Below are positions 1 to 64,000 of a stretch of 64,000 nucleotides of DNA, in pieces; the stretch's first letter is position 1; every line of letters begins with the position of its first letter. Below the pieces are notes generated by a model. It worked only from the letters and a program-made list of their open reading frames with translations, was not told where the DNA came from and did not search any database. This stretch comes from an uncultured Flavobacteriaceae bacterium (GTDB lineage: Bacteria > Bacteroidota > Bacteroidia > Flavobacteriales > Flavobacteriaceae), in contig CANNAN010000001.1 in the NCBI GenBank assembly GCA_947502635.1, positions 62,001 to 126,000 on the forward strand, given 5' to 3'. The position numbers were made by a program, and so were the translations under genes.

Positions 1-145
1 TCTAAGAAAATCGAGAATAATTTTACTTCAAAAAGAACGAATTAAATTAATAATTAAAACTATAAGAACAGGTATAAGTAATGGTAGTAATATGTACAAG
101 GGATTTGTCACTAATCATATAATTTACCTTTAGCTCATTAAAAAT

Positions 146-1066
146 ATGCATTTACATTTAAAAATAGTGATATGGATTGTGGTTGGAATTACAGGATGTA
201 GTTATATATCTGCTCAAAACAACCCCTTGAATATGAATGCGCTATACACTGCCGATCCTACTGCCCGAAATTGGGGAGATAATAAGATATGGCTTTATAC
301 GTCACACGATGTGCCTTGTATGGCAAGCTATTCCGCAATGAACGATTGGCATGTTTTTTCTTCTAAAAATGGCACAAGTTGGAAAGACCACGGTAGTGTG
401 CTTTCATTAGATAAATTAAATCAACAAGGTTGGCAGGTATATAATGCCTGGGCACCAGATTGTGTAAAAAAAGATGGTAATTATTATTTTTATTTTCCTG
501 TTAAAGGAATGAAAGATAAAGAATGGAAGATAGGTGTTGCAAGGAGTAAAAAACCTTATGGGCCATTTGAAACTCCCAAATTAGTGGTCGCAAATTGGGG
601 CATAGATCCTAATGTGTTTGTAGATGATGATGGAAAGGCTTATTTATATTGTCAATTTAAAATGGGTGCCCTTAATGATGACATGGTAACTGTTAAAGAA
701 GAAACCATTGTCGAATTAAAAGATGTAGCTCACGTTCCTTATAGTCATTATGAAGGTCCTTTTGTGTTTAAACGCAACAATAAATATTATTATTTGTGCT
801 CATCCGAAGGCTACAAACGATTAATTTATTATATGAGTGATCACCCCCTGGGCCCTTGGGAATATAAAGGCACATTAATGGAGCCAGATGAAAGACCAGC
901 AGAAAACAATCATTGTTCTGTAGTTAAATTTAAAGACAGATGGGTCTTGTTTTATCACAGAAAGGTATGTAATAAAGCACGCAAAATCTGTGCAGATTAT
1001 ATGTCTTTTAATGATGATGGAAGTATTCAGAAAGTCATCAGGACAGAAAAAGGTATTGAATTTTAA
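146..1066 (+). CDS. Glycoside hydrolase family 43-type enzyme (secreted or lipoprotein)
   Basis: A 306-residue protein with an N-terminal signal: hydrophobic residues 7-17, then either a lipobox (ITGC, Cys18) or a cleavage after SAQ at residue 24. The rest fits a single five-bladed GH43 propeller: ADPTA with the expected general base Asp37, GIDPNVF with the pKa-modulating Asp154, and EGPFVF with the expected acid Glu203. The usual blade motifs (NAWAPD near 100, SKKPYGPF near 135, NNHCSVV near 250) are present. The family includes arabinofuranosidases and xylosidases; the substrate here is not readable. Its neighbour is a GH127-type protein, so an arabinose-containing glycan is a reasonable guess. 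The 145 bases upstream show no other gene. Confidence 0.85.
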   Translation: MHLHLKIVIWIVVGITGCSYISAQNNPLNMNALYTADPTARNWGDNKIWLYTSHDVPCMASYSAMNDWHVFSSKNGTSWKDHGSVLSLDKLNQQGWQVYNAWAPDCVKKDGNYYFYFPVKGMKDKEWKIGVARSKKPYGPFETPKLVVANWGIDPNVFVDDDGKAYLYCQFKMGALNDDMVTVKEETIVELKDVAHVPYSHYEGPFVFKRNNKYYYLCSSEGYKRLIYYMSDHPLGPWEYKGTLMEPDERPAENNHCSVVKFKDRWVLFYHRKVCNKARKICADYMSFNDDGSIQKVIRTEKGIEF

Positions 1067-1304
1067 TGAACATTATTGAGCCCTTTAGTTAGAGTGTTTT
1101 TTAAGTAATCAATTGTATTTCAGGTTCATTTAAAAACGGGTATTGAAGAGATACTCCTAAATTTGGAATATTTGTAACACTCTTTAGATCAAATTAACAC
1201 CCCTGCCTAGTTTTTATAGTGATTATTTTAGCTAATTAGTTAATTGAGGTAAAACTTTTAATCCAAGTAAAAGCTGTCTCTAAATCAAATTAAGAAGTAT
1301 ACTA

Positions 1305-3347
1305 ATGAAAAAAAACATTTTATTTTTTGTAGCTAGCATCATTATCATATACGTTAGCTGTAATCGCAAACTTGTTAATACCGATAAAGACACGACTACA
1401 AAATTAAGTGAGCGTACAAATACTTATAAAATACTAAAAGTAGGCCAAGTTAAAGCACGAGGATGGATGCTCGAACAAATGAAATCAGATCTTGAAGTAG
1501 GTTACTTAAGTGCATTTCTTGATTATTGCTCTTTTGTAAACCAAGATGCTTTCAATGCCAATAGGATGAAATCGGATGAGCATTTTAAAGGTTTTGAACA
1601 CCTAAGCACATGGTGGGGTGCAGAACCAGAAGGCTATGTGAAAGATGGTTTGTTAAGAATGGCTGTTCAAAGTAATAATAAGCGGTTTTTAGGAGAAGCC
1701 AAACAGTGGATGGAACGCTTGTTGGAGTATCAAGATAAAGACGGTTATATTGGTATTTATCCCTCAGGAAATGAAGAAGGGACAAGATATAATCATGAGA
1801 ATAAAGCAGATAATGCAGAGTTATGGGTACAAAGTAGAATGTTCTCTGCAATGTTGGCTTGGTACGAATATACCATGGATGAACGTTTTTTAATAGCCGT
1901 AGAGAAGGCCGTTCAGTTATCTATTAGTCAGTATACAGACCGAAACTATTTTACATTACCAAATAAAGGTAAGCGATCTGGAATGAGTCATGCCGTTGGT
2001 TTTTTCGATACGTTAGAGTGGTTATACCGTCTTACGGATAAGAAAATATATTCAGACTACATATTGAAGTTTTATGCAGATTTTAATGAAGCTCCGACCA
2101 AAGATGATGAAATGACAATTAAAAATCTTTTGGATGAAGATTTAAAATTTCAAAAACATACTCCTCATATTGTAGAAGGGATGTATTTACCACATTTAAA
2201 AGCATCTTTAACAACTGATGAGCTTGCCATAAAAGCATCTAAAAATGCGATTAAAAAAGCATGGTACCATTTCAATCCTGGTGGAGGGGTTGTTGGTAGT
2301 GAAGATGTGAAAGGACGCCAAGGTACGGCAGATACTTATAGAGAATATTGTGCTTTGCCAGAATTAATTTTTTCGTTAAATAGGGTTGTTAGCATTTCTG
2401 GACAAACGGAAGTTGGTGATATGGTAGAACGTGTTCTCTTTAATGCAGCTCAAGGAGCAAGATTGCCCGATTTAGGAGCACTTCAATATTTGTCGTCAGA
2501 CAATCGTGTTCATATTAATAGCTGCGGACATGGCGGGCGTTTAGCCTATGATGCTAATCGGTCTACCTGCGGTAAAAATGGATTCGACCCTAACAAATAT
2601 AAGCAAGAAGCCGTTTGTTGTGTTGCTAGTGCTCCTAGAATTTTACCCTATTATATTGATGGCATGTGGATGAAAACGATTAAAGAAAAAGGTATTGCAG
2701 CTATGTATTATGGACCTACAGTTGTTGATTTTGAAATAGATGGTGTACACGTAACTATTGAAGAGGTGACAGACTATCCTTTTTCAGATGTTATAAAGTT
2801 TAAAATTAATGTTGAAAAACCTATAAATTTCGATTTAAAATTGAGGCTGCCAGAGGGCTTAGAAGATATGAACTTGTCTGGTAACTGTAAATATAAAAAT
2901 AGTAAAGATGAAAATTTTGTAACCTTAAATAAAGAGTGGGAAAATGGCGATGAGGTTATTGTACAATTTCCTTTTGAAATAAAGAAAATTCCCCAGCCTA
3001 TATCTCGTACAGTACCGCGACCAGGTTATTATATTCAAAGAGGCCCTTTGGTATATACACTCCAATTTCCTCATAAATTGCATAAAACTTTTGAATATGA
3101 TAACTCGGGTTTTCATAGATATGATGTAGAAACTCTTGATAGAACAGGTTGGGATTATAGTATAGATCCAAAGGAGAAATTTGTTTTAAAGACAGATAAT
3201 AGTGCAGATGTTAATAAGCCTTGGTATAAAAGCCCAGTTTACTTAGAAGGAAATTTAGTAACTCCAAATGGAGAATATAAGAATGTTAAATTAGTTCCTG
3301 AAGGTGCTACAATTTTGAGAAGGTTAACATTTCCTGAGAAAGAATAG
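1305..3347 (+). CDS. GH127-superfamily (DUF1680) beta-L-arabinofuranosidase-like lipoprotein
   Basis: 680 residues, starting with a lipoprotein signal (hydrophobic stretch, then YVSC near residue 19), so probably anchored to a membrane facing the periplasm or surface. The body is an (alpha/alpha)6 barrel plus C-terminal beta domains typical of DUF1680. The zinc/catalytic set of GH127 is visible: Glu347-Tyr-Cys349, matching the E-x-C motif, and the adjacent pair Cys438-Cys439, one of which is the nucleophile in characterised GH127 enzymes. ADNAELWVQSR near 168 and SCGHGGR near 406 are other conserved blocks. A 238-bp gap separates it from the GH43 gene, so they may be transcribed separately. 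Family assignment is firm; the exact bond cleaved is inferred. Confidence 0.85.
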   Translation: MKKNILFFVASIIIIYVSCNRKLVNTDKDTTTKLSERTNTYKILKVGQVKARGWMLEQMKSDLEVGYLSAFLDYCSFVNQDAFNANRMKSDEHFKGFEHLSTWWGAEPEGYVKDGLLRMAVQSNNKRFLGEAKQWMERLLEYQDKDGYIGIYPSGNEEGTRYNHENKADNAELWVQSRMFSAMLAWYEYTMDERFLIAVEKAVQLSISQYTDRNYFTLPNKGKRSGMSHAVGFFDTLEWLYRLTDKKIYSDYILKFYADFNEAPTKDDEMTIKNLLDEDLKFQKHTPHIVEGMYLPHLKASLTTDELAIKASKNAIKKAWYHFNPGGGVVGSEDVKGRQGTADTYREYCALPELIFSLNRVVSISGQTEVGDMVERVLFNAAQGARLPDLGALQYLSSDNRVHINSCGHGGRLAYDANRSTCGKNGFDPNKYKQEAVCCVASAPRILPYYIDGMWMKTIKEKGIAAMYYGPTVVDFEIDGVHVTIEEVTDYPFSDVIKFKINVEKPINFDLKLRLPEGLEDMNLSGNCKYKNSKDENFVTLNKEWENGDEVIVQFPFEIKKIPQPISRTVPRPGYYIQRGPLVYTLQFPHKLHKTFEYDNSGFHRYDVETLDRTGWDYSIDPKEKFVLKTDNSADVNKPWYKSPVYLEGNLVTPNGEYKNVKLVPEGATILRRLTFPEKE

Positions 3348-3382
3348 ATTTAAAACTAGTCCCTTTAAAATAATTAAGATAA

Positions 3383-3876
3383 ACTCGAACAGGTTTTGCA
3401 CCAATAATTATAGATATGGCTAGAGGAATAATTTTTAGCCATATGCGCAAGGAAAAAGTATGAAAAACATTACAGAAAAAGGAAGCGATAATAATTGGAC
3501 AGCGTATACATATTATCGTTATTGGAAGCACATGGTTCATCATGATATTCCAGCACATTTCGGCTTAAGAAACAAAGATTATAAACTTGTTTTTTATTAT
3601 GGATGCTACACTAATTTAGAAAAAGAAGGCACACTTTCTATGTATTGGAACAATGAAAATAATTCTAATAAAGAGCTATCCATACCAGTGGCTTGGGAAT
3701 TTTATGATTTAAGAAAAGATCCTCAAGAACTTAAAAATGAATATAACAATTCTGAATACAAGGATGTGATAGAGAAAATGAAGTTAGAATTAAAAGCTGA
3801 AAGAAAAAGATTAAAAGAAGAAGATAACGAATACCCACTCCTTAAAGAAATTATTGATGCACATTGGAATGATTAG
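3383..3876 (+). pseudogene. Decayed C-terminal remnant of an S1-type sulfatase, with frameshift
   Basis: Bases 3460-3876 are open from an ATG and would give 138 residues that match only the C-terminal end of S1 arylsulfatases (YYRYW, HDIPAHFG near residues 28-36, YDLRKDPQEL near 85). The formylglycine motif and metal-binding core are absent. Similarity runs upstream of that ATG: the same frame encodes AQGKS from 3445 (the usual QGKS block), and a different frame from 3383 encodes TRTGFAPIIIDMA, which fits the preceding sulfatase block (DFAPTxLDMAG). A frame change therefore lies near 3443-3448, and nothing recognisable precedes 3383. I read it as a remnant of a larger deleted gene, not a functional small protein. 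Confidence 0.75.
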
Positions 3877-4000
3877 CCAGGTGTAGTGTGTCATGAAATG
3901 TTTTGATTTCAGCTACAAAAGGGTTTATAATACTAGTAGTATAAAACCTTGTCTTCCAAGTTTGAACAATTTATACCCTTTATTTGGTTTTTATAAGCTC

Positions 4001-4029
4001 TTGTTAAGTAGAACTATATTTTAAGTTTG
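4001..4029 (+). promoter_or_regulatory. Bacteroidota-type promoter upstream of the beta-helix gene
   Basis: TTG at 4001-4003, then 18 bases, then TAAGTTTG at 4022-4029. This matches the flavobacterial consensus TTG-N17-23-TAnnTTTG. It leaves a leader of roughly 80 bases before the ATG at 4114. Predicted from sequence only. Confidence 0.55.
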
Positions 4030-4113
4030 CTTTAATATAATGCGAAAAGGCACTTTTTAGATTATTGATCTTATCGCAAAAAGGTTGCTAATTCGCTAAA
4101 TTCAAAAAATGTT

Positions 4114-7092
4114 ATGGATATATTAAAAAATATACGGAAGTATATGATATGTTGTTGTTGTTTTATGTGCTGTTTTTTGATGAGTGCCCAAGAGCTCTAT
4201 ATAGCAACGAACGGAAACGATGCCAAATATGGTTCCATAGATAGCCCGTTGGCTACATTGATCGGTGCCCGAGATAAAGCTAGAAGTACTGGGGTGAAAA
4301 CAATTTATATACGTGGAGGTCGGTATAATTTTGATACCACTTGTACATTGAACTCTCAAGATTCAGGTATCATATTTAGTGGCTATCAGGACGAAAAGGT
4401 AATTTTTGATGGTAGTAAGTTCATTGATGCTGATAAATTTCAACCTGTAACTAGTACAGATTTATTGACAAAATTGCATAGTAAAGCACAAGGAAAGGTC
4501 TATTCGCAAGTGATAACAGATAACAATTTAAAAGAACTTCTAGACAAACCTACAGCGCAACTTTCGGTAAACGATAAAATGGTAACGGTAGCTAGGTTTC
4601 CCAATATCGGTTTTGCACATATAGATATAGGTACCGTTTCAGGAGAAATTGTTAATACAGATGGTAGTAATGACGATCCTAAAGGGGCCTCGTTTAAATT
4701 ACGTGAAAATATAGATGGCTCAAAATGGAATGCTGAGATAAGTAGGGTTAAGAAAATGCAGATTAAAGGCTATATTTCTGCAGATTGGCTTAAGGAAACA
4801 CATCAGGTAAATGAAGTGGCTACAGATGGTACAATTAAGCTGCAAGACGGATCAAGATATGGTATAAAAGATGGGGCTGCTCATGTAAGCCGCTTATTTT
4901 TTTATCATCTTTTATGTGAACTTGACGAGCCAGGTGAGTGGTATTTTGATTCTATAGATTCCCGTCTCTATATATGGCCTAAGGAGCCTTTTACAGACAA
5001 TAGCACTATGGGTGTTTGGGCTGGTCCGCAGTGCTTTGAAATAAATGAAGCACAGGATATTCAAATTAAAAAGATGACAATCCAGAATTTGGGATCAGGG
5101 AGTAATGGGCAAGGGGCGATAAATGTAAAAGGCGCTAGTAAAAATATTTTAGTTGCTGGTATAACTTTTAGGTTTATAGCAGAGCCGATAACGTCTGTCA
5201 ACTTTTGGCATGATGTAAGAGATAGTAAGATACTAAGCTGCGATTTTTACGATGTCCCTAATAATAGTAGGCTATATGGAGGAAAAATCACTTCTACTTC
5301 GATTGAGTATGGAAATAATATTATGGAGAATTGTCATTTTACACAGATTTATTCAAAAGATTTTTATGGAAAAGCTTGTGGTATTTCTGGAGCAGGTAAT
5401 GTTTTTAGAAATAATTTAATTCATAATATGAATGGACAACCTTTAACGCACTCTGGAGTGGATCATATTATAGAGCTAAATGAAGCATTCAATACTAATA
5501 TAGAAGAAGGGGATGGAGGGATGTTTTATACAGGAGGTAATTTATGGTCTTTCGGTAATAAACTTAGACATAATTTTATGCACCATAACATGACAATTCC
5601 GGGTCTGTTAGGGAAAGGAGCTTTCCATATTGATGATGTAGATGCAGGTGATGAAGTTTATGAAAATGTCTTGTATAAAGGTGGATGGGCTGGTGTGAAA
5701 ATGAATAAAGCTGGCGGACACTCTATAAGAAGCAATGTGTTTTTAGAATGTTATATAGGTGTAAGGAATAATAATAATAGAGTAGAAGCAGTTTATAGCA
5801 CAGCTATGGATTATTTAACATCAGATCCAACAAATTCCATTAAAGCCAATTACATGGGGAGAATGCTCAAGCAAATAGGTGTATCTGGATGGGAAACTGG
5901 ACTATCAGCAAATAATTGGCCCGATAGGGTTGAAAATTTTTGGTATACAAGATACCCTAGGATGAAGACTTTATTTGATGGATTAAATGATAATGATGTC
6001 TTAGGACCATTCGCAACAGATTATACCGATAATTTGTTTTATGGAACATTGGCGAATAACTTTTACGCCCCCACTAATTTAGAAACCATTTCTGGAACTC
6101 AAACAATTACTTTGAATGTTTTTGAAAATCCAAACGCACTTAATTTTAAATTTAAAACACCCATACCTAGTTTTGCAGCAGATATTCCATTTGAAAATAT
6201 AGGATTATATTCAGACCAGTACCGCTGTGCAGTGCCCGATAAAAATGTGTATCGCCAAAAGGTTAAACAAAGGTTTGATGGACAGGTATGCCATAGTAAC
6301 TCGGTCGGATATAATTATACGACTGTAAACAATATAATATATTATAACTCTGGAGAAGAGGTTTATAAATTGGTACCATGTTTAGGAGCTATTGAAGAGC
6401 TTGGTGATGACAGTTATGTTGTTAAGGCCATTGGAGAAACCTGTCCCGATAAAGATAACGGACAGATAAAGATAGAGGCCAAGAACAGCGGTAGTTATGT
6501 GGCGAATCTAAACGGAGGGGCAGATATAAATTTTAGCAACGAATGGGTTATAGAGAATCTGTCTCCAGGAACTTATGAACTTTGTATTACCAATACCGCT
6601 AATAATAAGGTACAGTGCTTTGGTTTCAATATAGAAGCAGGTACATCGGTAACAGGGAAAACCAGTTCAGGAAAAGAGGCTGTAAATATAGAAATAACAG
6701 AAGGGACGGCACCTTTTGATGTGTCTGTAAACGGCAAGCAAATTATGCAGACCACTTCGCAGTCATTTTCGGTGAATGCAAGTTATGGTGACATTGTAGA
6801 AGTCACAACCAGTGTGGCTTGCGAAGGTAGTATTACTAAAACGATGGATGGTATAGTAAGTGTTTCACCTAACCCGACAGATGGTGTATTTGAGATAATC
6901 CTTTCAATGCCGCTAAAGAGTGTTACAGTAGATGTTTACAATGCTTATTCTCAGTTAATTTCATCAAAGAGTTGTCTATTGAACAATGGAAAAGTTCAGT
7001 TAAATATAAACGACAAACCAGCAGGTATTTATTTCGCAAGTATAAGATTAGGCAAGAACAATCCCAAGGTTTTAAAAATAATAAAGAAATAA
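4114..7092 (+). CDS. T9SS-secreted right-handed parallel beta-helix enzyme (GH141/GH120-like)
   Basis: 992 residues. The N-terminus is a signal peptide with an unusual run of cysteines (six in residues 13-20), probably cleaved after SAQ at 26. The mature start (YIATNGNDAKYGS...PLATLIGARD) and YIRGGRYNF are typical of secreted beta-helix carbohydrate enzymes. A blade at about 175-190 carries VNDKMVTVARFPN, and EWYFDSIDSRLYIWP is near 272. The helix core at about 300-560 holds the conserved EEGDGGMFYTGG (near 464-475) and HIDDVDAGDEVYENV (near 505) blocks seen in GH141-like proteins. Two beta-sandwich segments follow, then a T9SS type A sorting domain (VSPNPTDGVFEI from about 921 to a KIIKK end). 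Family placement is from motif memory; substrate unknown. Confidence 0.75.
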   Translation: MDILKNIRKYMICCCCFMCCFLMSAQELYIATNGNDAKYGSIDSPLATLIGARDKARSTGVKTIYIRGGRYNFDTTCTLNSQDSGIIFSGYQDEKVIFDGSKFIDADKFQPVTSTDLLTKLHSKAQGKVYSQVITDNNLKELLDKPTAQLSVNDKMVTVARFPNIGFAHIDIGTVSGEIVNTDGSNDDPKGASFKLRENIDGSKWNAEISRVKKMQIKGYISADWLKETHQVNEVATDGTIKLQDGSRYGIKDGAAHVSRLFFYHLLCELDEPGEWYFDSIDSRLYIWPKEPFTDNSTMGVWAGPQCFEINEAQDIQIKKMTIQNLGSGSNGQGAINVKGASKNILVAGITFRFIAEPITSVNFWHDVRDSKILSCDFYDVPNNSRLYGGKITSTSIEYGNNIMENCHFTQIYSKDFYGKACGISGAGNVFRNNLIHNMNGQPLTHSGVDHIIELNEAFNTNIEEGDGGMFYTGGNLWSFGNKLRHNFMHHNMTIPGLLGKGAFHIDDVDAGDEVYENVLYKGGWAGVKMNKAGGHSIRSNVFLECYIGVRNNNNRVEAVYSTAMDYLTSDPTNSIKANYMGRMLKQIGVSGWETGLSANNWPDRVENFWYTRYPRMKTLFDGLNDNDVLGPFATDYTDNLFYGTLANNFYAPTNLETISGTQTITLNVFENPNALNFKFKTPIPSFAADIPFENIGLYSDQYRCAVPDKNVYRQKVKQRFDGQVCHSNSVGYNYTTVNNIIYYNSGEEVYKLVPCLGAIEELGDDSYVVKAIGETCPDKDNGQIKIEAKNSGSYVANLNGGADINFSNEWVIENLSPGTYELCITNTANNKVQCFGFNIEAGTSVTGKTSSGKEAVNIEITEGTAPFDVSVNGKQIMQTTSQSFSVNASYGDIVEVTTSVACEGSITKTMDGIVSVSPNPTDGVFEIILSMPLKSVTVDVYNAYSQLISSKSCLLNNGKVQLNINDKPAGIYFASIRLGKNNPKVLKIIKK

Positions 7093-7139
7093 TGGTAAGA
7101 TGTTAATTCCAGTATTTTTTAAGTGTTCCTGATGTAGAG

Positions 7140-7176
7140 AAACGTATAATTGATTAATTTCAGTTGTACGTTTTTT
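7140..7176 (+). terminator. Intrinsic terminator after the beta-helix gene
   Basis: Stem AAACGTA (7140-7146) pairs with TACGTTT (7167-7173). An inner stem AATTGA/TCAGTT has one G-U pair around loop TTAATT, and a run of T ends at 7176. It lies 48 bases after the stop codon. The rest of the 7093-7463 gap shows only AT-rich sequence and a weak AATATTTG at 7260. Confidence 0.6.
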
Positions 7177-7463
7177 GCTTGCAAAGATGTGTGGTTATTG
7201 AAATGTACAGAGTATATTATTAAACATATCTTGAACTCTGTGAGACATGTAAAAAAAGTAATATTTGGGAAACAGTTGTTTTTATAAAATAACACAGGAA
7301 GTTTTAATTAATCTCTAAAAATAAAAAGTATTTAGAAGTTTAAGTATTTCATCGAGTTCGGTCGATGATGTTTTGTTCTAAATTGTGCAAATTAATACAA
7401 CATAAAATGAAGTACTACTTTTATATGCGAGCATATTTGAAAAACATATTTAAAAATAAAACA

Positions 7464-8906
7464 ATGTTACTTGGGGTTCGATTTCTATTTATTCTTATTT
7501 TAAGTTTAGTTCTTTTTGCCTGTAATAAGATTGAGAAGTATAATGGTCCAAGCAATGTGGTTTTTATTATGGTAGATGATTTACGCCCTGAGTTAAATTG
7601 CTTTGGGAAAACACAAATAGTTTCTCCAAACATAGATGCATTAGCGAGTGATGGTGTTGTTTTTAGCAATGCTTATTGTAATGTCCCGGTATGTGGAGCG
7701 TCAAGAGCAAGTATTCTAACTGGTTTGTACCCTACGAAAAGACGTTTTACCAATTATGGTTCAAGAGTAGTTAAAGATGCTGCAAATATAACAACCTTAC
7801 CCGAACATTTTAAAAATAACGGCTACGTAACTTCAGCAGTAGGTAAAATTTTTCACCACCCAGATGATGCGCTTCAAAGTTGGTCTAAAATACCTTATAG
7901 ACCAGATTACCCTAATAGTATAAAGCAACAAGAATTATGGCGAGATTATCAATCGTCTGAAAATAGCTGGACGAAAGAAAAAGATTTACCGCTAGGAGCA
8001 TCAGGACCAGCCTGGGAAGCTGCCAATGTACCAGATTCTATATATTATGATGGAAAAACTACCAAATTAGCTTTAGAGGCATTGGATAAATTATCAAAGT
8101 CTGAACAACCTTTTTTCTTTGGGGTTGGTTTTATCAGGCCACATCTTCCTTTTAATGCTCCAAAGAAATATTGGGATCTGTATAAAGAAGATGCTATCGC
8201 TTTAGCTAAAAACCCACATATGCCTTTAAACTCACCCAGATTGGCATGGTTTAATTATAGAGAACTAAGGGGGTATACAAATATAAATAAAGATACTTTG
8301 CCTATTAAAGATGAGCAAGCAAGAAAACTGCGTCATGGATATTACGCTAGCGTTAGTTTTATTGATGCTCAAATAGGTAAGATTATCAAACGCCTAAAAA
8401 GATTAAACCTATATGAAAACACAACAATAGTACTGTTGGGAGATCATGGCTGGAGTTTGGGAGAGCACTCATTATGGTGTAAACATTCGTGTTTTAACAA
8501 TGCTTTGAGAACGCCTCTTATTGTAAAAACCCCCAATTCTCAAAAAGGAATAAAACCAAAATCCTTAATTAGTTTTGTGGATATATATCCAACACTTTGT
8601 GAGTTAAATAGCGTTGAAAAACCCTCGCATTTAGATGGTAAAAGTTTTGTAAAAACTTTAACAGATCCAAATGTAGAAATAAATGATTATGTTTTTTCTA
8701 GATGGGGAAGCGGGGAAACCATTAAGTCTCATAAATTTAGTTATACACAATACTTAGATAGAGAAGGGAATATGAAATCGCATATGCTATATGACCATGA
8801 GTTAGACCCAGAAGAAAATATAAATATTGTAGATAGGTCTGAGCATAAGAAAGAATTAGAGAAATTAGATAAAGCACTAAAAAAACACCTTATCGATAGA
8901 GAATAA
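7464..8906 (+). CDS. S1-family sulfatase, iduronate-2-sulfatase-like lipoprotein
   Basis: An arylsulfatase-fold enzyme that removes sulfate esters from glycans. Starting at 7464 (upstream in-frame ATGs at 7365, 7407 and 7425 exist) gives 480 residues with a clean lipoprotein signal: LLGVRFLFILILSL, then lipobox LFAC with Cys20. FIMVDDLRPEL (34-44) supplies the metal-binding aspartates. CGASR at 77-81 is the C-x-A-S-R sequence whose cysteine becomes formylglycine. LLGDHGWSLGEHSLWCKHS near 335 gives the second metal site. The sequence resembles the iduronate-2-sulfatase/S1_7 type. No sulfatase-maturing enzyme lies in the window. It is convergent with the TRAP genes 20 bases away. Exact start is uncertain; function as a sulfatase is firm. 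Confidence 0.88.
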   Translation: MLLGVRFLFILILSLVLFACNKIEKYNGPSNVVFIMVDDLRPELNCFGKTQIVSPNIDALASDGVVFSNAYCNVPVCGASRASILTGLYPTKRRFTNYGSRVVKDAANITTLPEHFKNNGYVTSAVGKIFHHPDDALQSWSKIPYRPDYPNSIKQQELWRDYQSSENSWTKEKDLPLGASGPAWEAANVPDSIYYDGKTTKLALEALDKLSKSEQPFFFGVGFIRPHLPFNAPKKYWDLYKEDAIALAKNPHMPLNSPRLAWFNYRELRGYTNINKDTLPIKDEQARKLRHGYYASVSFIDAQIGKIIKRLKRLNLYENTTIVLLGDHGWSLGEHSLWCKHSCFNNALRTPLIVKTPNSQKGIKPKSLISFVDIYPTLCELNSVEKPSHLDGKSFVKTLTDPNVEINDYVFSRWGSGETIKSHKFSYTQYLDREGNMKSHMLYDHELDPEENINIVDRSEHKKELEKLDKALKKHLIDRE

Positions 8907-8925
8907 AAGGGATGAATAATTTTAT

Positions 8926-10200
8926 TTAATCCATAATCCAACCAGGTAATGTTAATGAGATACTAGGAAATAAGGTCACTAAAGCTAGTACTATAAAACT
9001 AACGATTAAAAACGGAAAGCTTGCTTTACTCACTTTAGCAATAGATACTTTACCAATACTTGAAGAAATAAACAAGCAAACCCCAACAGGAGGCGTGGTT
9101 AAGCCAATAATAAGATTTAGCACTGCAATCACCGCAAAATGAATGGGATCTATATCTACAGAAATGGCTAGTTTAAGCAAAATAGGGAAGAGTATTAATA
9201 ATGCTGCAATCGTTTCCATAAACGTGCCCACAAAAATGAGGAGAATGTTAATCATTAATAGCACCATATATTTGTTTGTGGAAATCCCAAGAATTTCAGA
9301 AGAAATTAATTGTGGTACTTGCTCGGTGATTAAAATCCAGCCAAATAAATTGGCAAAACCAACCAGCAACATTAAAGATGCTGAGGTTTTCATAGAATCT
9401 AACACTATAATTTGAACTTTTTTAAAGCTTAGTTTTTTATAAACGAAAGCACCAATTAATAAAGCATAAATCACAGCGATAATGGAAGCTTCTGTAGGTG
9501 TAAATACCCCTCCAATAATTCCAAAAAGAATAATAAAGGTCATTAATAAAGACCAAAACGTATCCTTAAAACTATACAAAACTTGCTTTAAACTACTTTT
9601 TGGATGCTTTGGATATTTCTTTTTCTTAGATATAAAATAAGCGGTTGCCATTAAGCCTCCACCCAATAATAATCCAGGAAATGCACCAGCAAGAAATAGT
9701 CTTCCAACCGATAATCCGCTTAAGGTCGCAGCGATAATCATAGGTATACTAGGAGGTATTATAGGTCCCATGGTTGATGACGAAGCTGTTACTGCACATG
9801 AAAAATCGGCATCATAACCTTCTTTTTTCATAGCAGGAATCATAATAGATCCCATACTGGCAGTATCAGAAACAGCAGTGCCTGAAATACCAGCGAATAA
9901 CATAGATGCTCCAATATTTACCAACGATAGGCCTCCAGTAATATGTCCCATTAAATGATTGCAGAAATTGATAATCTTTTCTGTAAGTCCGCCATAATTC
10001 ATCAAATTTCCAGCCATGATAAACCCAGGAATACTTAATAATACAAACACATCGATACCAGAGTATAGTTTCATAGGAATGACAATAAACGGAATACCGT
10101 TTAAAAGGATATACGCTAAACATGACAATCCCAAAGAAAAAGCGATTGGAAACCGCAATATTAAACAGACAACAAAAACAACAAATAATAATAAGATCAT
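8926..10200 (-). CDS. dctM: TRAP transporter large membrane subunit (DctM family)
   Basis: 424 residues, very hydrophobic, about 12 membrane segments. This is the ion-coupled transport channel of a tripartite ATP-independent periplasmic (TRAP) system. Typical DctM features are present: FPIAFSLGLSCLAYILL at the N-terminus, the GAS..FAGISGTAVSDTASMG block near 85-110, IPPSIPMIIA near 150, and LTTPPVGVCLFISSS near 365. It overlaps the DctQ gene by four bases, so the two are translationally coupled. It is last in the dctP-dctQ-dctM operon. The placement beside sulfatase and glycoside hydrolase genes suggests uptake of an acidic monosaccharide such as a uronate; this is inference. Confidence 0.9.
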   Translation of the reverse strand: MILLLFVVFVVCLILRFPIAFSLGLSCLAYILLNGIPFIVIPMKLYSGIDVFVLLSIPGFIMAGNLMNYGGLTEKIINFCNHLMGHITGGLSLVNIGASMLFAGISGTAVSDTASMGSIMIPAMKKEGYDADFSCAVTASSSTMGPIIPPSIPMIIAATLSGLSVGRLFLAGAFPGLLLGGGLMATAYFISKKKKYPKHPKSSLKQVLYSFKDTFWSLLMTFIILFGIIGGVFTPTEASIIAVIYALLIGAFVYKKLSFKKVQIIVLDSMKTSASLMLLVGFANLFGWILITEQVPQLISSEILGISTNKYMVLLMINILLIFVGTFMETIAALLILFPILLKLAISVDIDPIHFAVIAVLNLIIGLTTPPVGVCLFISSSIGKVSIAKVSKASFPFLIVSFIVLALVTLFPSISLTLPGWIMD

Positions 10201-10658
10201 GATTGGGATTTTTTAAGTTGTTTGAAAAGTTTTAAACCAATAAAATAGCACATGGCAATTCCTAAAATTAATATACTAGAAAATACAATACCCATTTTTA
10301 TACCCATACTTGGGGAGTGCTCAGTGAAGCCCATAACTACAAATTGAAAAGCACCGATCGTTAGAATCAAAAAGAAAAGAAAAACAGTAATTAGAATAAA
10401 GATGTCGATTCTTTTTTTCCATTTTTCTTTTAACATATTGTAAAATACATCTAAATGAATGTAGTAATTTGATTTTAATGCCAGAGCAGAAGCAAAAGCT
10501 ACCGAAAAAATAAAGAACAAGCGAGATACTTCTTCGGTCCATGATGGTGCCTGCTCTAAAAAAAATCGAGCAAATATTTGTAATAATACCGATCCAATCA
10601 ACATAAAAACACACCAGATGGTGCCAATTTTTAAAAACTTTTCAATGTATTTTTTCAC
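10197..10658 (-). CDS. dctQ: TRAP transporter small membrane subunit (DctQ family)
   Basis: 153 residues with four predicted membrane segments (about 12-30, 45-62, 85-107, 125-145), the usual layout of DctQ. WTEEVSRLFFIFSVAFASALALK (near 40-62) is the recognisable DctQ block. It starts with GTG (no ATG until residue 20, which would remove the first helix), 37 bases after dctP, and overlaps dctM by four bases. It works with DctM in the inner membrane to couple solute entry to an ion gradient. Confidence 0.87.
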   Translation of the reverse strand: MKKYIEKFLKIGTIWCVFMLIGSVLLQIFARFFLEQAPSWTEEVSRLFFIFSVAFASALALKSNYYIHLDVFYNMLKEKWKKRIDIFILITVFLFFLILTIGAFQFVVMGFTEHSPSMGIKMGIVFSSILILGIAMCYFIGLKLFKQLKKSQS

Positions 10659-10695
10659 GCGTTTGAATTTTAATAACTTGTTAATGCTTGTTTCC

Positions 10696-11706
10696 TTAAT
10701 CTAGGTTTTTTAATTCGCGATAAACGCCCTGCATATCTTCTGATAAACTATTATAAATGGCTTTTTCGCTTTTTTTAATAAAGGCTTCTTTATCTACTTC
10801 AATAAATTCCATGCCTTTAGATTTTAATTCAGCTATAATCTTTGATTCGTTTTCTAAGAATAATTTATGTTCATAATCTTGCATGTCTTTTGCAGCTTCC
10901 AAGAAAATAACTTTTAAATCCTCTGGCAATTTTTGAAATTGTTTTTCGCCAATTACTGGATAACCAAAACCTAAAACATGACCAGTTAAATTAATATATT
11001 TTTGAACTTCATAAAAACCTGCATTTTTAATAAAAGCAAAAGGGTTTTCTTGTGCTTCAATAGTTCCTTGCTGTAGAGAAGTAAACACTTCAGAAAAAGC
11101 CATTGGTGTTGGTTTGGCACCTAAAGATGCCCATGTGGTGACAAATGAAGGAACATTAGGTACTCTTACAATTAAACCTTGTAAATCATCTGGGTGTTTA
11201 ATTGGTTTATTAGAGGTAAGGTGTCTTGCACCTCTTTGAAAATACCCCAATGGTCTTAGCCCAGTAATATTTATCATTTGATTTTCCATTCGTTTACCAA
11301 CGGGCCCTTTTATAAAGTTCTGAACTTCAGTTGTGTCTTTAAAAAAGAAAGGGAGTTCGCAAAATACGGCAGTTTCAAACCAATTGTTAAGAAGGGAACT
11401 TGTTACGGTTATGTCTATGACTTCGGCTTGAATAAGCCTTATAGCTTCAATTTCTTTGGCTAATTGTTCTGAAGGATATACTTGAAGCTTCATTCTGCCA
11501 TTTGAGCGTTCCTCTAATATTTTGCTGAAATAATCAAAACCCTTAAAAACAGTGTGGTCTTCATTGACTAATAAGCTAGCCCTAAAAAGGAAAGTGTCCT
11601 GGTTTTTCTTTTTGCAATTGGTGAACATTAAAAAACATAAGGTCATTATTAAAAGTCGCAGTAAGGTGTCTAATTTCTTGATGCTGCTGTATTTGGTTAT
11701 ACTCAT
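10696..11706 (-). CDS. dctP: TRAP transporter solute-binding lipoprotein (DctP family)
   Basis: 336 residues. A lipoprotein signal ends in MFTNC (Cys31), so the binding protein is membrane-anchored rather than free in the periplasm. The family blocks are in order: VYPSEQLAKEIEAIRLIQ (77-93), GYFQRGARHLTSNKPIKHPDDLQGLIVRVP (154-183), and AFSEVFTSLQQGTIEAQENP. Arg181 in IVRVP is the position that normally binds the carboxylate of the solute, so the ligand is probably an organic or sugar acid. First gene of the minus-strand TRAP operon. No good TAnnTTTG promoter was found in the 390 bases upstream. Confidence 0.9.
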   Translation of the reverse strand: MSITKYSSIKKLDTLLRLLIMTLCFLMFTNCKKKNQDTFLFRASLLVNEDHTVFKGFDYFSKILEERSNGRMKLQVYPSEQLAKEIEAIRLIQAEVIDITVTSSLLNNWFETAVFCELPFFFKDTTEVQNFIKGPVGKRMENQMINITGLRPLGYFQRGARHLTSNKPIKHPDDLQGLIVRVPNVPSFVTTWASLGAKPTPMAFSEVFTSLQQGTIEAQENPFAFIKNAGFYEVQKYINLTGHVLGFGYPVIGEKQFQKLPEDLKVIFLEAAKDMQDYEHKLFLENESKIIAELKSKGMEFIEVDKEAFIKKSEKAIYNSLSEDMQGVYRELKNLD

Positions 11707-12060
11707 ATTTCTACAAATTGATTGGTGTGTTGTAGCTATGTTTTCGTTTTTAGAGAAGACAAGTAATAAAGTTTCTCAATCCTCTCTTGCCTAATAATTT
11801 GACAAATTGAGGTGCTGAAGATATAACATTTTATCTATCTTTTATAATTCAAATCATGCTTTCTTATGAATTCAGGTATCAGAATAGTTTAAAAAATCTC
11901 CTAACTTATATTTGATAACATTCTCACAATTAAAAGCCGTTAACAGTATGAATTTTTGTAATTTAATGCTCAGGGTTTGTTACCCATATCAATATTTTAT
12001 TAACTGGCTTTTGATATTAAGAAGAGATTATCTAAAAATAGGTTTTAATATCCAAAAACA
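11707..12060 (+). other. AT-rich intergenic region without a recognised gene
   Basis: It separates the carbohydrate island from the core genome. No coding frame with family similarity, no long hairpin and no repeat is visible. A TATATTTG on the + strand at 11907-11914 has no matching TTG and no gene downstream on that strand. Confidence 0.5.
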
Positions 12061-12093
12061 AAAAATCCCGTAAACAAATGTTTCGGGATTTTT
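12061..12093 (-). terminator. Intrinsic terminator of tRNA-Phe
   Basis: AAAAATCCCG (12061-12070) pairs with CGGGATTTTT (12084-12093), with an inner AAAC/GTTT extension around loop AAAT. Read on the minus strand it begins three bases after the tRNA discriminator and ends in a T-rich run. Confidence 0.8.
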
Positions 12094-12096
12094 TCG

Positions 12097-12169
12097 TGGT
12101 ACCTCCAGGAATCGAACCAGGGACACAAGGATTTTCAGTCCTTTGCTCTACCAACTGAGCTAAGGTACC
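12097..12169 (-). tRNA. tRNA-Phe (anticodon GAA)
   Basis: A 73-base cloverleaf on the minus strand: acceptor GGTACCT pairs with AGGTACC, followed by discriminator A. The D-arm is TAGCTCAGTTGGT. The anticodon stem AAGGA/TCCTT surrounds loop CTGAAAA with anticodon GAA. The T-arm contains GGTTCGATTCC. CCA is not encoded. Confidence 0.95.
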
Positions 12170-12183
12170 TCGCAAAGCGGTTG

Positions 12184-12214
12184 CAAATATATATTCATTT
12201 TTATTATTACCCAA
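12184..12214 (-). promoter_or_regulatory. Promoter of tRNA-Phe
   Basis: Read on the minus strand: TTG (12214-12212), 20 bases, then TATATTTG (12191-12184), a full match to the Bacteroidota consensus. It lies 14 bases before the tRNA 5' end, leaving a short 5' leader for RNase P. Confidence 0.7.
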
Positions 12215-12350
12215 ACGAAACTCATAAAAAATTATTAAGTTTTATTTATTTTTAATTAAAACAGTTTTAACTAATTTGTAATTAATATAATAGCCTATAT
12301 GAATAATTATTTGATACTCGTTTTGTAAATTTAAACCTTTTTTAAAAAGT

Positions 12351-13085
12351 ATGAATTTAATAATAGATGTAGGCAATTCTTTTGTGAAACTAGCCGTTTT
12401 TAACAATGGGATCCTAATACATAAAGAAGTCGTAGATATAAAACTAGTTTTAGAAGGTGTAAATTCTTTAAAAGCGACCTACCCTTCAATTAAAAAAGTA
12501 ATTGTTTCTTCGGTTGGGAAGATGAATAAAGAAACTATTCAGGATATAGAAAGACCTTTTGATGTCATCATGGTTTTAGATGCCAATGTAAAATTACCAT
12601 TTAAGAATCTTTATGCAACACCAAATACTTTGGGTGTTGATAGAATAGCTCTGGTCTGTGCTTCAGTTGAACAGTTTCCAAATAACAATGTACTCATTAT
12701 TGATGCGGGTACTTGTATTACTTATGATTTTATAACAGTAGATAATGAATATATAGGTGGTGCTATTTCTCCAGGACTGCGAATGCGCTATAAATCATTA
12801 AATAATTTAACGGCTAATTTACCGTTATTAGAATCAGAAGCACCAAAAAGTATCATTGGGAATTCAACAGATGCGTCTATTCACTCTGGAGTTGTACATG
12901 GTATTTTAAAAGAAATAGATGGTGTTATTGAGGAATATAATCGAAAATACTCAGATTTAACAGTAATTTTAACAGGAGGTGACGCTAATTTTTTGTCAAA
13001 ACAATTAAAAAGTAGCATATTTGCCAATTCTAATTTTCTATTAGAGGGATTAAACTATATTTTACAATTTAACTCAAACGAATGA
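12351..13085 (+). CDS. coaX: Type III pantothenate kinase
   Basis: 244 residues. It catalyses the first step of coenzyme A synthesis, phosphorylation of pantothenate, in the cytoplasm. The ASKHA-fold signatures are visible: DVGNSFVKLAVF at 6-17 (phosphate 1 motif), TLGVDRIAL with Asp97, and DAGTCITYDF with Asp118. The length is normal for CoaX. It overlaps the next gene by four bases (ATGA) and starts a run of + strand genes (coaX, outer-membrane protein, TPR protein, lptC) that appear co-transcribed. Confidence 0.93.
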   Translation: MNLIIDVGNSFVKLAVFNNGILIHKEVVDIKLVLEGVNSLKATYPSIKKVIVSSVGKMNKETIQDIERPFDVIMVLDANVKLPFKNLYATPNTLGVDRIALVCASVEQFPNNNVLIIDAGTCITYDFITVDNEYIGGAISPGLRMRYKSLNNLTANLPLLESEAPKSIIGNSTDASIHSGVVHGILKEIDGVIEEYNRKYSDLTVILTGGDANFLSKQLKSSIFANSNFLLEGLNYILQFNSNE

Positions 13086-14380
13086 TAAAAAAACTTGTAT
13101 TAGTTTTTATTGCAGTTTTTGCAATTCACAGTTACGGACAAGAAGGGACGGCTTCGCCTTATTCTTTTTATGGTATTGGAAGTCTTAAATTTAAAGGTAC
13201 TGTCGAAAACAGGAGTATGGGGGGATTAAGTATTTATAGTGATAGTATTCACATTAATTTGCGAAATCCAGCCTCTTATGCAGGGAAAAATATGGCAACT
13301 TTCAATAATGAAAGCAGGCCTGTAAAGTTCACAGTTGGTGGAAGTCATTCCAGTATAAGTTTAAAAAGTGATTCTGGAACCGATAATACATCTTCATCTA
13401 CTTTTGATTATCTAGCTTTAGCTGTCCCTATGGGCAAGTTTGGTATTGGTTTTGGATTACTGCCTTACACATCTGTTGGTTATAAATTAGAATCTTTAAA
13501 TTCTAATGGTGGTATTGAGAATAAATTTACAGGACAAGGGGGCTTGAATAAAGCATTTCTTGGATTAGGATATCAAATAATGGACGGGCTAAGTGTTGGT
13601 ATAGATGCACAATATAACTTTGGAAATATTCAAAATAGTACGGATCAATATACATATGATAGCGATGGTGTACCACTTCAAAATCTGACGCGTGAAAATA
13701 ATAGATCAGATTTAAGTGGTTTGAACTTTAACCTGGGATTATCTTATAAAAAGATGATAACAGACCGTTTGGAACTTTCTTCTGGTATAACATATACACC
13801 AGAGAGTAATTTAGTATCTAAAAACCAAAGATTTATTTCTACTATTAGTACCATTACAGGTGCAGGGTCAAGTTTAGAAACCGATTTAGAAGCTCTTGGT
13901 TTGTTAGAAACTGATTTAGTATTACCATCAAGATTTTCGATAGGAGCAGGGGTAGGAAATCCAAGAAAATGGTTTGTAGGAGCAGAATATACTTCTCAAA
14001 AAACGAGTGATTTTTCGAACGAACTATACAGTAGTAATATTATCCCTACAACTTATGAGGATGCTTCAACTTTTTCTTTAGGAGGATTTTATATTCCACA
14101 ATATAATTCTTATACTAGCTTTTTTAAACGTGCCGTTTATAGAGCAGGTGTACGTTACGAAAAAACAGGATTAAATATAAATAACGAATCGATAAATGAG
14201 TTTGGCATATCTTTTGGAGTAGGGTTACCAGTAGGGAATCTTTTATCTAATGTAAACTTAGGTTTTGAACTAGGTAAACGAGGAACGACTAAGAGTTCTT
14301 TGATTCAAGAGGATTTTGTTAATTTTCGAATAAGTTTATCTTTAAACGATAGGTGGTTTCAGAAAAGAAAATATGACTAA
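13082..14380 (+). CDS. Outer-membrane beta-barrel protein of unknown role (FadL/OmpP1-like)
   Basis: 432 residues with a signal peptide ending SYGQ near residue 20. The rest is rich in alternating hydrophobic/polar strands and glycines, typical of a beta-barrel. ASPYSFYGIGSLKFKG and NRSMGGLSIYSDS near the mature N-terminus are reminiscent of the FadL/OmpP1-like proteins common in flavobacteria; LNFRNP-type asparagine/proline blocks occur near 60. Four-base overlap with coaX and an 18-base gap to the TPR gene point to one operon. The transported substrate cannot be inferred; the family call is from overall character. Confidence 0.65.
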   Translation: MIKKLVLVFIAVFAIHSYGQEGTASPYSFYGIGSLKFKGTVENRSMGGLSIYSDSIHINLRNPASYAGKNMATFNNESRPVKFTVGGSHSSISLKSDSGTDNTSSSTFDYLALAVPMGKFGIGFGLLPYTSVGYKLESLNSNGGIENKFTGQGGLNKAFLGLGYQIMDGLSVGIDAQYNFGNIQNSTDQYTYDSDGVPLQNLTRENNRSDLSGLNFNLGLSYKKMITDRLELSSGITYTPESNLVSKNQRFISTISTITGAGSSLETDLEALGLLETDLVLPSRFSIGAGVGNPRKWFVGAEYTSQKTSDFSNELYSSNIIPTTYEDASTFSLGGFYIPQYNSYTSFFKRAVYRAGVRYEKTGLNINNESINEFGISFGVGLPVGNLLSNVNLGFELGKRGTTKSSLIQEDFVNFRISLSLNDRWFQKRKYD

Positions 14381-14398
14381 CAGCATAAAATTATAATT

Positions 14399-15787
14399 AT
14401 GAAGACAAAAATTACACTATTATTAGCATTATTATTCATTGGCTTAAATATAGGTTTTGCACAACAAGATGAAGAGTGTATGACTAAGCTTTCTATTTTT
14501 CACGAGTATGTGAAAGCTAAAAATTATGATGCAGCTTATGAGCCATGGATGGCAGTAAGAAATAAATGTCCAAAATTTAATAATGCCATCTATATTGACG
14601 GTGAGAAAATTTTAAACCATAAAATAAAAAAAGAGACTGTTGCTACAAATAAAGTAAATTATATCAATGATTTATTAAAACTGTGGGAGCAGAGAGCGAT
14701 GTATTTTGCAAGCAAAACGAAAAAAGGAGAATATGCTGCAAAAGCATGCCAATTGATGTATGATAACAGAGAAGTATTAAATAATAAAACAAAAGAAGAG
14801 CTTTATGAGTGCTACGATGCTGCTTATAAATTAGATAAAGCAACTTTTAGGAATCCTAAAAGTTTATATACTTATTTTTCTTTAATGGTTGATTTGTATG
14901 ATGCAAAAAAGAAGCCCGCCAAAGATCTATTTAATAAATATGATGATGTTGTAGAAAAGGTTGAGGAAGAAGTTAAAAACTACTCAGAAAAATTAAATAA
15001 GGTTATTGCAAAAGAAGATTCAGGTACTGCGTTAACTAAAAAAGAAGGTAGATATAAAAAGTCTTATGAAAGTTATTTAAAAAATTATGATATAATTTCT
15101 GGAAGTATCGACCAAAAACTGGGAGATAGAGCAAATTGTGAAAATTTAATTCCTTTATATCAGAAAGATTTTGAAGAGAATAAAAATAATGCAGTTTGGT
15201 TACAAAGAGCAGCAGGGAAGATGTCTGAAAAAGAATGTACAGACGATCCATTATTTTTCAAACTGGTTAATGCATACCATGAGTTAAGCCCATCTGCTAA
15301 TTCTGCATATTATTTAGGGATCTTAAAAGACAAGCAAAAGAAATCTAACGAAGCTATTAAGTTTTATGAGCAAGCAATTAGCTTAGAAACAGATAACTTT
15401 AAAAAAGCAAAACTGTATAACAGAATTGCTTTAAAGCTAAAAGCAAAACACAGATATGGTAAGGCTAGAAATTATTTTAGACAAGCCTTAAAGTTAAATC
15501 CATCAAATGGACGTCCATATTTATCAATAGCAGGTATGTATGCTGCCAGTGCGAATAACTGTGGTACTACTAACTTTGATAAAAGAGCAGTCTATTGGTT
15601 AGCTGCAGACGAGGCTAGAAAAGCAGCTCGTGTAGATCCTACACAAAAGAAAAACTCGGCTAAATCGGTTGCTAATTATTTAGCAAAGGCACCTCAAAAA
15701 TCTGAAATTTTTAGTTCAGGTAGATCTGGGCAAGTTATAAAAATTGGATGCTGGATTGGAGCTTCGGTTACAGTGCCAAAGATTTAA
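14399..15787 (+). CDS. Secreted tetratricopeptide-repeat protein
   Basis: 462 residues with a signal peptide (LLALLFIGLNIGFAQQ, cleavage near 22), so probably periplasmic. The middle (about 150-230) is lysine/glutamate-rich and may be coiled. TPR units are clear at about 290-400: SANSAYYLGILKDKQKKSNEAIKFYEQAISLE, then KLYNRIALKLKAKHRYGKARNYFRQALKLNPSNGRPY split over two units. Such proteins usually scaffold envelope complexes. Its stop codon shares bases with the lptC start (TAATG), suggesting a link to envelope assembly. No enzymatic motif is seen. Confidence 0.75.
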   Translation: MKTKITLLLALLFIGLNIGFAQQDEECMTKLSIFHEYVKAKNYDAAYEPWMAVRNKCPKFNNAIYIDGEKILNHKIKKETVATNKVNYINDLLKLWEQRAMYFASKTKKGEYAAKACQLMYDNREVLNNKTKEELYECYDAAYKLDKATFRNPKSLYTYFSLMVDLYDAKKKPAKDLFNKYDDVVEKVEEEVKNYSEKLNKVIAKEDSGTALTKKEGRYKKSYESYLKNYDIISGSIDQKLGDRANCENLIPLYQKDFEENKNNAVWLQRAAGKMSEKECTDDPLFFKLVNAYHELSPSANSAYYLGILKDKQKKSNEAIKFYEQAISLETDNFKKAKLYNRIALKLKAKHRYGKARNYFRQALKLNPSNGRPYLSIAGMYAASANNCGTTNFDKRAVYWLAADEARKAARVDPTQKKNSAKSVANYLAKAPQKSEIFSSGRSGQVIKIGCWIGASVTVPKI

Positions 15788-16344
15788 TGAACAAAAAACT
15801 TATATATAATATATTAAACATAGTCACAGTAATTATTACTGTGGCTATGTTTTTTTCATGTAATGACAACCTTAAACAGGTGCAAAAAATTGGCATTTCG
15901 GAAAATGAACCTATTGGAGTTGCAGAGAACATCAATTTAAAATATACAGACTCAGGTAGGGTTACAGCTAACCTTTTAAGTGCTAAAATGCTTGATTATT
16001 CGAATAGAGATTTTCCTTTTAACGAGTTCACAGGAGGGATCACCTTGTATGTGTTTGATGAGGAGAATAAAAAAAGCATTATTGTTTCAGATTACGCTAT
16101 AGTATATAGTAACACCGATCTTATAGATTTACAAGGTAATGTTGTTATTACGACTCATGATGGTAATGTGTTGAAGACAGAACAGTTGTACTATGACCAA
16201 AAAAGAGAGTGGTTATTTACTAACGTACCCGTAACGTTTACAACAAAACAAGATGAAATTAAAGGCAATGGTTTCGACTCTAACTCTAAATTTACAAATG
16301 CCGAAGTACTTGAGGTAACTGGAATTATTTCTCTTGACGATTAA
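15787..16344 (+). CDS. lptC: LPS export ABC transporter periplasmic protein LptC
   Basis: 185 residues from the ATG at 15787, chosen because it overlaps the previous stop codon (TAATG) and gives a proper lipoprotein-like start (Cys25 in FFSC); an upstream in-frame start at 15748 would lie inside the TPR gene. The LptC jellyroll blocks are visible: GRVTANLLSAKMLDYS, FPFNEFTGGITLYVFDEE, IIVSDYAIVYSNTDLIDLQGNV, LYYDQKREWLFT. LptC passes lipopolysaccharide from the inner-membrane LptBFG complex to LptA. Confidence 0.82.
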   Translation: MNKKLIYNILNIVTVIITVAMFFSCNDNLKQVQKIGISENEPIGVAENINLKYTDSGRVTANLLSAKMLDYSNRDFPFNEFTGGITLYVFDEENKKSIIVSDYAIVYSNTDLIDLQGNVVITTHDGNVLKTEQLYYDQKREWLFTNVPVTFTTKQDEIKGNGFDSNSKFTNAEVLEVTGIISLDD

Positions 16345-16410
16345 ACAACGCTTTCTCGACTTTCTTTTTTCGATTTTACTATCTTTGTTTTAATTAACGA
16401 TTCATAATCT

Positions 16411-16605
16411 ATGAAATATTCTAAGATTTTTCAATATGCTTATTTGGTTTTTGCAGCTCTATTTATATATGATGCTATTGCTAAATATGTAAATGCAGGT
16501 GAAATTGTTTATCCTTCAATATTATTGGCGGCTTTAGCCATTTTTATGTTTTTCTTTAGAAGAAAATTTAGTAAAAAATTCGGAAATAAAGGTAACTCAA
16601 ACTAA
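16411..16605 (+). CDS. Small two-helix membrane protein
   Basis: 64 residues with two hydrophobic segments (about 8-24 and 35-48) and a strongly basic tail (RRKFSKKFGNKG). No family recognised. Its stop codon is immediately followed by the ATG of the CNNM-type gene, so it is almost certainly translated in the same operon. This arrangement and its length suggest a real small gene, not noise. Confidence 0.6.
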   Translation: MKYSKIFQYAYLVFAALFIYDAIAKYVNAGEIVYPSILLAALAIFMFFFRRKFSKKFGNKGNSN

Positions 16606-17895
16606 ATGAGTGTTTATGCTATTATTATAATTGCATCATTAATTCTTTCTGCTTTTTTTTCGGGTATGGAGATCGCTTATGTGTCTTCAAATAAAATTCA
16701 TATTGAAATTGAAAAAAAACAAGCAGGGATCTTTGCTAAGGTTTTAAGAAAACTAACCGCTAAACCTTCAAAATTTATAGCCACTATGCTTATAGGTAAT
16801 AATATAGCATTGGTTATTTATGGATTTTTTATGGGGGATATGCTAGTTAATTGGTTTCAAACTATATTGCCAACGCCATATAGTTTTTTTAACTATATGC
16901 TAACCGATTTAAGCTTACTGTCGCAAACCGCAATATCGACGTTCATAATCTTAATAACAGCAGAGTTTTTGCCTAAAGTGTTTTTTCAAATTTATTCGAA
17001 TACATTAATTAAAATTCTGGCAATTCCAGCTTATGTGTTTTATATCTTGTTCTCTTTTATATCAGATTTTGTTATTTGGATATCAGATTTTGTACTAAAA
17101 CATTTTTTTAAAACAAAAGGCGATCAAATACAATTAGTCTTTACAAAAGTAGAACTTGGTAATTATATAAGTGAACAGATGGAGTCTGTTGAAGCACATG
17201 AAGAAGTTGATACAGAAATTCAAATTTTTCAAAATGCCCTTGAATTTTCTGAAGTAAAAGCAAGGGAAGTTATGGTGCCTCGTACCGAGATTATCGCAGT
17301 AGAAATTAACGATTCTATAAAATCACTTAATACATTATTTACAGAATCAGGATGTACTAAAATATTAGTTTATAAAGAAACTATGGATGATATTTTGGGG
17401 TATGTACATTCTTTCGAATTATTTAAAAAACCTAAGAGTATTAAGTCCATGATGTTGCCTATTGAATTTGTGCCAGAAACAGTACTAATAAAAGATGTTT
17501 TGGGAGTGCTTACAAAAAAACGCAGAAGTATGGCTGTTGTTTTAGATGAATATGGAGGCACATCGGGTATTATGACTGTAGAGGATATTGTTGAAGAGCT
17601 ATTTGGTGAAATTGAAGATGAGCACGATACAATAGACCTAATAGAAGAAGTCGTGGATGCTATTACGTATAAGTTTTCTGCGCGTTTAGAAGTTGATTAT
17701 GTTAATGAAACTTATAAAATAAACCTCCCTGAAAGTGAAAATTACGAAACACTTGGAGGACTTATTGTTAATCATACCGAAGAGATTCCAGCCCAAAATG
17801 ATATTGTGAAAATTGACACATTTCAATTTACAATTTTAGAAGTATCAAATACTAAAATTGATTTGGTAGAACTTAAACATTTAGAGGAAGATTGA
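16606..17895 (+). CDS. CNNM/CorC-HlyC family membrane protein with CBS domains
   Basis: 429 residues. An N-terminal DUF21/CNNM membrane domain (about 1-190; FFSGMEIAYVSSNKI is its signature) is followed by a CBS pair (about 205-325; AREVMVPRTEIIAV and MAVVLDEYGGTSGIMTVEDIVEELFGEI) and a C-terminal CorC/HlyC transporter-associated domain (about 345-425). Family members are linked to magnesium or cobalt efflux. GldE of gliding flavobacteria has the same architecture, but no gldD lies beside this gene, so I do not call it gldE. Confidence 0.85.
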   Translation: MSVYAIIIIASLILSAFFSGMEIAYVSSNKIHIEIEKKQAGIFAKVLRKLTAKPSKFIATMLIGNNIALVIYGFFMGDMLVNWFQTILPTPYSFFNYMLTDLSLLSQTAISTFIILITAEFLPKVFFQIYSNTLIKILAIPAYVFYILFSFISDFVIWISDFVLKHFFKTKGDQIQLVFTKVELGNYISEQMESVEAHEEVDTEIQIFQNALEFSEVKAREVMVPRTEIIAVEINDSIKSLNTLFTESGCTKILVYKETMDDILGYVHSFELFKKPKSIKSMMLPIEFVPETVLIKDVLGVLTKKRRSMAVVLDEYGGTSGIMTVEDIVEELFGEIEDEHDTIDLIEEVVDAITYKFSARLEVDYVNETYKINLPESENYETLGGLIVNHTEEIPAQNDIVKIDTFQFTILEVSNTKIDLVELKHLEED

Positions 17896-18120
17896 TTTGA
17901 AAACAATCACTCAAAGCTTTCAAGAGGAGTTCCATTTATATTATCATTCTTTTTTAAACATAAATCTGGAAGCTTAAGATAATTAATGCGCCCTTCTACT
18001 TTTATTATTAAATAGAAAATGGTATTTTCGCGCACGATATTTTGTCAATAATAGTTAAATTGACAATCAAACTTAACAAGTTAAATCCTAAACAAAGGGT
18101 TTTTAAAATTTAAATTACAA

Positions 18121-20250
18121 ATGGCAGTTTTAAATAAGATTAGACAACGTTCACTATTTTTAATATTAATAATAGCAATGGCGTTATTTTCTTTTGTATT
18201 AGCAGATTTATTTAAAAACAGTGATGCGCTTACTTCAAAATCGCAAAACATAGTTGCTACTATAAATGGTAAAGATATTACACGTGAAGATTTCATGCAA
18301 AAAGTAGAGGTGGCCCAAAGGCAAGCTGGACCAAATGCAACGAATACTCAAGTAATGAATAGAGTATGGGAGCAAGAAGTTAGGAAAGCTGTTATGCAAA
18401 CGCAATATGATGAGTTGGGAATTTCTGTTGAAAAAGACCAAATGCGAGATTTGTTAAAAACATCATTGGCGACAAGTCCAGAGTTTTTAAACGAAGCAGG
18501 GCTTTTTGATGAGAATAAATTAAACGAGTACATTGCTAATTTAAAACAAACGTCAAAGCAAGGATATGCTAGTTGGGTTAACTATGAAAAATCTGTAGCA
18601 GCAAATGGCTTACAACAAAACTATTTTAACTTGGTTAAAGCAGGTTTAACCGGTACTTTGGCTGAAGGTGAATTAGAACATAAATTAGAAGGAAATAAAG
18701 TAGATATCAAATTTGTTCAAGTTTCTTATGCATCGATTAAAGATAGCTTAGTTGCTGTTTCTAAATCAGAGATTTCAGACTATATCAATAAAAATAAGAA
18801 AGAATACGAAGTTGAAGCCTCTAGAGATATTAAATTTGTACAGTTTAATGAAGTCGCATCAGTAGAAGACGAAAATGCTATTAAATCAAAATTAATGGCA
18901 CTTTTAAATGATAAAGTTGAATATAATAAAACAACAAAAGTAAGTGATACCGTAACTGGCTTTATAAATACAATTAATAACGAAGATTACATTAACGTAA
19001 ATTCCGATATTAAATTTGACAATCGTTTTGTGTTTAAATCAAGCTTACCAAAAGCAGTTGCAGATACTATTTATAGTCTTGATGCTGGTGGCGTTTATGG
19101 ACCGTATAAAGATAATGGCTATTTTAAGATTTCTAAAGTCGTTGCTGTTAAACAAATTCCAGATTCAGTAAAAGTAAGACACATTTTAATTCCTTTTAAA
19201 GGATCTCAAAGTGCCACTCCAGATGTTACACAAACGGAAGCAGAAGCTAAAGTGACTGCAGATAGTTTATTAACAGTTATTAAATCTGACCGTTCTAAAT
19301 TTCCAGAATTTGTAAAAGAATTTTCTTCTGATAAAGGAAGTGTAGAAAAAGAAGGTCGCTACGATTGGCATCCTTATAACACGATGGTACCTGAATTTAA
19401 TGATTTTGAATTTGAAGGAAAAACAGGAGATTTAGGTGTTGTTAAAACAGCTTTTGGATTTCACATTATTGAGATTGAAGGACAAAAAGATAAAGTAAAA
19501 GCAATCCAAGTAGGAACCATAGCTAGAGAGATAGAACCATCTGAAGAAACAACAGCAAAAGTATTTAGAGATGCTTCTAACTTTGAAATTAAAGCAGCTA
19601 AAGGTGATTTTGAAACTTTAGCAAAAGATGGAAGTTATGCAATACGCCCTGTAAACGGTATTAAAGTTTTAGACGAAAGCATTCCTGGTGTTGGAAATCA
19701 AAGACCAATTGTACGTTGGGCTTTTGAAGAAGATGCAGAAATAGGAGCTGTTAAACGTTTTAATATTCCTAATGGCTATGTAATTGCTCAGCTAGTTGCT
19801 CAACATAAAGCAGGGGTGATGTCTGTTGATGATGCTTCAGCTAAAGTATTACCTCTTGTTAGAAAAGAGAAGAAAGCAAAGATGATTAGAGATAGAGTTT
19901 CTGCTAAAACGCTTGAAGATTTAGCGGCTGCTGAAAATACAACCGTAAGATCTGCATCTGCAATAAATATGAAGAGTCCAACTATTTCTGGAGCTGGAAG
20001 AGAACCTATCGTTGTTGGAGCTGCTTTTGGATTAAAAGAAGGAGAAACTTCAAAGTTGATTGATGGTGAAAATGGTGTTTATATGATCCAAGTTACTAAA
20101 GTGACGCCAGCCGTAGCGTTAGATAGTTACCAAGCTGCTGCAAATAGAGTGGAGCAACAAAAAATAAATGTAGTGAATACTAAACTATACAATGCTTTAA
20201 AAGAAGCAGCTGAGATAGAAGATAACAGAGCTAAAACACAAGTTCAATAA
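18121..20250 (+). CDS. PpiD-like periplasmic peptidyl-prolyl cis-trans isomerase
   Basis: 709 residues, starting MAVLNKIRQRS followed by a single membrane anchor (about 12-30). A SurA/PpiD N-terminal chaperone region (VATINGKDITREDF near 43; 60-200) comes next. The rotamase domain at about 348-455 contains VRHILIPFKG, FPEFVKEFSSDKGS, GRYDWH and TAFGFHIIEIEG. The long C-terminal part is normal for flavobacterial homologues. It assists folding of outer-membrane and secreted proteins. A TATTTTCG at 18023 is a possible promoter. A strong terminator follows the stop. Confidence 0.88.
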   Translation: MAVLNKIRQRSLFLILIIAMALFSFVLADLFKNSDALTSKSQNIVATINGKDITREDFMQKVEVAQRQAGPNATNTQVMNRVWEQEVRKAVMQTQYDELGISVEKDQMRDLLKTSLATSPEFLNEAGLFDENKLNEYIANLKQTSKQGYASWVNYEKSVAANGLQQNYFNLVKAGLTGTLAEGELEHKLEGNKVDIKFVQVSYASIKDSLVAVSKSEISDYINKNKKEYEVEASRDIKFVQFNEVASVEDENAIKSKLMALLNDKVEYNKTTKVSDTVTGFINTINNEDYINVNSDIKFDNRFVFKSSLPKAVADTIYSLDAGGVYGPYKDNGYFKISKVVAVKQIPDSVKVRHILIPFKGSQSATPDVTQTEAEAKVTADSLLTVIKSDRSKFPEFVKEFSSDKGSVEKEGRYDWHPYNTMVPEFNDFEFEGKTGDLGVVKTAFGFHIIEIEGQKDKVKAIQVGTIAREIEPSEETTAKVFRDASNFEIKAAKGDFETLAKDGSYAIRPVNGIKVLDESIPGVGNQRPIVRWAFEEDAEIGAVKRFNIPNGYVIAQLVAQHKAGVMSVDDASAKVLPLVRKEKKAKMIRDRVSAKTLEDLAAAENTTVRSASAINMKSPTISGAGREPIVVGAAFGLKEGETSKLIDGENGVYMIQVTKVTPAVALDSYQAAANRVEQQKINVVNTKLYNALKEAAEIEDNRAKTQVQ

Positions 20251-20271
20251 GGACTAAAAAATAAATAAATT

Positions 20272-20301
20272 AAAAAGGCCTCGTAAAACGAGGCCTTTTT
20301 T
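20272..20301 (+). terminator. Intrinsic terminator after the PpiD-like gene
   Basis: AAAAAGGCCTCG pairs perfectly with CGAGGCCTTTTT around a five-base loop, followed by further T. It is symmetrical enough to act on both strands. It lies between convergent genes: ppiD-like on + and the GHMP kinase on -. Confidence 0.9.
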
Positions 20302-20469
20302 GTTTTTTATAGCAACAAGTGGTTTAAACTTTTTTCTGTTAGTGAAAATCCAGGATTTTAATAGATAATGATGTGTTTTTTGAATAGGCATAGCCTTCAT
20401 TACGGTATGATGAAAAGGTGAAATTAGCGGTGAAAAATGCAAATCAGTAGGTAAGAATAAAAGTTTAAA

Positions 20470-21384
20470 TCACTTTAATACCATATCTGTATACTGGATG
20501 ACGGTTTCAAACCCCTTTTTATTGAAATACGAGGTTGGATTTTCTTTAGAAGCTACTAAGATAAAATCGCCTCCCCAAGCTCCCAAACTTTTAATGCTGC
20601 CCTTAAAATCATTAAATAAAAGTGCTTTTATTGCTTTTTGCTTAGTTAATTTGGAAATAATTTCTTCATGTTTCGTTATTAGCAATTCAAAATTCTCTAA
20701 AGAATTAGAGTTTATAATTTGAGAAGTAACCGTGTTTATATCTTCAATGATAGTTTGTAAATTTCCTTTGTTGGCATTATAGTGTTTAATGCCTTCCCGA
20801 CTGTTTTGCTTTTTATTTAAATACACAAAATATAGACTATTTTTAAAAGAAGGGATGAAGTCTATTAATTTAACGAGTGGTCTGTTGTTTTCTAATTGAT
20901 AAGTGATAGGCGTATCATGTTGGGCACAAGCAATATCGTAACCACTGCCACCAAAAGTTGTTTCTAACAATTTATAAGCATTAATCTTAGCCCACTGCGC
21001 TACATTATTTATTAATGTAGAAGAAGTGCCCAATCCCCAATGTCTGGGGAAATCTAATTTAGTAGTAATTTTAAAACCGTTGTTGCTATTTAAAAAGTCT
21101 GGATTAAGCTGTTTTGCTGCATTCAAAATTTGAATAAGCCTTTTTGATATGTCATCGTTATTTCGAACAGAGTGGGTAATCTCATTATTTGCAATTTCTA
21201 TAATTGTTTCAAACCAAACGGTTTCATTTTTGTCTAAACTTGTCCAAACAAGTTTAGGTTCGGTAATAGCTTCAATATCTAAAGATTGGCCATATTTTGT
21301 GGGGATGGCTAGAGATAAGGCGCCATCTAGAACTGCATATTCTCCTGTGAGTAAAAGTTTTCCGTTACTGTAATAAGATTCCAT
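20470..21384 (-). CDS. GYDIA-type GHMP kinase (isoprenoid pathway)
   Basis: 304 residues of the GHMP kinase fold: SNGKLLLTGEYAVLDGALSLAIPT (6-29) is the substrate-binding N-terminus. HWGLGTSSTLINNVAQWA near 115 is the ATP-binding glycine/serine loop, slightly unusual. GGSGYDIACAQ near 145 holds the family-naming GYDIA. LGAWGGDFIL near 270 is the C-terminal motif. The gene abuts the HMG-CoA reductase gene without a single spare base. The likely role is one of the mevalonate-pathway kinases; which one is not certain from sequence. Confidence 0.85.
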   Translation of the reverse strand: MESYYSNGKLLLTGEYAVLDGALSLAIPTKYGQSLDIEAITEPKLVWTSLDKNETVWFETIIEIANNEITHSVRNNDDISKRLIQILNAAKQLNPDFLNSNNGFKITTKLDFPRHWGLGTSSTLINNVAQWAKINAYKLLETTFGGSGYDIACAQHDTPITYQLENNRPLVKLIDFIPSFKNSLYFVYLNKKQNSREGIKHYNANKGNLQTIIEDINTVTSQIINSNSLENFELLITKHEEIISKLTKQKAIKALLFNDFKGSIKSLGAWGGDFILVASKENPTSYFNKKGFETVIQYTDMVLK

Positions 21385-22707
21385 TTAGTTTTTTACTCTT
21401 AGCTTATTAATGGCTTCAACAACCGCATTATGAGTTACAGTGTTTGTTTTGAAATATTCGGTTATGGTTTGCTTTTCTTCATTATTAGCTTCAAACTGAT
21501 TGAGGATGTTCATTAAATGCATCTTCATATGACCTTGTTGAATACCAGTAGTTGTAAGCGAACGAAGGGCAGCGAAATTTTGAGCTAAACCTGCTACAGC
21601 TACAATTTGCATAAGTTCTTTGGCTGATGGCTTGTGTAACAACTCTAAAGCTAATTTTACTAAAGGATGTAAACCAGTAAGTCCGCCAACAGTTCCTAAA
21701 GCTAAAGGGATTTCCATCCAAAAAGTGAATATACCATTTTCAATCTTAGCATGGGTTAGGCTGCTATATTGTCCATGTCTTGAAGCGTAAGCATGCACAC
21801 CAGCTTCAACCGCTCTAAAATCGTTCCCAGTTGCTAAAACAACAGCGTCTATACCATTCATAATACCTTTGTTATGTGTAACAGCACGATAAGGCTCCAC
21901 TTCAGCAATAGCAATAGCTTGAATAAACTTATTGGCAAAGGCTTCTCCAGATACGGAGTCACTTTCGCTTAAATCTTCCACTTTACAGCTTACTTCGGCA
22001 CGCACCAAACAATCTGGGACATAGTTAGAAAGAATACTCATAACGATGTCTATTTGTTTTTCTTCAGTAGAAAAATCATCAAAGATTAAGGCTTCGCTCT
22101 TAAAGGTTTTTGCAAACTGCTCTAAGCAAGAATTTATAAAATTAGCGCCCATAGCATCAAGCGTCTCAAAAGAAGCATGAAGTTGGTAATAATTGTCTAT
22201 ATCATTTGTTTTATTACGTAACTCAATATCGATAATACCTCCGCCGCGTTTTTCCATATTCGCAGTAATAGCTTTAGAATCCTGAATGAGTTTCGACTTT
22301 ATTCTATTAAAAAACTGTTTTAATTTGTCAAAATCACCCTTATAGATAAAGTGAACCTGACCAATTTTAGTTGTCGAAATAACACGTGTTTTAAATCCAC
22401 CACGCTCTAACCAGAATTTTGCGGCTTTACTAGCAGCAGCAACGACCGAGCTTTCTTCAATAGCCATGGGGATGGTATAGAATCTATCGTTTATTAAAAA
22501 ATTAGGCGCAACACCAAGTGGTAAATAATAGTTGGTTATTGTATTTTCAATAAATTCATCATGAAGTTGTTGTAATTTTTCGTCGGTATTCCAGTATTGT
22601 TTTAAAACACGTTTAGCATCTTCGGTGTTAGAAAAATAAGTTTCAATAATCCAATCAATTTTTTTAGATTTAGATAGCTTAGAAAAACCAGCAATAGATT
22701 TACTCAT
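21385..22707 (-). CDS. mvaA: Hydroxymethylglutaryl-CoA reductase, class II type
   Basis: 440 residues. It interconverts HMG-CoA and mevalonate, the committed step of the mevalonate route to isoprenoids. SVVAAASKAAKFW near 86, DAMGANFINSC near 180, AEVEPYRAVTHNKGIMNGIDAVVLATGNDFRAVEAG near 270-305, and GTVGGLTGLHPLVKLALE near 338 match the class II (bacterial) enzyme. It is first in a two-gene operon with the GYDIA kinase, divergent from the DPP-IV gene. Flavobacteria use the mevalonate pathway, so a biosynthetic role is likely despite the common label 'degradative'. Confidence 0.92.
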   Translation of the reverse strand: MSKSIAGFSKLSKSKKIDWIIETYFSNTEDAKRVLKQYWNTDEKLQQLHDEFIENTITNYYLPLGVAPNFLINDRFYTIPMAIEESSVVAAASKAAKFWLERGGFKTRVISTTKIGQVHFIYKGDFDKLKQFFNRIKSKLIQDSKAITANMEKRGGGIIDIELRNKTNDIDNYYQLHASFETLDAMGANFINSCLEQFAKTFKSEALIFDDFSTEEKQIDIVMSILSNYVPDCLVRAEVSCKVEDLSESDSVSGEAFANKFIQAIAIAEVEPYRAVTHNKGIMNGIDAVVLATGNDFRAVEAGVHAYASRHGQYSSLTHAKIENGIFTFWMEIPLALGTVGGLTGLHPLVKLALELLHKPSAKELMQIVAVAGLAQNFAALRSLTTTGIQQGHMKMHLMNILNQFEANNEEKQTITEYFKTNTVTHNAVVEAINKLRVKN

Positions 22708-22726
22708 AAAATGTTAATTTACAATA

Positions 22727-22734
22727 CAAAGATA
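22727..22734 (-). promoter_or_regulatory. Promoter -7 element for mvaA operon
   Basis: Read on the minus strand this is TATCTTTG, a perfect TAnnTTTG, about 20 bases before the mvaA start. No clear TTG sits at the expected upstream distance. Confidence 0.45.
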
Positions 22735-22858
22735 CTACTCTTGGTATGAATATTAAATGCCTTGATTTGCGTGAGGTCATTTAAGTGTTAATAATGACGG
22801 TTTTTTGCAGAATTTTTAGTAAACTTGACATCATTTTGTGAAATAAATACTTTTTTTG

Positions 22859-25090
22859 ATGAAATACCTAAAATTGTCTCTTTGGATTTGTTTTTTTACA
22901 ACAATTTTTATACCAGCTCAGACAAAAGAAATTACCCTCGAATCTATTTGGAATGGTTCCTTTAGAACAGAAAGAATGGACGCCCTGCATTCAATGGCAA
23001 ACGGACAACAATATTCTGTTTTAAACTTTAATAGACAGTCACGAACAACAACTATTGATATTTACGATTATAAAACGTTGCAAAAAGTTAAAACCTTAGT
23101 GAATTCAGAATCATTGGAGGCTATACCGTACTTTACTGATTATACTTTTAGTGGTGATGAGAATAAAGTGATTTTAGCAACAGATGAATCGTCAATTTTT
23201 CGTCGTTCGACCTTAGGAATCTATTATGTTTATAATGTAAATGATGAATCTTTAACTTTAATTTCTGAAGATAAAATTCAAGAACCAACATTTTCACCAG
23301 ATGAAAATAAAGTTGCTTTTGCTAAGAATAATAATTTATATGTAAAAAATTTGCTATCAGGCGAGACCACTCAAATAACATCCGATGGGAAAAAGAATAT
23401 TGTAATAAATGGAATAACAGACTGGGTTTACGAAGAAGAATTTGCCTTTGTACGTGCTTTCGAGTGGAATAATACAAGTGATAAAATAGCATTTATACGA
23501 TTTGATGAAACCAATGTGCCTGAATTTTCAATGGACGTTTATGGTACAAGTCTATACCAGACACAGCAAGTTTTTAAATATCCAAAGGCAGGGGAAGCGA
23601 ATTCAAAAGTATCACTACACATTCATAATCTAGATACAAAAGAAACCAACGAAGTTAAGGTGGATAAGACTTATAGCGATTTTTATATTCCGCGTATGGA
23701 ATGGACCAACGATTCAGATATTTTGAGTGTACATTATATGAACAGGCACCAAAACGAGTTAGACCTATGGGTTATAAACTCGGAAAATAATACATCAAAT
23801 TTAGTTTTAGCCGAAAAAGATACTGCCTATATTGATGTAACAGATAACTTGACTTTTTTAAAAGATAATAGCTTTATTTGGACCAGTGAAAAAGATGGGT
23901 TTAACCATATCTATCATTATGATAAAAATGGTAAGCTGATTAATCAAATAACTCAAGGAAATTGGGAAGTCACTAATTATTATGGATATGATGAAAAAAC
24001 GAATAGAATTTTCTATCAATCGGTTGAAAATGGTTCTATAAATAGAGATGTATATTCCATTAAGTTGAATGGGCGTAATAAAACAAGATTGACAAAAAGT
24101 GAGGGCACTAACAAAGCTTCTTTTAGTGCCGATTTCTCTTATTTTATTAATACCTTTTCAAGTGCCTCTACGCCACCAGAGTATACTCTAAATAGTGCTG
24201 CTTCAGGAAATTTAATAAAAAGCATAAAAGATAATGATGTGTTATCGCAAAACCTTTCAGATTATAAAACATCAAAGAAAGAGTTTAGTACCATTCTTGT
24301 TAATGGAAATGATCTTAATATGTGGATGATTAAACCTGCCGATTTTGATGCATCAAAACAATACCCATTATTTATGACCCAATATTCTGGACCAGGATCT
24401 CAATCTGTTTCAAATAGTTGGAATAGCGCAAATGATTATTGGTTTCAGCATTTAGCACAACAAGGGTATGTTATTGTCTGTGTTGATGGTCGTGGAACAG
24501 GTTTAAAAGGTGCTGCGTTTAAAAAAGTAACTCAAAATGAGCTTGGTAAATACGAAGTTGAAGACCAAATAGCTGCGGCAAAACAATTAGGTGAACGTCC
24601 ATATATTGACGCTTCCAGAATAGGAATTTGGGGCTGGAGTTATGGTGGTTTTATGAGTAGTAATTGTTTGTTTAAAGGAAACGATGTGTTTAAAATGGCT
24701 ATTGCTGTGGCGCCTGTAAGTAGTTGGCGTTTTTATGATACAATATATACAGAGCGCTATATGACCACACCTCAGGAAAATGCCAGTGGTTATGATGATA
24801 ACTCTCCTATAAATCATGTCGATAAGTTAAAAGGAGACTTTCTATTGGTACACGGGTCTGGTGACGATAATGTGCATTTACAAAATACCATGCGTTTAGC
24901 TGAAGCATTAATTCAAGCAGATAAGCAGTTTGATTGGGCTGTCTACCCAGATAAAAATCATGGCATTTATGGAGGTAATACGAGGCTTCATTTATATAAA
25001 AAATTGACACATTTTATCAACGATAAACTTGGTGATAAAATTGAAAAGCAAAAAGAAAACGAAGTAAAAGAAATAAAAATAAAAGGATAA
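22859..25090 (+). CDS. S9B family dipeptidyl peptidase IV
   Basis: 743 residues. It removes dipeptides from peptide N-termini, typically after proline. I use the ATG at 22859; a TTG one codon earlier is less likely. Signal peptide ends near IPAQ (about residue 20). The beta-propeller domain covers about 90-480 and includes the double-glutamate motif WVYEEEFAF that binds the substrate N-terminus. The catalytic triad is complete: Ser594 in GWSYGG, Asp669 in GSGDDNVH, His701 in KNHGIYGG. Two POT peptide transporters follow within 25 bases, forming a peptide-scavenging operon: outside cleavage, then uptake. Confidence 0.93.
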   Translation: MKYLKLSLWICFFTTIFIPAQTKEITLESIWNGSFRTERMDALHSMANGQQYSVLNFNRQSRTTTIDIYDYKTLQKVKTLVNSESLEAIPYFTDYTFSGDENKVILATDESSIFRRSTLGIYYVYNVNDESLTLISEDKIQEPTFSPDENKVAFAKNNNLYVKNLLSGETTQITSDGKKNIVINGITDWVYEEEFAFVRAFEWNNTSDKIAFIRFDETNVPEFSMDVYGTSLYQTQQVFKYPKAGEANSKVSLHIHNLDTKETNEVKVDKTYSDFYIPRMEWTNDSDILSVHYMNRHQNELDLWVINSENNTSNLVLAEKDTAYIDVTDNLTFLKDNSFIWTSEKDGFNHIYHYDKNGKLINQITQGNWEVTNYYGYDEKTNRIFYQSVENGSINRDVYSIKLNGRNKTRLTKSEGTNKASFSADFSYFINTFSSASTPPEYTLNSAASGNLIKSIKDNDVLSQNLSDYKTSKKEFSTILVNGNDLNMWMIKPADFDASKQYPLFMTQYSGPGSQSVSNSWNSANDYWFQHLAQQGYVIVCVDGRGTGLKGAAFKKVTQNELGKYEVEDQIAAAKQLGERPYIDASRIGIWGWSYGGFMSSNCLFKGNDVFKMAIAVAPVSSWRFYDTIYTERYMTTPQENASGYDDNSPINHVDKLKGDFLLVHGSGDDNVHLQNTMRLAEALIQADKQFDWAVYPDKNHGIYGGNTRLHLYKKLTHFINDKLGDKIEKQKENEVKEIKIKG

Positions 25091-25109
25091 ACTAACTAAT
25101 TATAGATTT

Positions 25110-26699
25110 ATGGCAAATTCAACTACAATAAAGCAAAAGGAATTATTTGGGCATCCAGTAGGGTTATACATTCTCTTTTTAACAGAAATGTGGGAACGCT
25201 TTTCATTTTATGGAATGAAAGCTCTTTTGATTTTATATCTAGTAAAGTATCATCTTTTTAGTGATACTGCTGGGAATTTATTAGTTGGTAGTTATGCTGC
25301 TTTAGTCTATGCTATGCCTGTTATAGGAGGGTTATTGGCAGATAAATACTTAGGTTTTAGAAGAGCAGTAACTTTCGGAGGAATATTGTTGGTGCTTGGG
25401 CATTTAGGGATGGCATATGAAGGGGAAGCAGCTAAAGCAATGACAACAGGAGTAATTGAAAGGGATGAATCAGCATTACAAGTGTTTTATTTTTCTTTAG
25501 CACTTATTATTATGGGAGTTGGTTTTTTAAAGGCAAATATATCTTCAATCGTTGGGGAATTGTATAAGAGAGGTGATGCAAGACGTGATTCAGGTTTTAC
25601 TATTTTTTACATGGGGATTAATTTAGGTTCAGCATTAGCTACTTTGATATGCGCTTGGTTAGGAGAGAAATATGGTTGGAATTATGGTTTTGGTGCTGCA
25701 GGAATTGGAATGGTTTTAGGGTTAGTGACTTTTATTTATGGTAAAAAGTATTTTTACGGTAAAGGGGAAGCAAAAGATGAATCGCTTTTAAAAAGAAAAT
25801 CAGCATTAGGTTTAAGTAATGAAAAAACAATATACTTACTAGCTGTTTTAGCTGTTTTTGTTGTTTGGCAAATGGTACAAAGGCATAGTGTAGTTGAGGT
25901 ATTATTGATGGTTGCTGGGGCAGGTTCTTTAATTTATATTCTTTGGTATGCTTTTATGAGATCTAATAGGATTCAGAGAGAAAGATTATTTGCTTTAACA
26001 ATCCTTATATTATTTTCTGTAATATTTTGGTCGTTGTTTGAACAAGCATATACGTCTCTAAATTTATATGCTGATAGAATTTTAGATCGTACTACGGATA
26101 TGTTTGGAGAAATTCCGGCGGGATCATTTTTGAGTCTAAATGCTATATTTATTATTTTATTTGCACCAGTATTTGCATGGTTATGGATAAAGCTAGAGAA
26201 GCGTAATATGAATCCCAATGCAGCTGTTAAATTTGCTTTAGCTATAATTTTAGTTGGATTAGGTTTTGGAGCTTTAGTGTTAGGGGCAAATTTGTCTGGT
26301 ACAGGTAAGGTGGCTATTATATGGTTAGTTTTAGCATATTTATTCCACACATGGGGAGAATTATGTCTTTCCCCAGTAGGTTTATCTTATGTTACAAAGT
26401 TATCTCCAGGAAAAATAGTTGGATTTATGATGGGTGTTTGGTTCTTAGCCACTGCTGGGTCTGAATATATAGCTTCTTTATTGGCAAACTTAGCTAGTAT
26501 AGATACTTCTGGAGGAGCTGCAACAGATTTAGTTGGTGCTAAAGCAAGTTATACTGATCTATTTGAGAAACTACTTTATACAGGTTTAATATTTGGGGGT
26601 ATTCTATTGGTGATATCTCCATTAGTTAAAAAAATGATGCATAATGTGGATACAGATGAAAGTGGAGAAGATGAAGTAATAATGGAAGAAAAACATTAG
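25110..26699 (+). CDS. POT family proton-dependent oligopeptide transporter
   Basis: 529 residues with about 14 membrane segments. FLTEMWERFSFYGMKALLILYL (about 22-43) contains the ExxERFxYYG-type motif of POT/PTR2 transporters, needed for proton coupling. GFLKANISSIVGELY near 137 and the FTIFYMGINLGSALA block near 160 are the two PTR2 signatures. FEQAYTSLNLYADR near 310 is the usual second-half motif. It lies 19 bases after the DPP-IV gene and 23 bases before a paralogue. It imports di- and tripeptides with protons. Confidence 0.93.
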   Translation: MANSTTIKQKELFGHPVGLYILFLTEMWERFSFYGMKALLILYLVKYHLFSDTAGNLLVGSYAALVYAMPVIGGLLADKYLGFRRAVTFGGILLVLGHLGMAYEGEAAKAMTTGVIERDESALQVFYFSLALIIMGVGFLKANISSIVGELYKRGDARRDSGFTIFYMGINLGSALATLICAWLGEKYGWNYGFGAAGIGMVLGLVTFIYGKKYFYGKGEAKDESLLKRKSALGLSNEKTIYLLAVLAVFVVWQMVQRHSVVEVLLMVAGAGSLIYILWYAFMRSNRIQRERLFALTILILFSVIFWSLFEQAYTSLNLYADRILDRTTDMFGEIPAGSFLSLNAIFIILFAPVFAWLWIKLEKRNMNPNAAVKFALAIILVGLGFGALVLGANLSGTGKVAIIWLVLAYLFHTWGELCLSPVGLSYVTKLSPGKIVGFMMGVWFLATAGSEYIASLLANLASIDTSGGAATDLVGAKASYTDLFEKLLYTGLIFGGILLVISPLVKKMMHNVDTDESGEDEVIMEEKH

Positions 26700-26722
26700 A
26701 AATTCAAACAAAACGATTAGAT

Positions 26723-28465
26723 ATGAATGAAAACACAACCGATCAATTTTTTAAAAGTACCGTATTAGGGCATCCATCAGGATTATTTGTATTGTTTTTT
26801 ACCGAGATGTGGGAGCGTTTTTCCTATTATGGAATGCGGGCATTACTCGTACTTTTTTTAACAGCTTCATTGTTAGATGAAGGCTGGGGGTGGCCCCGTG
26901 AACATGCTATGGCTCTATTCGGGTCGTATGTAGGTTTGGTATATCTCTCTACGATGATGGGAGGATATTTTGCCGACAAAGTTATAGGTTTTAGATGGGC
27001 AGTTGTTGTAGGGGCTTTGTTAATGACTCTAGGGCATGCATCCATGGCTATCGAAACAGAGTGGTCTATATATTTAGGACTAGGGCTTTTGGTGATTGGC
27101 AACGGTTTCTTTAAACCAAATATGACTTCTATTGTTTCGGAAATGTATAAAGATAGACCTGAAAAAAAGGATGGTGCTTATACTATTTTTTATATGGGGG
27201 TTAATGCAGGAGCATTCATTGGAATTATTTTATGTGGTTATTTAGGGGAACAAGTAGGTTGGAGTCTTGGGTTTGGATTAGCTGGTATTTTTATGCTTTT
27301 TGGTTTAATTCAATTTTGGCTGGCGCAAAATATTTTTGGCAACATAGGGTTAAAACCTAATAAAAATGATGCTAATTCTATTGAAGCTTTAGATAAAGAT
27401 AAACGAGTGCCTTTTACGTCATGGCAATTGGCTCTAATTTTATTAATGGTTGTATTAGGCTTACTCTGGATTATAAATGCACCTGCAACTACAATTTCTG
27501 AAGGAAGAATAAATATTTTTTCTTTTTTAGGTGATAATGGTAATAATATGGCCATTTTAACAGCTTTAGGACTATTTCTGGTATTATTAATATATAGGTT
27601 TACTCAGTATTCAAAAATAACAAGAGAAAAGCTAATAGCAGTTACCTTTTTTGCACTTTTATCTGTTGTCTTTTGGGCTATCTTTGAACAGTCTCCAGGA
27701 ACATTAACTATTTTTGCAAATGACTATACGGATAGAAGTTTAGATGGATCGTCGGCAACAATTTTCAGAATTGTTAACTCTTGTATGGTAATTATACCAT
27801 TAGCTATTATTACATGGGTTCTTTATTTGTTGTTTAAACAAACTTTCGGAAAATATAAATGGGCGAATGTTGTATTAAGCCTTAGTTTTATAATTGTATG
27901 GGGTATAGCTATCTGGATGTTAGTAAACCAATTTAAAGATGATAATTTAGAAATACCTGCTTCTTGGTTTGCTAGTCTTAATTCATTGTATATAATAACA
28001 TTAGCACCCTTGTTTTCTAAGTGGTGGGAAAGTAAATATAACCCTTCTGCTAATATGAAATATGGGATTGGTATGTTTCTTTTGGCTTTAGGTATGGCGT
28101 GTGTGGCTTTTGGAGCCATGGGAATAGAACCAGGAGCTAAAACAGCTTCAGTGAGTATTATATGGTTGATTTTGGTTTATTTATTTCATACTATGGGGGA
28201 ATTATGCATTTCGCCAGTAGGATTATCTTATGTTAGTAAGTTGGTGCCAGCTAGAATGATTGCATTCATGTTTGGTGTTTGGTATTTAGCTATTGCTATA
28301 GGAATGAAAGGCGCTGGTGTGTTTGGGGAGAACGTCGATAAAGTAGCCAATGAAAATGGTATTAGTTACTTTTTCTGGATTTTAACTATCGTTTCTTTAG
28401 TGGCAGCTTTCTTTTCTATAGTCATGACTCCAATTATAAAAAAGTTAATGCATGGTGTGCGTTAA
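26723..28465 (+). CDS. POT family proton-dependent oligopeptide transporter (paralogue)
   Basis: 580 residues. The same family signatures as the preceding gene: FFTEMWERFSYYGMRALLVLFL (about 22-43), NGFFKPNMTSIVSEMY near 130, YTIFYMGVNAGAFIG near 152, and FEQSPGTLTIFANDYTDR near 320. The N-terminal halves of the two proteins are alike, but the loops and length differ, so this is an old tandem duplication and not a recent copy. The stop codon is followed by a terminator at 28491-28518, which ends the DPP-IV/POT/POT operon. Confidence 0.93.
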   Translation: MNENTTDQFFKSTVLGHPSGLFVLFFTEMWERFSYYGMRALLVLFLTASLLDEGWGWPREHAMALFGSYVGLVYLSTMMGGYFADKVIGFRWAVVVGALLMTLGHASMAIETEWSIYLGLGLLVIGNGFFKPNMTSIVSEMYKDRPEKKDGAYTIFYMGVNAGAFIGIILCGYLGEQVGWSLGFGLAGIFMLFGLIQFWLAQNIFGNIGLKPNKNDANSIEALDKDKRVPFTSWQLALILLMVVLGLLWIINAPATTISEGRINIFSFLGDNGNNMAILTALGLFLVLLIYRFTQYSKITREKLIAVTFFALLSVVFWAIFEQSPGTLTIFANDYTDRSLDGSSATIFRIVNSCMVIIPLAIITWVLYLLFKQTFGKYKWANVVLSLSFIIVWGIAIWMLVNQFKDDNLEIPASWFASLNSLYIITLAPLFSKWWESKYNPSANMKYGIGMFLLALGMACVAFGAMGIEPGAKTASVSIIWLILVYLFHTMGELCISPVGLSYVSKLVPARMIAFMFGVWYLAIAIGMKGAGVFGENVDKVANENGISYFFWILTIVSLVAAFFSIVMTPIIKKLMHGVR

Positions 28466-28490
28466 TCGAAAAAACAATGAAAATAATATC

Positions 28491-28518
28491 AAAATGCTCC
28501 AGATTTGGGGCATTTTTT
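28491..28518 (+). terminator. Intrinsic terminator of the peptide-use operon
   Basis: AAAATGCTCC pairs with GGGGCATTTT (one G-U pair) around loop AGATTT, then more T. Its position upstream of the ATG at 28554 argues against a longer N-terminus for the following thioredoxin-fold gene. Confidence 0.75.
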
Positions 28519-28553
28519 GTAAGTTCGGTATGCGTTTTGCAACAAACATAACT

Positions 28554-29012
28554 ATGAAGAGAACAATTTATATACTTTTAATAAGCATTTTTATGACCAC
28601 ATTTGTTAGTGCCCAAGAGTTAACTTGGCATACAGATATGGGGAAAGCATCAGAGTTTGCTATGAAAGAAAAAAAGCCACTATTAATGTTTTTTACAGGA
28701 TCAGATTGGTGTGGTTGGTGTATACGTTTGCAAAAAGAAGTTTTTCAAACAAAAGAATTTAAACAATGGGCTAACGAAAATGTCGTTCTTGTAGAACTAG
28801 ATTTCCCAAAAAGAACCCCTCAAGATGATAATATCAAGGCTCAAAATCGTCAATTACAAAGTATGCTTAAGGTGAGAGGGTATCCTACAATTTGGTTTGT
28901 TAACCCAGAAATGAATTCTGAAAAACAAATAAATTTAAGAAGCCTTGGAAGTACAGGATATGTAGCTGGAGGTCCAACCAAATGGATCGATAAAGCGATG
29001 TCTATGTTGTAG
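28554..29012 (+). CDS. Secreted thioredoxin-fold protein (CGWC)
   Basis: 152 residues. A signal peptide ends SAQ near 20, so the protein is periplasmic or exported. A thioredoxin_7/DUF255-like start (LTWHTDMGKASEFAMKEKKPLLMFFTGSDWCGWC) carries the active-site pair Cys53-x-x-Cys56. KVRGYPTIWFVNPE holds the cis-proline. The in-frame ATG at 28452 is rejected because the extension would cross the terminator and the end of the POT gene. Probably a disulfide reductase or isomerase; partner unknown. Confidence 0.85.
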   Translation: MKRTIYILLISIFMTTFVSAQELTWHTDMGKASEFAMKEKKPLLMFFTGSDWCGWCIRLQKEVFQTKEFKQWANENVVLVELDFPKRTPQDDNIKAQNRQLQSMLKVRGYPTIWFVNPEMNSEKQINLRSLGSTGYVAGGPTKWIDKAMSML

Positions 29013-29063
29013 TTAATGCCAATTAATATGATTATTGGTGAATGATATTTAGATAGATAAAAA

Positions 29064-29615
29064 ATGAAACAGATGAAAAGGATATTGTTATTATTAGTTG
29101 TTTTTACAACAGCTTTTACAAATGCGCAGAAGATTAACTGGGTAACCTTTGAGGAAGCTTTGGAACTTCAAAAGAAAGCGCCTAAAAAAATTATGATGGA
29201 TGTTTATACTAGCTGGTGCGGACCTTGTAAAATGTTAGATAAAAATACGTTTCATAATAAAGATGTGGCAGATTATGTAAATAAAAATTATTATGCTGTA
29301 AAATTCAATGCAGAAGGTAATGAGCAGATTAATTATAAAGGGAAAACATTTTCGAACCCCAATTATAACCCCGCAAAAGCAAAAAGTCGAAATTCAGCAC
29401 ATGAATTGTCGCGTTATTTTCAGGTACAGGCCTATCCAACTATTGTGTTTTTAGACGAGAAAGGAGAGGTGATAGCCCCTATTAGAGGTTATCAAAGGCC
29501 TATTGAGTTAGAATTGTATCTAAAAATGTTTAGCGAAGACAAACATAAAGAAATTGATACTCAAGAAAAGTTTAATGTTTATTACAAAGCATTTAAACCA
29601 GAGTTTAAAGGTTAG
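29064..29615 (+). CDS. Secreted thioredoxin-fold protein (CGPC)
   Basis: 183 residues with a signal peptide ending TNAQ near 22. MMDVYTSWCGPCKMLDKNTF contains the classical thioredoxin site Cys52-Gly-Pro-Cys55, and FQVQAYPTIVFLDEKGEV the cis-proline. A 45-residue insertion of lysine/asparagine-rich sequence lies between them (about 70-110). It is 51 bases downstream of the CGWC protein; the pair could act together in periplasmic thiol reduction. The two differ in active-site dipeptide (GW versus GP), so their redox potentials probably differ. Confidence 0.85.
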   Translation: MKQMKRILLLLVVFTTAFTNAQKINWVTFEEALELQKKAPKKIMMDVYTSWCGPCKMLDKNTFHNKDVADYVNKNYYAVKFNAEGNEQINYKGKTFSNPNYNPAKAKSRNSAHELSRYFQVQAYPTIVFLDEKGEVIAPIRGYQRPIELELYLKMFSEDKHKEIDTQEKFNVYYKAFKPEFKG

Positions 29616-29663
29616 ATAGTATAGCAGGTATTCCTGAAACAATAGAGGAATCTTATCAAAAAA

Positions 29664-31706
29664 TTAATATCGAATAATAAAAGCACCCTTTTCGCCCGTT
29701 TGGTGAAAGGAGAGTGCTCTTTTTTTGCAAACAGTTTTCCATTTTTCAATATAGGATTTGTAATTACTACCATCGGCGATAATGCATTTTGGTTTTATAG
29801 AATCAATCAATCTATTCAAGTTTATTTTTGGTGATTGTCTTAGTAGTAGATAATCTGGTTTAAATGATTTTATATTGTAAACTCCCAAACTATCAATAAT
29901 CAAAAGTTTTTTCTTGTTAAGAAGATAAATGGTTTTTAAAGAATCTGTTTCAATAATATTAATATGATTGCCAACAGAATAGTTTTTTATAATGCTGCTT
30001 TTTAACTTCGATATACTATCAAAGTCGTGAGCCACGATCATTTTGTTATGTATGGTATTTCCAATAAGACTATGTCTGTTTTTATGAAAAATGATAAATT
30101 CATTTTTAGACTTATTATAGTTGGTATAAATAATGACACTCTGAAAAATTACAGTCGTAATTAAGATATACTTCAAATTAGAATAATGCCATTTTTTTAA
30201 AAGTCTTATTAGTGAAATAATAACCAGATAAGCTGCTAAAACATATAAAAGACTAAAGGCAATCTCTTTTAGTAAGAATACCTCTTGTCTTGAAATCCAT
30301 GCAATAAAATCATTCATTAAACTAATGATACGTCCGTAAATATCTACTATAAACTGAGGAAGTAAGCCTAAAATAGCTAGCAAAACAACAAGTATTCCTA
30401 GACCTAAAATGAGTCCTAAAAAAGGTATGATTACTAAATTAGAGATGAAAAATAGACTTGGAAATTGATGAAAATAATAAAGGCTTAAGGGAATGATTCC
30501 CAATTGGGCAGAAAGCGTAACTGTGAATGTATGCCAATAAAAATCAATGACCTTATTTTTTGGTTTCCACTTTTTATATATAAGCGGATCTACAATAATA
30601 ATAGAAAAGACAGCCAAATAGCTTAGCTGAAAACCAACATCAAATAAGAATAAAGGCTTAAATAACAATATTATGAACATAGATATCGCTAAAGTGTTAT
30701 GTATATTGGTGGGCCTTTTTAAGTTCATAGCAATGGCTATGATACTAAACATAGTGACTGCTCTGGTAACTGATGCCGATAATCCAGCGATAAGTGCAAA
30801 ACACCATAAAAAAATTACGAGCAAAATCGTTTTTATAAGTTTTCCATGTTTAAAGTTTTCAATAGGTTTAAATATTAAACCTAAAATAATTAAAATAATG
30901 CCTACATGTAAACCCGATACAGCCAGAATATGGATGGCACCAGCATTTACATAGCTGTTATAAACAGAATCGCTTATGTCCTGTCGTTGCCCTAATATTA
31001 AAGCATTGATTATAGCAAGTTCATCAAGTTTAAAAGAGTAAGATTTTAATTTTGAGTTAATAGATTCGCGAATGTTACTAGCTAATCCGAATAAGGAATG
31101 GGTATTTGAACTTACTTTTAATAGAGACCGATTAGAAATAAATAATTGGTGGTAAATATATTTTTTTTCTAAATAGGTTTTGTAATTAAATTGATGAGGG
31201 TTTAGTGGGGGTGTTATACTTTTAAAGGTTATTTTGCTTATAAATATGTCATCAACTTTTAGAACCGATGAGGCTAATGAATCTCTTTTAATGTTTAAAA
31301 GAGTTTTTCCTGTTACTTTAGTATCATCAATTTCTAAAATTTCTATAACATATTTATTATGGAATTTTCCAGTTTTTAAAACATCTCTAATTCTAAATGT
31401 AATCGTTTTTAAAGTATTGTTTTCTATTGATATTTGATTTGTATAATGATTAGAAAAGTTTTTTTCGTTATGGAAGCTTACTGTTAACACGCCAATACTA
31501 ATCATCATTAAAAAAGAAAATAAACCAAACCAACGAGTTTTAATAAATCGTTTCTTTGCAATGAAGTAAAATACAAATAAGGGGACTAAAAGAGAAGTTG
31601 TTATGCATAAAGATAGACTTAAAGGCACGTTAAATAAATAGCCAATAACAATCCCTATAACCAGGCAAATCGTTAATTTAATTATAGTAAAATTCATTAA
31701 TTGCAT
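29664..31706 (-). CDS. comEC: ComEC/Rec2 family DNA-uptake channel protein
   Basis: 680 residues. A DUF4131 N-terminal region (about 1-200) and the Competence domain (about 230-500) are present; the latter contains NALILGQRQDISDSVYNSYVNAGAIHILAVSGLHVGI, the hallmark ComEC block, followed by seven or more membrane helices. The C-terminal part (about 540-680) corresponds to the metallo-beta-lactamase-like domain but lacks its HxHxDH metal site, as in other flavobacterial homologues. In competent bacteria ComEC passes single-stranded DNA across the inner membrane. No other competence gene is in the window. Confidence 0.88.
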   Translation of the reverse strand: MQLMNFTIIKLTICLVIGIVIGYLFNVPLSLSLCITTSLLVPLFVFYFIAKKRFIKTRWFGLFSFLMMISIGVLTVSFHNEKNFSNHYTNQISIENNTLKTITFRIRDVLKTGKFHNKYVIEILEIDDTKVTGKTLLNIKRDSLASSVLKVDDIFISKITFKSITPPLNPHQFNYKTYLEKKYIYHQLFISNRSLLKVSSNTHSLFGLASNIRESINSKLKSYSFKLDELAIINALILGQRQDISDSVYNSYVNAGAIHILAVSGLHVGIILIILGLIFKPIENFKHGKLIKTILLVIFLWCFALIAGLSASVTRAVTMFSIIAIAMNLKRPTNIHNTLAISMFIILLFKPLFLFDVGFQLSYLAVFSIIIVDPLIYKKWKPKNKVIDFYWHTFTVTLSAQLGIIPLSLYYFHQFPSLFFISNLVIIPFLGLILGLGILVVLLAILGLLPQFIVDIYGRIISLMNDFIAWISRQEVFLLKEIAFSLLYVLAAYLVIISLIRLLKKWHYSNLKYILITTVIFQSVIIYTNYNKSKNEFIIFHKNRHSLIGNTIHNKMIVAHDFDSISKLKSSIIKNYSVGNHINIIETDSLKTIYLLNKKKLLIIDSLGVYNIKSFKPDYLLLRQSPKINLNRLIDSIKPKCIIADGSNYKSYIEKWKTVCKKRALSFHQTGEKGAFIIRY

Positions 31707-31729
31707 ATAGCTGCAATATATGAAATATC

Positions 31730-32278
31730 TTACAGTATTCTACGAGCTTCAATAAATGCAGATTTCCAGTAATTTTCAGAAAGTTTAGATACAATAACGC
31801 CTCTGCTGGTTGTAGCATGTATAAAAGTAATAACTCCAGCATTAGATTTTATAACTAGACCAACATGATTAATACTGTTTCTTCTATTTCTACCAGTTTT
31901 AAAGAAAAGTAAATCGCCTTCCTTTGCTTTTTTTAATGAAATTTTATTGCCTTTTTTTGCTATATCTCTTGATATTCTAGGTAAAGTGATGTCATGAGCT
32001 CTGAAGGACTCAAAAACTAAACCAGAACAATCCATTCCTGATTTTGTAGTACCTCCCCATTTATAGCGAACACCTTTAAATTGTTTTGCATAGTCAATAA
32101 TATTATCTGCTTTGGATGCTTTTTTAGAACGTGTGGAGCTTTTATAAGTAGTTGCTTCTTTTTTTGTTTTTTTACTAATTATTACCGAGGAAGTTTCTTT
32201 TTTGCTTTTAGCTCGTTTTGAAGATTTGCAGCTAGTGAAGCTTATAATTATTAAAAGAATAATGATTGCTCTTTGCAT
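31730..32278 (-). CDS. NlpC/P60 (C40) family lipoprotein, peptidoglycan endopeptidase
   Basis: 182 residues. Lipoprotein signal (AIIILLIIISFTSC, Cys17), a lysine/serine-rich linker (about 18-65), then an NlpC/P60 domain: YKWGGTTKSGMDCSGLVFESF provides the catalytic cysteine, and INHVGLVI the catalytic histidine. It resembles the Spr/MepS type that cleaves peptide cross-links in peptidoglycan. It lies 23 bases upstream of comEC on the same strand and may be co-transcribed with it. The 266 bases between this gene and lpxB show no gene. Confidence 0.87.
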   Translation of the reverse strand: MQRAIIILLIIISFTSCKSSKRAKSKKETSSVIISKKTKKEATTYKSSTRSKKASKADNIIDYAKQFKGVRYKWGGTTKSGMDCSGLVFESFRAHDITLPRISRDIAKKGNKISLKKAKEGDLLFFKTGRNRRNSINHVGLVIKSNAGVITFIHATTSRGVIVSKLSENYWKSAFIEARRIL

Positions 32279-32544
32279 GTATTTAAATAAAGTAGGTTTG
32301 GGTTACTAAATGTAAATTTATAATAAAATAAGATACAAATGCTTTTTATTTTTAGTTAGTTGATTTTGTTAGTTTAGGGGGTGTTTTTGTTTTTATTTGA
32401 TTAACAGGAGCGTAAGTGATCGATTCATTTTAATAATTAAGAATCAATCGAAAACATTTCATCGAAAATAAGATGATTTTGTTAGTTAATAAAGAATCAA
32501 GTTAAGTCTTTATCCTTAGTTCTACTAGAAGTTGCCTTATGATT

Positions 32545-33654
32545 TTAGTTTAGATTACCATAAATAAGCTTAGCTGTTTTTTCACTAGCTCCTTTGCCTC
32601 CTAAAGCCTTTTCCAACTCATAATATTCTAAAAATAATTTCTGGCGTATATCTGGGCTTAAAATTTTGTCTAACTCTTGCTGAAGTCTTTTTTTATTGAA
32701 ATCACTTTGAATAAGTTCAGTCACGACTTCTTTGTTCATCACCAAATTAACTAAAGAAATAAATTTTAAGGTAATGATTCTTTTTGCAATTTGATATGAT
32801 ATAGTACTTCCTTTATAACAAACTACTTGAGGCACTTTAAACAAGGCCGTTTCTAAAGTTGCTGTTCCAGATGTTACCAAAGCGGCAGTTGAAACACTTA
32901 ATAAATCATATGTTTCATTAGAAATGAATTTAACATTCTGGGATTTTATAAAAGTTTCATAAAAACTATAATCTTGACTTGGAGCACCAGCAATTACAAA
33001 CTGATAATCTGGGTAATTATCAACCAGACTTAACATCACCGATAGCATTTTTGTTATTTCTTGTTTTCTGCTTCCTGGTAATAATGCAATAATAGGTTTG
33101 TTATCTAAGTTGTAGGTTTTTCGAAATTTAAATTCGTCAACCTGTTCACGATTAGCAATAGCATCAATTAATGGATGTCCAACAAAGGTTACATCATAAT
33201 CATATTTTTTGTAAAAAGGTTTGACAAAAGGTAGAATGACATACATAGCATCAATATCATGCTTTATGGCTTTTACTCTACTGGCTCTAGATGCCCAAAC
33301 TTGAGGAGAAATATAATAATTAGTTCTAAAATTGTGCTGTTTTGCCCATTTGGCTATACGTAAATTAAAACCTGAGTTGTCAATAAAAACAACAACATCT
33401 GGGTTGAAGGTTTTAATATCACTTTTGCAAAATGAAATAAGCTTAAAAATTTTAGATAGATTCATGATAATTTCAGTGAATCCCATAAAAGCACGCTCTT
33501 TGTAGTGTTTTACTAAAGTGCCTCCAGTTGCTTGCATAAGATCGCCACCCCAAAACCTGATGTCTGCATTAACATCTTCTTTTAATAATGCTTTCATAAG
33601 GTTAGAACCATGTAAATCACCAGATGCTTCTCCTGCTAAAATGTAATATTTCAT
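32545..33654 (-). CDS. lpxB: Lipid-A-disaccharide synthase
   Basis: 369 residues, GT19 family. It joins UDP-diacylglucosamine and lipid X to form the lipid A disaccharide at the inner membrane. YILAGEASGDLHGSNLMKAL (3-22) is the diagnostic N-terminus. VVFIDNSGFNLRIAKWAK near 88, YISPQVWASR near 112, LLPGSRKQEITKMLSVML near 190, and LVTSGTATLETALFKVPQVVCYKG near 255 follow in order. Length is normal. Upstream on this strand are an inverted repeat and the surE pair. Confidence 0.94.
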   Translation of the reverse strand: MKYYILAGEASGDLHGSNLMKALLKEDVNADIRFWGGDLMQATGGTLVKHYKERAFMGFTEIIMNLSKIFKLISFCKSDIKTFNPDVVVFIDNSGFNLRIAKWAKQHNFRTNYYISPQVWASRASRVKAIKHDIDAMYVILPFVKPFYKKYDYDVTFVGHPLIDAIANREQVDEFKFRKTYNLDNKPIIALLPGSRKQEITKMLSVMLSLVDNYPDYQFVIAGAPSQDYSFYETFIKSQNVKFISNETYDLLSVSTAALVTSGTATLETALFKVPQVVCYKGSTISYQIAKRIITLKFISLVNLVMNKEVVTELIQSDFNKKRLQQELDKILSPDIRQKLFLEYYELEKALGGKGASEKTAKLIYGNLN

Positions 33655-33668
33655 TTTCTAAATAGGAC

Positions 33669-33734
33669 AGGTCGAACGCAGTTGAGACCTTTTCTTAAAG
33701 TTTACTTTATGCACCTCTCGACTGCGCTCGAGGA
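33669..33734. repeat. Dispersed-type imperfect inverted repeat between lpxB and the 94-residue gene
   Basis: The left arm at 33669-33690 contains TCGAACGCAGTTGAGA. The right arm at 33713-33734 contains TCTCGACTGCGCTCGA. The arms are near-perfect reverse complements with about 22 bases between them. GC content is well above the surroundings. This looks like the palindromic intergenic repeats scattered through many flavobacterial genomes; copy number cannot be checked here. Confidence 0.6.
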
Positions 33735-33746
33735 GATAAAATGTTA

Positions 33747-34031
33747 TTAAAAAAGTTTAAAAATAAATGTAAAAACAGCAATAAAAACAGTAATCAATAA
33801 AACACCTCTCGCTCTATAATCTTGTTTTTTTCTTATAAAAATAAAGAAAGCTATTAAATTTAAAATAGCACCTAGACTTATTAATTTTCCTAAAAATCCT
33901 TCACTAGCAGCAGCTTTGATAACTGTAACAAAATCATCGCCTTGTCCTAGAAATGTTGCTGAAAAAAATAAACCAATTATATTAGTTATCAGGCCAACAA
34001 AAATTCCAATAAAAATATCTTTTTTAATCAT
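33747..34031 (-). CDS. Small three-helix membrane protein next to surE
   Basis: 94 residues with three hydrophobic segments (about 6-28, 45-66, 72-92). It overlaps the end of surE by eight bases, which supports real translation coupled to surE. The sequence is typical of the unnamed membrane protein often found between lpxB and surE in flavobacteria. No catalytic or binding motif is visible. Confidence 0.65.
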   Translation of the reverse strand: MIKKDIFIGIFVGLITNIIGLFFSATFLGQGDDFVTVIKAAASEGFLGKLISLGAILNLIAFFIFIRKKQDYRARGVLLITVFIAVFTFIFKLF

Positions 34032-34800
34032 TTAAATTCCAAGTCTTTAAATTTTTAATGCATTGATGTGCTGTTAAATCAAATTGAATAGGTACTACAG
34101 AAACATAGCCTTGTTCTAAAGCCCATTCATCGGTGTCTTCACCTCCATCTAAATTAACAAATTTTCCAGAAAGCCAATAGTAATCTTTCCCTTGTGGATT
34201 TTTACGTTTGTCGAATTCTTCAACCCAATTCGCTTTAGCTTGCCTGCAAATTTTAATACCTTTTATATCTTTTTTCAAAATATTGGGGACATTAACATTT
34301 AGAACAATGCCTTTGGGCAAACTATTATTTATGACCTGTCTGGTAATCGTTTTTACGTATGTTTTCGATGCCTCAAAATTCGCATTCCATGTATAATCAA
34401 GCAACGAAAAACCAATAGCAGGAATGCCTTCAATACCAGCTTCAATGGCCGCACTCATTGTGCCAGAATAAATAACATTTATAGATGAATTTGAGCCATG
34501 ATTAATTCCAGAAACACAAAGATCGGGTTTTCGGTCTAATAATTCTCTAATCGCTAATTTTACACAATCGGCAGGCGTTCCAGAACAGCTGTACTCAATT
34601 TGTGGACCATTGTCTAAATACACACGTTCAGCGTAAAGTGTAGAGTCTAAAGTGATAGCATGCCCCATGCCGCTTTGCGGGCTGTCTGGTGCAACCACCA
34701 CCACATCACCAATGGTATTCATAATAGAAATTAATGTCCTAATACCTGGTGCATTAATGCCATCATCGTTTGTAACTAATATGAGTGGTTTTTCTGTCAT
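34024..34800 (-). CDS. surE: 5'/3'-nucleotidase SurE
   Basis: 258 residues. LILVTNDDGINAPGI carries the metal-binding Asp12-Asp13. VVAPDSPQSGMGHAIT and PDLCVSGINHGSNSSINVIYSGTMSAAIEAGIEGIPAIGFS are the remaining signature blocks of SurE. The enzyme removes phosphate from nucleoside monophosphates in the cytoplasm. In the order surE, small membrane protein, lpxB on the minus strand it probably forms one transcript, divergent from the tail-specific protease gene. Confidence 0.94.
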   Translation of the reverse strand: MTEKPLILVTNDDGINAPGIRTLISIMNTIGDVVVVAPDSPQSGMGHAITLDSTLYAERVYLDNGPQIEYSCSGTPADCVKLAIRELLDRKPDLCVSGINHGSNSSINVIYSGTMSAAIEAGIEGIPAIGFSLLDYTWNANFEASKTYVKTITRQVINNSLPKGIVLNVNVPNILKKDIKGIKICRQAKANWVEEFDKRKNPQGKDYYWLSGKFVNLDGGEDTDEWALEQGYVSVVPIQFDLTAHQCIKNLKTWNLND

Positions 34801-34965
34801 TTAATAGCGCTATGTAATCGCTAAAATACACAATTTCGCCAGTAAATGGTTAATTTCTTTAGTTTAACAAAAAATTAGTTGCAATTGATTATATTGGCAT
34901 GGTTTTTTCCCTATTTTAGTGAAAAAATATGTTTTGCTTTAATATGAGTAATTAAATATTAATAG

Positions 34966-37125
34966 ATGAGAAAAATTATGAAAAGGAATTATAAAATTTT
35001 GTCACTTTTATTGCTGTTAGCATTTGGATCATGTAGTTTTACTACGAAAAAATTCAGCGATCCAGACCCAGATAAACTACTAATAAGAATTATAACATTT
35101 GTTTTAAAGGAGGGTCATTTTGATCCTATTGCAATGAATGACGAATTTTCTTCCGAATTATTTTCAGATTATATAGAAGTTTTAGATCCCGTGAAACGTT
35201 ATTTTTATGAGTCTGATTATAGGGATTTTGAGAAGTATAAATATTTTCTTGATAACCAACTTAAAGCTGAAGAGCCAGAGGTCACATTTTTTAATGTCGT
35301 GCATGAACGTATGTTAAAACGTATCGAGGAGGCAAAAAAGATTTATAAAGAAGTTTTATCAGAACCATTTGATTACACAATAGATGAAGTGTTTGATACA
35401 GATAACGATAATAGAGAATTTGTAAAAAACAAAAAGGAAATGAAAGAGCGTTGGAGAAAACAACTTAAATTCTCAACACTTTCTAATTACGATGATATCA
35501 TTGAGCAAGAAAAAGACGCAAAAGAAAAAGATCCATCATACGTAATGAAAACAGATGATCAAATAGAAAGAGAAGCTCGTGAAGCTACTTTAAACTCTAT
35601 TGATATTTATTTTAATGACAATATTGATGATCTACAACGTGGAGATTGGTTTGCTATCTATGTAAATACTATTGTAGAAGAGTTTGATCCGCACACTTAT
35701 TATTTGGCACCTAGAGGTAAAGAAGATTTCGACCAGCGTATGTCTGGAAAATTAGAAGGTATTGGAGCTAGGTTACAAAAAAGAATGGATTATATAAAGA
35801 TAGTAGAACTTATTTCAGGAGGACCAGCTTGGAGAAGTGGAAAGCTTGAAGTTGAAGACGTTATTTTGAAAGTAAAGCAAGAAGATGAAGAGTTTCCTGT
35901 AAATATAGTTGGTATGCGTATAAACGATGCCATAAAGTATATAAAAGGCCCTGAAGGAACTAAAGTGACATTAACTGTGAAGAAAGTAGATGGTACTGTT
36001 AAGGATATAGAAATTACAAGAGATGTTGTAGAGCTTGTAGAAACCTATGCTAAGTCCTCGATAGTGGAGAAAGGAAGCAAAAAATTTGGAGTAATTAATT
36101 TACCTGCTTTTTATGTGGATTTTCAAGATTATAAAAATATAAATGCAGCTAAAGATGTAAAGAGTGAAATTGAGCGGTTAAAATCTGACGGAATGGAAGG
36201 TTTGGTTTTAGATTTACGTAATAATGGCGGTGGGTCATTGCCTACAGTTGTGGATATGGCTGGTCTATTTATAAAAGAAGGGCCTGTAGTTCAAGTACGC
36301 TCTACTCGTGAACCCAAAGAAGTTTTAGAAGATGTAGATAAGTCTATTACATGGGATGGTCCTTTAGTTATTTTAGTTAATGAAATTTCAGCATCCGCAT
36401 CCGAAATTATGGCAGCTGCTATGCAAGATTATAAACGAGCCATCATTATAGGTAGTAAGCAAACTTATGGAAAAGGAACTGTTCAAAATGTTATTAATTT
36501 AAATAAAATGTTAAGAGGTAATACAAGTGATGATTTAGGAGCTTTAGCTTTGACAACTCAAAAGTATTATAGAATTAACGGTGGTTCGGTACAGCTTGAA
36601 GGTGTTAAAAGTGACGTGAAAGTCCCAGGACGTTTTAGTTTTATAGATGTTGGAGAAAAAGATAAAGATAACCCATTACCATGGGATGAAATTGATGCTG
36701 CAGATTTTACGCCTTGGGAATCTTATTTTGATTATAATGAAACTGTAAGGAGAAGTAAAGAACGTATGGTAAGCAATGAGCAGTTAAAACTTATTGAAGA
36801 AAATGCTAGATGGGTAAAAACAAAAATAGACGAGACGGTTTTTTCATTAAATTATAAAACATATAAAGCAAAGTTGGATTTAAATGAAGAAGAATCTAAA
36901 AAGTTTGATGCTATATCTGATTATCAAACAAATTTAACTTTCCAGTCTCATGATTATGAGAAATCACTCTTTAAAAACGATACAACAGACCTAAAAGAAA
37001 AGCGGGAACGTTGGCACAAAATTTTAAGTCAAGACGTTTATATAGAAGAAGCACTTAATGTGTTGGTAGATTTAAAAACAGCGTACCCTATTAAAAAAGT
37101 AGCATCTACTACAGTAAGAAAATAA
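34966..37125 (+). CDS. prc: Tail-specific (carboxy-terminal processing) protease, S41A
   Basis: 719 residues. The start has a lipoprotein-like signal (LLLLLAFGSCSF, Cys near 24). A long N-terminal domain (about 40-230) is followed by a PDZ domain (about 255-355), the S41 protease domain, and a C-terminal DUF3340-like region. SASASEIMAAAMQDY contains the nucleophile Ser477, and TYGKGTVQ the general base Lys503, matching the Ser-Lys dyad of E. coli Prc/Tsp. DLRNNGGGSLPTVVDMAGLF is also conserved. It degrades or trims envelope proteins from their C-termini. A permease gene follows after nine bases. Confidence 0.93.
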   Translation: MRKIMKRNYKILSLLLLLAFGSCSFTTKKFSDPDPDKLLIRIITFVLKEGHFDPIAMNDEFSSELFSDYIEVLDPVKRYFYESDYRDFEKYKYFLDNQLKAEEPEVTFFNVVHERMLKRIEEAKKIYKEVLSEPFDYTIDEVFDTDNDNREFVKNKKEMKERWRKQLKFSTLSNYDDIIEQEKDAKEKDPSYVMKTDDQIEREAREATLNSIDIYFNDNIDDLQRGDWFAIYVNTIVEEFDPHTYYLAPRGKEDFDQRMSGKLEGIGARLQKRMDYIKIVELISGGPAWRSGKLEVEDVILKVKQEDEEFPVNIVGMRINDAIKYIKGPEGTKVTLTVKKVDGTVKDIEITRDVVELVETYAKSSIVEKGSKKFGVINLPAFYVDFQDYKNINAAKDVKSEIERLKSDGMEGLVLDLRNNGGGSLPTVVDMAGLFIKEGPVVQVRSTREPKEVLEDVDKSITWDGPLVILVNEISASASEIMAAAMQDYKRAIIIGSKQTYGKGTVQNVINLNKMLRGNTSDDLGALALTTQKYYRINGGSVQLEGVKSDVKVPGRFSFIDVGEKDKDNPLPWDEIDAADFTPWESYFDYNETVRRSKERMVSNEQLKLIEENARWVKTKIDETVFSLNYKTYKAKLDLNEEESKKFDAISDYQTNLTFQSHDYEKSLFKNDTTDLKEKRERWHKILSQDVYIEEALNVLVDLKTAYPIKKVASTTVRK

Positions 37126-37134
37126 AGTTTATTT

Positions 37135-38229
37135 ATGAGTCATAAATCAAACTCATTAAAACAATTAGCGCTCCAAAAGTTTAAAAAGAATTTTTGGGGC
37201 GTTTTTAGTTTTTGTTTTATCATAGTTGTTGGTTTAGTATCTGTTTTCGCTTATGTTTTTGCGCCCGATAATTCACAGTATGCTAACCAGATGCATTTGT
37301 CAATTCATTCTAAACAGCCTGGTTTTGAAGTGGACATGCTAACAATTCCATCACAATTAGAGACCAATCAAAGTTGGTTGGGTGAAGTTTTCTTTGGAAA
37401 GAAAAATACCGATACCGAAATTCCTATTTCAGAATATTCGGTAAAGGAGGATATGCTTATGTATAAGGAATATGCATCTGATGGTTTAGAAGGAGTTGAA
37501 AAAACAATTTCGTTAAGTGTTTTTTTAAACAATAATGTAAAAAATTATATAAAAGAAAAGCGTTTCCTTTTTGGAACAGATAAATACGGAAGAGATCTGT
37601 TAAGTCGCGTATTAGTAGGCGCAAGAATATCATTTTTTATAGGGTTTGTAGCTGTTTTTATCTCATTACTTATCGGTATTTTTATGGGGAGTATTGCAGG
37701 CTATTTTGGTGGTAAAGTCGATGCCGTTATTATGTGGATTATTAATGTGACCTGGTCAATTCCAACCTTACTACTCGTTATTGCTATTACCTTGGCATTG
37801 GGGAAAGGTTTTTGGCAAGTATTTATCGCTGTTGGGCTTACCATGTGGGTTGAGGTGGCTAGAGTGGTGCGTGGGCAAATAATTAGCGCTAAAGAAATGC
37901 AGTATGTAACCGCTGCAAGAGCCTTGGGTTTTAATAATTTCAGAATTATTACCAAACATATTTTACCTAACATAATGGCGCCAGTGATAGTAATTTCTGC
38001 AGCTAATTTTGCAGGTGCTATTTTAATAGAAAGTGGTCTTAGTTTTTTAGGTATTGGAGCACAACCACCTATGGCGAGTTGGGGGGCAATGATTAAAGAT
38101 CATTATAACTATATTATACTAGGTAAACCCTTTTTGGCAATTATACCAGGGCTTTGCATTATGAGTTTGGTTATGGCATTTATGCTTATTGGTAATGCAC
38201 TTAGGGATGCTTTGGATGTAAAGAATTGA
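37135..38229 (+). CDS. ABC transporter permease, DppC/OppC type (orphan)
   Basis: 364 residues. A first membrane helix (about 22-42) is followed by an unusually long outside segment (about 45-145), then the five-helix permease domain. FLFGTDKYGRDLLSRVLVGARISFFIGF (about 143-170) and the EAA loop AARALGFNNFRIITKHILPN near 262-281 are hallmarks of the peptide/nickel DppC/OppC subfamily. No ATPase, second permease or binding protein lies nearby. Nine-base spacing shows co-transcription with prc. The substrate could be peptides released by the protease, but this is speculation. Confidence 0.87.
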   Translation: MSHKSNSLKQLALQKFKKNFWGVFSFCFIIVVGLVSVFAYVFAPDNSQYANQMHLSIHSKQPGFEVDMLTIPSQLETNQSWLGEVFFGKKNTDTEIPISEYSVKEDMLMYKEYASDGLEGVEKTISLSVFLNNNVKNYIKEKRFLFGTDKYGRDLLSRVLVGARISFFIGFVAVFISLLIGIFMGSIAGYFGGKVDAVIMWIINVTWSIPTLLLVIAITLALGKGFWQVFIAVGLTMWVEVARVVRGQIISAKEMQYVTAARALGFNNFRIITKHILPNIMAPVIVISAANFAGAILIESGLSFLGIGAQPPMASWGAMIKDHYNYIILGKPFLAIIPGLCIMSLVMAFMLIGNALRDALDVKN

Positions 38230-38286
38230 TAAATATTTAAAGCTTATTCTTAGTAAATTTAATAAATAGTAGAAGGTTAGCAATTA

Positions 38287-38700
38287 CTACTTAAAAAGGT
38301 TCCCATTATTCTCAAAACTTTTAAACTCTATGGGGTTATTGCTAAAGTCTAAAATAAACATAGTTAGGTGTTCTCCTTTTTTATTTTCATATCTTTTTTG
38401 TGGTCTAATAATAAAGTCTACTTTATGATGTTTTAGTCTCTTTTCTATGCCTTTAAAGGTGTTGGTGTCCAAAATACAACCAAAATGGGGGATAGGTACT
38501 TTAAGATTTTCTACTTTTCCGCAATAATCTAACGTTGGCATGTTGTTCGATACATGAGCAGAAAGTTGATGCCCAAAAAAATTAAAATCTACCCAATGTT
38601 CTGTTTGTCTTCCTAATTCACAGCCTAAAATACTGTGATAAAATTTAATGGTATTTTTAATATCTTTTACCTTAAAAGCAAGATGAAATTTAGTATTCAT
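38287..38700 (-). CDS. VOC (glyoxalase/dioxygenase) superfamily protein
   Basis: 137 residues with one VOC fold: HLAFKVKDIKNTIKFYHSILGCELGRQ (6-32) is the first beta-alpha module, with His6 as a candidate metal ligand. HFGCILD near 77 and FILDFSNNPIEFKSF near 115 (Glu as a candidate ligand) form the second. It lies four bases after the hydroxyacid dehydrogenase on the same strand. The reaction is unknown; resemblance is to uncharacterised glyoxalase-like proteins. Confidence 0.78.
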   Translation of the reverse strand: MNTKFHLAFKVKDIKNTIKFYHSILGCELGRQTEHWVDFNFFGHQLSAHVSNNMPTLDYCGKVENLKVPIPHFGCILDTNTFKGIEKRLKHHKVDFIIRPQKRYENKKGEHLTMFILDFSNNPIEFKSFENNGNLFK

Positions 38701-38704
38701 AATT

Positions 38705-39634
38705 TTAATAACCTTTTTTTAATGAGACTATGTTTAATGGTGCTTCGTTATTCAAATAACGCCTGTAATTTTCTGTAATTTGTTCGGTGGCATTTTCAAT
38801 ATTTGTTAAGCTTGCAATATGTGGTGTTATCTGGATTTTTGGATGATTCCAAAACGGATGTTCTTTAGGTAAAGGTTCTACTCTAAAAACATCTAGTAAA
38901 GCTCCAGAAATCATGGAAGTATTAAGTAAATTAATTAAATCAGTTTCCACTAAATGTTCTCCTCTACCGACATTAATTAAAAAAGAGTTTTTAGGTAATT
39001 TTTGAAGATTGTTTTTATTTAAAATACCTTTTGTTTTATCTGTTAAGGGTAAAATATTAATTAAAAAATCTGAAGCCTTTAAAAATTCATGGAGTTCATC
39101 ATCTCCACTAAAACTCTCAACATTTAAAATGTGCTTTTTAGAATGACTCCAGCCTTTTACATTAAAGCCAATTTGAGCAAATTTTTCAGCTACATAAGCT
39201 CCAATATTTCCTAGACCTAAAATTGAAATAGTAGTATTGTTGATTGATCGATAATTATGTTGTTGCCAATTCTTGTTTGTTTTTTGTGTTAAATAAGTCC
39301 TAGTGTTTTTTAGTTCTGATAATACGGTTGTGATTAAAAACTCCCACATATCGTTTGATAATTTTTTGTCAATTATCCGAGTAATTATGTTGTTTTTATT
39401 AATAATTTGAGAGTTTGTTATATGGTCAATAGAAGCTCCTACAGATTGGATGATCTTTATATTAGGGAATTGCTTAAATACATTTTTGTTCGGCTTCCAG
39501 CATACTATAAAGTCGACAGACATCTTATCTTTTACATTTGGATATATTTCAATAGTTGTATGGAGTAATTTTGCTCTTAACGTATCTGCCCATGGTTTAG
39601 CGTCTTTATTTTCAAAGATTAATAATATGCTCAT
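38705..39634 (-). CDS. D-isomer-specific 2-hydroxyacid dehydrogenase
   Basis: 309 residues. An NAD(P)-binding domain (about 100-280) contains ISILGLGNIGAYVAEKFAQIGFNVKGWSHSKK (Rossmann loop GLGNIG). LPLTDKTKGILN, LINVGRGEHLVETDLINLL (substrate arginine in NVGRG), the acid in DVFRVEPLP and PHIAS (catalytic histidine) are present. It resembles the glyoxylate/hydroxypyruvate reductase A (GhrA) group in length and motifs. First gene of a two-gene operon with the VOC protein, divergent from an Lrp regulator. Confidence 0.88.
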   Translation of the reverse strand: MSILLIFENKDAKPWADTLRAKLLHTTIEIYPNVKDKMSVDFIVCWKPNKNVFKQFPNIKIIQSVGASIDHITNSQIINKNNIITRIIDKKLSNDMWEFLITTVLSELKNTRTYLTQKTNKNWQQHNYRSINNTTISILGLGNIGAYVAEKFAQIGFNVKGWSHSKKHILNVESFSGDDELHEFLKASDFLINILPLTDKTKGILNKNNLQKLPKNSFLINVGRGEHLVETDLINLLNTSMISGALLDVFRVEPLPKEHPFWNHPKIQITPHIASLTNIENATEQITENYRRYLNNEAPLNIVSLKKGY

Positions 39635-39650
39635 GTTTTTTATTTTGACA

Positions 39651-39658
39651 CAAAGATA
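39651..39658 (-). promoter_or_regulatory. Promoter -7 element for the dehydrogenase/VOC operon
   Basis: Read on the minus strand this is TATCTTTG, a full TAnnTTTG match, 16 bases before the ATG at 39634. It lies in the divergent region shared with the Lrp-type gene. No good TTG partner is seen. Confidence 0.45.
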
Positions 39659-39702
39659 TATTCTAATTTGTGAAATGTGAAACTGATTAATTGGTGTTTA
39701 TT

Positions 39703-39710
39703 TATATTTG
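39703..39710 (+). promoter_or_regulatory. Promoter -7 element for the Lrp/AsnC gene
   Basis: TATATTTG, a full TAnnTTTG match, 42 bases before the ATG at 39753. The nearest TTG triplets are at unsuitable distances (9 and 32 bases), so only half of the promoter is supported. Confidence 0.45.
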
Positions 39711-39752
39711 CGATTGAAAAAAAGTTTTTTTGTGTAAATAAAAGTTGATTCA

Positions 39753-40163
39753 ATGGTAGATAGTTTAGATAAACAATTACTTGATATATTAAAAGATAAT
39801 GCACGATTATCTTTTGCCGATTTAGGAAGAAAAATAAATTTGTCTTCATCAGCAGTCAGGGAGCGAGTGCAAAAATTAGAAGAATTTGGAGTTATTCAAA
39901 AGTATAGTATTCAACTAGATCATAAAAAACTTGGAAATGATTTAGAAGCTTTTATATTGTTAAAAGTTTTTCCAGGTCAATTAAAACATATCCTTCAAAA
40001 GATAAAGAGCTTTCGAGAAATTAAAGAAGCGCATAGAATAACAGGTAGTCAAAATATACACTTAAAGGTTGTTGTGAAAAATCAATTAAGTTTACAAAAG
40101 TTATTGGATCAATTAATGGTTTTTAGTGATACAAATACATTTCTTATTTTATCTAAAGTTTAG
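39753..40163 (+). CDS. Lrp/AsnC family transcriptional regulator
   Basis: 136 residues. An N-terminal helix-turn-helix (about 4-50; DKQLLDILKDNARLSFADLGRKINLSSSAVRERVQKLEEFGVIQKYS) is followed by a short RAM ligand-binding domain (about 62-135; ITGSQNIHLKVVVKN). Such proteins form octamers and sense amino acids or related acids. It is transcribed away from the hydroxyacid dehydrogenase, so regulation of that operon is plausible but not shown. Confidence 0.9.
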   Translation: MVDSLDKQLLDILKDNARLSFADLGRKINLSSSAVRERVQKLEEFGVIQKYSIQLDHKKLGNDLEAFILLKVFPGQLKHILQKIKSFREIKEAHRITGSQNIHLKVVVKNQLSLQKLLDQLMVFSDTNTFLILSKV

Positions 40164-40208
40164 TACTATATATTACTAACTTTTACAGATATGAAATCGT
40201 TTTAAAAG

Positions 40209-40246
40209 GAAAAAGCCACTCCAAACAGAGCGGCCTTTTGTTTTTA
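40209..40246. terminator. Terminator between convergent lrp-type and beta-helix genes
   Basis: GCC-CTC and GAG-GGC arms around loop CAAACA (stem 40210-40221 with 40228-40239), with one internal mismatch and A/T flanks, followed by TTTTGTTTTT. It can serve both converging genes. Confidence 0.6.
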
Positions 40247-40259
40247 ATAGATAGTTTGT

Positions 40260-42485
40260 TTATTGGACTATCAATTTTAATACTATAGGTTCTTTTGACT
40301 CAGCATCGTGAATTCGGAAAAGATATACGCCTTTAGATTTAAATAGGCTAGAATTAAAAGACATTTTGTCTGTTTTAACTTTGCGAGTTGTTATTATTGC
40401 ACCCTTGATGTCATAAACGCTTACCGAACTATTATCGCTAACACCTGTTAAATTTAGATTAAGCCTTCCATTTCTTAATGGATTAGGATACATTAGGATT
40501 TTGCTTTCCTTTACAGCAATATTACCCTTAACGGCAGATCTGCCAGTTAAAGAATTATTCACATTAAATGTTGTAGTTTTTGAGTCAAGCTTGTCGTTAT
40601 AAGAGCCTCCCGCAGGACGAATCATGACCTCTAATTTATAGTCATTTCCTATAGCCCAGTTTGTTGGTTGATTAACAGATAGGGTCACTGTACCTGGCCC
40701 ATTAGAAACGGTCTGTTTTGCATTTCTTAACCAAGTTCCAGTCGGACTGGTTACAATGGCTACCACTTCATTTTGACCTATTGATGAGTAATTGACGGTT
40801 ACGTTAACATTTTGTCCCTGTGCTATATTGGCAGGAGAATTGGCTATGGTTATATTGTTGGTAATCGTATTGGCTACGTTGAAGTTTGTGGTTTTAGAAT
40901 TGAGCTTGTCATTATAAGAACCGTTCACAGGACGAATCATAACTTCTAATTTATAATTGTTTCCAACAGCCCAATTTGTTGCTTGGCTAACATTTAGAGT
41001 TACTGAACCTGACCCTCCTGAGATAGTCTGTTTGTCATTGTTTAACCATGTTCCAGTGGGGCTGGTCACGATAGCGACTACTTCATTTTGACCTGCGGAA
41101 GTGTAATTAACGGTAACACTAAGGTCTTCTCCAGGGGTAATACTAGCAGTCGAATTAGCTATTGAAATGGTGTTGCTGTTTGGAGGTGGCGTACTAGAAT
41201 CGTATAAGTTATAGTATACATCATTTAAGATGCTCAAGTCATCTGTTTTGGGATTGTTTTTATAGGCATTAGAATTTGTGTACCATACTATATTATTTCT
41301 GAATGTAGTTGATGGTCGGTCAATTTTTCTATTTGGATGAAAAGAGAACCCTTGACGGTAACTATTGGCATCATTGGCATAGAAAACATGATTGTTGATC
41401 CAAGAATTATTTTGAGTTGGAGGTTCATTGGGTCTGGCGGTTTCGCTTCCGTTTTCTTGGAAACCTCCATCTCCGTTACGGATATGTATTCCAATATTAC
41501 CATCTGTTATACAATTTTTTGCAGCGATCTCGGTCCAATATTGCCAGCGACTTCCAGCATCGAACGCTACATTTTTAATACACTTAATTCCATTTACGTA
41601 GGCGTCCATATCAACACCATCTACATCGCATTTAACCATTAAGTTGTTTTTTACCAATGTATTATTAGAAGCTTTTAGGTGAATAGCTCTTCTGGCACAG
41701 TCATAGATATAGTTAGCCTCTAGTCTTGAGTTTTGTCCATAAGTATTATTTATAAAAAGTACATTTCTACAAGTAATAAAATTGATACCTTCTACAATTA
41801 AATTAGTAGCCCGTTTAGAATAAATCCCAGCAACTCTTTTATTGCCATTTATTTTGCTTCTTTTGGTTCCAAAAAATTTCACATTAGTTTTGTTATTCCC
41901 ATTCGAACCTTTAACTTCGAATACACCCCGAAGCACATCACTTACCGAATACTCGTCAGGAATGGTGCCAGGTAGTATTGGACCAGTATAATTAATAGTG
42001 CCATCTACCCATATTGTGGTATTAGACCCAACTTTAATTAGTTTGTTTCCTGTATTTAGATTAATAGTACCTCTGAAAATAAATGTACCTCCATTCCCAG
42101 CAATAGCATTTCGCTGACTTTCGAGATTAGAAGCGTTTATAATTGTGCCAGAGCCCGTATATGTGGCGAGTCTGTTAGCTAAGGCTGTTGCGGTTTCTTT
42201 CATAGCATCTGTTTGTGCTATATTGTTTGCAAAATCACCTTGTGTTAACCTTGTGTTTACTACCGCATTGGGTAGGCCTGCATCAAAAAGTTTATTACGG
42301 ATGTCGGTTACGTTGCCTGTACCTGCTGGAGCTGTTCCTTGATATACCTGGCCTGTATTGTTGGCATTAACAAGTGTATACTGAGCGAATACAGTTTGGG
42401 AGCTCATTATCATAAATGATAATAGAAAAAAATTCAAACCAAGAACACTTGGTTTTTTTGCTAATTTGTAAATAGTTTTTAACAT
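40260..42485 (-). CDS. T9SS-secreted parallel beta-helix protein with two tandem beta-sandwich modules
   Basis: 741 residues. Signal peptide to about 35 (ends VFAQ). A right-handed parallel beta-helix (about 110-420) has repeated N-N-T/L-V-x-N rungs such as NNTLVKNNLMVKCDVDGVDMDAYVNG, and a late DGGFQENGSETARPN segment. Two nearly identical modules of about 100 residues follow (about 437-540 and 544-642), each with GQNEVVAIVTSPTGTWL and YKLEVMIRP. A T9SS type A sorting domain (YPNPLRNGRLNLNL near 670, to the end) finishes the protein. The fold suggests a polysaccharide lyase or similar surface enzyme; the substrate is unknown. It stands alone, with no sugar genes beside it. Confidence 0.72.
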   Translation of the reverse strand: MLKTIYKLAKKPSVLGLNFFLLSFMIMSSQTVFAQYTLVNANNTGQVYQGTAPAGTGNVTDIRNKLFDAGLPNAVVNTRLTQGDFANNIAQTDAMKETATALANRLATYTGSGTIINASNLESQRNAIAGNGGTFIFRGTINLNTGNKLIKVGSNTTIWVDGTINYTGPILPGTIPDEYSVSDVLRGVFEVKGSNGNNKTNVKFFGTKRSKINGNKRVAGIYSKRATNLIVEGINFITCRNVLFINNTYGQNSRLEANYIYDCARRAIHLKASNNTLVKNNLMVKCDVDGVDMDAYVNGIKCIKNVAFDAGSRWQYWTEIAAKNCITDGNIGIHIRNGDGGFQENGSETARPNEPPTQNNSWINNHVFYANDANSYRQGFSFHPNRKIDRPSTTFRNNIVWYTNSNAYKNNPKTDDLSILNDVYYNLYDSSTPPPNSNTISIANSTASITPGEDLSVTVNYTSAGQNEVVAIVTSPTGTWLNNDKQTISGGSGSVTLNVSQATNWAVGNNYKLEVMIRPVNGSYNDKLNSKTTNFNVANTITNNITIANSPANIAQGQNVNVTVNYSSIGQNEVVAIVTSPTGTWLRNAKQTVSNGPGTVTLSVNQPTNWAIGNDYKLEVMIRPAGGSYNDKLDSKTTTFNVNNSLTGRSAVKGNIAVKESKILMYPNPLRNGRLNLNLTGVSDNSSVSVYDIKGAIITTRKVKTDKMSFNSSLFKSKGVYLFRIHDAESKEPIVLKLIVQ
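40559..41175 (-). repeat. Tandem duplication of a ~100-residue module inside the beta-helix protein
   Basis: Module 1 is at about 41175-40868 and module 2 at about 40853-40559. Both share NEVVAIVTSPTGTW, NWA-GN-YKLEVMIRP, and SYNDKL-SKTT-FNV. By eye roughly three quarters of residues are identical, which points to a fairly recent duplication or ongoing gene conversion. Confidence 0.8.
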
Positions 42486-42920
42486 AAAGAATATTGTTTA
42501 GTTAAGATTTGGGTAAGAATTTACTTTTTTAAATCAAAGTTTTTTCTTTCGTATAAAAATAACATAAAACCGTAGGGTTTGTATGATATATTTTTAATGA
42601 TTTGTACCACAAATGGGTTTTTTATTGCGGTTTTGTTAAAAAAGGAAGTAGTTTGTCGATTAAAAAAAATAAGGTTTGTTGTAAGAGAAATAATGTTACA
42701 TAGTTGGTAGCATTAATATTGAAATGTTTACCAAGAACAAGCGCAGTGACGAGTTGCTCGATAAATACAAAATATAGAGAAAAAAAATTTAATTTTTTTG
42801 TGACTTTAAAAAATAACGTTCAGAGATTTTCACTTTGTATAACAGGTGCTTTCTTATCTTAAGTCAAGGTTTTTTCATTTTTCTAATAACATCTTTGCAT
42901 TGTTAATTCAAATTATAAAA
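42486..42920. other. Long AT-rich intergenic region
   Basis: 435 bases between two divergent genes. No coding frame with family similarity was found. A short perfect palindrome, AAAAAAATT-T-AATTTTTTT, lies near 42782-42800. CATCTTTG near 42890-42897 (one base from TAnnTTTG) is a possible promoter for the gene at 42921. The rest may hold control sites for the secreted beta-helix gene, but none is recognisable. Confidence 0.45.
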
Positions 42921-43334
42921 ATGGAAAAATCAAAATTAGTTAAATCACTATTAGTTATTTCGGGTATTATTGGAATTATTATAGGAGGCTCACTATTATT
43001 TATACCTGTTAGTTTTCAAGCTTCTGCAGGTATTGACCTTAGGGGTAATGTTAGTCTTTTAAGCGAAATGAGGGCTTCAGGAGGAGCTATATTAGTTGTA
43101 AGCGTGTTAGTTCTGTTAGGAGTCTTTATTGCTAAGTTAACATTTGCTTCTGTAGTGTTAACTTGTCTGTTTTATCTTTCTTATGGGGTTTCTCGTATCT
43201 TTAGTATCATTATTGATGGAATGCCTTCGGAATCCTTAATTATAGCTACAATTGTTGAAATGGTAATCGGGTTATTAAGTCTTTTGGTGTTGGTTAATTT
43301 TCGAGAAAAACAGAATAAGCCTGTTTTAAAATAA
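42921..43334 (+). CDS. DUF4345-like small membrane protein
   Basis: 137 residues from the ATG at 42921; a GTG 75 bases upstream would only add a poor leader. Four hydrophobic segments (about 10-30, 50-70, 75-95, 105-128). LLFIPVSFQASAGIDL, RASGGAILVVSVLVLLG and LSYGVSRIFSIIIDGMPSESLI match the general pattern of DUF4345 proteins. Function unknown. It is not in an operon. An AT-rich hairpin-like stretch after the stop (43337-43380) may be a terminator. Confidence 0.7.
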   Translation: MEKSKLVKSLLVISGIIGIIIGGSLLFIPVSFQASAGIDLRGNVSLLSEMRASGGAILVVSVLVLLGVFIAKLTFASVVLTCLFYLSYGVSRIFSIIIDGMPSESLIIATIVEMVIGLLSLLVLVNFREKQNKPVLK

Positions 43335-43612
43335 TCTAAGAGTATTTTTTTGTTTTATCATTTAATAAAACTCTTTTTCTACTCCTGCTGAAAGATTCTG
43401 GAGTAAATTACAATATAGCTAGCAATTTTGTGTAAGTGAACTCTTTTAAGAGTTCAGGTTGGGCTTTCAATAATATAAGGTGTCTTTCTTCAGGATCATT
43501 ATTATTTAAGAATGAAATTCATTCCTGAACAATATTATAATCTTGATGCATTAGGTTGTAGACCAGGTGTTTAGGTTTTGGATATTGATATTCGTAAAGT
43601 TTATTTTGAAAA

Positions 43613-44218
43613 CTAATCTGTTTTCATATTTAGGTTCAAAGAATCTATATATCCTAAAACATCCTCTTTTCCCATGTCTTTTGATGATGATGTTATAAAA
43701 TAATTGGGTATCTCCTCCCAGGTTTCCAAAAGAATGGCTTTATAAGCTTCTACATGATTGTCAATAGCCTTGGGTTTTAGCTTATCTGCTTTAGTAAAGA
43801 TAATAGAAAACGGAATCCCATTTTCTCCCAACCATTGCATAAACTCTAAGTCTATAGGTTGTGGATTGTGTCTAATATCTACTAAAACAAATGCGGTAAC
43901 AAGTTGTTCGCGAAGTGCAAAATATTGTGTTATAAATTTTTGAAATACTTTTTTAGCGCTTTTAGAAACACGTGCATAGCCATAGCCTGGTAAATCTACC
44001 AGGTGCCAATTTTTATTAATTAAAAAATGATTTATTAGTTGTGTTTTTCCAGGCCTTCCCGATGTTTTGGCTAGGCTTTTTCGACTAGTCAACATATTTA
44101 TAAGTGACGATTTTCCAACATTACTTCTACCAATAAAGGCATATTCTGGTAACATGCTTTTAGGGCACTTAGCAACATCTGAATTGCTCATTATAAATTC
44201 GGCAGACTTAATTTTCAT
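43613..44218 (-). CDS. engB: Ribosome-biogenesis GTP-binding protein EngB (YsxC/YihA)
   Basis: 201 residues of the TrmE-Era-EngA-EngB GTPase family. G1 loop GRSNVGKSSLIN (near 31-42), switch region SGRPGKTQLINHF, G3 DLPGYGYA near 75, and G4 TKADK near 143 are all present. It helps late assembly of the 50S subunit. Single gene on the minus strand, with 82 bases to the next. Normal length. Confidence 0.94.
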   Translation of the reverse strand: MKIKSAEFIMSNSDVAKCPKSMLPEYAFIGRSNVGKSSLINMLTSRKSLAKTSGRPGKTQLINHFLINKNWHLVDLPGYGYARVSKSAKKVFQKFITQYFALREQLVTAFVLVDIRHNPQPIDLEFMQWLGENGIPFSIIFTKADKLKPKAIDNHVEAYKAILLETWEEIPNYFITSSSKDMGKEDVLGYIDSLNLNMKTD

Positions 44219-44300
44219 TTTTTGTCGTTTCCGAGAAGTAGGAAACCTTATTAATTGAACTTAGTTTTGTAATAAAATTTGATTTAACAGATTTCTAAAT

Positions 44301-45065
44301 TTAGAAGCCTCTTTTATTAAACCACCCTTGAAGAATGGTATTGAATTCTTCGGGATGTTCCATCATAGCGGCATGACCACATTTATCTATCCAAAATAAA
44401 TCAGAGTCTGGTAAAAGCTCATTAAACTCTTCGGCAACTTCTGGGGGGGTAACAGTATCGTTTTTACCCCAAATAATACACGTTGGTATATTCATATTGG
44501 GTAAATCGCTGGCCATATTGTGTCTTATGGCGCTTTTGGCAATGGCTAGTGTTTTTATAAGCTTATTACGATCATTTACAGTTTCATAAACTTCATCAAC
44601 AATTTCTTTGGTAGCAACTTCTGGGTCATAAAAAACATCTTGTGCCTTCTTTTTTATGACTTCATAATCGCTACGTTTCGTATAACCACCTCCCATAGCA
44701 CTTTCGTATAGTCCAGAGCTACCAGTAATAATAAGTGCTTTTATTTTTTCAGGGTATAGTTTTGTATGATATAGGCCTATATGACCGCCAAGAGAATTTC
44801 CTAATAAAATGACTTCATCAAAACCTTTAAATTCAATAAAGTCATGTAGGTATTTAGCAAAGCTTTTTACATTGGTTTTTAGCAAGGACATGCTGTATAC
44901 AGGTAATTCAGGAATAATAATTTTATAGCCATTCGTGCTAAAAAAATTTGAGACATCATTAAAATTACTAAGCCCTCCCATAAGACCATGTAATACCACA
45001 ATAGGTGTACCTTCTCCAGCTTCAAAATAGCTGTATTCTTTTTCTTTTTTTAAACGATACATCAT
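44301..45065 (-). CDS. Alpha/beta hydrolase
   Basis: 254 residues. TPIVVLHGLMGGLSNF (near 19-34) is the oxyanion-hole loop. LLGNSLGGHIGLY near 93 holds the nucleophile elbow (GNSLGG). WGKNDTVTPPEVAEEF near 200 has the acid aspartate, and KCGHAAMMEHPEEFN near 228 the histidine. All triad parts are present. It lies between engB and the dcw cluster, divergent from mraZ. The substrate cannot be assigned; the general family includes esterases and C-C hydrolases. Confidence 0.87.
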   Translation of the reverse strand: MMYRLKKEKEYSYFEAGEGTPIVVLHGLMGGLSNFNDVSNFFSTNGYKIIIPELPVYSMSLLKTNVKSFAKYLHDFIEFKGFDEVILLGNSLGGHIGLYHTKLYPEKIKALIITGSSGLYESAMGGGYTKRSDYEVIKKKAQDVFYDPEVATKEIVDEVYETVNDRNKLIKTLAIAKSAIRHNMASDLPNMNIPTCIIWGKNDTVTPPEVAEEFNELLPDSDLFWIDKCGHAAMMEHPEEFNTILQGWFNKRGF

Positions 45066-45279
45066 TATTAGTTGGTCATTGCATTAAAAACAAATATAGT
45101 TAATTCATTCATATTTTAACCATTTAAATTATCTGGCAAAAATAAAACTTTCTAAAAGGAATGTTGATAAAATATGTGTTATTAAATTCTTGCCTTTAAC
45201 ATATTGATGGTAAGCATTAAAGGTCTTTTTTTTAGTAAAAAATCGGTTTTAATCTTCATTTAATCGAAAAATTATCAAC

Positions 45280-45306
45280 AAAGTGGTATAAAGTGGTAAA
45301 AAGTGG
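45280..45306 (+). promoter_or_regulatory. MraZ operator: three AAAGTGG repeats at 10-bp spacing
   Basis: AAAGTGG occurs at 45280, 45290 and 45300, exactly one helical turn apart. Direct GTGG/TGGG-containing repeats at 10-bp spacing upstream of mraZ are the known binding sites of MraZ in other bacteria. The array ends 12 bases before the TATATTTG element, so it covers the -33 region. Autoregulation of the dcw operon is strongly suggested. Confidence 0.85.
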
Positions 45307-45318
45307 TGTATTTTTCAA

Positions 45319-45326
45319 TATATTTG
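45319..45326 (+). promoter_or_regulatory. dcw operon promoter -7 element
   Basis: TATATTTG, a full TAnnTTTG match, 33 bases before the mraZ start. The expected TTG is absent and its place is taken by the MraZ repeats, so the promoter may be weak or protein-dependent. Confidence 0.6.
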
Positions 45327-45358
45327 AAACTTAAACGTTAAAACTTCAATAAACCGTT

Positions 45359-45829
45359 TTGGACTTAATAACAGGGACATACGATTGCAAAGTAGATGCA
45401 AAGGGTAGGTTAATGATGCCAGCTTCTTTAAAAAAGCAGTTGTCTTCTATTTTGGCCGATGGTTTTGTGTTGCGTCGTTCTGTGTTTCAAAAGTGTTTGG
45501 AGTTGTACCCTATGGGCGAATGGCAGATTTTAATGCAAAAAATGAATAAGCTCAATAAGTTTAAAAAGAAGAATAACGATTTTATTCGCAGGTTTACTGC
45601 GGGAGCGAAAATGGTGGATATCGATGTTAATGGGCGTTTGTTAATCCCAAAGGACTTAACGGTATTTGCTGATATTTCGAAAAATATAGTTGTGGCCTCG
45701 GCTATAAATATTATCGAAATATGGGATAAAGATTTATACGAACAAGCCATTGATGATGCTGCTGTTGATTTTGCAGATTTAGCTGAAGAAGTAATGGGAC
45801 AAGATGACGATGACAATGGAATATCATAA
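45359..45829 (+). CDS. mraZ: Transcriptional regulator MraZ
   Basis: 156 residues, first gene of the dcw cluster. Two AbrB-like MraZ half-domains are visible: GTYDCKVDAKGRLMMPASLKKQL (6-28) and KMVDIDVNGRLLIPKDL (near 84-100), each with the D-x-x-GR-L-x-x-P motif. It starts with TTG at 45359; the next ATG falls inside the first DNA-binding domain. The C-terminus is acidic (GQDDDDNG). The operator repeats lie upstream. It overlaps rsmH by 14 to 26 bases, depending on the rsmH start. Confidence 0.93.
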   Translation: MDLITGTYDCKVDAKGRLMMPASLKKQLSSILADGFVLRRSVFQKCLELYPMGEWQILMQKMNKLNKFKKKNNDFIRRFTAGAKMVDIDVNGRLLIPKDLTVFADISKNIVVASAINIIEIWDKDLYEQAIDDAAVDFADLAEEVMGQDDDDNGIS

Positions 45830-46712
45830 CCCTGTATTATTAAAAGAAACCGTAGATGGTTTGGATATCAAAGCAGATGGTGTTTACGTGGATGTGACAT
45901 TTGGCGGTGGTGGTCACAGTAAGGAAATATTAAGTCGGCTTGGTGAACATGGAAAATTGTTTGCTTTTGATCAAGATGAAGATGCTTTAGAAAATGCAAT
46001 TGACGACCCTCGGTTTACATTGATTCATGAAAATTTTAGATATGTAAAACGTTTTTTGCGATTTCATGGTGTTAAACAAGTTGATGGGGTTTTGGCTGAT
46101 TTTGGTGTTTCTTCTCATCAATTTGATGTTGCGGAACGTGGGTTTTCTACGCGTTTTGAAGCAAATCTGGATATGCGAATGAATCAGCAAAATGATTTGT
46201 CTGCTTTTCATGTCGTGAATGAATATGAAGAAGAGCGCTTAAAGCAGGTGTTTTTTCAGTATGGAGAATTGCGTTCGGCACCAGCAATGGCCAGGTTGAT
46301 TGTTGAGTATAGAAAAACAGAGCCTATAATAACAAGTGAGCAGTTAAAGGGAGTATTAAAGAAGTTTTTGCCACCACGGCATGAAAATAAAGTATTGGCT
46401 CAGATTTATCAAGCCATTCGAATAGAAGTGAATCAGGAAATTGAAGTTTTAAAGGAGTTTTTGGGGCAAACGCCAGAGATTTTATTTAAAGGAGGGCGAT
46501 TAAGTTTTATATCCTATCACTCGTTGGAAGATAGGCTAGTGAAGCGCTTTATTAGAAATGGGATGTTTGAAGGAGAACCAGAGCGCGATATGTTTGGGAA
46601 TTTTGAAGTGCCATTGAAAAAAGTAAATGGTTTGATTGTTCCTTCAAAAGAGGAGATAAAAACAAACAGCAGGGCTAGAAGTGCAAAATTGCGAATTGCA
46701 GAAAAACTTTAA
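45816..46712 (+). CDS. rsmH: 16S rRNA (cytosine-1402-N4) methyltransferase
   Basis: 298 residues from the third of three close in-frame ATGs (45804, 45810, 45816); 45816 gives the usual MEYHNPVLLKE start and lies inside the end of mraZ. YVDVTFGGGGHSKEIL (near 24-39) is the SAM-binding loop. FDQDEDAL, GVLADFGVSSHQFD and GRLSFISYHSLEDRLVKRF are conserved. It methylates C1402 in the ribosomal P site. Second gene of the dcw operon. Confidence 0.94.
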   Translation: MEYHNPVLLKETVDGLDIKADGVYVDVTFGGGGHSKEILSRLGEHGKLFAFDQDEDALENAIDDPRFTLIHENFRYVKRFLRFHGVKQVDGVLADFGVSSHQFDVAERGFSTRFEANLDMRMNQQNDLSAFHVVNEYEEERLKQVFFQYGELRSAPAMARLIVEYRKTEPIITSEQLKGVLKKFLPPRHENKVLAQIYQAIRIEVNQEIEVLKEFLGQTPEILFKGGRLSFISYHSLEDRLVKRFIRNGMFEGEPERDMFGNFEVPLKKVNGLIVPSKEEIKTNSRARSAKLRIAEKL

Positions 46713-46737
46713 AAATTATAAATAAAAATAATAGAAC

Positions 46738-46769
46738 TCTCTCCTTTGGAGAGATGTCTTAAAGAGACA
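46738..46769. repeat. Two-hairpin intergenic repeat upstream of ftsL
   Basis: TCTCTCC-TTT-GGAGAGA (46738-46754), then TGTCT-TAAAG-AGACA (46755-46769). The same two-hairpin plan recurs in front of ftsW at 53301. It matches the small dispersed repeats often seen in flavobacterial intergenic DNA. Confidence 0.55.
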
Positions 46770-46776
46770 AAGAGGA

Positions 46777-47094
46777 ATGAAAAAAAATATCTACAACATA
46801 TTAAAAGGGACTTTCTTAGTTAGTGATGACTCTTTTAAAAATTGGAGGTTCATCATTTTTGTTTCTGTTTTGGCAATTATAATGATAGCGAGTTCGCATA
46901 GTGCAGATAGGAAAGTGTATGAAATAGCTCGATTAAAAAATGAAGTCAAAGAGATGCGGTCAGCATTTGTAGATGGGCGTTCTCGACTTATGAGGCTTAA
47001 AATGGAGTCGGCAGTAATAAGTAAAATGAAAAAAAAAGGTTTGTCACCCTCGGTGATTCCGCCTAAGAAAATAAAAGTTAAATCTCAAAATTAA
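46777..47094 (+). CDS. ftsL: FtsL-like cell-division protein
   Basis: 105 residues. A cytoplasmic N-terminus (1-24), one membrane helix (about 25-43; IIFVSVLAIIMIASSHS), and an outside coiled coil (about 45-80; VYEIARLKNEVKEMRSAF). Flavobacterial FtsL-like proteins have this layout and always lie between rsmH and ftsI. It is expected to recruit FtsI and FtsW with FtsB-like partners. Sequence conservation in this family is low; position and topology carry the call. Confidence 0.8.
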   Translation: MKKNIYNILKGTFLVSDDSFKNWRFIIFVSVLAIIMIASSHSADRKVYEIARLKNEVKEMRSAFVDGRSRLMRLKMESAVISKMKKKGLSPSVIPPKKIKVKSQN

Positions 47095-47103
47095 AGTAAG
47101 CCC

Positions 47104-49116
47104 TTGGCAGTAAACGAAAAAGGCATATTGAACCGATTGTATTTTATAACAGGATGTATGTTCGTCTTCGGGCTTGCTGTGATGTTTAAATTGTTAAGTA
47201 TTCAGTATTTGCAAGGAGATAAATATCGCGCTTTAGTTGATAAAAGAGATATTCAGGATATAACAATACCTGCTAATAGGGGTAATGTATATGCAAATGA
47301 TGGAAGTCTGTTGGCAACATCAATTCCAAAATATAATATTGCTATAGATGCGGTAACATCTCAACAAAAAACTTTTGAAGAATTTATAAAGCCATTATGT
47401 GATTCTCTTTCAGGATATTTAGGTAAACCGTCAAAATATTATGAAAAAGAAATAAGGAGGGCCCGTTTAAATAAGAATCAATATTACTTATTGATTAAAA
47501 ATATTAATTACACCGACTATGTTCGGTTTAGAAATTTTCCGCTATTAGAGCGTGGTGCTATTTCTGGTGGATTAATTGTTGAGCAAAAGACAAAGCGAGA
47601 GTTTCCTATGGGGAATATTGCTCGTCGAACCATTGGTTATGAGCGTTTTGATGATGAAGGCAACGTAACCAGACCAGGTATTGATGGGGCTTTTGGCGCG
47701 AAATACTTGAGAGGTACTGATGGTAAACGTCTTAAGCAGAAAATTGGAAAAAATAAATGGAAGCCACTTACGGATTTTAATCAGATAGAGCCAAAAGATG
47801 GATATGATGTATATACGACTATAGATATTAATATTCAAGATATTGCACATCATGCGCTTTTAAAGCAGTTAGATAAATATAAAGCAGAGCATGGTTGTGT
47901 TGTGGTTATGGAGGTTGAAACAGGAGAAATTAGAGCTATTTCGAATCTTGGCAGAACTAGTAAAGGGAGGTATTACGAAAAATTAAATTATGCTGTAGGA
48001 GAGAGTCATGAACCAGGCTCTACGTTTAAGGTCATGGCATTTATGGCTGCCTTAGAGGATAAGGTTATTGATACATCCACAATTGTGGATACTAAAAAAG
48101 GAAGAAAACTATTTTACGGTAGGTATATACATGATTCTCATTATGGAGGGTATGGGAAAATTTCAGCAGCTCGTGCGATGGAAGTTTCTTCAAATATAGG
48201 TTTAGCTACTATAATAGATGAACATTATTCGGGTAATCCTAAAAAATTTATAGACAGAATTAAAGAATGGAAGTTGAACAAGCCTTTAGGTATTTCTATT
48301 ATTGGTGAAGGAGATCCAGATATTCCAGAGCCAGGTGATAAGAAGTGGAGTAAAAATGCTCTTCCATCAATGGCGTATGGTTATAATTTAGAGTTAACAC
48401 CACTTCAAACGCTAGCTTTTTATAATGCAATAGCTAATGATGGCGAGCTTGTTAAGCCAAGGTTTTTAAAAGCTGTAAAAGAATTTGATAAAGAAATTGA
48501 AACTTTCGATAAAGAAATAATTAAGAAGAATATTTGTTCGGTAGAGACTTTAGGTAAGGTAAGAGAGGTTTTGAAAAATATTGTAGTTAGAGGGACGGGA
48601 GAGAAGTTGTATTCTGAAAACTTCTCAATGGCAGGAAAGACAGGGACTGCAAGAACTGAATATTGGATGAAAGACTGGGAGAAAAATAAAAGATATGTGT
48701 CTTCTTTTTCAGGGTATTTTCCTGTAGAAAATCCTAAATATTCATGCATTGTAGTAATTCATAATCCAAGTACTGAAATTGGCTATTATGGAGCAGATGT
48801 GACTGGTCCTGTGTTTAAAAGAATAGCGCAAAAAATATATACTGATACACCATTAACAAATGAGATTAATTCACTCGAAGTGAAAAGTGCATCTGTTGAA
48901 AAAGAATATGATGCCTTCTATCAAACAGCAAGAACTTATAAAACAATCATGCCTAATGTGGTTGGTTTGCCAGCAATGGATGCTTTAGCGCTTTTGGAGA
49001 ATATGGATGTGGATATAAAAGTGAAACTTGATGGGAGTGGTGTTATAAAAGCGCAATCTGTGAATAAGAGTGAGAAATTAAAAAATAATCAAACAGTAGT
49101 TTTAAAAGCTTCATGA
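47104..49116 (+). CDS. ftsI: Division penicillin-binding protein (PBP3/FtsI type) with PASTA domain
   Basis: 670 residues. It cross-links septal peptidoglycan. It starts with TTG at 47104: KGILNRLYFITGCMFVFGLAVMF is the usual N-terminus, and the next ATG would remove it. One membrane helix (about 12-30), a dimerisation domain (about 55-220), and a transpeptidase with Ser306-x-x-Lys309 (GSTFK), Ser362-Ser-Asn364 and Lys512-Thr-Gly (KTGT). A single PASTA domain is at about 617-670 (MPNVVGLPAMDALALLEN), as in SpoVD-like PBPs. It overlaps murE by four bases. Confidence 0.94.
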   Translation: MAVNEKGILNRLYFITGCMFVFGLAVMFKLLSIQYLQGDKYRALVDKRDIQDITIPANRGNVYANDGSLLATSIPKYNIAIDAVTSQQKTFEEFIKPLCDSLSGYLGKPSKYYEKEIRRARLNKNQYYLLIKNINYTDYVRFRNFPLLERGAISGGLIVEQKTKREFPMGNIARRTIGYERFDDEGNVTRPGIDGAFGAKYLRGTDGKRLKQKIGKNKWKPLTDFNQIEPKDGYDVYTTIDINIQDIAHHALLKQLDKYKAEHGCVVVMEVETGEIRAISNLGRTSKGRYYEKLNYAVGESHEPGSTFKVMAFMAALEDKVIDTSTIVDTKKGRKLFYGRYIHDSHYGGYGKISAARAMEVSSNIGLATIIDEHYSGNPKKFIDRIKEWKLNKPLGISIIGEGDPDIPEPGDKKWSKNALPSMAYGYNLELTPLQTLAFYNAIANDGELVKPRFLKAVKEFDKEIETFDKEIIKKNICSVETLGKVREVLKNIVVRGTGEKLYSENFSMAGKTGTARTEYWMKDWEKNKRYVSSFSGYFPVENPKYSCIVVIHNPSTEIGYYGADVTGPVFKRIAQKIYTDTPLTNEINSLEVKSASVEKEYDAFYQTARTYKTIMPNVVGLPAMDALALLENMDVDIKVKLDGSGVIKAQSVNKSEKLKNNQTVVLKAS

Positions 49117-50576
49117 TCTTATTAAAAGATATATTATACAAGGTAACAATTAATGCTGTGGCAGGTAATACTGGTATTGGTATTGGGGCTATTGATTTCG
49201 ATTCTCGAAAAATTAGTAATGGAGATTTGTTTGTAGCCATTCGTGGGAATGTTACAGATGGTCATCATTTTATTGATATCGCTATTAAAAATGGAGCTAT
49301 TGGAGTGGTGTGCGAAGCCATGCCAGAGAACTTGATTGATGGTATTACTTATATAGAGGTAGGTAGCTCTAGTAAAGCTTTGGCTATTATGAGTTCTAAT
49401 TATTATGGGACACCATCCGAAAACTTGAAGCTTGTAGGGGTTACTGGAACCAATGGGAAAACGACCGTTGCGAGTTTGTTGTATCAATTATTTAAAAAAG
49501 CAGGTTACAAAGTGGGCTTGTTATCAACGGTTAAAATAATGGTTGACGATACAGAGTATAAAGCGACACATACGACTCCAGATTCATTAACTATAAATAG
49601 ACATTTAAATGAAATGAATGCTGTGGGTGTTGAGTTTTGCTTTATGGAAGTAAGCTCTCATGGAATTCATCAATATAGAACTGAAGGTTTGCATTTTGAA
49701 GGCGGCATATTTACCAATTTATCTCACGATCATTTAGATTATCATAAAACGTTTGCTGAGTATAGAGATGTAAAAAAAATGTTTTTTGATCAGCTTTCAA
49801 AGAACGCTTTTGCATTGGTAAATGTAGATGATAAAAACGGGTTGGTTATGTTGCAAAATACAAAAGCTCGAAAACTTACTTATGCTTTAAAAGACTATGC
49901 CGATTATAGGGCTCAAATTCTTGAAAATCAATTTGGTGGACTTTTGCTTAAGATAAATGATAGTGAGGTTTGGTCGCGACTTATAGGAGGGTTTAATGCA
50001 TACAATATGTTGGCTATCTACGCTACTGCAGAATTGTTAGGTTTAGAAAAGGTTGAAATTTTACGCTTGATAAGTGAGTTGGATAATGTAAGTGGACGTT
50101 TTCAGTATTTGATTTCTAAAGAGAAAATTACTGCCATAGTAGATTATGCGCATACACCTGATGCCTTGAAGAATGTATTAGAAACTGTTAATAGTATTCG
50201 AACTAAAAATGAAGAATTAATAACCGTCGTTGGTTGTGGTGGTGATAGAGATAAAGCTAAGCGACCAAAAATGGGGCATATAGCATCAGCTTTAAGCACC
50301 AAAGTCATTTTTACGAGTGATAATCCGCGTAGTGAAATTCCAGAAGACATTCTTAAAGATATAGAAAAAGGCGTTGAGCCTCAGAATTATAAAAAAACAC
50401 TAACAATTGTTGATAGAAAACAAGCTATAAAAACGGCCTGTCAGTTAGCGAGACCTAACGATATTATTTTAATAGCAGGAAAAGGTCATGAAACATATCA
50501 AGAAATTAAAGGTGAACGCTTTGATTTTGATGATTATAAACTAGTACAAGAATTTTTAAAGCAAATACAAAAATAA
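49113..50576 (+). CDS. murE: UDP-MurNAc-tripeptide synthetase, meso-diaminopimelate-adding
   Basis: 487 residues. It adds the third amino acid to the peptidoglycan stem peptide in the cytoplasm. ATP-binding loop GTNGKTT at 112-118, HTTPDS near 151, and [33 protein letters not shown] near 180-212. The specificity motif Asp403-Asn-Pro-Arg406 (DNPR) indicates meso-diaminopimelate rather than lysine. It starts inside the ftsI stop (ATGA) and lies two bases from mraY. Confidence 0.95.
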
Positions 50577-50577
50577 T

Positions 50578-51819
50578 ATGTTGTATTACTTATTTGATTA
50601 TTTAGAAAAACAGTTTCAGTTTCCTGGAGCATCACTCTTTGGTTTTTTAACTTTTAGAGCGGCTTTGGCAATGATTTTGTCGTTACTTATTTCAACAATA
50701 TATGGGAAACGCATTATACGTTTTTTGCAAAAGCAACAAGTAGGTGAAACAATTAGAGATTTAGGATTAGCGGGACAGAACGAAAAAGCAGGAACACCAA
50801 CTATGGGTGGGATCATTATTATTCTGGCTACATTAATTCCTGTGTTGTTATTAGCCAAATTAGAAAATATTTACATCATTTTATTGATAGTGACCACGCT
50901 ATGGATGGGAGCTATCGGTTTTATTGATGATTATATTAAAAAGTTTAAAAATGATAAAGAAGGCTTAAAAGGGCGATTCAAAATTTTAGGACAAGTAGGT
51001 TTAGGTGTTATTGTTGGGACGACCTTGTTTTTTCATCAAGATGTTACGATGAAGGAAAAGTTACCTATCGGGCAACAACAAATTCTATTGGCAGAAAACC
51101 CAGACATTTCGCCTTCAAAATTATTCAAAGAAGAAGTAAAGTCAACTAAAACCACAATTCCTGGTGTAAAAGGGAATGAGTTTGATTACGCCGATCTGAT
51201 TACTTGGATAAGTCCGAGTTTAGAAAAATACGCTTGGATAATTTTTATTCTTATCACTGTTTTAATTATTACAGCGGTGTCAAATGGAGCCAATCTAACC
51301 GATGGAATTGATGGCCTTGCGGCTGGGACATCAGCAATTATTGTATTAACCTTGGGGATTTTTGCTTGGGTATCTGGTAATATCATCTTTTCAGATTACC
51401 TAAATATCATGTATATCCCGAGGGTTGAAGAAATCACTATATATATAGCTGCTTTTGTTGGGGCATTAATAGGATTTTTATGGTACAATGCCTATCCCGC
51501 ACAAGTTTTTATGGGAGATACAGGAAGTTTAACCATTGGTGGGATTATAGCTGTGATTGCTATTGCAGTTCGTAAAGAATGGTTAATTCCATTGCTGTGT
51601 GGCATCTTTTTAGCAGAAAATCTATCGGTAATTATGCAAGTGAGCTGGTTTAAATATACCAAGAAAAAATATGGTGCAGGACGTCGCATTTTTAAAATGT
51701 CACCGTTGCATCATCACTATCAAAAATCAGGATATCACGAAAGTAAAATTGTAACTAGATTTTGGATTGTAGGCATTCTTTTAGCTATTCTTTCAATTGT
51801 AACATTGAAAATTAGATAA
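50578..51819 (+). CDS. mraY: Phospho-N-acetylmuramoyl-pentapeptide-transferase
   Basis: 413 residues, about ten membrane helices. It moves phospho-MurNAc-pentapeptide onto undecaprenyl phosphate to make lipid [21 protein letters not shown] (near 76-95), [10 protein letters not shown] near 117 (active-site Asp-Asp), [14 protein letters not shown] near 238, [12 protein letters not shown] near 310, and SPLHHHYQ near 376 are all diagnostic. A 45-residue loop at about 155-205 ([19 protein letters not shown]) is an insertion commonly seen in Bacteroidota MraY. Confidence 0.95.
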
Positions 51820-51822
51820 TAA

Positions 51823-51873
51823 TTGTCATTCCTGCGAAGGCAGGAATCTTTTGAAATGAAAACGGAATGACAA
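51823..51873. repeat. Nested inverted-repeat element at the mraY-murD junction
   Basis: The outer arms TTGTCATTCC (51823-51832) and GGAATGACAA (51864-51873) are perfect reverse complements. An inner hairpin ATTCCTGC-GAAG-GCAGGAAT (51828-51847) shares its left arm with them. It resembles the TCATTCC..GGAATGA palindromic repeats dispersed in many bacterial genomes. The right arm contains the ATG of murD. Confidence 0.75.
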
Positions 51874-53207
51874 AGCAAAGATTAATCATATTAGGAGGAG
51901 GAGAAAGCGGAGTAGGTACAGCGCTTTTAGGAAAAGAAAAAGGCTATGATGTTTTTGTTTCTGATAAAGGAGTTATCAAAGAAAAATATAAACAAGTTCT
52001 TATACATAATGAGATTGAATGGGAAGATGAAAAACATTCAGAAGATAAAATTCTGAATGCTGATTTAGTGATGAAGAGCCCTGGGATTCCAGATAAAGCT
52101 CCTTTGGTAAAACAAATTCGTAATAAGGGCATATTAGTCGTGTCAGAAATTGAATTTGCGTCAAAATTTACCAGCGCTACTATTGTTGGGATTACAGGCA
52201 GTAATGGTAAAACGACAACAGCATCTTTAACGCATCATATTCTAAAACAAGAATTAAATGTAGGGTTGGCTGGTAATATAGGTGACAGTTTTGCTAAACA
52301 GGTTTTGGAAGAGGGTTATGATAGCTATGTGTTGGAGATTAGTAGTTTTCAATTAGATGATAGCATCGATTTTAAGCCACATATAGCAGTGCTTACGAAT
52401 ATTACACCAGATCATTTAGATAGATATGACTATCAATTTGAGACGTATATCGCTTCAAAATTCAGAATAGCGATGAATCAAACTAAAGAAGATTATTTGA
52501 TTTATGATGCTGATGATATGGTTATAGTGAATCATTTAAAAAACAACCCTGTTCAATCTATATTACTGCCGTTTTCATTAACAAAACGAATTGATAATAA
52601 TGGTGCGTATTTAGAAGACAATAATATAAAAATAACAATTAATAACAACCAAATAATTATGCCAACAACAAATATAACATTACAAGGAAAACACAATATA
52701 AAAAATGCTATGGCTGCTTCGACAGTCTCGCATTTGTTGAAAATTAGAAAACAAACTATAAGAGAAAGTTTAGAAAACTTTCAAGGTGTAGAACATCGTT
52801 TAGAGCATGTTTTAAAGATTAATAAAGTTCAATATATAAACGATTCTAAAGCAACGAATGTAAATGCGACATATTATGCTTTAGAGAGTATGGATGCTCC
52901 AACTGTTTGGATTGTTGGAGGTGAGGACAAGGGAAATAATTATGAAGAATTATTCTCTTTTGTAAATGAAAAAGTAAAAGCGATTATTTGTTTAGGTGTG
53001 GATAATGAAAAACTAATGAAAACGTTTGGAGGTATGGTTGATATTATTGTTGAAACACAATTTATGGCTGAGGCAGTGAAAGTTGCCTATAAAATCACTG
53101 AAGCAGGTGATGCTGTTTTGTTGTCGCCAGCATGTGCAAGTTTTGATTTGTTTCAAAACTATGAAGATAGAGGTCGTCAATTTAAAAATGCAGTAAGAAA
53201 CTTATAA
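51867..53207 (+). CDS. murD: UDP-N-acetylmuramoylalanine--D-glutamate ligase
   Basis: 446 residues. It adds D-glutamate to UDP-MurNAc-L-Ala. LIILGGGESGVGTALLGKEKGYDVFVSDKG (6-35) is the nucleotide-like N-domain. GITGSNGKTTTASL near 109 is the ATP loop. NITPDHLDRYD near 171, ATNVNATYYALESM near 330, and LLSPACASFDLFQNYEDRGRQF near 418 complete the signature. The start codon lies in the right arm of an inverted repeat, so the first residues (MTK) come from the repeat. Confidence 0.94.
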   Translation: MTKQRLIILGGGESGVGTALLGKEKGYDVFVSDKGVIKEKYKQVLIHNEIEWEDEKHSEDKILNADLVMKSPGIPDKAPLVKQIRNKGILVVSEIEFASKFTSATIVGITGSNGKTTTASLTHHILKQELNVGLAGNIGDSFAKQVLEEGYDSYVLEISSFQLDDSIDFKPHIAVLTNITPDHLDRYDYQFETYIASKFRIAMNQTKEDYLIYDADDMVIVNHLKNNPVQSILLPFSLTKRIDNNGAYLEDNNIKITINNNQIIMPTTNITLQGKHNIKNAMAASTVSHLLKIRKQTIRESLENFQGVEHRLEHVLKINKVQYINDSKATNVNATYYALESMDAPTVWIVGGEDKGNNYEELFSFVNEKVKAIICLGVDNEKLMKTFGGMVDIIVETQFMAEAVKVAYKITEAGDAVLLSPACASFDLFQNYEDRGRQFKNAVRNL

Positions 53208-53300
53208 TTATTAGTTATTCTTCTGTGTGTTACGCTAAGCGCTGTCAAAGTGAAAGCAAGGAGAAGCAAAGAAATATAAAAAGTATAATTAAAACAATTT

Positions 53301-53330
53301 CTTCCTTTTAGGAAGGTGTCCAATAGGACG
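53301..53330. repeat. Two-hairpin intergenic repeat upstream of ftsW
   Basis: CTTCC-TTTTA-GGAAG (53301-53315), then GTCC-AATA-GGAC (53318-53329). Same order and spacing as the repeat in front of ftsL at 46738. It occupies the ribosome-binding area just before the ftsW ATG at 53337. Confidence 0.5.
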
Positions 53331-53336
53331 GGTAAT

Positions 53337-54530
53337 ATGCAAACGGTATTTAAAAACATAAAAGGAGATCGGTTAATCTGGGCTATAGTAGCGTTGTTGG
53401 CTATCGCTTCATTTTTGCCAGTTTATAGTGCTGCCAGTGATCTAGCATATGTTAAGCATAATGGTAATACGTTTATCTCATTTGTAAAGCATTTTATGCA
53501 TTTGTTTTTAGGGTTTGTTATTATGTATGGTGTTCATAAAATTCCATATAGATATTTTAAGGGCTTGTCTTTAGTGATGATTCCAATAATTTTAGTATTG
53601 TTGGTTATTACTATGTTGCAAGGAACGGTTATGGGTGGTGCTAGTGCTAGTAGATGGATTAAAATACCTATTGTGGGTGTGTCTTTTCAAACATCAACCT
53701 TTGCTTCAGTAGTGCTTATGGTTTATGTGGCGCGGTATATGTCTAAAATCAAAGATATTGATATTACATTGAAGAAATCTATTCTTCCGCTTTGGATACC
53801 TGTTTTTTTAGTACTGGCTTTAATTTTACCGTCAAATTTTTCGACCGCTGCTATTATCTTTTTAATGGTACTGTTTCTGGTTTTTTTAGGAGGATATCCT
53901 ATACGTTATTTAGGAGTTATTTTAGGTTCGGGCTTAGTGGCATTAGTATTTTTTGTCATGTTTGCAAAATTAACAACAGGTCCGCTGCATGTTAAAGTGA
54001 CTACTTGGGAGAATAGAATTAAAAACTATTCAAATAATGAAGATACAGATGCAGATTATCAAATAGAAAAAGCAAAAATAGCTATAGCATCGGGCAAAGT
54101 TTTTGGTGTTGGTCCAGGTAAAAGTATTCAAAAGCATGCTTTACCACAATCATCATCAGATTTTATTTTTGCAATTATTATAGAAGAATATGGCTTAATA
54201 GGAGGACTTACAATTATGATTCTTTATATGTGGTTGTTATTTAGAATTGTTATTGTATCTCAGAAATCGGATACCATATTTGGTAAGCTTTTAGTGCTTG
54301 GTGTTGGCTTACCTATCGTGTTTCAAGCATTAATTAATATGGCTGTAGCTGTAGAGTTGTTTCCTGTAACAGGTCAAACATTACCATTGGTAAGTAGTGG
54401 AGGAACATCTATTTGGATGACGTGTTTGGCAATAGGGATTATTTTAAGTGTGAGTGCCAAACGAGAAGAAATTAAAGAACGGGAAATTAAAGAGGATAAC
54501 CCTCTTGAGATTCTATCGGAAACTATTTGA
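53337..54530 (+). CDS. ftsW: Septal peptidoglycan polymerase FtsW (SEDS family)
   Basis: 397 residues from the ATG at 53337; a GTG at 53316 would start inside the repeat. About ten membrane helices. WIKIPIVGVSFQTSTFASVVLMVYVARYM near 108-136, GVGPGKSIQKHALPQSSSDFIFAIIIEEYGLIGG near 257-290 (P-x-x-x-SDFIFA-EE-G signature), and LPLVSSGGTS near 350 are diagnostic. It polymerises glycan strands at the septum with FtsI. It has the normal place in the dcw cluster between murD and murG. 81 bases separate it from murG. Confidence 0.94.
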   Translation: MQTVFKNIKGDRLIWAIVALLAIASFLPVYSAASDLAYVKHNGNTFISFVKHFMHLFLGFVIMYGVHKIPYRYFKGLSLVMIPIILVLLVITMLQGTVMGGASASRWIKIPIVGVSFQTSTFASVVLMVYVARYMSKIKDIDITLKKSILPLWIPVFLVLALILPSNFSTAAIIFLMVLFLVFLGGYPIRYLGVILGSGLVALVFFVMFAKLTTGPLHVKVTTWENRIKNYSNNEDTDADYQIEKAKIAIASGKVFGVGPGKSIQKHALPQSSSDFIFAIIIEEYGLIGGLTIMILYMWLLFRIVIVSQKSDTIFGKLLVLGVGLPIVFQALINMAVAVELFPVTGQTLPLVSSGGTSIWMTCLAIGIILSVSAKREEIKEREIKEDNPLEILSETI

Positions 54531-54611
54531 GGGGTTAAATAATAAAGATAAAACTATTTTAAGGCTGGCATTTAACCTCTTGAAATTTTTTAAATAAACA
54601 TTTGTGAATTA

Positions 54612-55715
54612 GTGGCGGAAAAAGAAACATATAAAATCATATTATCAGGTGGAGGCACAGGAGGGCATATTTACCCTGCTATTGCTATTGCAAATGAGTT
54701 GAAATCTCGTTTTCCAGATGCTGAATTTCTTTTTGTAGGAGCAGAAGACCGAATGGAAATGGAAAAAGTGCCACAAGCAGGATATGATATTAAAGGATTA
54801 TGGATTTCTGGAATCCAGCGGAAGCTAACCTTAAAAAATCTTGCATTTCCTTTTAAGCTTATAAATAGCATGTGGAATGCTCGAAAAATAGTAAAATCGT
54901 TTCAGCCAGATGTTGCAATTGGAACTGGAGGTTTTGCGAGCGGTCCTTTATTATATATGGCAGCATTAAAAAAAATTCCAAGTTTAATACAAGAGCAGAA
55001 TTCATATCCTGGAATTACTAATAAACTATTGTCAAAAAAAGCAGAAAAAATATGTGTAGCTTATGATGGATTGGAGCGTTTCTTTCCAAGCGAAAAAATC
55101 ATAAAAACAGGAAATCCAGTACGTCGGGATTTATTAAATGTAGATAGTAAAACAGCTGAAGCTAAAGCGTTTTTTAATCTAAAAGATGGAAAATATACGC
55201 TTTTAGTTTTGGGAGGAAGTTTGGGAGCTGGAAGGATAAATGAATTGATAGAGAATAAGTTGGATTTTTTGGATACGTTGAATATTCAAATCATATGGCA
55301 ATGTGGAAAGCTATATTATCAGCAGTATAAAATTTATAATAATACAAAGCATGTACAGGTTTTTGAATTTCTGAACAATATGGATTATGCTTATGCCGCT
55401 GCAGATACTGTTATTTCAAGAGCTGGAGCTAGTTCGGTTTCTGAATTGTGTATTGTAGGCAAGCCAGTTATTTTTATTCCGTCTCCAAATGTGGCTGAAA
55501 ATCATCAAACAAAAAATGCTATGGCGATTGTGAATAATGACGCAGCCATGATAATAAAAGAAGCAGATTTAGATGTGGATTTTGAAAACAAGTTCTCGCA
55601 GCTTATTGCATTGCCAGAAAAACAAAAAAAACTGGGAGACAACATAAAAAAAATGGCATTGGAAAATGCCACAACTCAAATAGCAGACGAAGTAGAAAAA
55701 CTTTTAAAAAAATAA
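54612..55715 (+). CDS. murG: UDP-GlcNAc:lipid I N-acetylglucosaminyltransferase
   Basis: 367 residues, GT28 family. It makes lipid II at the inner face of the membrane. It starts with GTG at 54612, because [21 protein letters not shown] (near 9-29), the first glycine loop, must be included and no ATG precedes it. [17 protein letters not shown] near 103, [15 protein letters not shown] near 198, and [35 protein letters not shown] near 272 are the other signature blocks. Confidence 0.94.
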
Positions 55716-55760
55716 CAGTATAAAAAATAACAGATTACTACCTGTACGGGAATAACAAAA

Positions 55761-57113
55761 ATGAATTTAAATAACATACATAATATTTATTTTATTGGCA
55801 TTGGAGGTGTTGGAATGAGTGCATTGGCACGCTATTTTCATGCTAATAATAAATATGTAGCAGGGTATGATAAAGCTCAAACTGAAATAACAGATGGCTT
55901 AGTGGCTTTGGGTATTGACGTTCATTTTGAAGATTTGGTAACTAATATCCCTGCTTCTTTTTTAGATATTGAAAAGACGCTTGTTGTTTACACGCCAGCA
56001 GTCCCAAATAATCATTTAGGATTAAGGTATTTCAATGCAAATGCATATCAGGTTTTAAAACGTTCTCAGGTTTTGGGATTGATAACAGAAAGTACATTTT
56101 GTTTAGCTATAGCAGGTACCCATGGAAAAACGACGACGACCAGTATTTTGGGACATTTAATGAATGAATGTGGTGTGCCTTTAACAGCTTTTCTAGGAGG
56201 AATCAGTGAAAATTATAATTCTAATTTAATACTTAATGGTACGGAGGTTTCGGTCGTAGAAGCAGATGAGTTTGATCGTTCTTTTTTAACATTATCTCCA
56301 GATATGGCATGTGTCACATCTATGGATGCAGATCATTTGGATATTTATGGTGATCCTTCAGAATTAAGAAAATCATTTGAAGATTTTTCAAAAAGACTAA
56401 AATCTAATGGGGAATTATTTGTTAGAAACGGCCTGCCGCTAGAAGGTATTACTTATGGAATAGAAGATGATTCAGATTACTCAATTCAAAATATTAAAAT
56501 AGCCAATGGGGTCTATGTTTTTGATGTGAAAACGCCTAAAATAGTCCTCGAAGGTTTGCGATTTAATCTGCCAGGAAGGCACAACTTATTAAATGCTTTA
56601 ATAGCCTTGGCAATGGCTTTAGAGTATGGATGTTCTTCTCAACAACTTATTAAAGCTTTAGAGACTTTTAAAGGTGTTAAACGTAGATTCACTTATCATA
56701 TAAAAACTAAAGATCTGATTTTTATTGACGATTATGCGCATCATCCAGAAGAAATTAATGCTGTACATCAGGCGGTTAGGGAAATGTATCCAGACAAAAA
56801 AGTGTTAGCCGTTTTTCAGCCGCATTTATATACCAGAACACGCGATTTTATAGATGATTTTGCTAAAAGTTTATCACAATTTGATGAATTGATATTGTTA
56901 GATATTTACCCCGCTAGGGAGCAGCCTATTGAAGGGGTGACTTCAGCTTGGTTATTAAATAAAATAAATAATAAAAATAAGAAACTGGTAAATAAAGAAG
57001 AATTATTGTCAGCGATACATAACAGTCATGCGCAAATTATATTAACTATAGGGGCTGGGGATATTGGAGAACAAGTAAAACGTATTAAAAAAGAATTTAG
57101 TAATGCGAGTTAA
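55761..57113 (+). CDS. murC: UDP-N-acetylmuramate--L-alanine ligase
   Basis: 450 residues. It adds the first amino acid, L-alanine, to UDP-MurNAc. YFIGIGGVGMSALARYF (9-25), IAGTHGKTTTTSILGHLMNE near 117 (ATP loop), EADEFDRSFLTLSPDMACVTSMDADHLDIYG near 165-195, FIDDYAHHPEEINA near 327, and FQPHLYTRTRDF near 353 are all in place. It overlaps ftsQ by 11 bases, so the two are translationally coupled. Confidence 0.95.
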   Translation: MNLNNIHNIYFIGIGGVGMSALARYFHANNKYVAGYDKAQTEITDGLVALGIDVHFEDLVTNIPASFLDIEKTLVVYTPAVPNNHLGLRYFNANAYQVLKRSQVLGLITESTFCLAIAGTHGKTTTTSILGHLMNECGVPLTAFLGGISENYNSNLILNGTEVSVVEADEFDRSFLTLSPDMACVTSMDADHLDIYGDPSELRKSFEDFSKRLKSNGELFVRNGLPLEGITYGIEDDSDYSIQNIKIANGVYVFDVKTPKIVLEGLRFNLPGRHNLLNALIALAMALEYGCSSQQLIKALETFKGVKRRFTYHIKTKDLIFIDDYAHHPEEINAVHQAVREMYPDKKVLAVFQPHLYTRTRDFIDDFAKSLSQFDELILLDIYPAREQPIEGVTSAWLLNKINNKNKKLVNKEELLSAIHNSHAQIILTIGAGDIGEQVKRIKKEFSNAS

Positions 57114-57822
57114 TTGGAATCACATAAAGATGTTTGTTTTGTTGGTACTAGTGGCTTTTTTGTTTGCTTTTGCATCACAAAAAAATGCTTTTAGAAAAGT
57201 ATCAAACCCTCATGTGAAATTTATAGGAGAAAATAATCTATTTGTAACAAATGAGACTGTTAGTAAATTGTTAATACAAAAATACGGAGGTGTTAAAAAT
57301 GTACCTAAAGAAACTTTAGATTTGAATGAGCTAGAGAATGCCCTAAAATCTAACCCAATGATAAAAACGGCAGAAGTGTATGTAGCTGTAAATGGTACAC
57401 TTAATGCTGAAATAGAACAGAAAATACCTATAGCACGAGTGAGTACAAATGCGTCTTATTATATTGATGATGAAGGTTTCTATATGCCTTTGTCTACCAA
57501 TTATTCAGCTAGAGTACCATTAGTTACAGGTTATGTGGAAAAAAATAATTTAAGAAACCTTTATAAGATTGCAAATAAAATTACTGATGATGAATTCTTA
57601 AAAAAGAATGTTATAGAAATTCATCAAAGTATTGATAAGGTTGTTTATTTAAAATTAAGACAATGCAATTTTATAGTTCAATTAGGTGATGTGAATTTTT
57701 TAGATAAAAAGATAAATAATTTAAAAGCGTTTTATCAAAAAAACCTAAAAGAGAAAACGCTTAATAATTATAGTAAAGTCAATTTACAGTTTGACAACCA
57801 AGTAGTATGTACCAAAATATAA
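57103..57822 (+). CDS. ftsQ: Cell-division protein FtsQ
   Basis: 239 residues. A short cytoplasmic start, one membrane helix (about 9-25), a POTRA domain (about 35-110; LDLNELENALKSNPMIKTAEVYVAVNGTLNAEIEQKIPIARV), and a beta domain. NASYYIDDEGFYMPLS near 118-133 is the best preserved block of flavobacterial FtsQ. FtsQ links early and late division proteins. Overlap with murC and three-base spacing to ftsA support one operon. Confidence 0.87.
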   Translation: MRVNWNHIKMFVLLVLVAFLFAFASQKNAFRKVSNPHVKFIGENNLFVTNETVSKLLIQKYGGVKNVPKETLDLNELENALKSNPMIKTAEVYVAVNGTLNAEIEQKIPIARVSTNASYYIDDEGFYMPLSTNYSARVPLVTGYVEKNNLRNLYKIANKITDDEFLKKNVIEIHQSIDKVVYLKLRQCNFIVQLGDVNFLDKKINNLKAFYQKNLKEKTLNNYSKVNLQFDNQVVCTKI

Positions 57823-57825
57823 GCC

Positions 57826-59139
57826 ATGGAGCATAATTTAGCAGTAGGATTAGACATAGGGACCACAAAGATAGTGGCTATGATTGGTCGTAAAAATGAA
57901 TACGGTAAAGTTGAGATTTTAGGGATAGGAAAATCTAAAAGTTTAGGGGTGCACCGTGGTGTCGTAAATAATATTACCCAAACAATTCAATCTATACAGC
58001 AAGCTGTTCAAGAGGCAGAAGTTTCTGCTGAAATGAAAATAGAAGGAGTTACTGTTGGTATAGCTGGACAGCATATTAGAAGTTTACAACACAGTGATTA
58101 TATAACGAGACCTAATTCTGAAAATGTTATTGATGATGACGATATAGATAGATTAATTAACCAAGTACATAAACTGGTGATGCTTCCTGGAGAAGAAATT
58201 ATTCATGTTTTACCACAGGAGTATAAAGTAGATGGGCAAGCAGAAATTAAGGAGCCAATAGGAATGTATGGAGGGCGTTTAGAGGCTAATTTTCATGTAG
58301 TTGTCGGCCAGGTATCTTCTATTAGAAATATTGGTCGTTGTGTACAAAGTGCTGGTTTAAATTTAGAAGGCATCACGCTTGAACCATTAGCTTCAGCAAA
58401 TGCTGTTTTAAGTCAAGAAGAAAAAGAAGCTGGTGTAGCGCTTATCGATATAGGTGGAGGTACTACCGATTTAGCCATTTTTAGAGATGGTATTATTCGT
58501 CATACCGCAGTGATTCCTTTTGGAGGCAATGTGATTACCGAAGATATAAAGGAAGGGTGCTCTATTATTGAAAAGCAAGCAGAACTGTTAAAGATAAAAT
58601 TTGGTTCTGCATGGCCAGGAGAAAATAAGGATAATGAAATAGTATCCATACCAGGTTTACGAGGAAGGGAACCAAAAGAAATTACATTAAAAAATCTCTC
58701 AAAAATAATTCATGCACGTGTTGTCGAAATTATTGAGCAAGTGTATGTTGAAATTAAAAATTACGGTCACGAAGAACAAAAGAAAAAATTAATTGCAGGG
58801 ATTGTCTTAACAGGTGGTGGTAGCCAGTTAAAACATTTAAAGCAGTTGGTTGAATACATAACAGGAATGGATACTAGAATAGGCTATCCTAATGAGCATT
58901 TAGCAGGCGGTAGTGATGATGATATTACGAGCCCATTGTATGCAACAGCTGTAGGATTGGTTTTAGATGGTTTAAAACGTCAAGAAAGAAAGACCTTAGA
59001 GCAGCAGGATGAGATTGCTATTGAAAATGAAGAAGAAAAGCCTGTTGAAGAAATTAAAGAAAAGCCAATAAAGGAACGTCGTTCTTTTTTGGATAAGTTA
59101 ACCGAACGTGTTAAAGATTTTTTAGATAACGCAGAATAA
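57826..59139 (+). CDS. ftsA: Cell-division protein FtsA
   Basis: 437 residues, actin-like ATPase that anchors FtsZ to the membrane. AVGLDIGTTKIVAMIGRKN (5-23) is phosphate loop 1, GVALIDIGGGTTDLAIF near 202 phosphate loop 2, and GIVLTGGGSQLKHLKQLVEYI near 324 the adenosine motif. A glutamate/lysine-rich linker (about 390-418) is followed by a C-terminal amphipathic helix (FLDKLTERVKDFLDNAE), the expected membrane-targeting sequence. Confidence 0.94.
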   Translation: MEHNLAVGLDIGTTKIVAMIGRKNEYGKVEILGIGKSKSLGVHRGVVNNITQTIQSIQQAVQEAEVSAEMKIEGVTVGIAGQHIRSLQHSDYITRPNSENVIDDDDIDRLINQVHKLVMLPGEEIIHVLPQEYKVDGQAEIKEPIGMYGGRLEANFHVVVGQVSSIRNIGRCVQSAGLNLEGITLEPLASANAVLSQEEKEAGVALIDIGGGTTDLAIFRDGIIRHTAVIPFGGNVITEDIKEGCSIIEKQAELLKIKFGSAWPGENKDNEIVSIPGLRGREPKEITLKNLSKIIHARVVEIIEQVYVEIKNYGHEEQKKKLIAGIVLTGGGSQLKHLKQLVEYITGMDTRIGYPNEHLAGGSDDDITSPLYATAVGLVLDGLKRQERKTLEQQDEIAIENEEEKPVEEIKEKPIKERRSFLDKLTERVKDFLDNAE

Positions 59140-59151
59140 AACGAGCATAAT

Positions 59152-59174
59152 AAAATTGTCCTTTGGGCAATTTT
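59152..59174 (+). other. Hairpin between ftsA and ftsZ
   Basis: AAAATTG-T-CC, loop TTT, GG-G-CAATTTT: ten paired positions with one G-U. It lies 12 bases after the ftsA stop and 81 bases before the ftsZ start. The 3' arm ends in TTTT but no further T-run follows, so it may be a partial terminator or an mRNA-stabilising element that sets the ftsA/ftsZ ratio. Confidence 0.5.
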
Positions 59175-59255
59175 AGAACAGTTGCCAGATGGCACAGAGA
59201 GAATATTTCCATTGAATTAAAAATAAAGTATAAAAACCTCAGTAAAATAGAATTT

Positions 59256-61259
59256 ATGAGCAGCAAAGAAGAATTCGAAAGCATTGCATTTGATTTACCT
59301 AAGAATCAGTCAAATGTTATTAAAGTTATTGGTGTTGGGGGTGGTGGTAGTAATGCCATTAATCACATGTTCCAACAAGGTATTAAGGGTGTTGATTTTT
59401 ACATATGTAATACCGATGCGCAAGCACTTCAAAATAGTGGGGTGCCTAATAAGATCCAATTAGGTCTTAACTTAACCGAGGGGTTAGGTGCAGGTGCAAA
59501 TCCAGATATAGGAGAGCAATCGGCAGTTGAAAGTTTTGATGATATTTCACAAATGCTAGATACTAATACTAAAATGGTGTTTATTACTGCCGGAATGGGC
59601 GGTGGTACAGGAACAGGAGCTGCTCCTATTATTGCTAAAATGGCTAGAGAATTAGACATTTTAACAGTAGGTATTGTAACGATGCCATTCCAATTTGAAG
59701 GTAGAATGCGTATTGAGCAATCTCAAAAAGGGATTGAAAGACTAAGAGATGTTGTAGATTCTTTAATTGTAATAAATAATAACAAACTTCGTGAGGTTTA
59801 TGGTAATCTTGGTTTTAAAGCAGGGTTTTCTAAAGCAGATGAAGTGCTATCAACTGCTGCTCGTGGTATAGCCGAAGTTATTACACACCACTACACACAA
59901 AATATTGATTTACGTGATGCTAAAACAGTATTGAGTAATAGTGGAACTGCTATTATGGGATCTGCTTTGGCTTCAGGACAAAATCGTGCTCAGGATGCTA
60001 TTCGTAAAGCTTTAGATTCACCATTATTAAACGATAATAAAATTACTGGGGCTAAAAATGTTTTGTTATTAATTGTTTCAGGTTCTCAAGAAATTACTAT
60101 TGATGAAATAGGAGAGATTAATGATCATATCCAAACGGAAGCTGGTTATGGTGCTAATATTATTATGGGGGTTGGTGAAGATGAAGCGTTGGAAGAGTCT
60201 ATAGCTGTAACTATTATCGCTACAGGGTTTAATCTTGAACAACAAGACGAAATCTCTAATACAGAAACTAAAAAGGTAGTGCATTCGCTTAGCGAAGATC
60301 AGGATATGAATCCTAAAGAAAAAGATCCAGTAATTATTGCTCCAACAATTGAACTTGAAGAAAAGAAAGAAGTACCAATTGTTCGTCATACATTAGACTT
60401 GGAAACCGAAGAGGATACGCTTAGTAACTTAGAAAAGAGTTTTATTAATAAACAAAAGTTAACGAGACCCATTGGAAATATAGACTTAATACCAACATCA
60501 GAAATCATTAAAAATATCAATGTAGTATATGATGAGGTAAAGGCTGATATTGAAGAAGAAGAGGAGGAAGATTTTATTATTAAGCCAGTTACAAGAATGT
60601 CTGATGATGTTGAAGATATTACTGATGTAGAAATTATTTCAGATTATATTGAAGAAGAGCAGCAAATTACTTTAACGTTTGATTTGCCACTTTCATCAAA
60701 TGAAAAGGAGGAGATCGAAGAAAAAGAAGATATTGTTTCTCATGAATTAATGAATGATGATGCCATTAAGGAAATACCAGTAAATGATTATGTAGAACTT
60801 ATAACCGTAACAGAAACTAATGAAGAAGGCGATATTCGTTATGCACTTGATGATTATGTTGAAGTAGAATCTTCAATGAATAAAAAACAACCAGCATCTA
60901 ATGATGTTGTAGAGGAAGTAGATAATGATATTGTATTTGAAAAAAAGATCACACATGAACCTTCTGCAAAAGAAGAAGCTGCAGAACAAGTGGATCCAAT
61001 GAATACACCAATTTCTGAGTTGCTTAAAGAGCGTGCAGAAGAGCGCAGACGCAAAATGAAAGATTTTAACTATAAATTTAACAATGCTAAAATCGATGAT
61101 ATAGAAAAGGTACCAGCTTATAAACGTCAAGGTGTAAACTTAGACGAAGCAAAACATTCTTCAGAAACAGATATGTCTAGAACGAGTATTGGATTAGACG
61201 ATAATGATGATATACAATTAAGAAGCAATAATTCGTTTTTACACGATAATGTAGATTAA
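59256..61259 (+). CDS. ftsZ: Cell-division protein FtsZ, long-tailed form
   Basis: 667 residues from the ATG at 59256; a TTG at 59163 would start inside the upstream hairpin and add a non-conserved leader. GTPase domain at about 20-335: VIGVGGGGSNAINHM, the tubulin loop GGGTGTG at 115-121, and FQFEGRMRIEQSQKG. A very long acidic linker (about 340-600) is followed by the FtsA-binding peptide (VPAYKRQGV, near 619-627). About 43 more residues end in NNSFLHDNVD, a flavobacterial feature. Usual FtsZ is near 390 residues. Last gene of the dcw cluster. Confidence 0.96.
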   Translation: MSSKEEFESIAFDLPKNQSNVIKVIGVGGGGSNAINHMFQQGIKGVDFYICNTDAQALQNSGVPNKIQLGLNLTEGLGAGANPDIGEQSAVESFDDISQMLDTNTKMVFITAGMGGGTGTGAAPIIAKMARELDILTVGIVTMPFQFEGRMRIEQSQKGIERLRDVVDSLIVINNNKLREVYGNLGFKAGFSKADEVLSTAARGIAEVITHHYTQNIDLRDAKTVLSNSGTAIMGSALASGQNRAQDAIRKALDSPLLNDNKITGAKNVLLLIVSGSQEITIDEIGEINDHIQTEAGYGANIIMGVGEDEALEESIAVTIIATGFNLEQQDEISNTETKKVVHSLSEDQDMNPKEKDPVIIAPTIELEEKKEVPIVRHTLDLETEEDTLSNLEKSFINKQKLTRPIGNIDLIPTSEIIKNINVVYDEVKADIEEEEEEDFIIKPVTRMSDDVEDITDVEIISDYIEEEQQITLTFDLPLSSNEKEEIEEKEDIVSHELMNDDAIKEIPVNDYVELITVTETNEEGDIRYALDDYVEVESSMNKKQPASNDVVEEVDNDIVFEKKITHEPSAKEEAAEQVDPMNTPISELLKERAEERRRKMKDFNYKFNNAKIDDIEKVPAYKRQGVNLDEAKHSSETDMSRTSIGLDDNDDIQLRSNNSFLHDNVD

Positions 61260-61286
61260 ATAATACACTGGCCTCACTTAGTTATG

Positions 61287-61323
61287 AACCCGAAAAGCAT
61301 CCCTCAGCTTTTCGGGTTTTTTA
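61287..61323 (+). terminator. Intrinsic terminator of the dcw operon
   Basis: AACCCGAAAAGC (61287-61298) pairs perfectly with GCTTTTCGGGTT (61307-61318) around loop ATCCCTCA, followed by six more T. It lies 27 bases after the ftsZ stop. Confidence 0.92.
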
Positions 61324-61463
61324 TTAGGACCATCTGTCTTAAGAAGGAAAGGAACTCTTTTGTTCAATAATCTTTGTTATTCCTTTGAAAAAAGGGAGCC
61401 CTTTTCATTTTAAAAATGATTTTTTAACTGAAGATAGCATACTAAAGACTGCATACTTTTTTA

Positions 61464-61471
61464 TATCTTCG
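61464..61471 (+). promoter_or_regulatory. Possible -7 element for the YqeY-like gene
   Basis: TATCTTCG, one base from TAnnTTTG, 20 bases before the ATG at 61492. No TTG at the expected spacing. Confidence 0.35.
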
Positions 61472-61491
61472 CAGTCAAAATAAATAAAACC

Positions 61492-61941
61492 ATGAGTTTA
61501 CAACAAGATGTCATGTCTGCTTTAAAAGAAGCAATGAAAGCCAAAGATCAAACAGCTTTAACGGCTTTACGTGCTGTGAAATCTGCTATTTTACTGGCTC
61601 AGACTGAAAGTGGAGCTAAGGAAGATTTAACAGAAGAACAAGAGCTTAAAATACTTCAAAAACAAGTAAAACAACGAAGAGATAGTGCTGCTATTTATTT
61701 AGAGCAAGGACGCGAAGATTTAGCAAGTCCAGAGTTGGCAGAGGCAGATGTTATTGCACAATTTTTACCAGAAGCTTTAACCGATGAAGAAATTGAAAAA
61801 GTAGTTGTTATGACTATTGATCAAATTGGAGCGGAAGGCATGAAAGATATGGGTAAAGTAATGGGCATTGTTAGTAAAGAGTTAGGTGGACAAGCAGATG
61901 GTAAAACAATATCTAATATAGTGAGACAAAAACTGTCTTAA
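61492..61941 (+). CDS. GatB/YqeY domain-containing protein
   Basis: 149 residues, the full length of the YqeY family. SLQQDVMSALKEAMKAKDQTALTALRAVKSAILLAQTE (2-39), LKILQKQVKQRRDSAAIYLEQGREDLA, EADVIAQFLPEALTDEEIEKVV, and GAEGMKDMGKVMGIVSKELGGQADGKTISNIVRQKL follow the family from end to end. It is related to the tail domain of the GatB amidotransferase subunit and may touch tRNA, but its function is unproven. It is followed after 35 bases by the tRNA-Arg fragment. Confidence 0.9.
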   Translation: MSLQQDVMSALKEAMKAKDQTALTALRAVKSAILLAQTESGAKEDLTEEQELKILQKQVKQRRDSAAIYLEQGREDLASPELAEADVIAQFLPEALTDEEIEKVVVMTIDQIGAEGMKDMGKVMGIVSKELGGQADGKTISNIVRQKLS

Positions 61942-61976
61942 ATAAGGCTCTTACCTAATACAGGAAGGAATATAAT

Positions 61977-62036
61977 GGCTGCGTAGTTCAACTGGATACC
62001 TGCCGGCCGGCAGGCAGGCAGGGAATATCAGATTTC
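61977..62036 (+). pseudogene. Truncated 5' half of tRNA-Arg, interrupted by a palindrome
   Basis: Bases 61977-61998 and 62024-62036 equal positions 1-22 and 24-36 of the intact tRNA-Arg at 62300, without mismatch. The identity also covers five bases upstream (ATAAT). At tRNA position 23 a 24-base GC-rich insert replaces nothing; the following G is shared. The copy stops after the second anticodon base (GATTTC) and runs straight into the leader of the GIY-YIG gene. It cannot form a tRNA. Confidence 0.9.
61999..62022. repeat. GC-rich palindrome inserted in the tRNA fragment
   Basis: CCTGCCGGCCGGCAGG is a perfect 16-base palindrome, followed by CAGGCAGG. It sits in the D-loop region of the truncated tRNA copy and is absent from the intact copy. 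The base composition is extreme for this AT-rich genome. CCTGCC/GGCAGG repeats are common as dispersed elements in flavobacteria, but copy number cannot be checked here. Confidence 0.75.
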
Positions 62037-62046
62037 ATTATATTAT

Positions 62047-62298
62047 ATGAAAGAGTATTTTAGTTATGTTTTAAAAAGTGATAAGGACGGAAGGTTGTAC
62101 AAAGGTCATACCGATGATTTAAATAAGCGTTTAATTGAACATAATAGTGGGAAAACTAAATCAACAAAAGGCTATATTCCATGGAGATTGGTATATTATG
62201 AAACATTTATAACACGAGAAGAATCTATATTAAGAGAAAAATATTTTAAAACAGGAAGTGGTAGAGAATTTTTAAAAGATACATTGCAAAATAAATAA
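62047..62298 (+). CDS. Minimal GIY-YIG nuclease-domain protein
   Basis: 83 residues, just one GIY-YIG domain (UvrC N-terminal/YhbQ-like). Candidate catalytic residues are complete: Tyr7 (SYV for GIY), Tyr18 in YKG (for YIG), Arg28, His32 and Glu64. FSYVLKSDKDGRLYKGHTDDLNKRL, EHNSGKTKST and EESILREKYFKTGSGREF follow the family. It starts 10 bases after the broken tRNA copy, and its stop codon ends one base before the 5' end of the intact tRNA-Arg. Flanking duplication suggests it moved in as part of a tRNA-targeting unit. It might alternatively be a host repair-type nuclease trapped by recombination. Confidence 0.88.
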   Translation: MKEYFSYVLKSDKDGRLYKGHTDDLNKRLIEHNSGKTKSTKGYIPWRLVYYETFITREESILREKYFKTGSGREFLKDTLQNK

Positions 62299-62299
62299 T

Positions 62300-62373
62300 G
62301 GCTGCGTAGTTCAACTGGATAGAATATCAGATTTCGGCTCTGAGGGTTGGGGGTTCGAATCCCTTCGCGGTCA
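62300..62373 (+). tRNA. tRNA-Arg (anticodon UCG)
   Basis: A 74-base cloverleaf: acceptor GGCTGCG pairs with CGCGGTC (two G-U pairs, at positions 2-71 and 4-69), discriminator A at 62373. The anticodon stem TCAGA/TCTGA surrounds loop TTTCGGC; anticodon TCG at 62334-62336. The T-arm contains GGGGGTTCGAATCCC. CCA is not encoded. The mature 5' end begins one base after the GIY-YIG stop codon, so the two are probably on one transcript split by RNase P. Confidence 0.93.
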
Positions 62374-62382
62374 CAAATAAAC

Positions 62383-62419
62383 AAAAGATCCAAACGTTAA
62401 ACGTTTGGATCTTTTGTTT
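62383..62419 (+). terminator. Intrinsic terminator of tRNA-Arg
   Basis: AAAAGATCCAAACG (62383-62396) pairs perfectly with CGTTTGGATCTTTT (62402-62415) around loop TTAAA, followed by G and TTTT. Confidence 0.92.
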
Positions 62420-62501
62420 TCAAAGCGGAGTTTTTGAAGATCGTAGATAATTCTTCCGCACTCACTAAATTTTAAAGTTTATACTCGAAAAATAATTAAA
62501 G

Positions 62502-62537
62502 AAAGCACTTCTATAATTTATATTATAGAGGTGCTTT
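62502..62537 (-). terminator. Terminator of the PixA/AidA-type operon
   Basis: AAAGCACTTCTATAAT pairs with ATTATAGAGGTGCTTT with a single G-U pair and a short loop. It begins seven bases after the stop of the minus-strand gene at 62544 and is T-rich on both sides, so it may work in both directions. Confidence 0.8.
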
Positions 62538-62543
62538 TCTTTT

Positions 62544-63017
62544 TTAAACTAGAGCTTCATTCCCATACAATCTTGGGTTTAAAACACCAGCGGTAATAGT
62601 GTAAATTAAGCCATCTGGTCCTTCTTGTGCAAAACCAAAAATACCATATTCTCCTTTTTGATAAATTTGATTTTCTCTCTTTTCAAAAGAGATAGCGGCC
62701 CATTTTCGAACATCAGATTGTTTAACAACTATTTTTTTAGTTGGATACTTTGTATCTGTTGAACAAAATACTTCTACTTCAAAAATGGCATCTTCTCCTT
62801 TAGCTGTAACAAGAAACCAACTGGGTGTTGCTGGTGCAGGTTTGTTCTCTCCTGGAGGGATTGGTAATTTTACATTTTCATTTATAGGAAAAGATCCTTG
62901 GCGTAAAATTCCATTTTCTGCTTTTATAATTTTGCAAACTAATTCGCTTCCGTCTGCAGCTCCTGGATCGTTTTGACTTAGAGCTGATAATTGAAATATA
63001 TTATTTTTAGCTGACAT
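62544..63017 (-). CDS. Unrecognised cytoplasmic protein paired with a PixA/AidA-family gene
   Basis: 157 residues, no signal peptide or membrane segment. The composition suggests an all-beta protein: PSWFLVTAKGEDAIFEVEVFC, KKIVVKQSDVRKWAAISFEKR, YGIFGFAQEGPDGLIYTITAG. A proline-rich loop (PIPPGENKPAPATP) lies near 53-66. No family recognised. It lies 40 bases downstream of the PixA/AidA-type gene on the same strand and shares its terminator, so the two probably work together. Only two cysteines; no catalytic motif seen. Confidence 0.75.
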   Translation of the reverse strand: MSAKNNIFQLSALSQNDPGAADGSELVCKIIKAENGILRQGSFPINENVKLPIPPGENKPAPATPSWFLVTAKGEDAIFEVEVFCSTDTKYPTKKIVVKQSDVRKWAAISFEKRENQIYQKGEYGIFGFAQEGPDGLIYTITAGVLNPRLYGNEALV

Positions 63018-63057
63018 CTTTTTTGATTTTAATTATTTTAAATGTTTTTCTGATAAT

Positions 63058-63624
63058 CTATTGGGCAACAGAAATAGTTGGATCCCAATAATAATATCCT
63101 AACAACTCTTGGTCTTCTCCATTCTCACTTAAAGTATATAATGCAAAATCGACATAAAAGTTCTCAGTCCCTCTTTTACTAACACGAGAATCTAAGCTTG
63201 AAAAGCTTAATGCAATGTGGTTTGCTGGTAATCCATTTTCACTACCTGGATCTGGAATAACAGCTCCAGATCGAGTTATTAAATTAGGTGTAAATCTTCC
63301 AAAAACTTTATCTCCAGACCAATATCTAATACCATATATAATAATAGCATCATCAGAGTTTTGGTAAATAGATGTTCCTCTAAAGGACACGAAATCACCT
63401 GTGTTAGCTCTGAAGTTTAAATCTGCTGTTCCTTGACCACTTACTATACCTCTAGGGTCTGAAGCAATCATAAATTGACTGCTATGATTAATTCCAGTCG
63501 GGTTTCCTGGGTCTGTACTAGGGTTTGGGTAATGTTCTTTTACATATTCTGTATCAATTACAACTAGTACATCTATTGATACACTGCTACTTAAATCTTC
63601 TGTTAAATTGTTTTGTTTAGACAT
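63058..63624 (-). CDS. PixA/AidA (inclusion body) family protein
   Basis: 188 residues, cytoplasmic. SIDVLVVIDTEYVKEHYPNPSTDPGNPTGINH (near 16-47), then SGQGTADLNFRANTGDFVSFRGTSIYQNSDDAIIIYGI (near 62-99), and the closing LLGYYYWDPTISV are the three signature blocks of the PixA/AidA family (Pfam inclusion-body protein). PixA forms crystalline inclusions in Xenorhabdus; AidA is quorum-controlled in Burkholderia and Ralstonia relatives. Both are proteobacterial; a flavobacterial member is less familiar. First gene of a two-gene operon. Confidence 0.82.
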   Translation of the reverse strand: MSKQNNLTEDLSSSVSIDVLVVIDTEYVKEHYPNPSTDPGNPTGINHSSQFMIASDPRGIVSGQGTADLNFRANTGDFVSFRGTSIYQNSDDAIIIYGIRYWSGDKVFGRFTPNLITRSGAVIPDPGSENGLPANHIALSFSSLDSRVSKRGTENFYVDFALYTLSENGEDQELLGYYYWDPTISVAQ

Positions 63625-64000
63625 AATTTTAAATTTTTACATCCCTACTCATAAGGCTTTTCGGGCATCGCCTCGTTTTTTTTTGTGGGTGCTGCTCCAC
63701 AGGTTTTAAGTTATGGTAGAAATAATTTTAGCTAGCTTTTATTTCTGATTTAAAATTACTTAGGAATGAGAGAGGAAATATAAAAAATGGAATAAGACCA
63801 TGATTCTTATCCATAAAAGCGGGAAAAATTGGAATAATAAATTTGTTTAAGTAAGAAAAATAGTATTTGTTATTGCTAGGAAGAATAATGAAGTAATCTT
63901 TTTTTCCTAGAGAGATTTATAATTTATGAATTACTTTGTGTCTCGCGATGCTGGTTTTTTATTACCATAAGGAGAAGAAAGAACAAAGTATCTTTTATTT
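63625..64000. other. Intergenic region with a small GC-rich patch
   Basis: 376 bases to the window edge. A GC-rich stretch (63655-63705) holds CGGGCATCGCCTCG, then a T-run and TGTGG-GTGCTGCT-CCACA, a five-base-pair hairpin. The rest is AT-rich with no coding frame of note. It would contain the promoter of the PixA/AidA operon, but no good TAnnTTTG is seen on the minus strand. Confidence 0.45.

Follow-up and report, generated by a model that had tools for sequence, protein, structure and literature searches.

Group I introns with homing endonucleases are found in bacterial tRNA genes, often in the anticodon loop, and integrative elements with tRNA attachment sites encode an integrase and restore the tRNA at its 3' end. 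REP palindromes with their REP-associated tyrosine transposases (RAYTs) combine dispersed palindromes with a small nuclease gene, the transposases acting on the REP hairpins. SegB of phages T4 and T6 is a free-standing GIY-YIG homing endonuclease that cuts within tRNA genes and drives tandem amplification of the nuclease-tRNA segment, and hairpins are present in the leaders of T4 homing endonuclease mRNAs, including that of segB (accessible parts of PMC13096335 and PMC2988022). In the mobile ORFs of fungal mitochondria (Allomyces atp6; Glomus atp6, atp9, cox2 and nad3), a coding gene is invaded by an endonuclease gene and stays functional through a duplicate of part of its sequence (accessible part of PMC3630166). 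The accessible part of a paper on the GIY-YIG superfamily does not link any small GIY-YIG gene to tRNA genes (PMC1564403).

The unit that we describe here, from an uncultured Flavobacteriaceae bacterium, resembles each of these systems in part. Like SegB, it has an intronless GIY-YIG gene adjoining tRNA genes; SegB, however, is phage-borne and lies between tRNA genes, no broken tRNA copy or plug hairpin being described in the accessible text, whereas the unit is chromosomal, makes use of many tRNA genes and encodes a bare UPF0213-like domain. The fungal mobile ORFs, as far as the accessible text describes them, supply a foreign 3' (C-terminal) part, the native one remaining as a relic, whereas our unit duplicates the 5' part, which agrees with the resident gene, and has a tRNA gene as its target. 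Group I introns and the unit have tRNA targets in common, but the unit has no intron RNA and its tRNA is complete, so that no splicing is needed. With the integrative elements it shares the regeneration of the tRNA gene, but it lacks an integrase and duplicates the 5' end. It differs from REP/RAYT systems in having a GIY-YIG protein instead of a Y1 transposase, and in that its hairpin lies mostly at one tRNA base. The protein has the same single GIY-YIG domain as UPF0213 (PDB 1zg2 and 1ywl), its best match in both sequence and fold; these entries are named hypothetical proteins and state neither a mobile role nor a tRNA link. The preliminary description knew of no named system with this layout, and likewise we recognised no description of bacterial units of this kind in a full-text literature search; most subscription papers and all bioRxiv preprints lay outside its scope, and an earlier report elsewhere is possible.

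The unit spans positions 61972-62374 of the window (the whole stretch of 64,000 nucleotides that was analysed) and consists of a broken 5' copy of tRNA-Arg, a GIY-YIG gene and an intact tRNA-Arg(TCG), as judged from the sequence, ARAGORN and the ORF call:

61492..61941, + strand: yqeY, the conserved upstream neighbour (Pfam YqeY, E 8.8e-46), used as anchor for the orthologous locus
61972..61976, + strand: five bases, ATAAT, ahead of the broken copy; they recur as a direct repeat at 62295-62299, ahead of the intact tRNA
61977..61998, + strand: broken tRNA-Arg copy, bases 1-22, 100% the same as 62300-62321
61999..62022, + strand: GC-rich palindrome (hairpin) of 24 nt, inserted in the broken copy after tRNA base 22
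62023..62036, + strand: broken tRNA-Arg copy, bases 23-36, 100% the same as 62322-62335
62037..62046, + strand: leader of 10 nt between the broken copy and the ORF, from the sequence
62047..62298, + strand: single-domain GIY-YIG nuclease gene, 83 aa, with a predicted UPF0213-like fold (ORF call, Pfam, structure model)
62300..62374, + strand: intact tRNA-Arg(TCG) (ARAGORN; Rfam tRNA, 59 bits), the sole match to this tRNA found in the genome

Two direct repeats, of 27 nt (61972-61998 and 62295-62321) and 14 nt (62023-62036 and 62322-62335), are both 100% identical and are parted by the 24 nt at 61999-62022 in the left copy only. The layout given in the preliminary description (a repeat of bases 1-36, a 24-base insert, five upstream bases and a GIY-YIG gene) is thus exact, and in the window copy identity does stop where it had been placed, between the second and third anticodon base. 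The pattern of the 24-nt palindrome gave 0 matches in 100 dinucleotide shuffles of the window. The ORF stops before the tRNA. GIY-YIG is the sole gene found in the unit and its single Pfam match, with neither an integrase nor a Y1 transposase present, and the duplicated part is bases 1-36, not the 3' end. Repeat analysis found no terminal inverted repeat in the window unit. RNA folding gave no signal in 61978-62374 (z-score 0.00) or in 61978-62049 (z-score -1.46), the first base of the relic being left out of both stretches, and a promoter scan, whose model does not include Bacteroidota promoters, returned 8 sigma-70-type sites against a shuffle mean of 4.9 (sd 2.2). A group I intron was rejected, since the tRNA alone scored above its gathering score in an Rfam scan of 61400-62700.

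Searched with the protein, the same genome yielded six matches at E<=10. L002, the second of these in rank, is located at tRNA-Leu(CAA), where a 5' tRNA copy with a 20-nt palindrome insert is followed by a GIY-YIG ORF and an intact tRNA-Leu. The palindrome pattern occurs at four genomic places (<=2 mismatches), two of which are the Arg and Leu relics. Because the arrangement is found also at tRNA-Leu in this genome and at many tRNA genes in other genomes, a chance origin of the window arrangement is untenable. The remaining four matches (L003-L006) have no tRNA in their loci. In L003 (770-1800) the GIY-YIG gene sits between inverted palindromic repeats with 30-nt arms, and the repeat and gene fragments recur in tandem; in L004 (1340-1780) it is flanked by inverted palindromic repeats with 44-nt arms at 73%. 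Both loci resemble a REP-flanked mobile gene.

To compare orthologous sites we used 12 genomes of the same genus, its own included. yqeY has one match in each of the 12, every time with tRNA-Arg(tcg) downstream, and the tRNA-Leu(caa) and tRNA-Arg(tcg) genes likewise have exactly one match per genome in 12/12. The yqeY-tRNA-Arg(TCG) locus is occupied in two genomes (our own and G009) and empty in the other ten, just 40-209 nt separating yqeY from the tRNA at the empty sites. The broken copy, following the yqeY flank, occupies the native tRNA position of the relatives. In G009 three near-identical units stand in tandem with a period of 310. All 75 bases of the tRNA-Arg are identical to those of the window in nine genomes, namely both occupied ones and 7 of the 10 empty ones. 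At tRNA-Leu(CAA), 8/12 sites are occupied, one of these (G002) by a unit with a stop within the ORF; 3/12 are empty with a similar upstream flank, and 1/12 is an ORF-less scar (G004, L232), in which relic bases 1-12 are followed by a palindrome from a different family, then by seven tRNA bases and seven others, and finally by the intact tRNA. Close relatives are therefore polymorphic for presence and absence at both the Arg and the Leu target, and the empty sites that the preliminary description advised looking for do exist. The empty, occupied, broken and scarred states within the genus are as expected if a selfish gene is gained and lost in cycles. An ORF-less tRNA-Asn copy with two hairpins, one inserted in the D-loop and one replacing the anticodon arm, lies between two intact tRNA-Asn genes (L181, 1100-1700). 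The tRNA-Arg(TCG) at the Arg locus of G008 (L122) differs (77% over bases 6-75) and has a tandem repeat next to it, suggestive of gene replacement. A CCTGCC/GGCAGG palindrome is scattered in the same-genus genomes, from 0 places (G003) to about 40 (G008) per genome.

With regard to divergence, dS was calculated for 21 genome pairs both in the Leu units and, as a core reference, in yqeY plus part of ftsZ, each unit offering about 50 synonymous sites. In all ten pairs among G000, G001, G005, G006 and G007 the unit was less diverged than the core (for example 0.13 against 0.78 for G007-G006 and 0.22 against 0.71 for G000-G006), whereas in all 11 pairs involving G008 or G010 it was more diverged (for example 2.35 against 0.68 for G000-G010). 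The G010 unit has a dN of 0.21 to L219, which belongs to a different genus, and larger values, 0.32-0.34, to five units from its own genus. From this dS contrast and the closeness of G010 to L219, at least two unit lineages occupy one orthologous gene within one genus. That the divergence of the Leu units is out of step with core genes suggests transfer between species; a slower synonymous rate could explain part of the lower unit dS in the ten pairs. The Arg units of our genome and G009 are roughly core-like (dS 1.25 against 1.67; pN 0.254 against 0.092), which decides nothing. As to a vector, there was no plasmid match at E<=1e-8, the phage search gave six weak matches, all below 60% identity, and no PHROG, and no viral contig was confirmed in a scan with one peptide pattern; on these grounds phage or plasmid cargo was rejected. 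Among the outcomes that the preliminary description had named as speaking against a mobile unit is a 5' copy that lacks a nuclease gene; this outcome did occur, in at least two scars (G004 and L181).

Relatives were then sought by protein alone in genome contigs, yielding 101 confirmed relatives, of which the best 80 loci were kept. Among these best 80 of 101, a same-strand tRNA lies within 100 nt in 73 and within 400 nt in 77; in the other three (L046, L047 and L081) the available stretch ends just past the ORF. The earlier view of a minimal, intron-free unit tied to tRNA genes is supported. The search of other tRNA genes that had been proposed brought up the same arrangement at many tRNA types and in many genomes. 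The targets are chiefly tRNA-Arg with several anticodons, and also Pro, Leu, Met, Ala, Asp, Ser, Glu, Thr and Cys; in some loci (e.g. L067, L071, L103 and L108) the adjacent tRNA has no clear relic. The units are widespread: Bacteroidota supply most of the loci, and relic-bearing units occur as well in genomes titled Omnitrophota (L104), Margulisiibacteriota (L106), Berkelbacteria (L105), Doudnabacteria (L113) and WOR-3 (L098).

Within the window's own family, 56 of 299 genomes had a match at E<=1e-15, and 70 stretches from this search were analysed, giving 86 ORFs. A tRNA lies downstream within 100 nt in 45 of these and within 700 nt in 15 more (many of them tandem arrays), upstream in 15 and farther away in one; none was called in 10, among which L155 (two ORFs) contains a tRNA according to Rfam and L223 a tRNA 3' part as seen by eye. 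Eleven of the 86 ORFs are situated 118-435 nt downstream of tRNA-Asn(gtt) with no convincing relic (e.g. in L189), and are perhaps a separate subgroup. A narrow relic pattern matched 8/299 family genomes; it was too narrow because hairpin sequences differ. In L221 and L222 (family genomes G034 and G269), related ORFs break what we take from its translated motifs to be an epimerase-like gene, at the codons of a GGAGF-IGS motif; a 5' relic lies upstream and a complete reading-frame start downstream, and short inverted ends are visible by eye. When the relic and functional 5' ends of L222 were compared with the single other genome of its genus, neither was clearly closer, so this comparison leaves undecided which copy is the native one. 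The strategy may not be confined to tRNA genes. The related ORF of L196 splits a conserved small gene; its inverted ends match as judged by eye, and a regenerated copy was not seen.

The anatomy of the units was examined using 131 of 145 units with a tRNA downstream within 900 nt, namely those whose relic reaches the acceptor stem. The relic starts at or near tRNA base 1, the upstream identity extending 0-6 nt in 59/67 units and 9-66 nt in the other 8. Its first seven bases are identical to those of the resident tRNA in 119/131 units and differ by one mismatch in 12/131; one unaligned base was allowed in these alignments and 14 units were dropped, so that foreign relics are possibly under-counted. 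The mean relic mismatch was 0.09 to the own tRNA versus 1.44 to other loci of the same isoacceptor, and related nucleases (75% identical) at tRNA-Arg(tct) (L069) and tRNA-Met (L060) each have a local 5' half, in L060 with one mismatch. Because relics match the resident tRNA and relatives at other tRNA types carry the local half, the 5' half is copied from, or homogenised with, the resident gene rather than imported unchanged. The proposal that the unit carries its own 5' half is hence not supported: all 131 testable units match the resident with at most one mismatch.

A hairpin was detected by a strict test in 108/131 relic leaders, as compared to 33/393 dinucleotide shuffles and 33/131 intact-tRNA stretches, and most of the other 23 relics show an imperfect palindrome by eye. 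It is the most constant part of the arrangement: its sequence and length vary (16 to 41 nt; e.g. 20, 28, 32 and 39), its site is mostly constant, and 76 of the 108 scored relics have it after tRNA base 21-23. The T-arm is replaced by it in most of the genus's tRNA-Pro units, and the anticodon arm in the distant L106, L113, L114 and L115, as judged by eye; second hairpins were found at tRNA bases 9-15. The 3' end of the relic, in contrast, varies. It ranges from tRNA base 19 to 74 (mainly 32-39) over the 37 Arg(tcg) units whose hairpin was scored, and L048 and L065 have complete broken copies. The cut in the anticodon that had been proposed from the window copy is therefore not supported, the recurrent point being the hairpin after base 21-23. 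Relic length differs from unit to unit, unlike the fixed short target duplication of an insertion sequence. The order is reversed (intact tRNA, ORF, relic) in L053, L056, L072, L087 and L092. Of the 111 units whose tRNA lies no more than 100 nt downstream, 74 have an ORF that reaches into this tRNA; its stop falls at tRNA bases 8-10 in 35 units and at bases 21-23 in 27. Unit size is 253-487 bp, with a median of 318. Two possible roles of the hairpin were weakened: translational control of the ORF, since the relic hairpin is downstream of the ORF in the reversed L053, L072, L087 and L092, and breaking of repeat homology against excision, since within each of the tRNA-Pro units L019 and L026 there is an unbroken match of 51 bases.

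The window protein matches Pfam GIY-YIG (PF01541; E 2.5e-12, 47.3 bits against a gathering score of 22.6) over residues 4-71 of 83. Y7, Y18, G20, R28, H32, E64 and K68 are present in at least 98% of 183 ORFs, and are invariant or almost so in a 53-row alignment (A1). AlphaFold2 predicted one confident domain (pLDDT 94.8), for which the top Foldseek match was UPF0213 BH0048 (E 5e-5), followed by Slx1, a structure-specific nuclease; UPF0213 was also the sequence match (1zg2, E 2e-7). NCBIfam and PHROGs gave no family at E<=0.001. Classical GIY-YIG homing endonucleases carry an extra DNA-binding module. Neither Pfam nor the predicted structure indicates a separate module for a long recognition site in the window protein, and 83 aa leave no room for one. 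Pairwise dN/dS among the eight Leu ORFs was 0.06-0.37 where computable, indicating that the nuclease is under purifying selection.

A quick tree with a simple model was made from 183 ORFs, 161 with a tRNA label and 22 with none; one identical protein pair had been left among 184 ORFs, and a genome may be represented twice. The tRNA isotype changes 21 times on this tree, compared to a mean of 67 with shuffled labels (minimum 62 of 300; 161 rows), and the nuclease lineage, as far as this tree reflects it, is linked with the type of tRNA. For the hairpin class 8 changes were counted, the shuffled mean being 43.9 (minimum 38; 94 rows); the classes are patterns written after the data were seen and 39 of 133 units, being unclassed, are excluded from the 94 tested. 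These two results are not independent, as hairpin class correlates with tRNA type. G010 contains one match to the palindrome pattern (<=2 mismatches) in its genome, and its relic holds one; this hairpin was accordingly not acquired from a surviving local repeat.

Taken together, we consider the unit to be probably an autonomous selfish element of tRNA genes, about 320 bp long, which resembles an intronless (free-standing) homing endonuclease cassette and regenerates its target. What is observed is that it is present or absent at two tRNA genes of the genus with native flanks outside, that it forms tandem arrays and decays, and that its 5' part matches the resident. In the mechanism that we propose, the 83-aa nuclease would cut or nick an uninvaded tRNA gene near the D-arm, and in other lineages near the T-arm or the anticodon arm, and recombinational repair would bring in hairpin and ORF. 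The resident tRNA's own 5' part would be duplicated in the process, the upstream copy becoming the hairpin-plugged relic and the downstream copy a complete tRNA from base 1. The plug most likely removes the cleavage site from the relic and would thus block re-cutting. Survival would be limited to products in which the downstream tRNA begins at base 1 and agrees with the resident acceptor stem, a filter that would account for both the base-1 start and the resident match. Transcripts would start at the native tRNA promoter, and RNase P would cut the tRNA off the nuclease mRNA, at whose end it lies. Several points count against homing. The functional tRNA is unchanged in both occupied and in 7/10 empty genomes, so that no protective change explains the sparing; gene conversion should import the donor 5' half, but the 5' half here matches the resident; and the protein is predicted to be one bare catalytic domain of 83 aa. 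No vector was found in the plasmid, phage and viral-contig searches described above, and 11/86 family ORFs, at tRNA-Asn, are without a convincing relic and 10/86 without a called tRNA. We also put forward, as a tentative idea with somewhat less than an even chance, that the units are a separate class among the smallest mobile elements (median 318 bp, one domain): a predicted structure-specific nuclease would read the hairpin arms of tRNA-gene DNA, the resident tRNA gene would provide the target, the promoter, the repair template and, in many cases, the stop codon, and the element would persist in single-copy tRNA genes across several phyla without intron, integrase or terminal repeats.

Since the protein is a single bare domain without room for a DNA-binding module, a structure-guided explanation was kept beside the homing-like one. 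Here the bare GIY-YIG domain is predicted to recognise not a long sequence but a DNA structure, namely single-stranded DNA in which a tRNA gene or a palindrome has folded out into a hairpin or cloverleaf, and would mobilise hairpin and ORF in the way that RAYTs act on REP hairpins, with the hairpin as working end. We regard this as rather unlikely. The best fold matches, UPF0213 and the structure-specific nuclease Slx1, agree with it, as does the hairpin in 108/131 relic leaders, above both the shuffle and the intact-tRNA controls. The hairpins vary in sequence and length and yet mostly share one tRNA base, their class tracks the ORF tree, G010 has a single palindrome-pattern match and its relic holds one, and two further GIY-YIG loci of our own genome are flanked by inverted palindromes. 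The window unit, however, has no end-to-end terminal repeat, and that the ORF tree also tracks tRNA isotype suggests some sequence recognition.

The structures could otherwise be the outcome of plain tandem tRNA duplication, a small mobile nuclease gene having landed between the copies and the redundant copy having decayed and gathered dispersed palindromes. The complete relics L048 and L065 would fit such a course, and so would the dispersal of like palindromes at 0 to about 40 places per genome and the ORF-less, hairpin-plugged tRNA-Asn copy between two intact copies in L181. We nevertheless find it improbable, for the order, the base-1 start and, mostly, the hairpin position recur at many tRNA types, the relic acceptors are nearly undecayed, and the hairpin class is inherited together with the ORF. 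There is an even slimmer chance that the gene serves the host, e.g. as a tRNA quality-control or phage-defence nuclease kept next to tRNA genes. Purifying selection would be expected of such a gene, and its UPF0213 relatives are cellular proteins with solved structures; but the gene is patchy at orthologous sites of one genus and has no fixed locus, tandem arrays and stop-containing and scar states occur, and no NCBIfam or PHROGs family was matched at E<=0.001.

With the selfish element as the preferred explanation, the unit shows how a selfish nuclease can inhabit a single-copy tRNA gene without an intron, the regenerated gene being left to the host. It is small enough for complete dissection, and it poses sharp questions, namely what an 83-residue nuclease recognises, how the resident 5' half is duplicated and why the hairpin sits mostly at one tRNA base. 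Units of this kind may also account for part of the tRNA fragments that adjoin tRNA genes in these groups.
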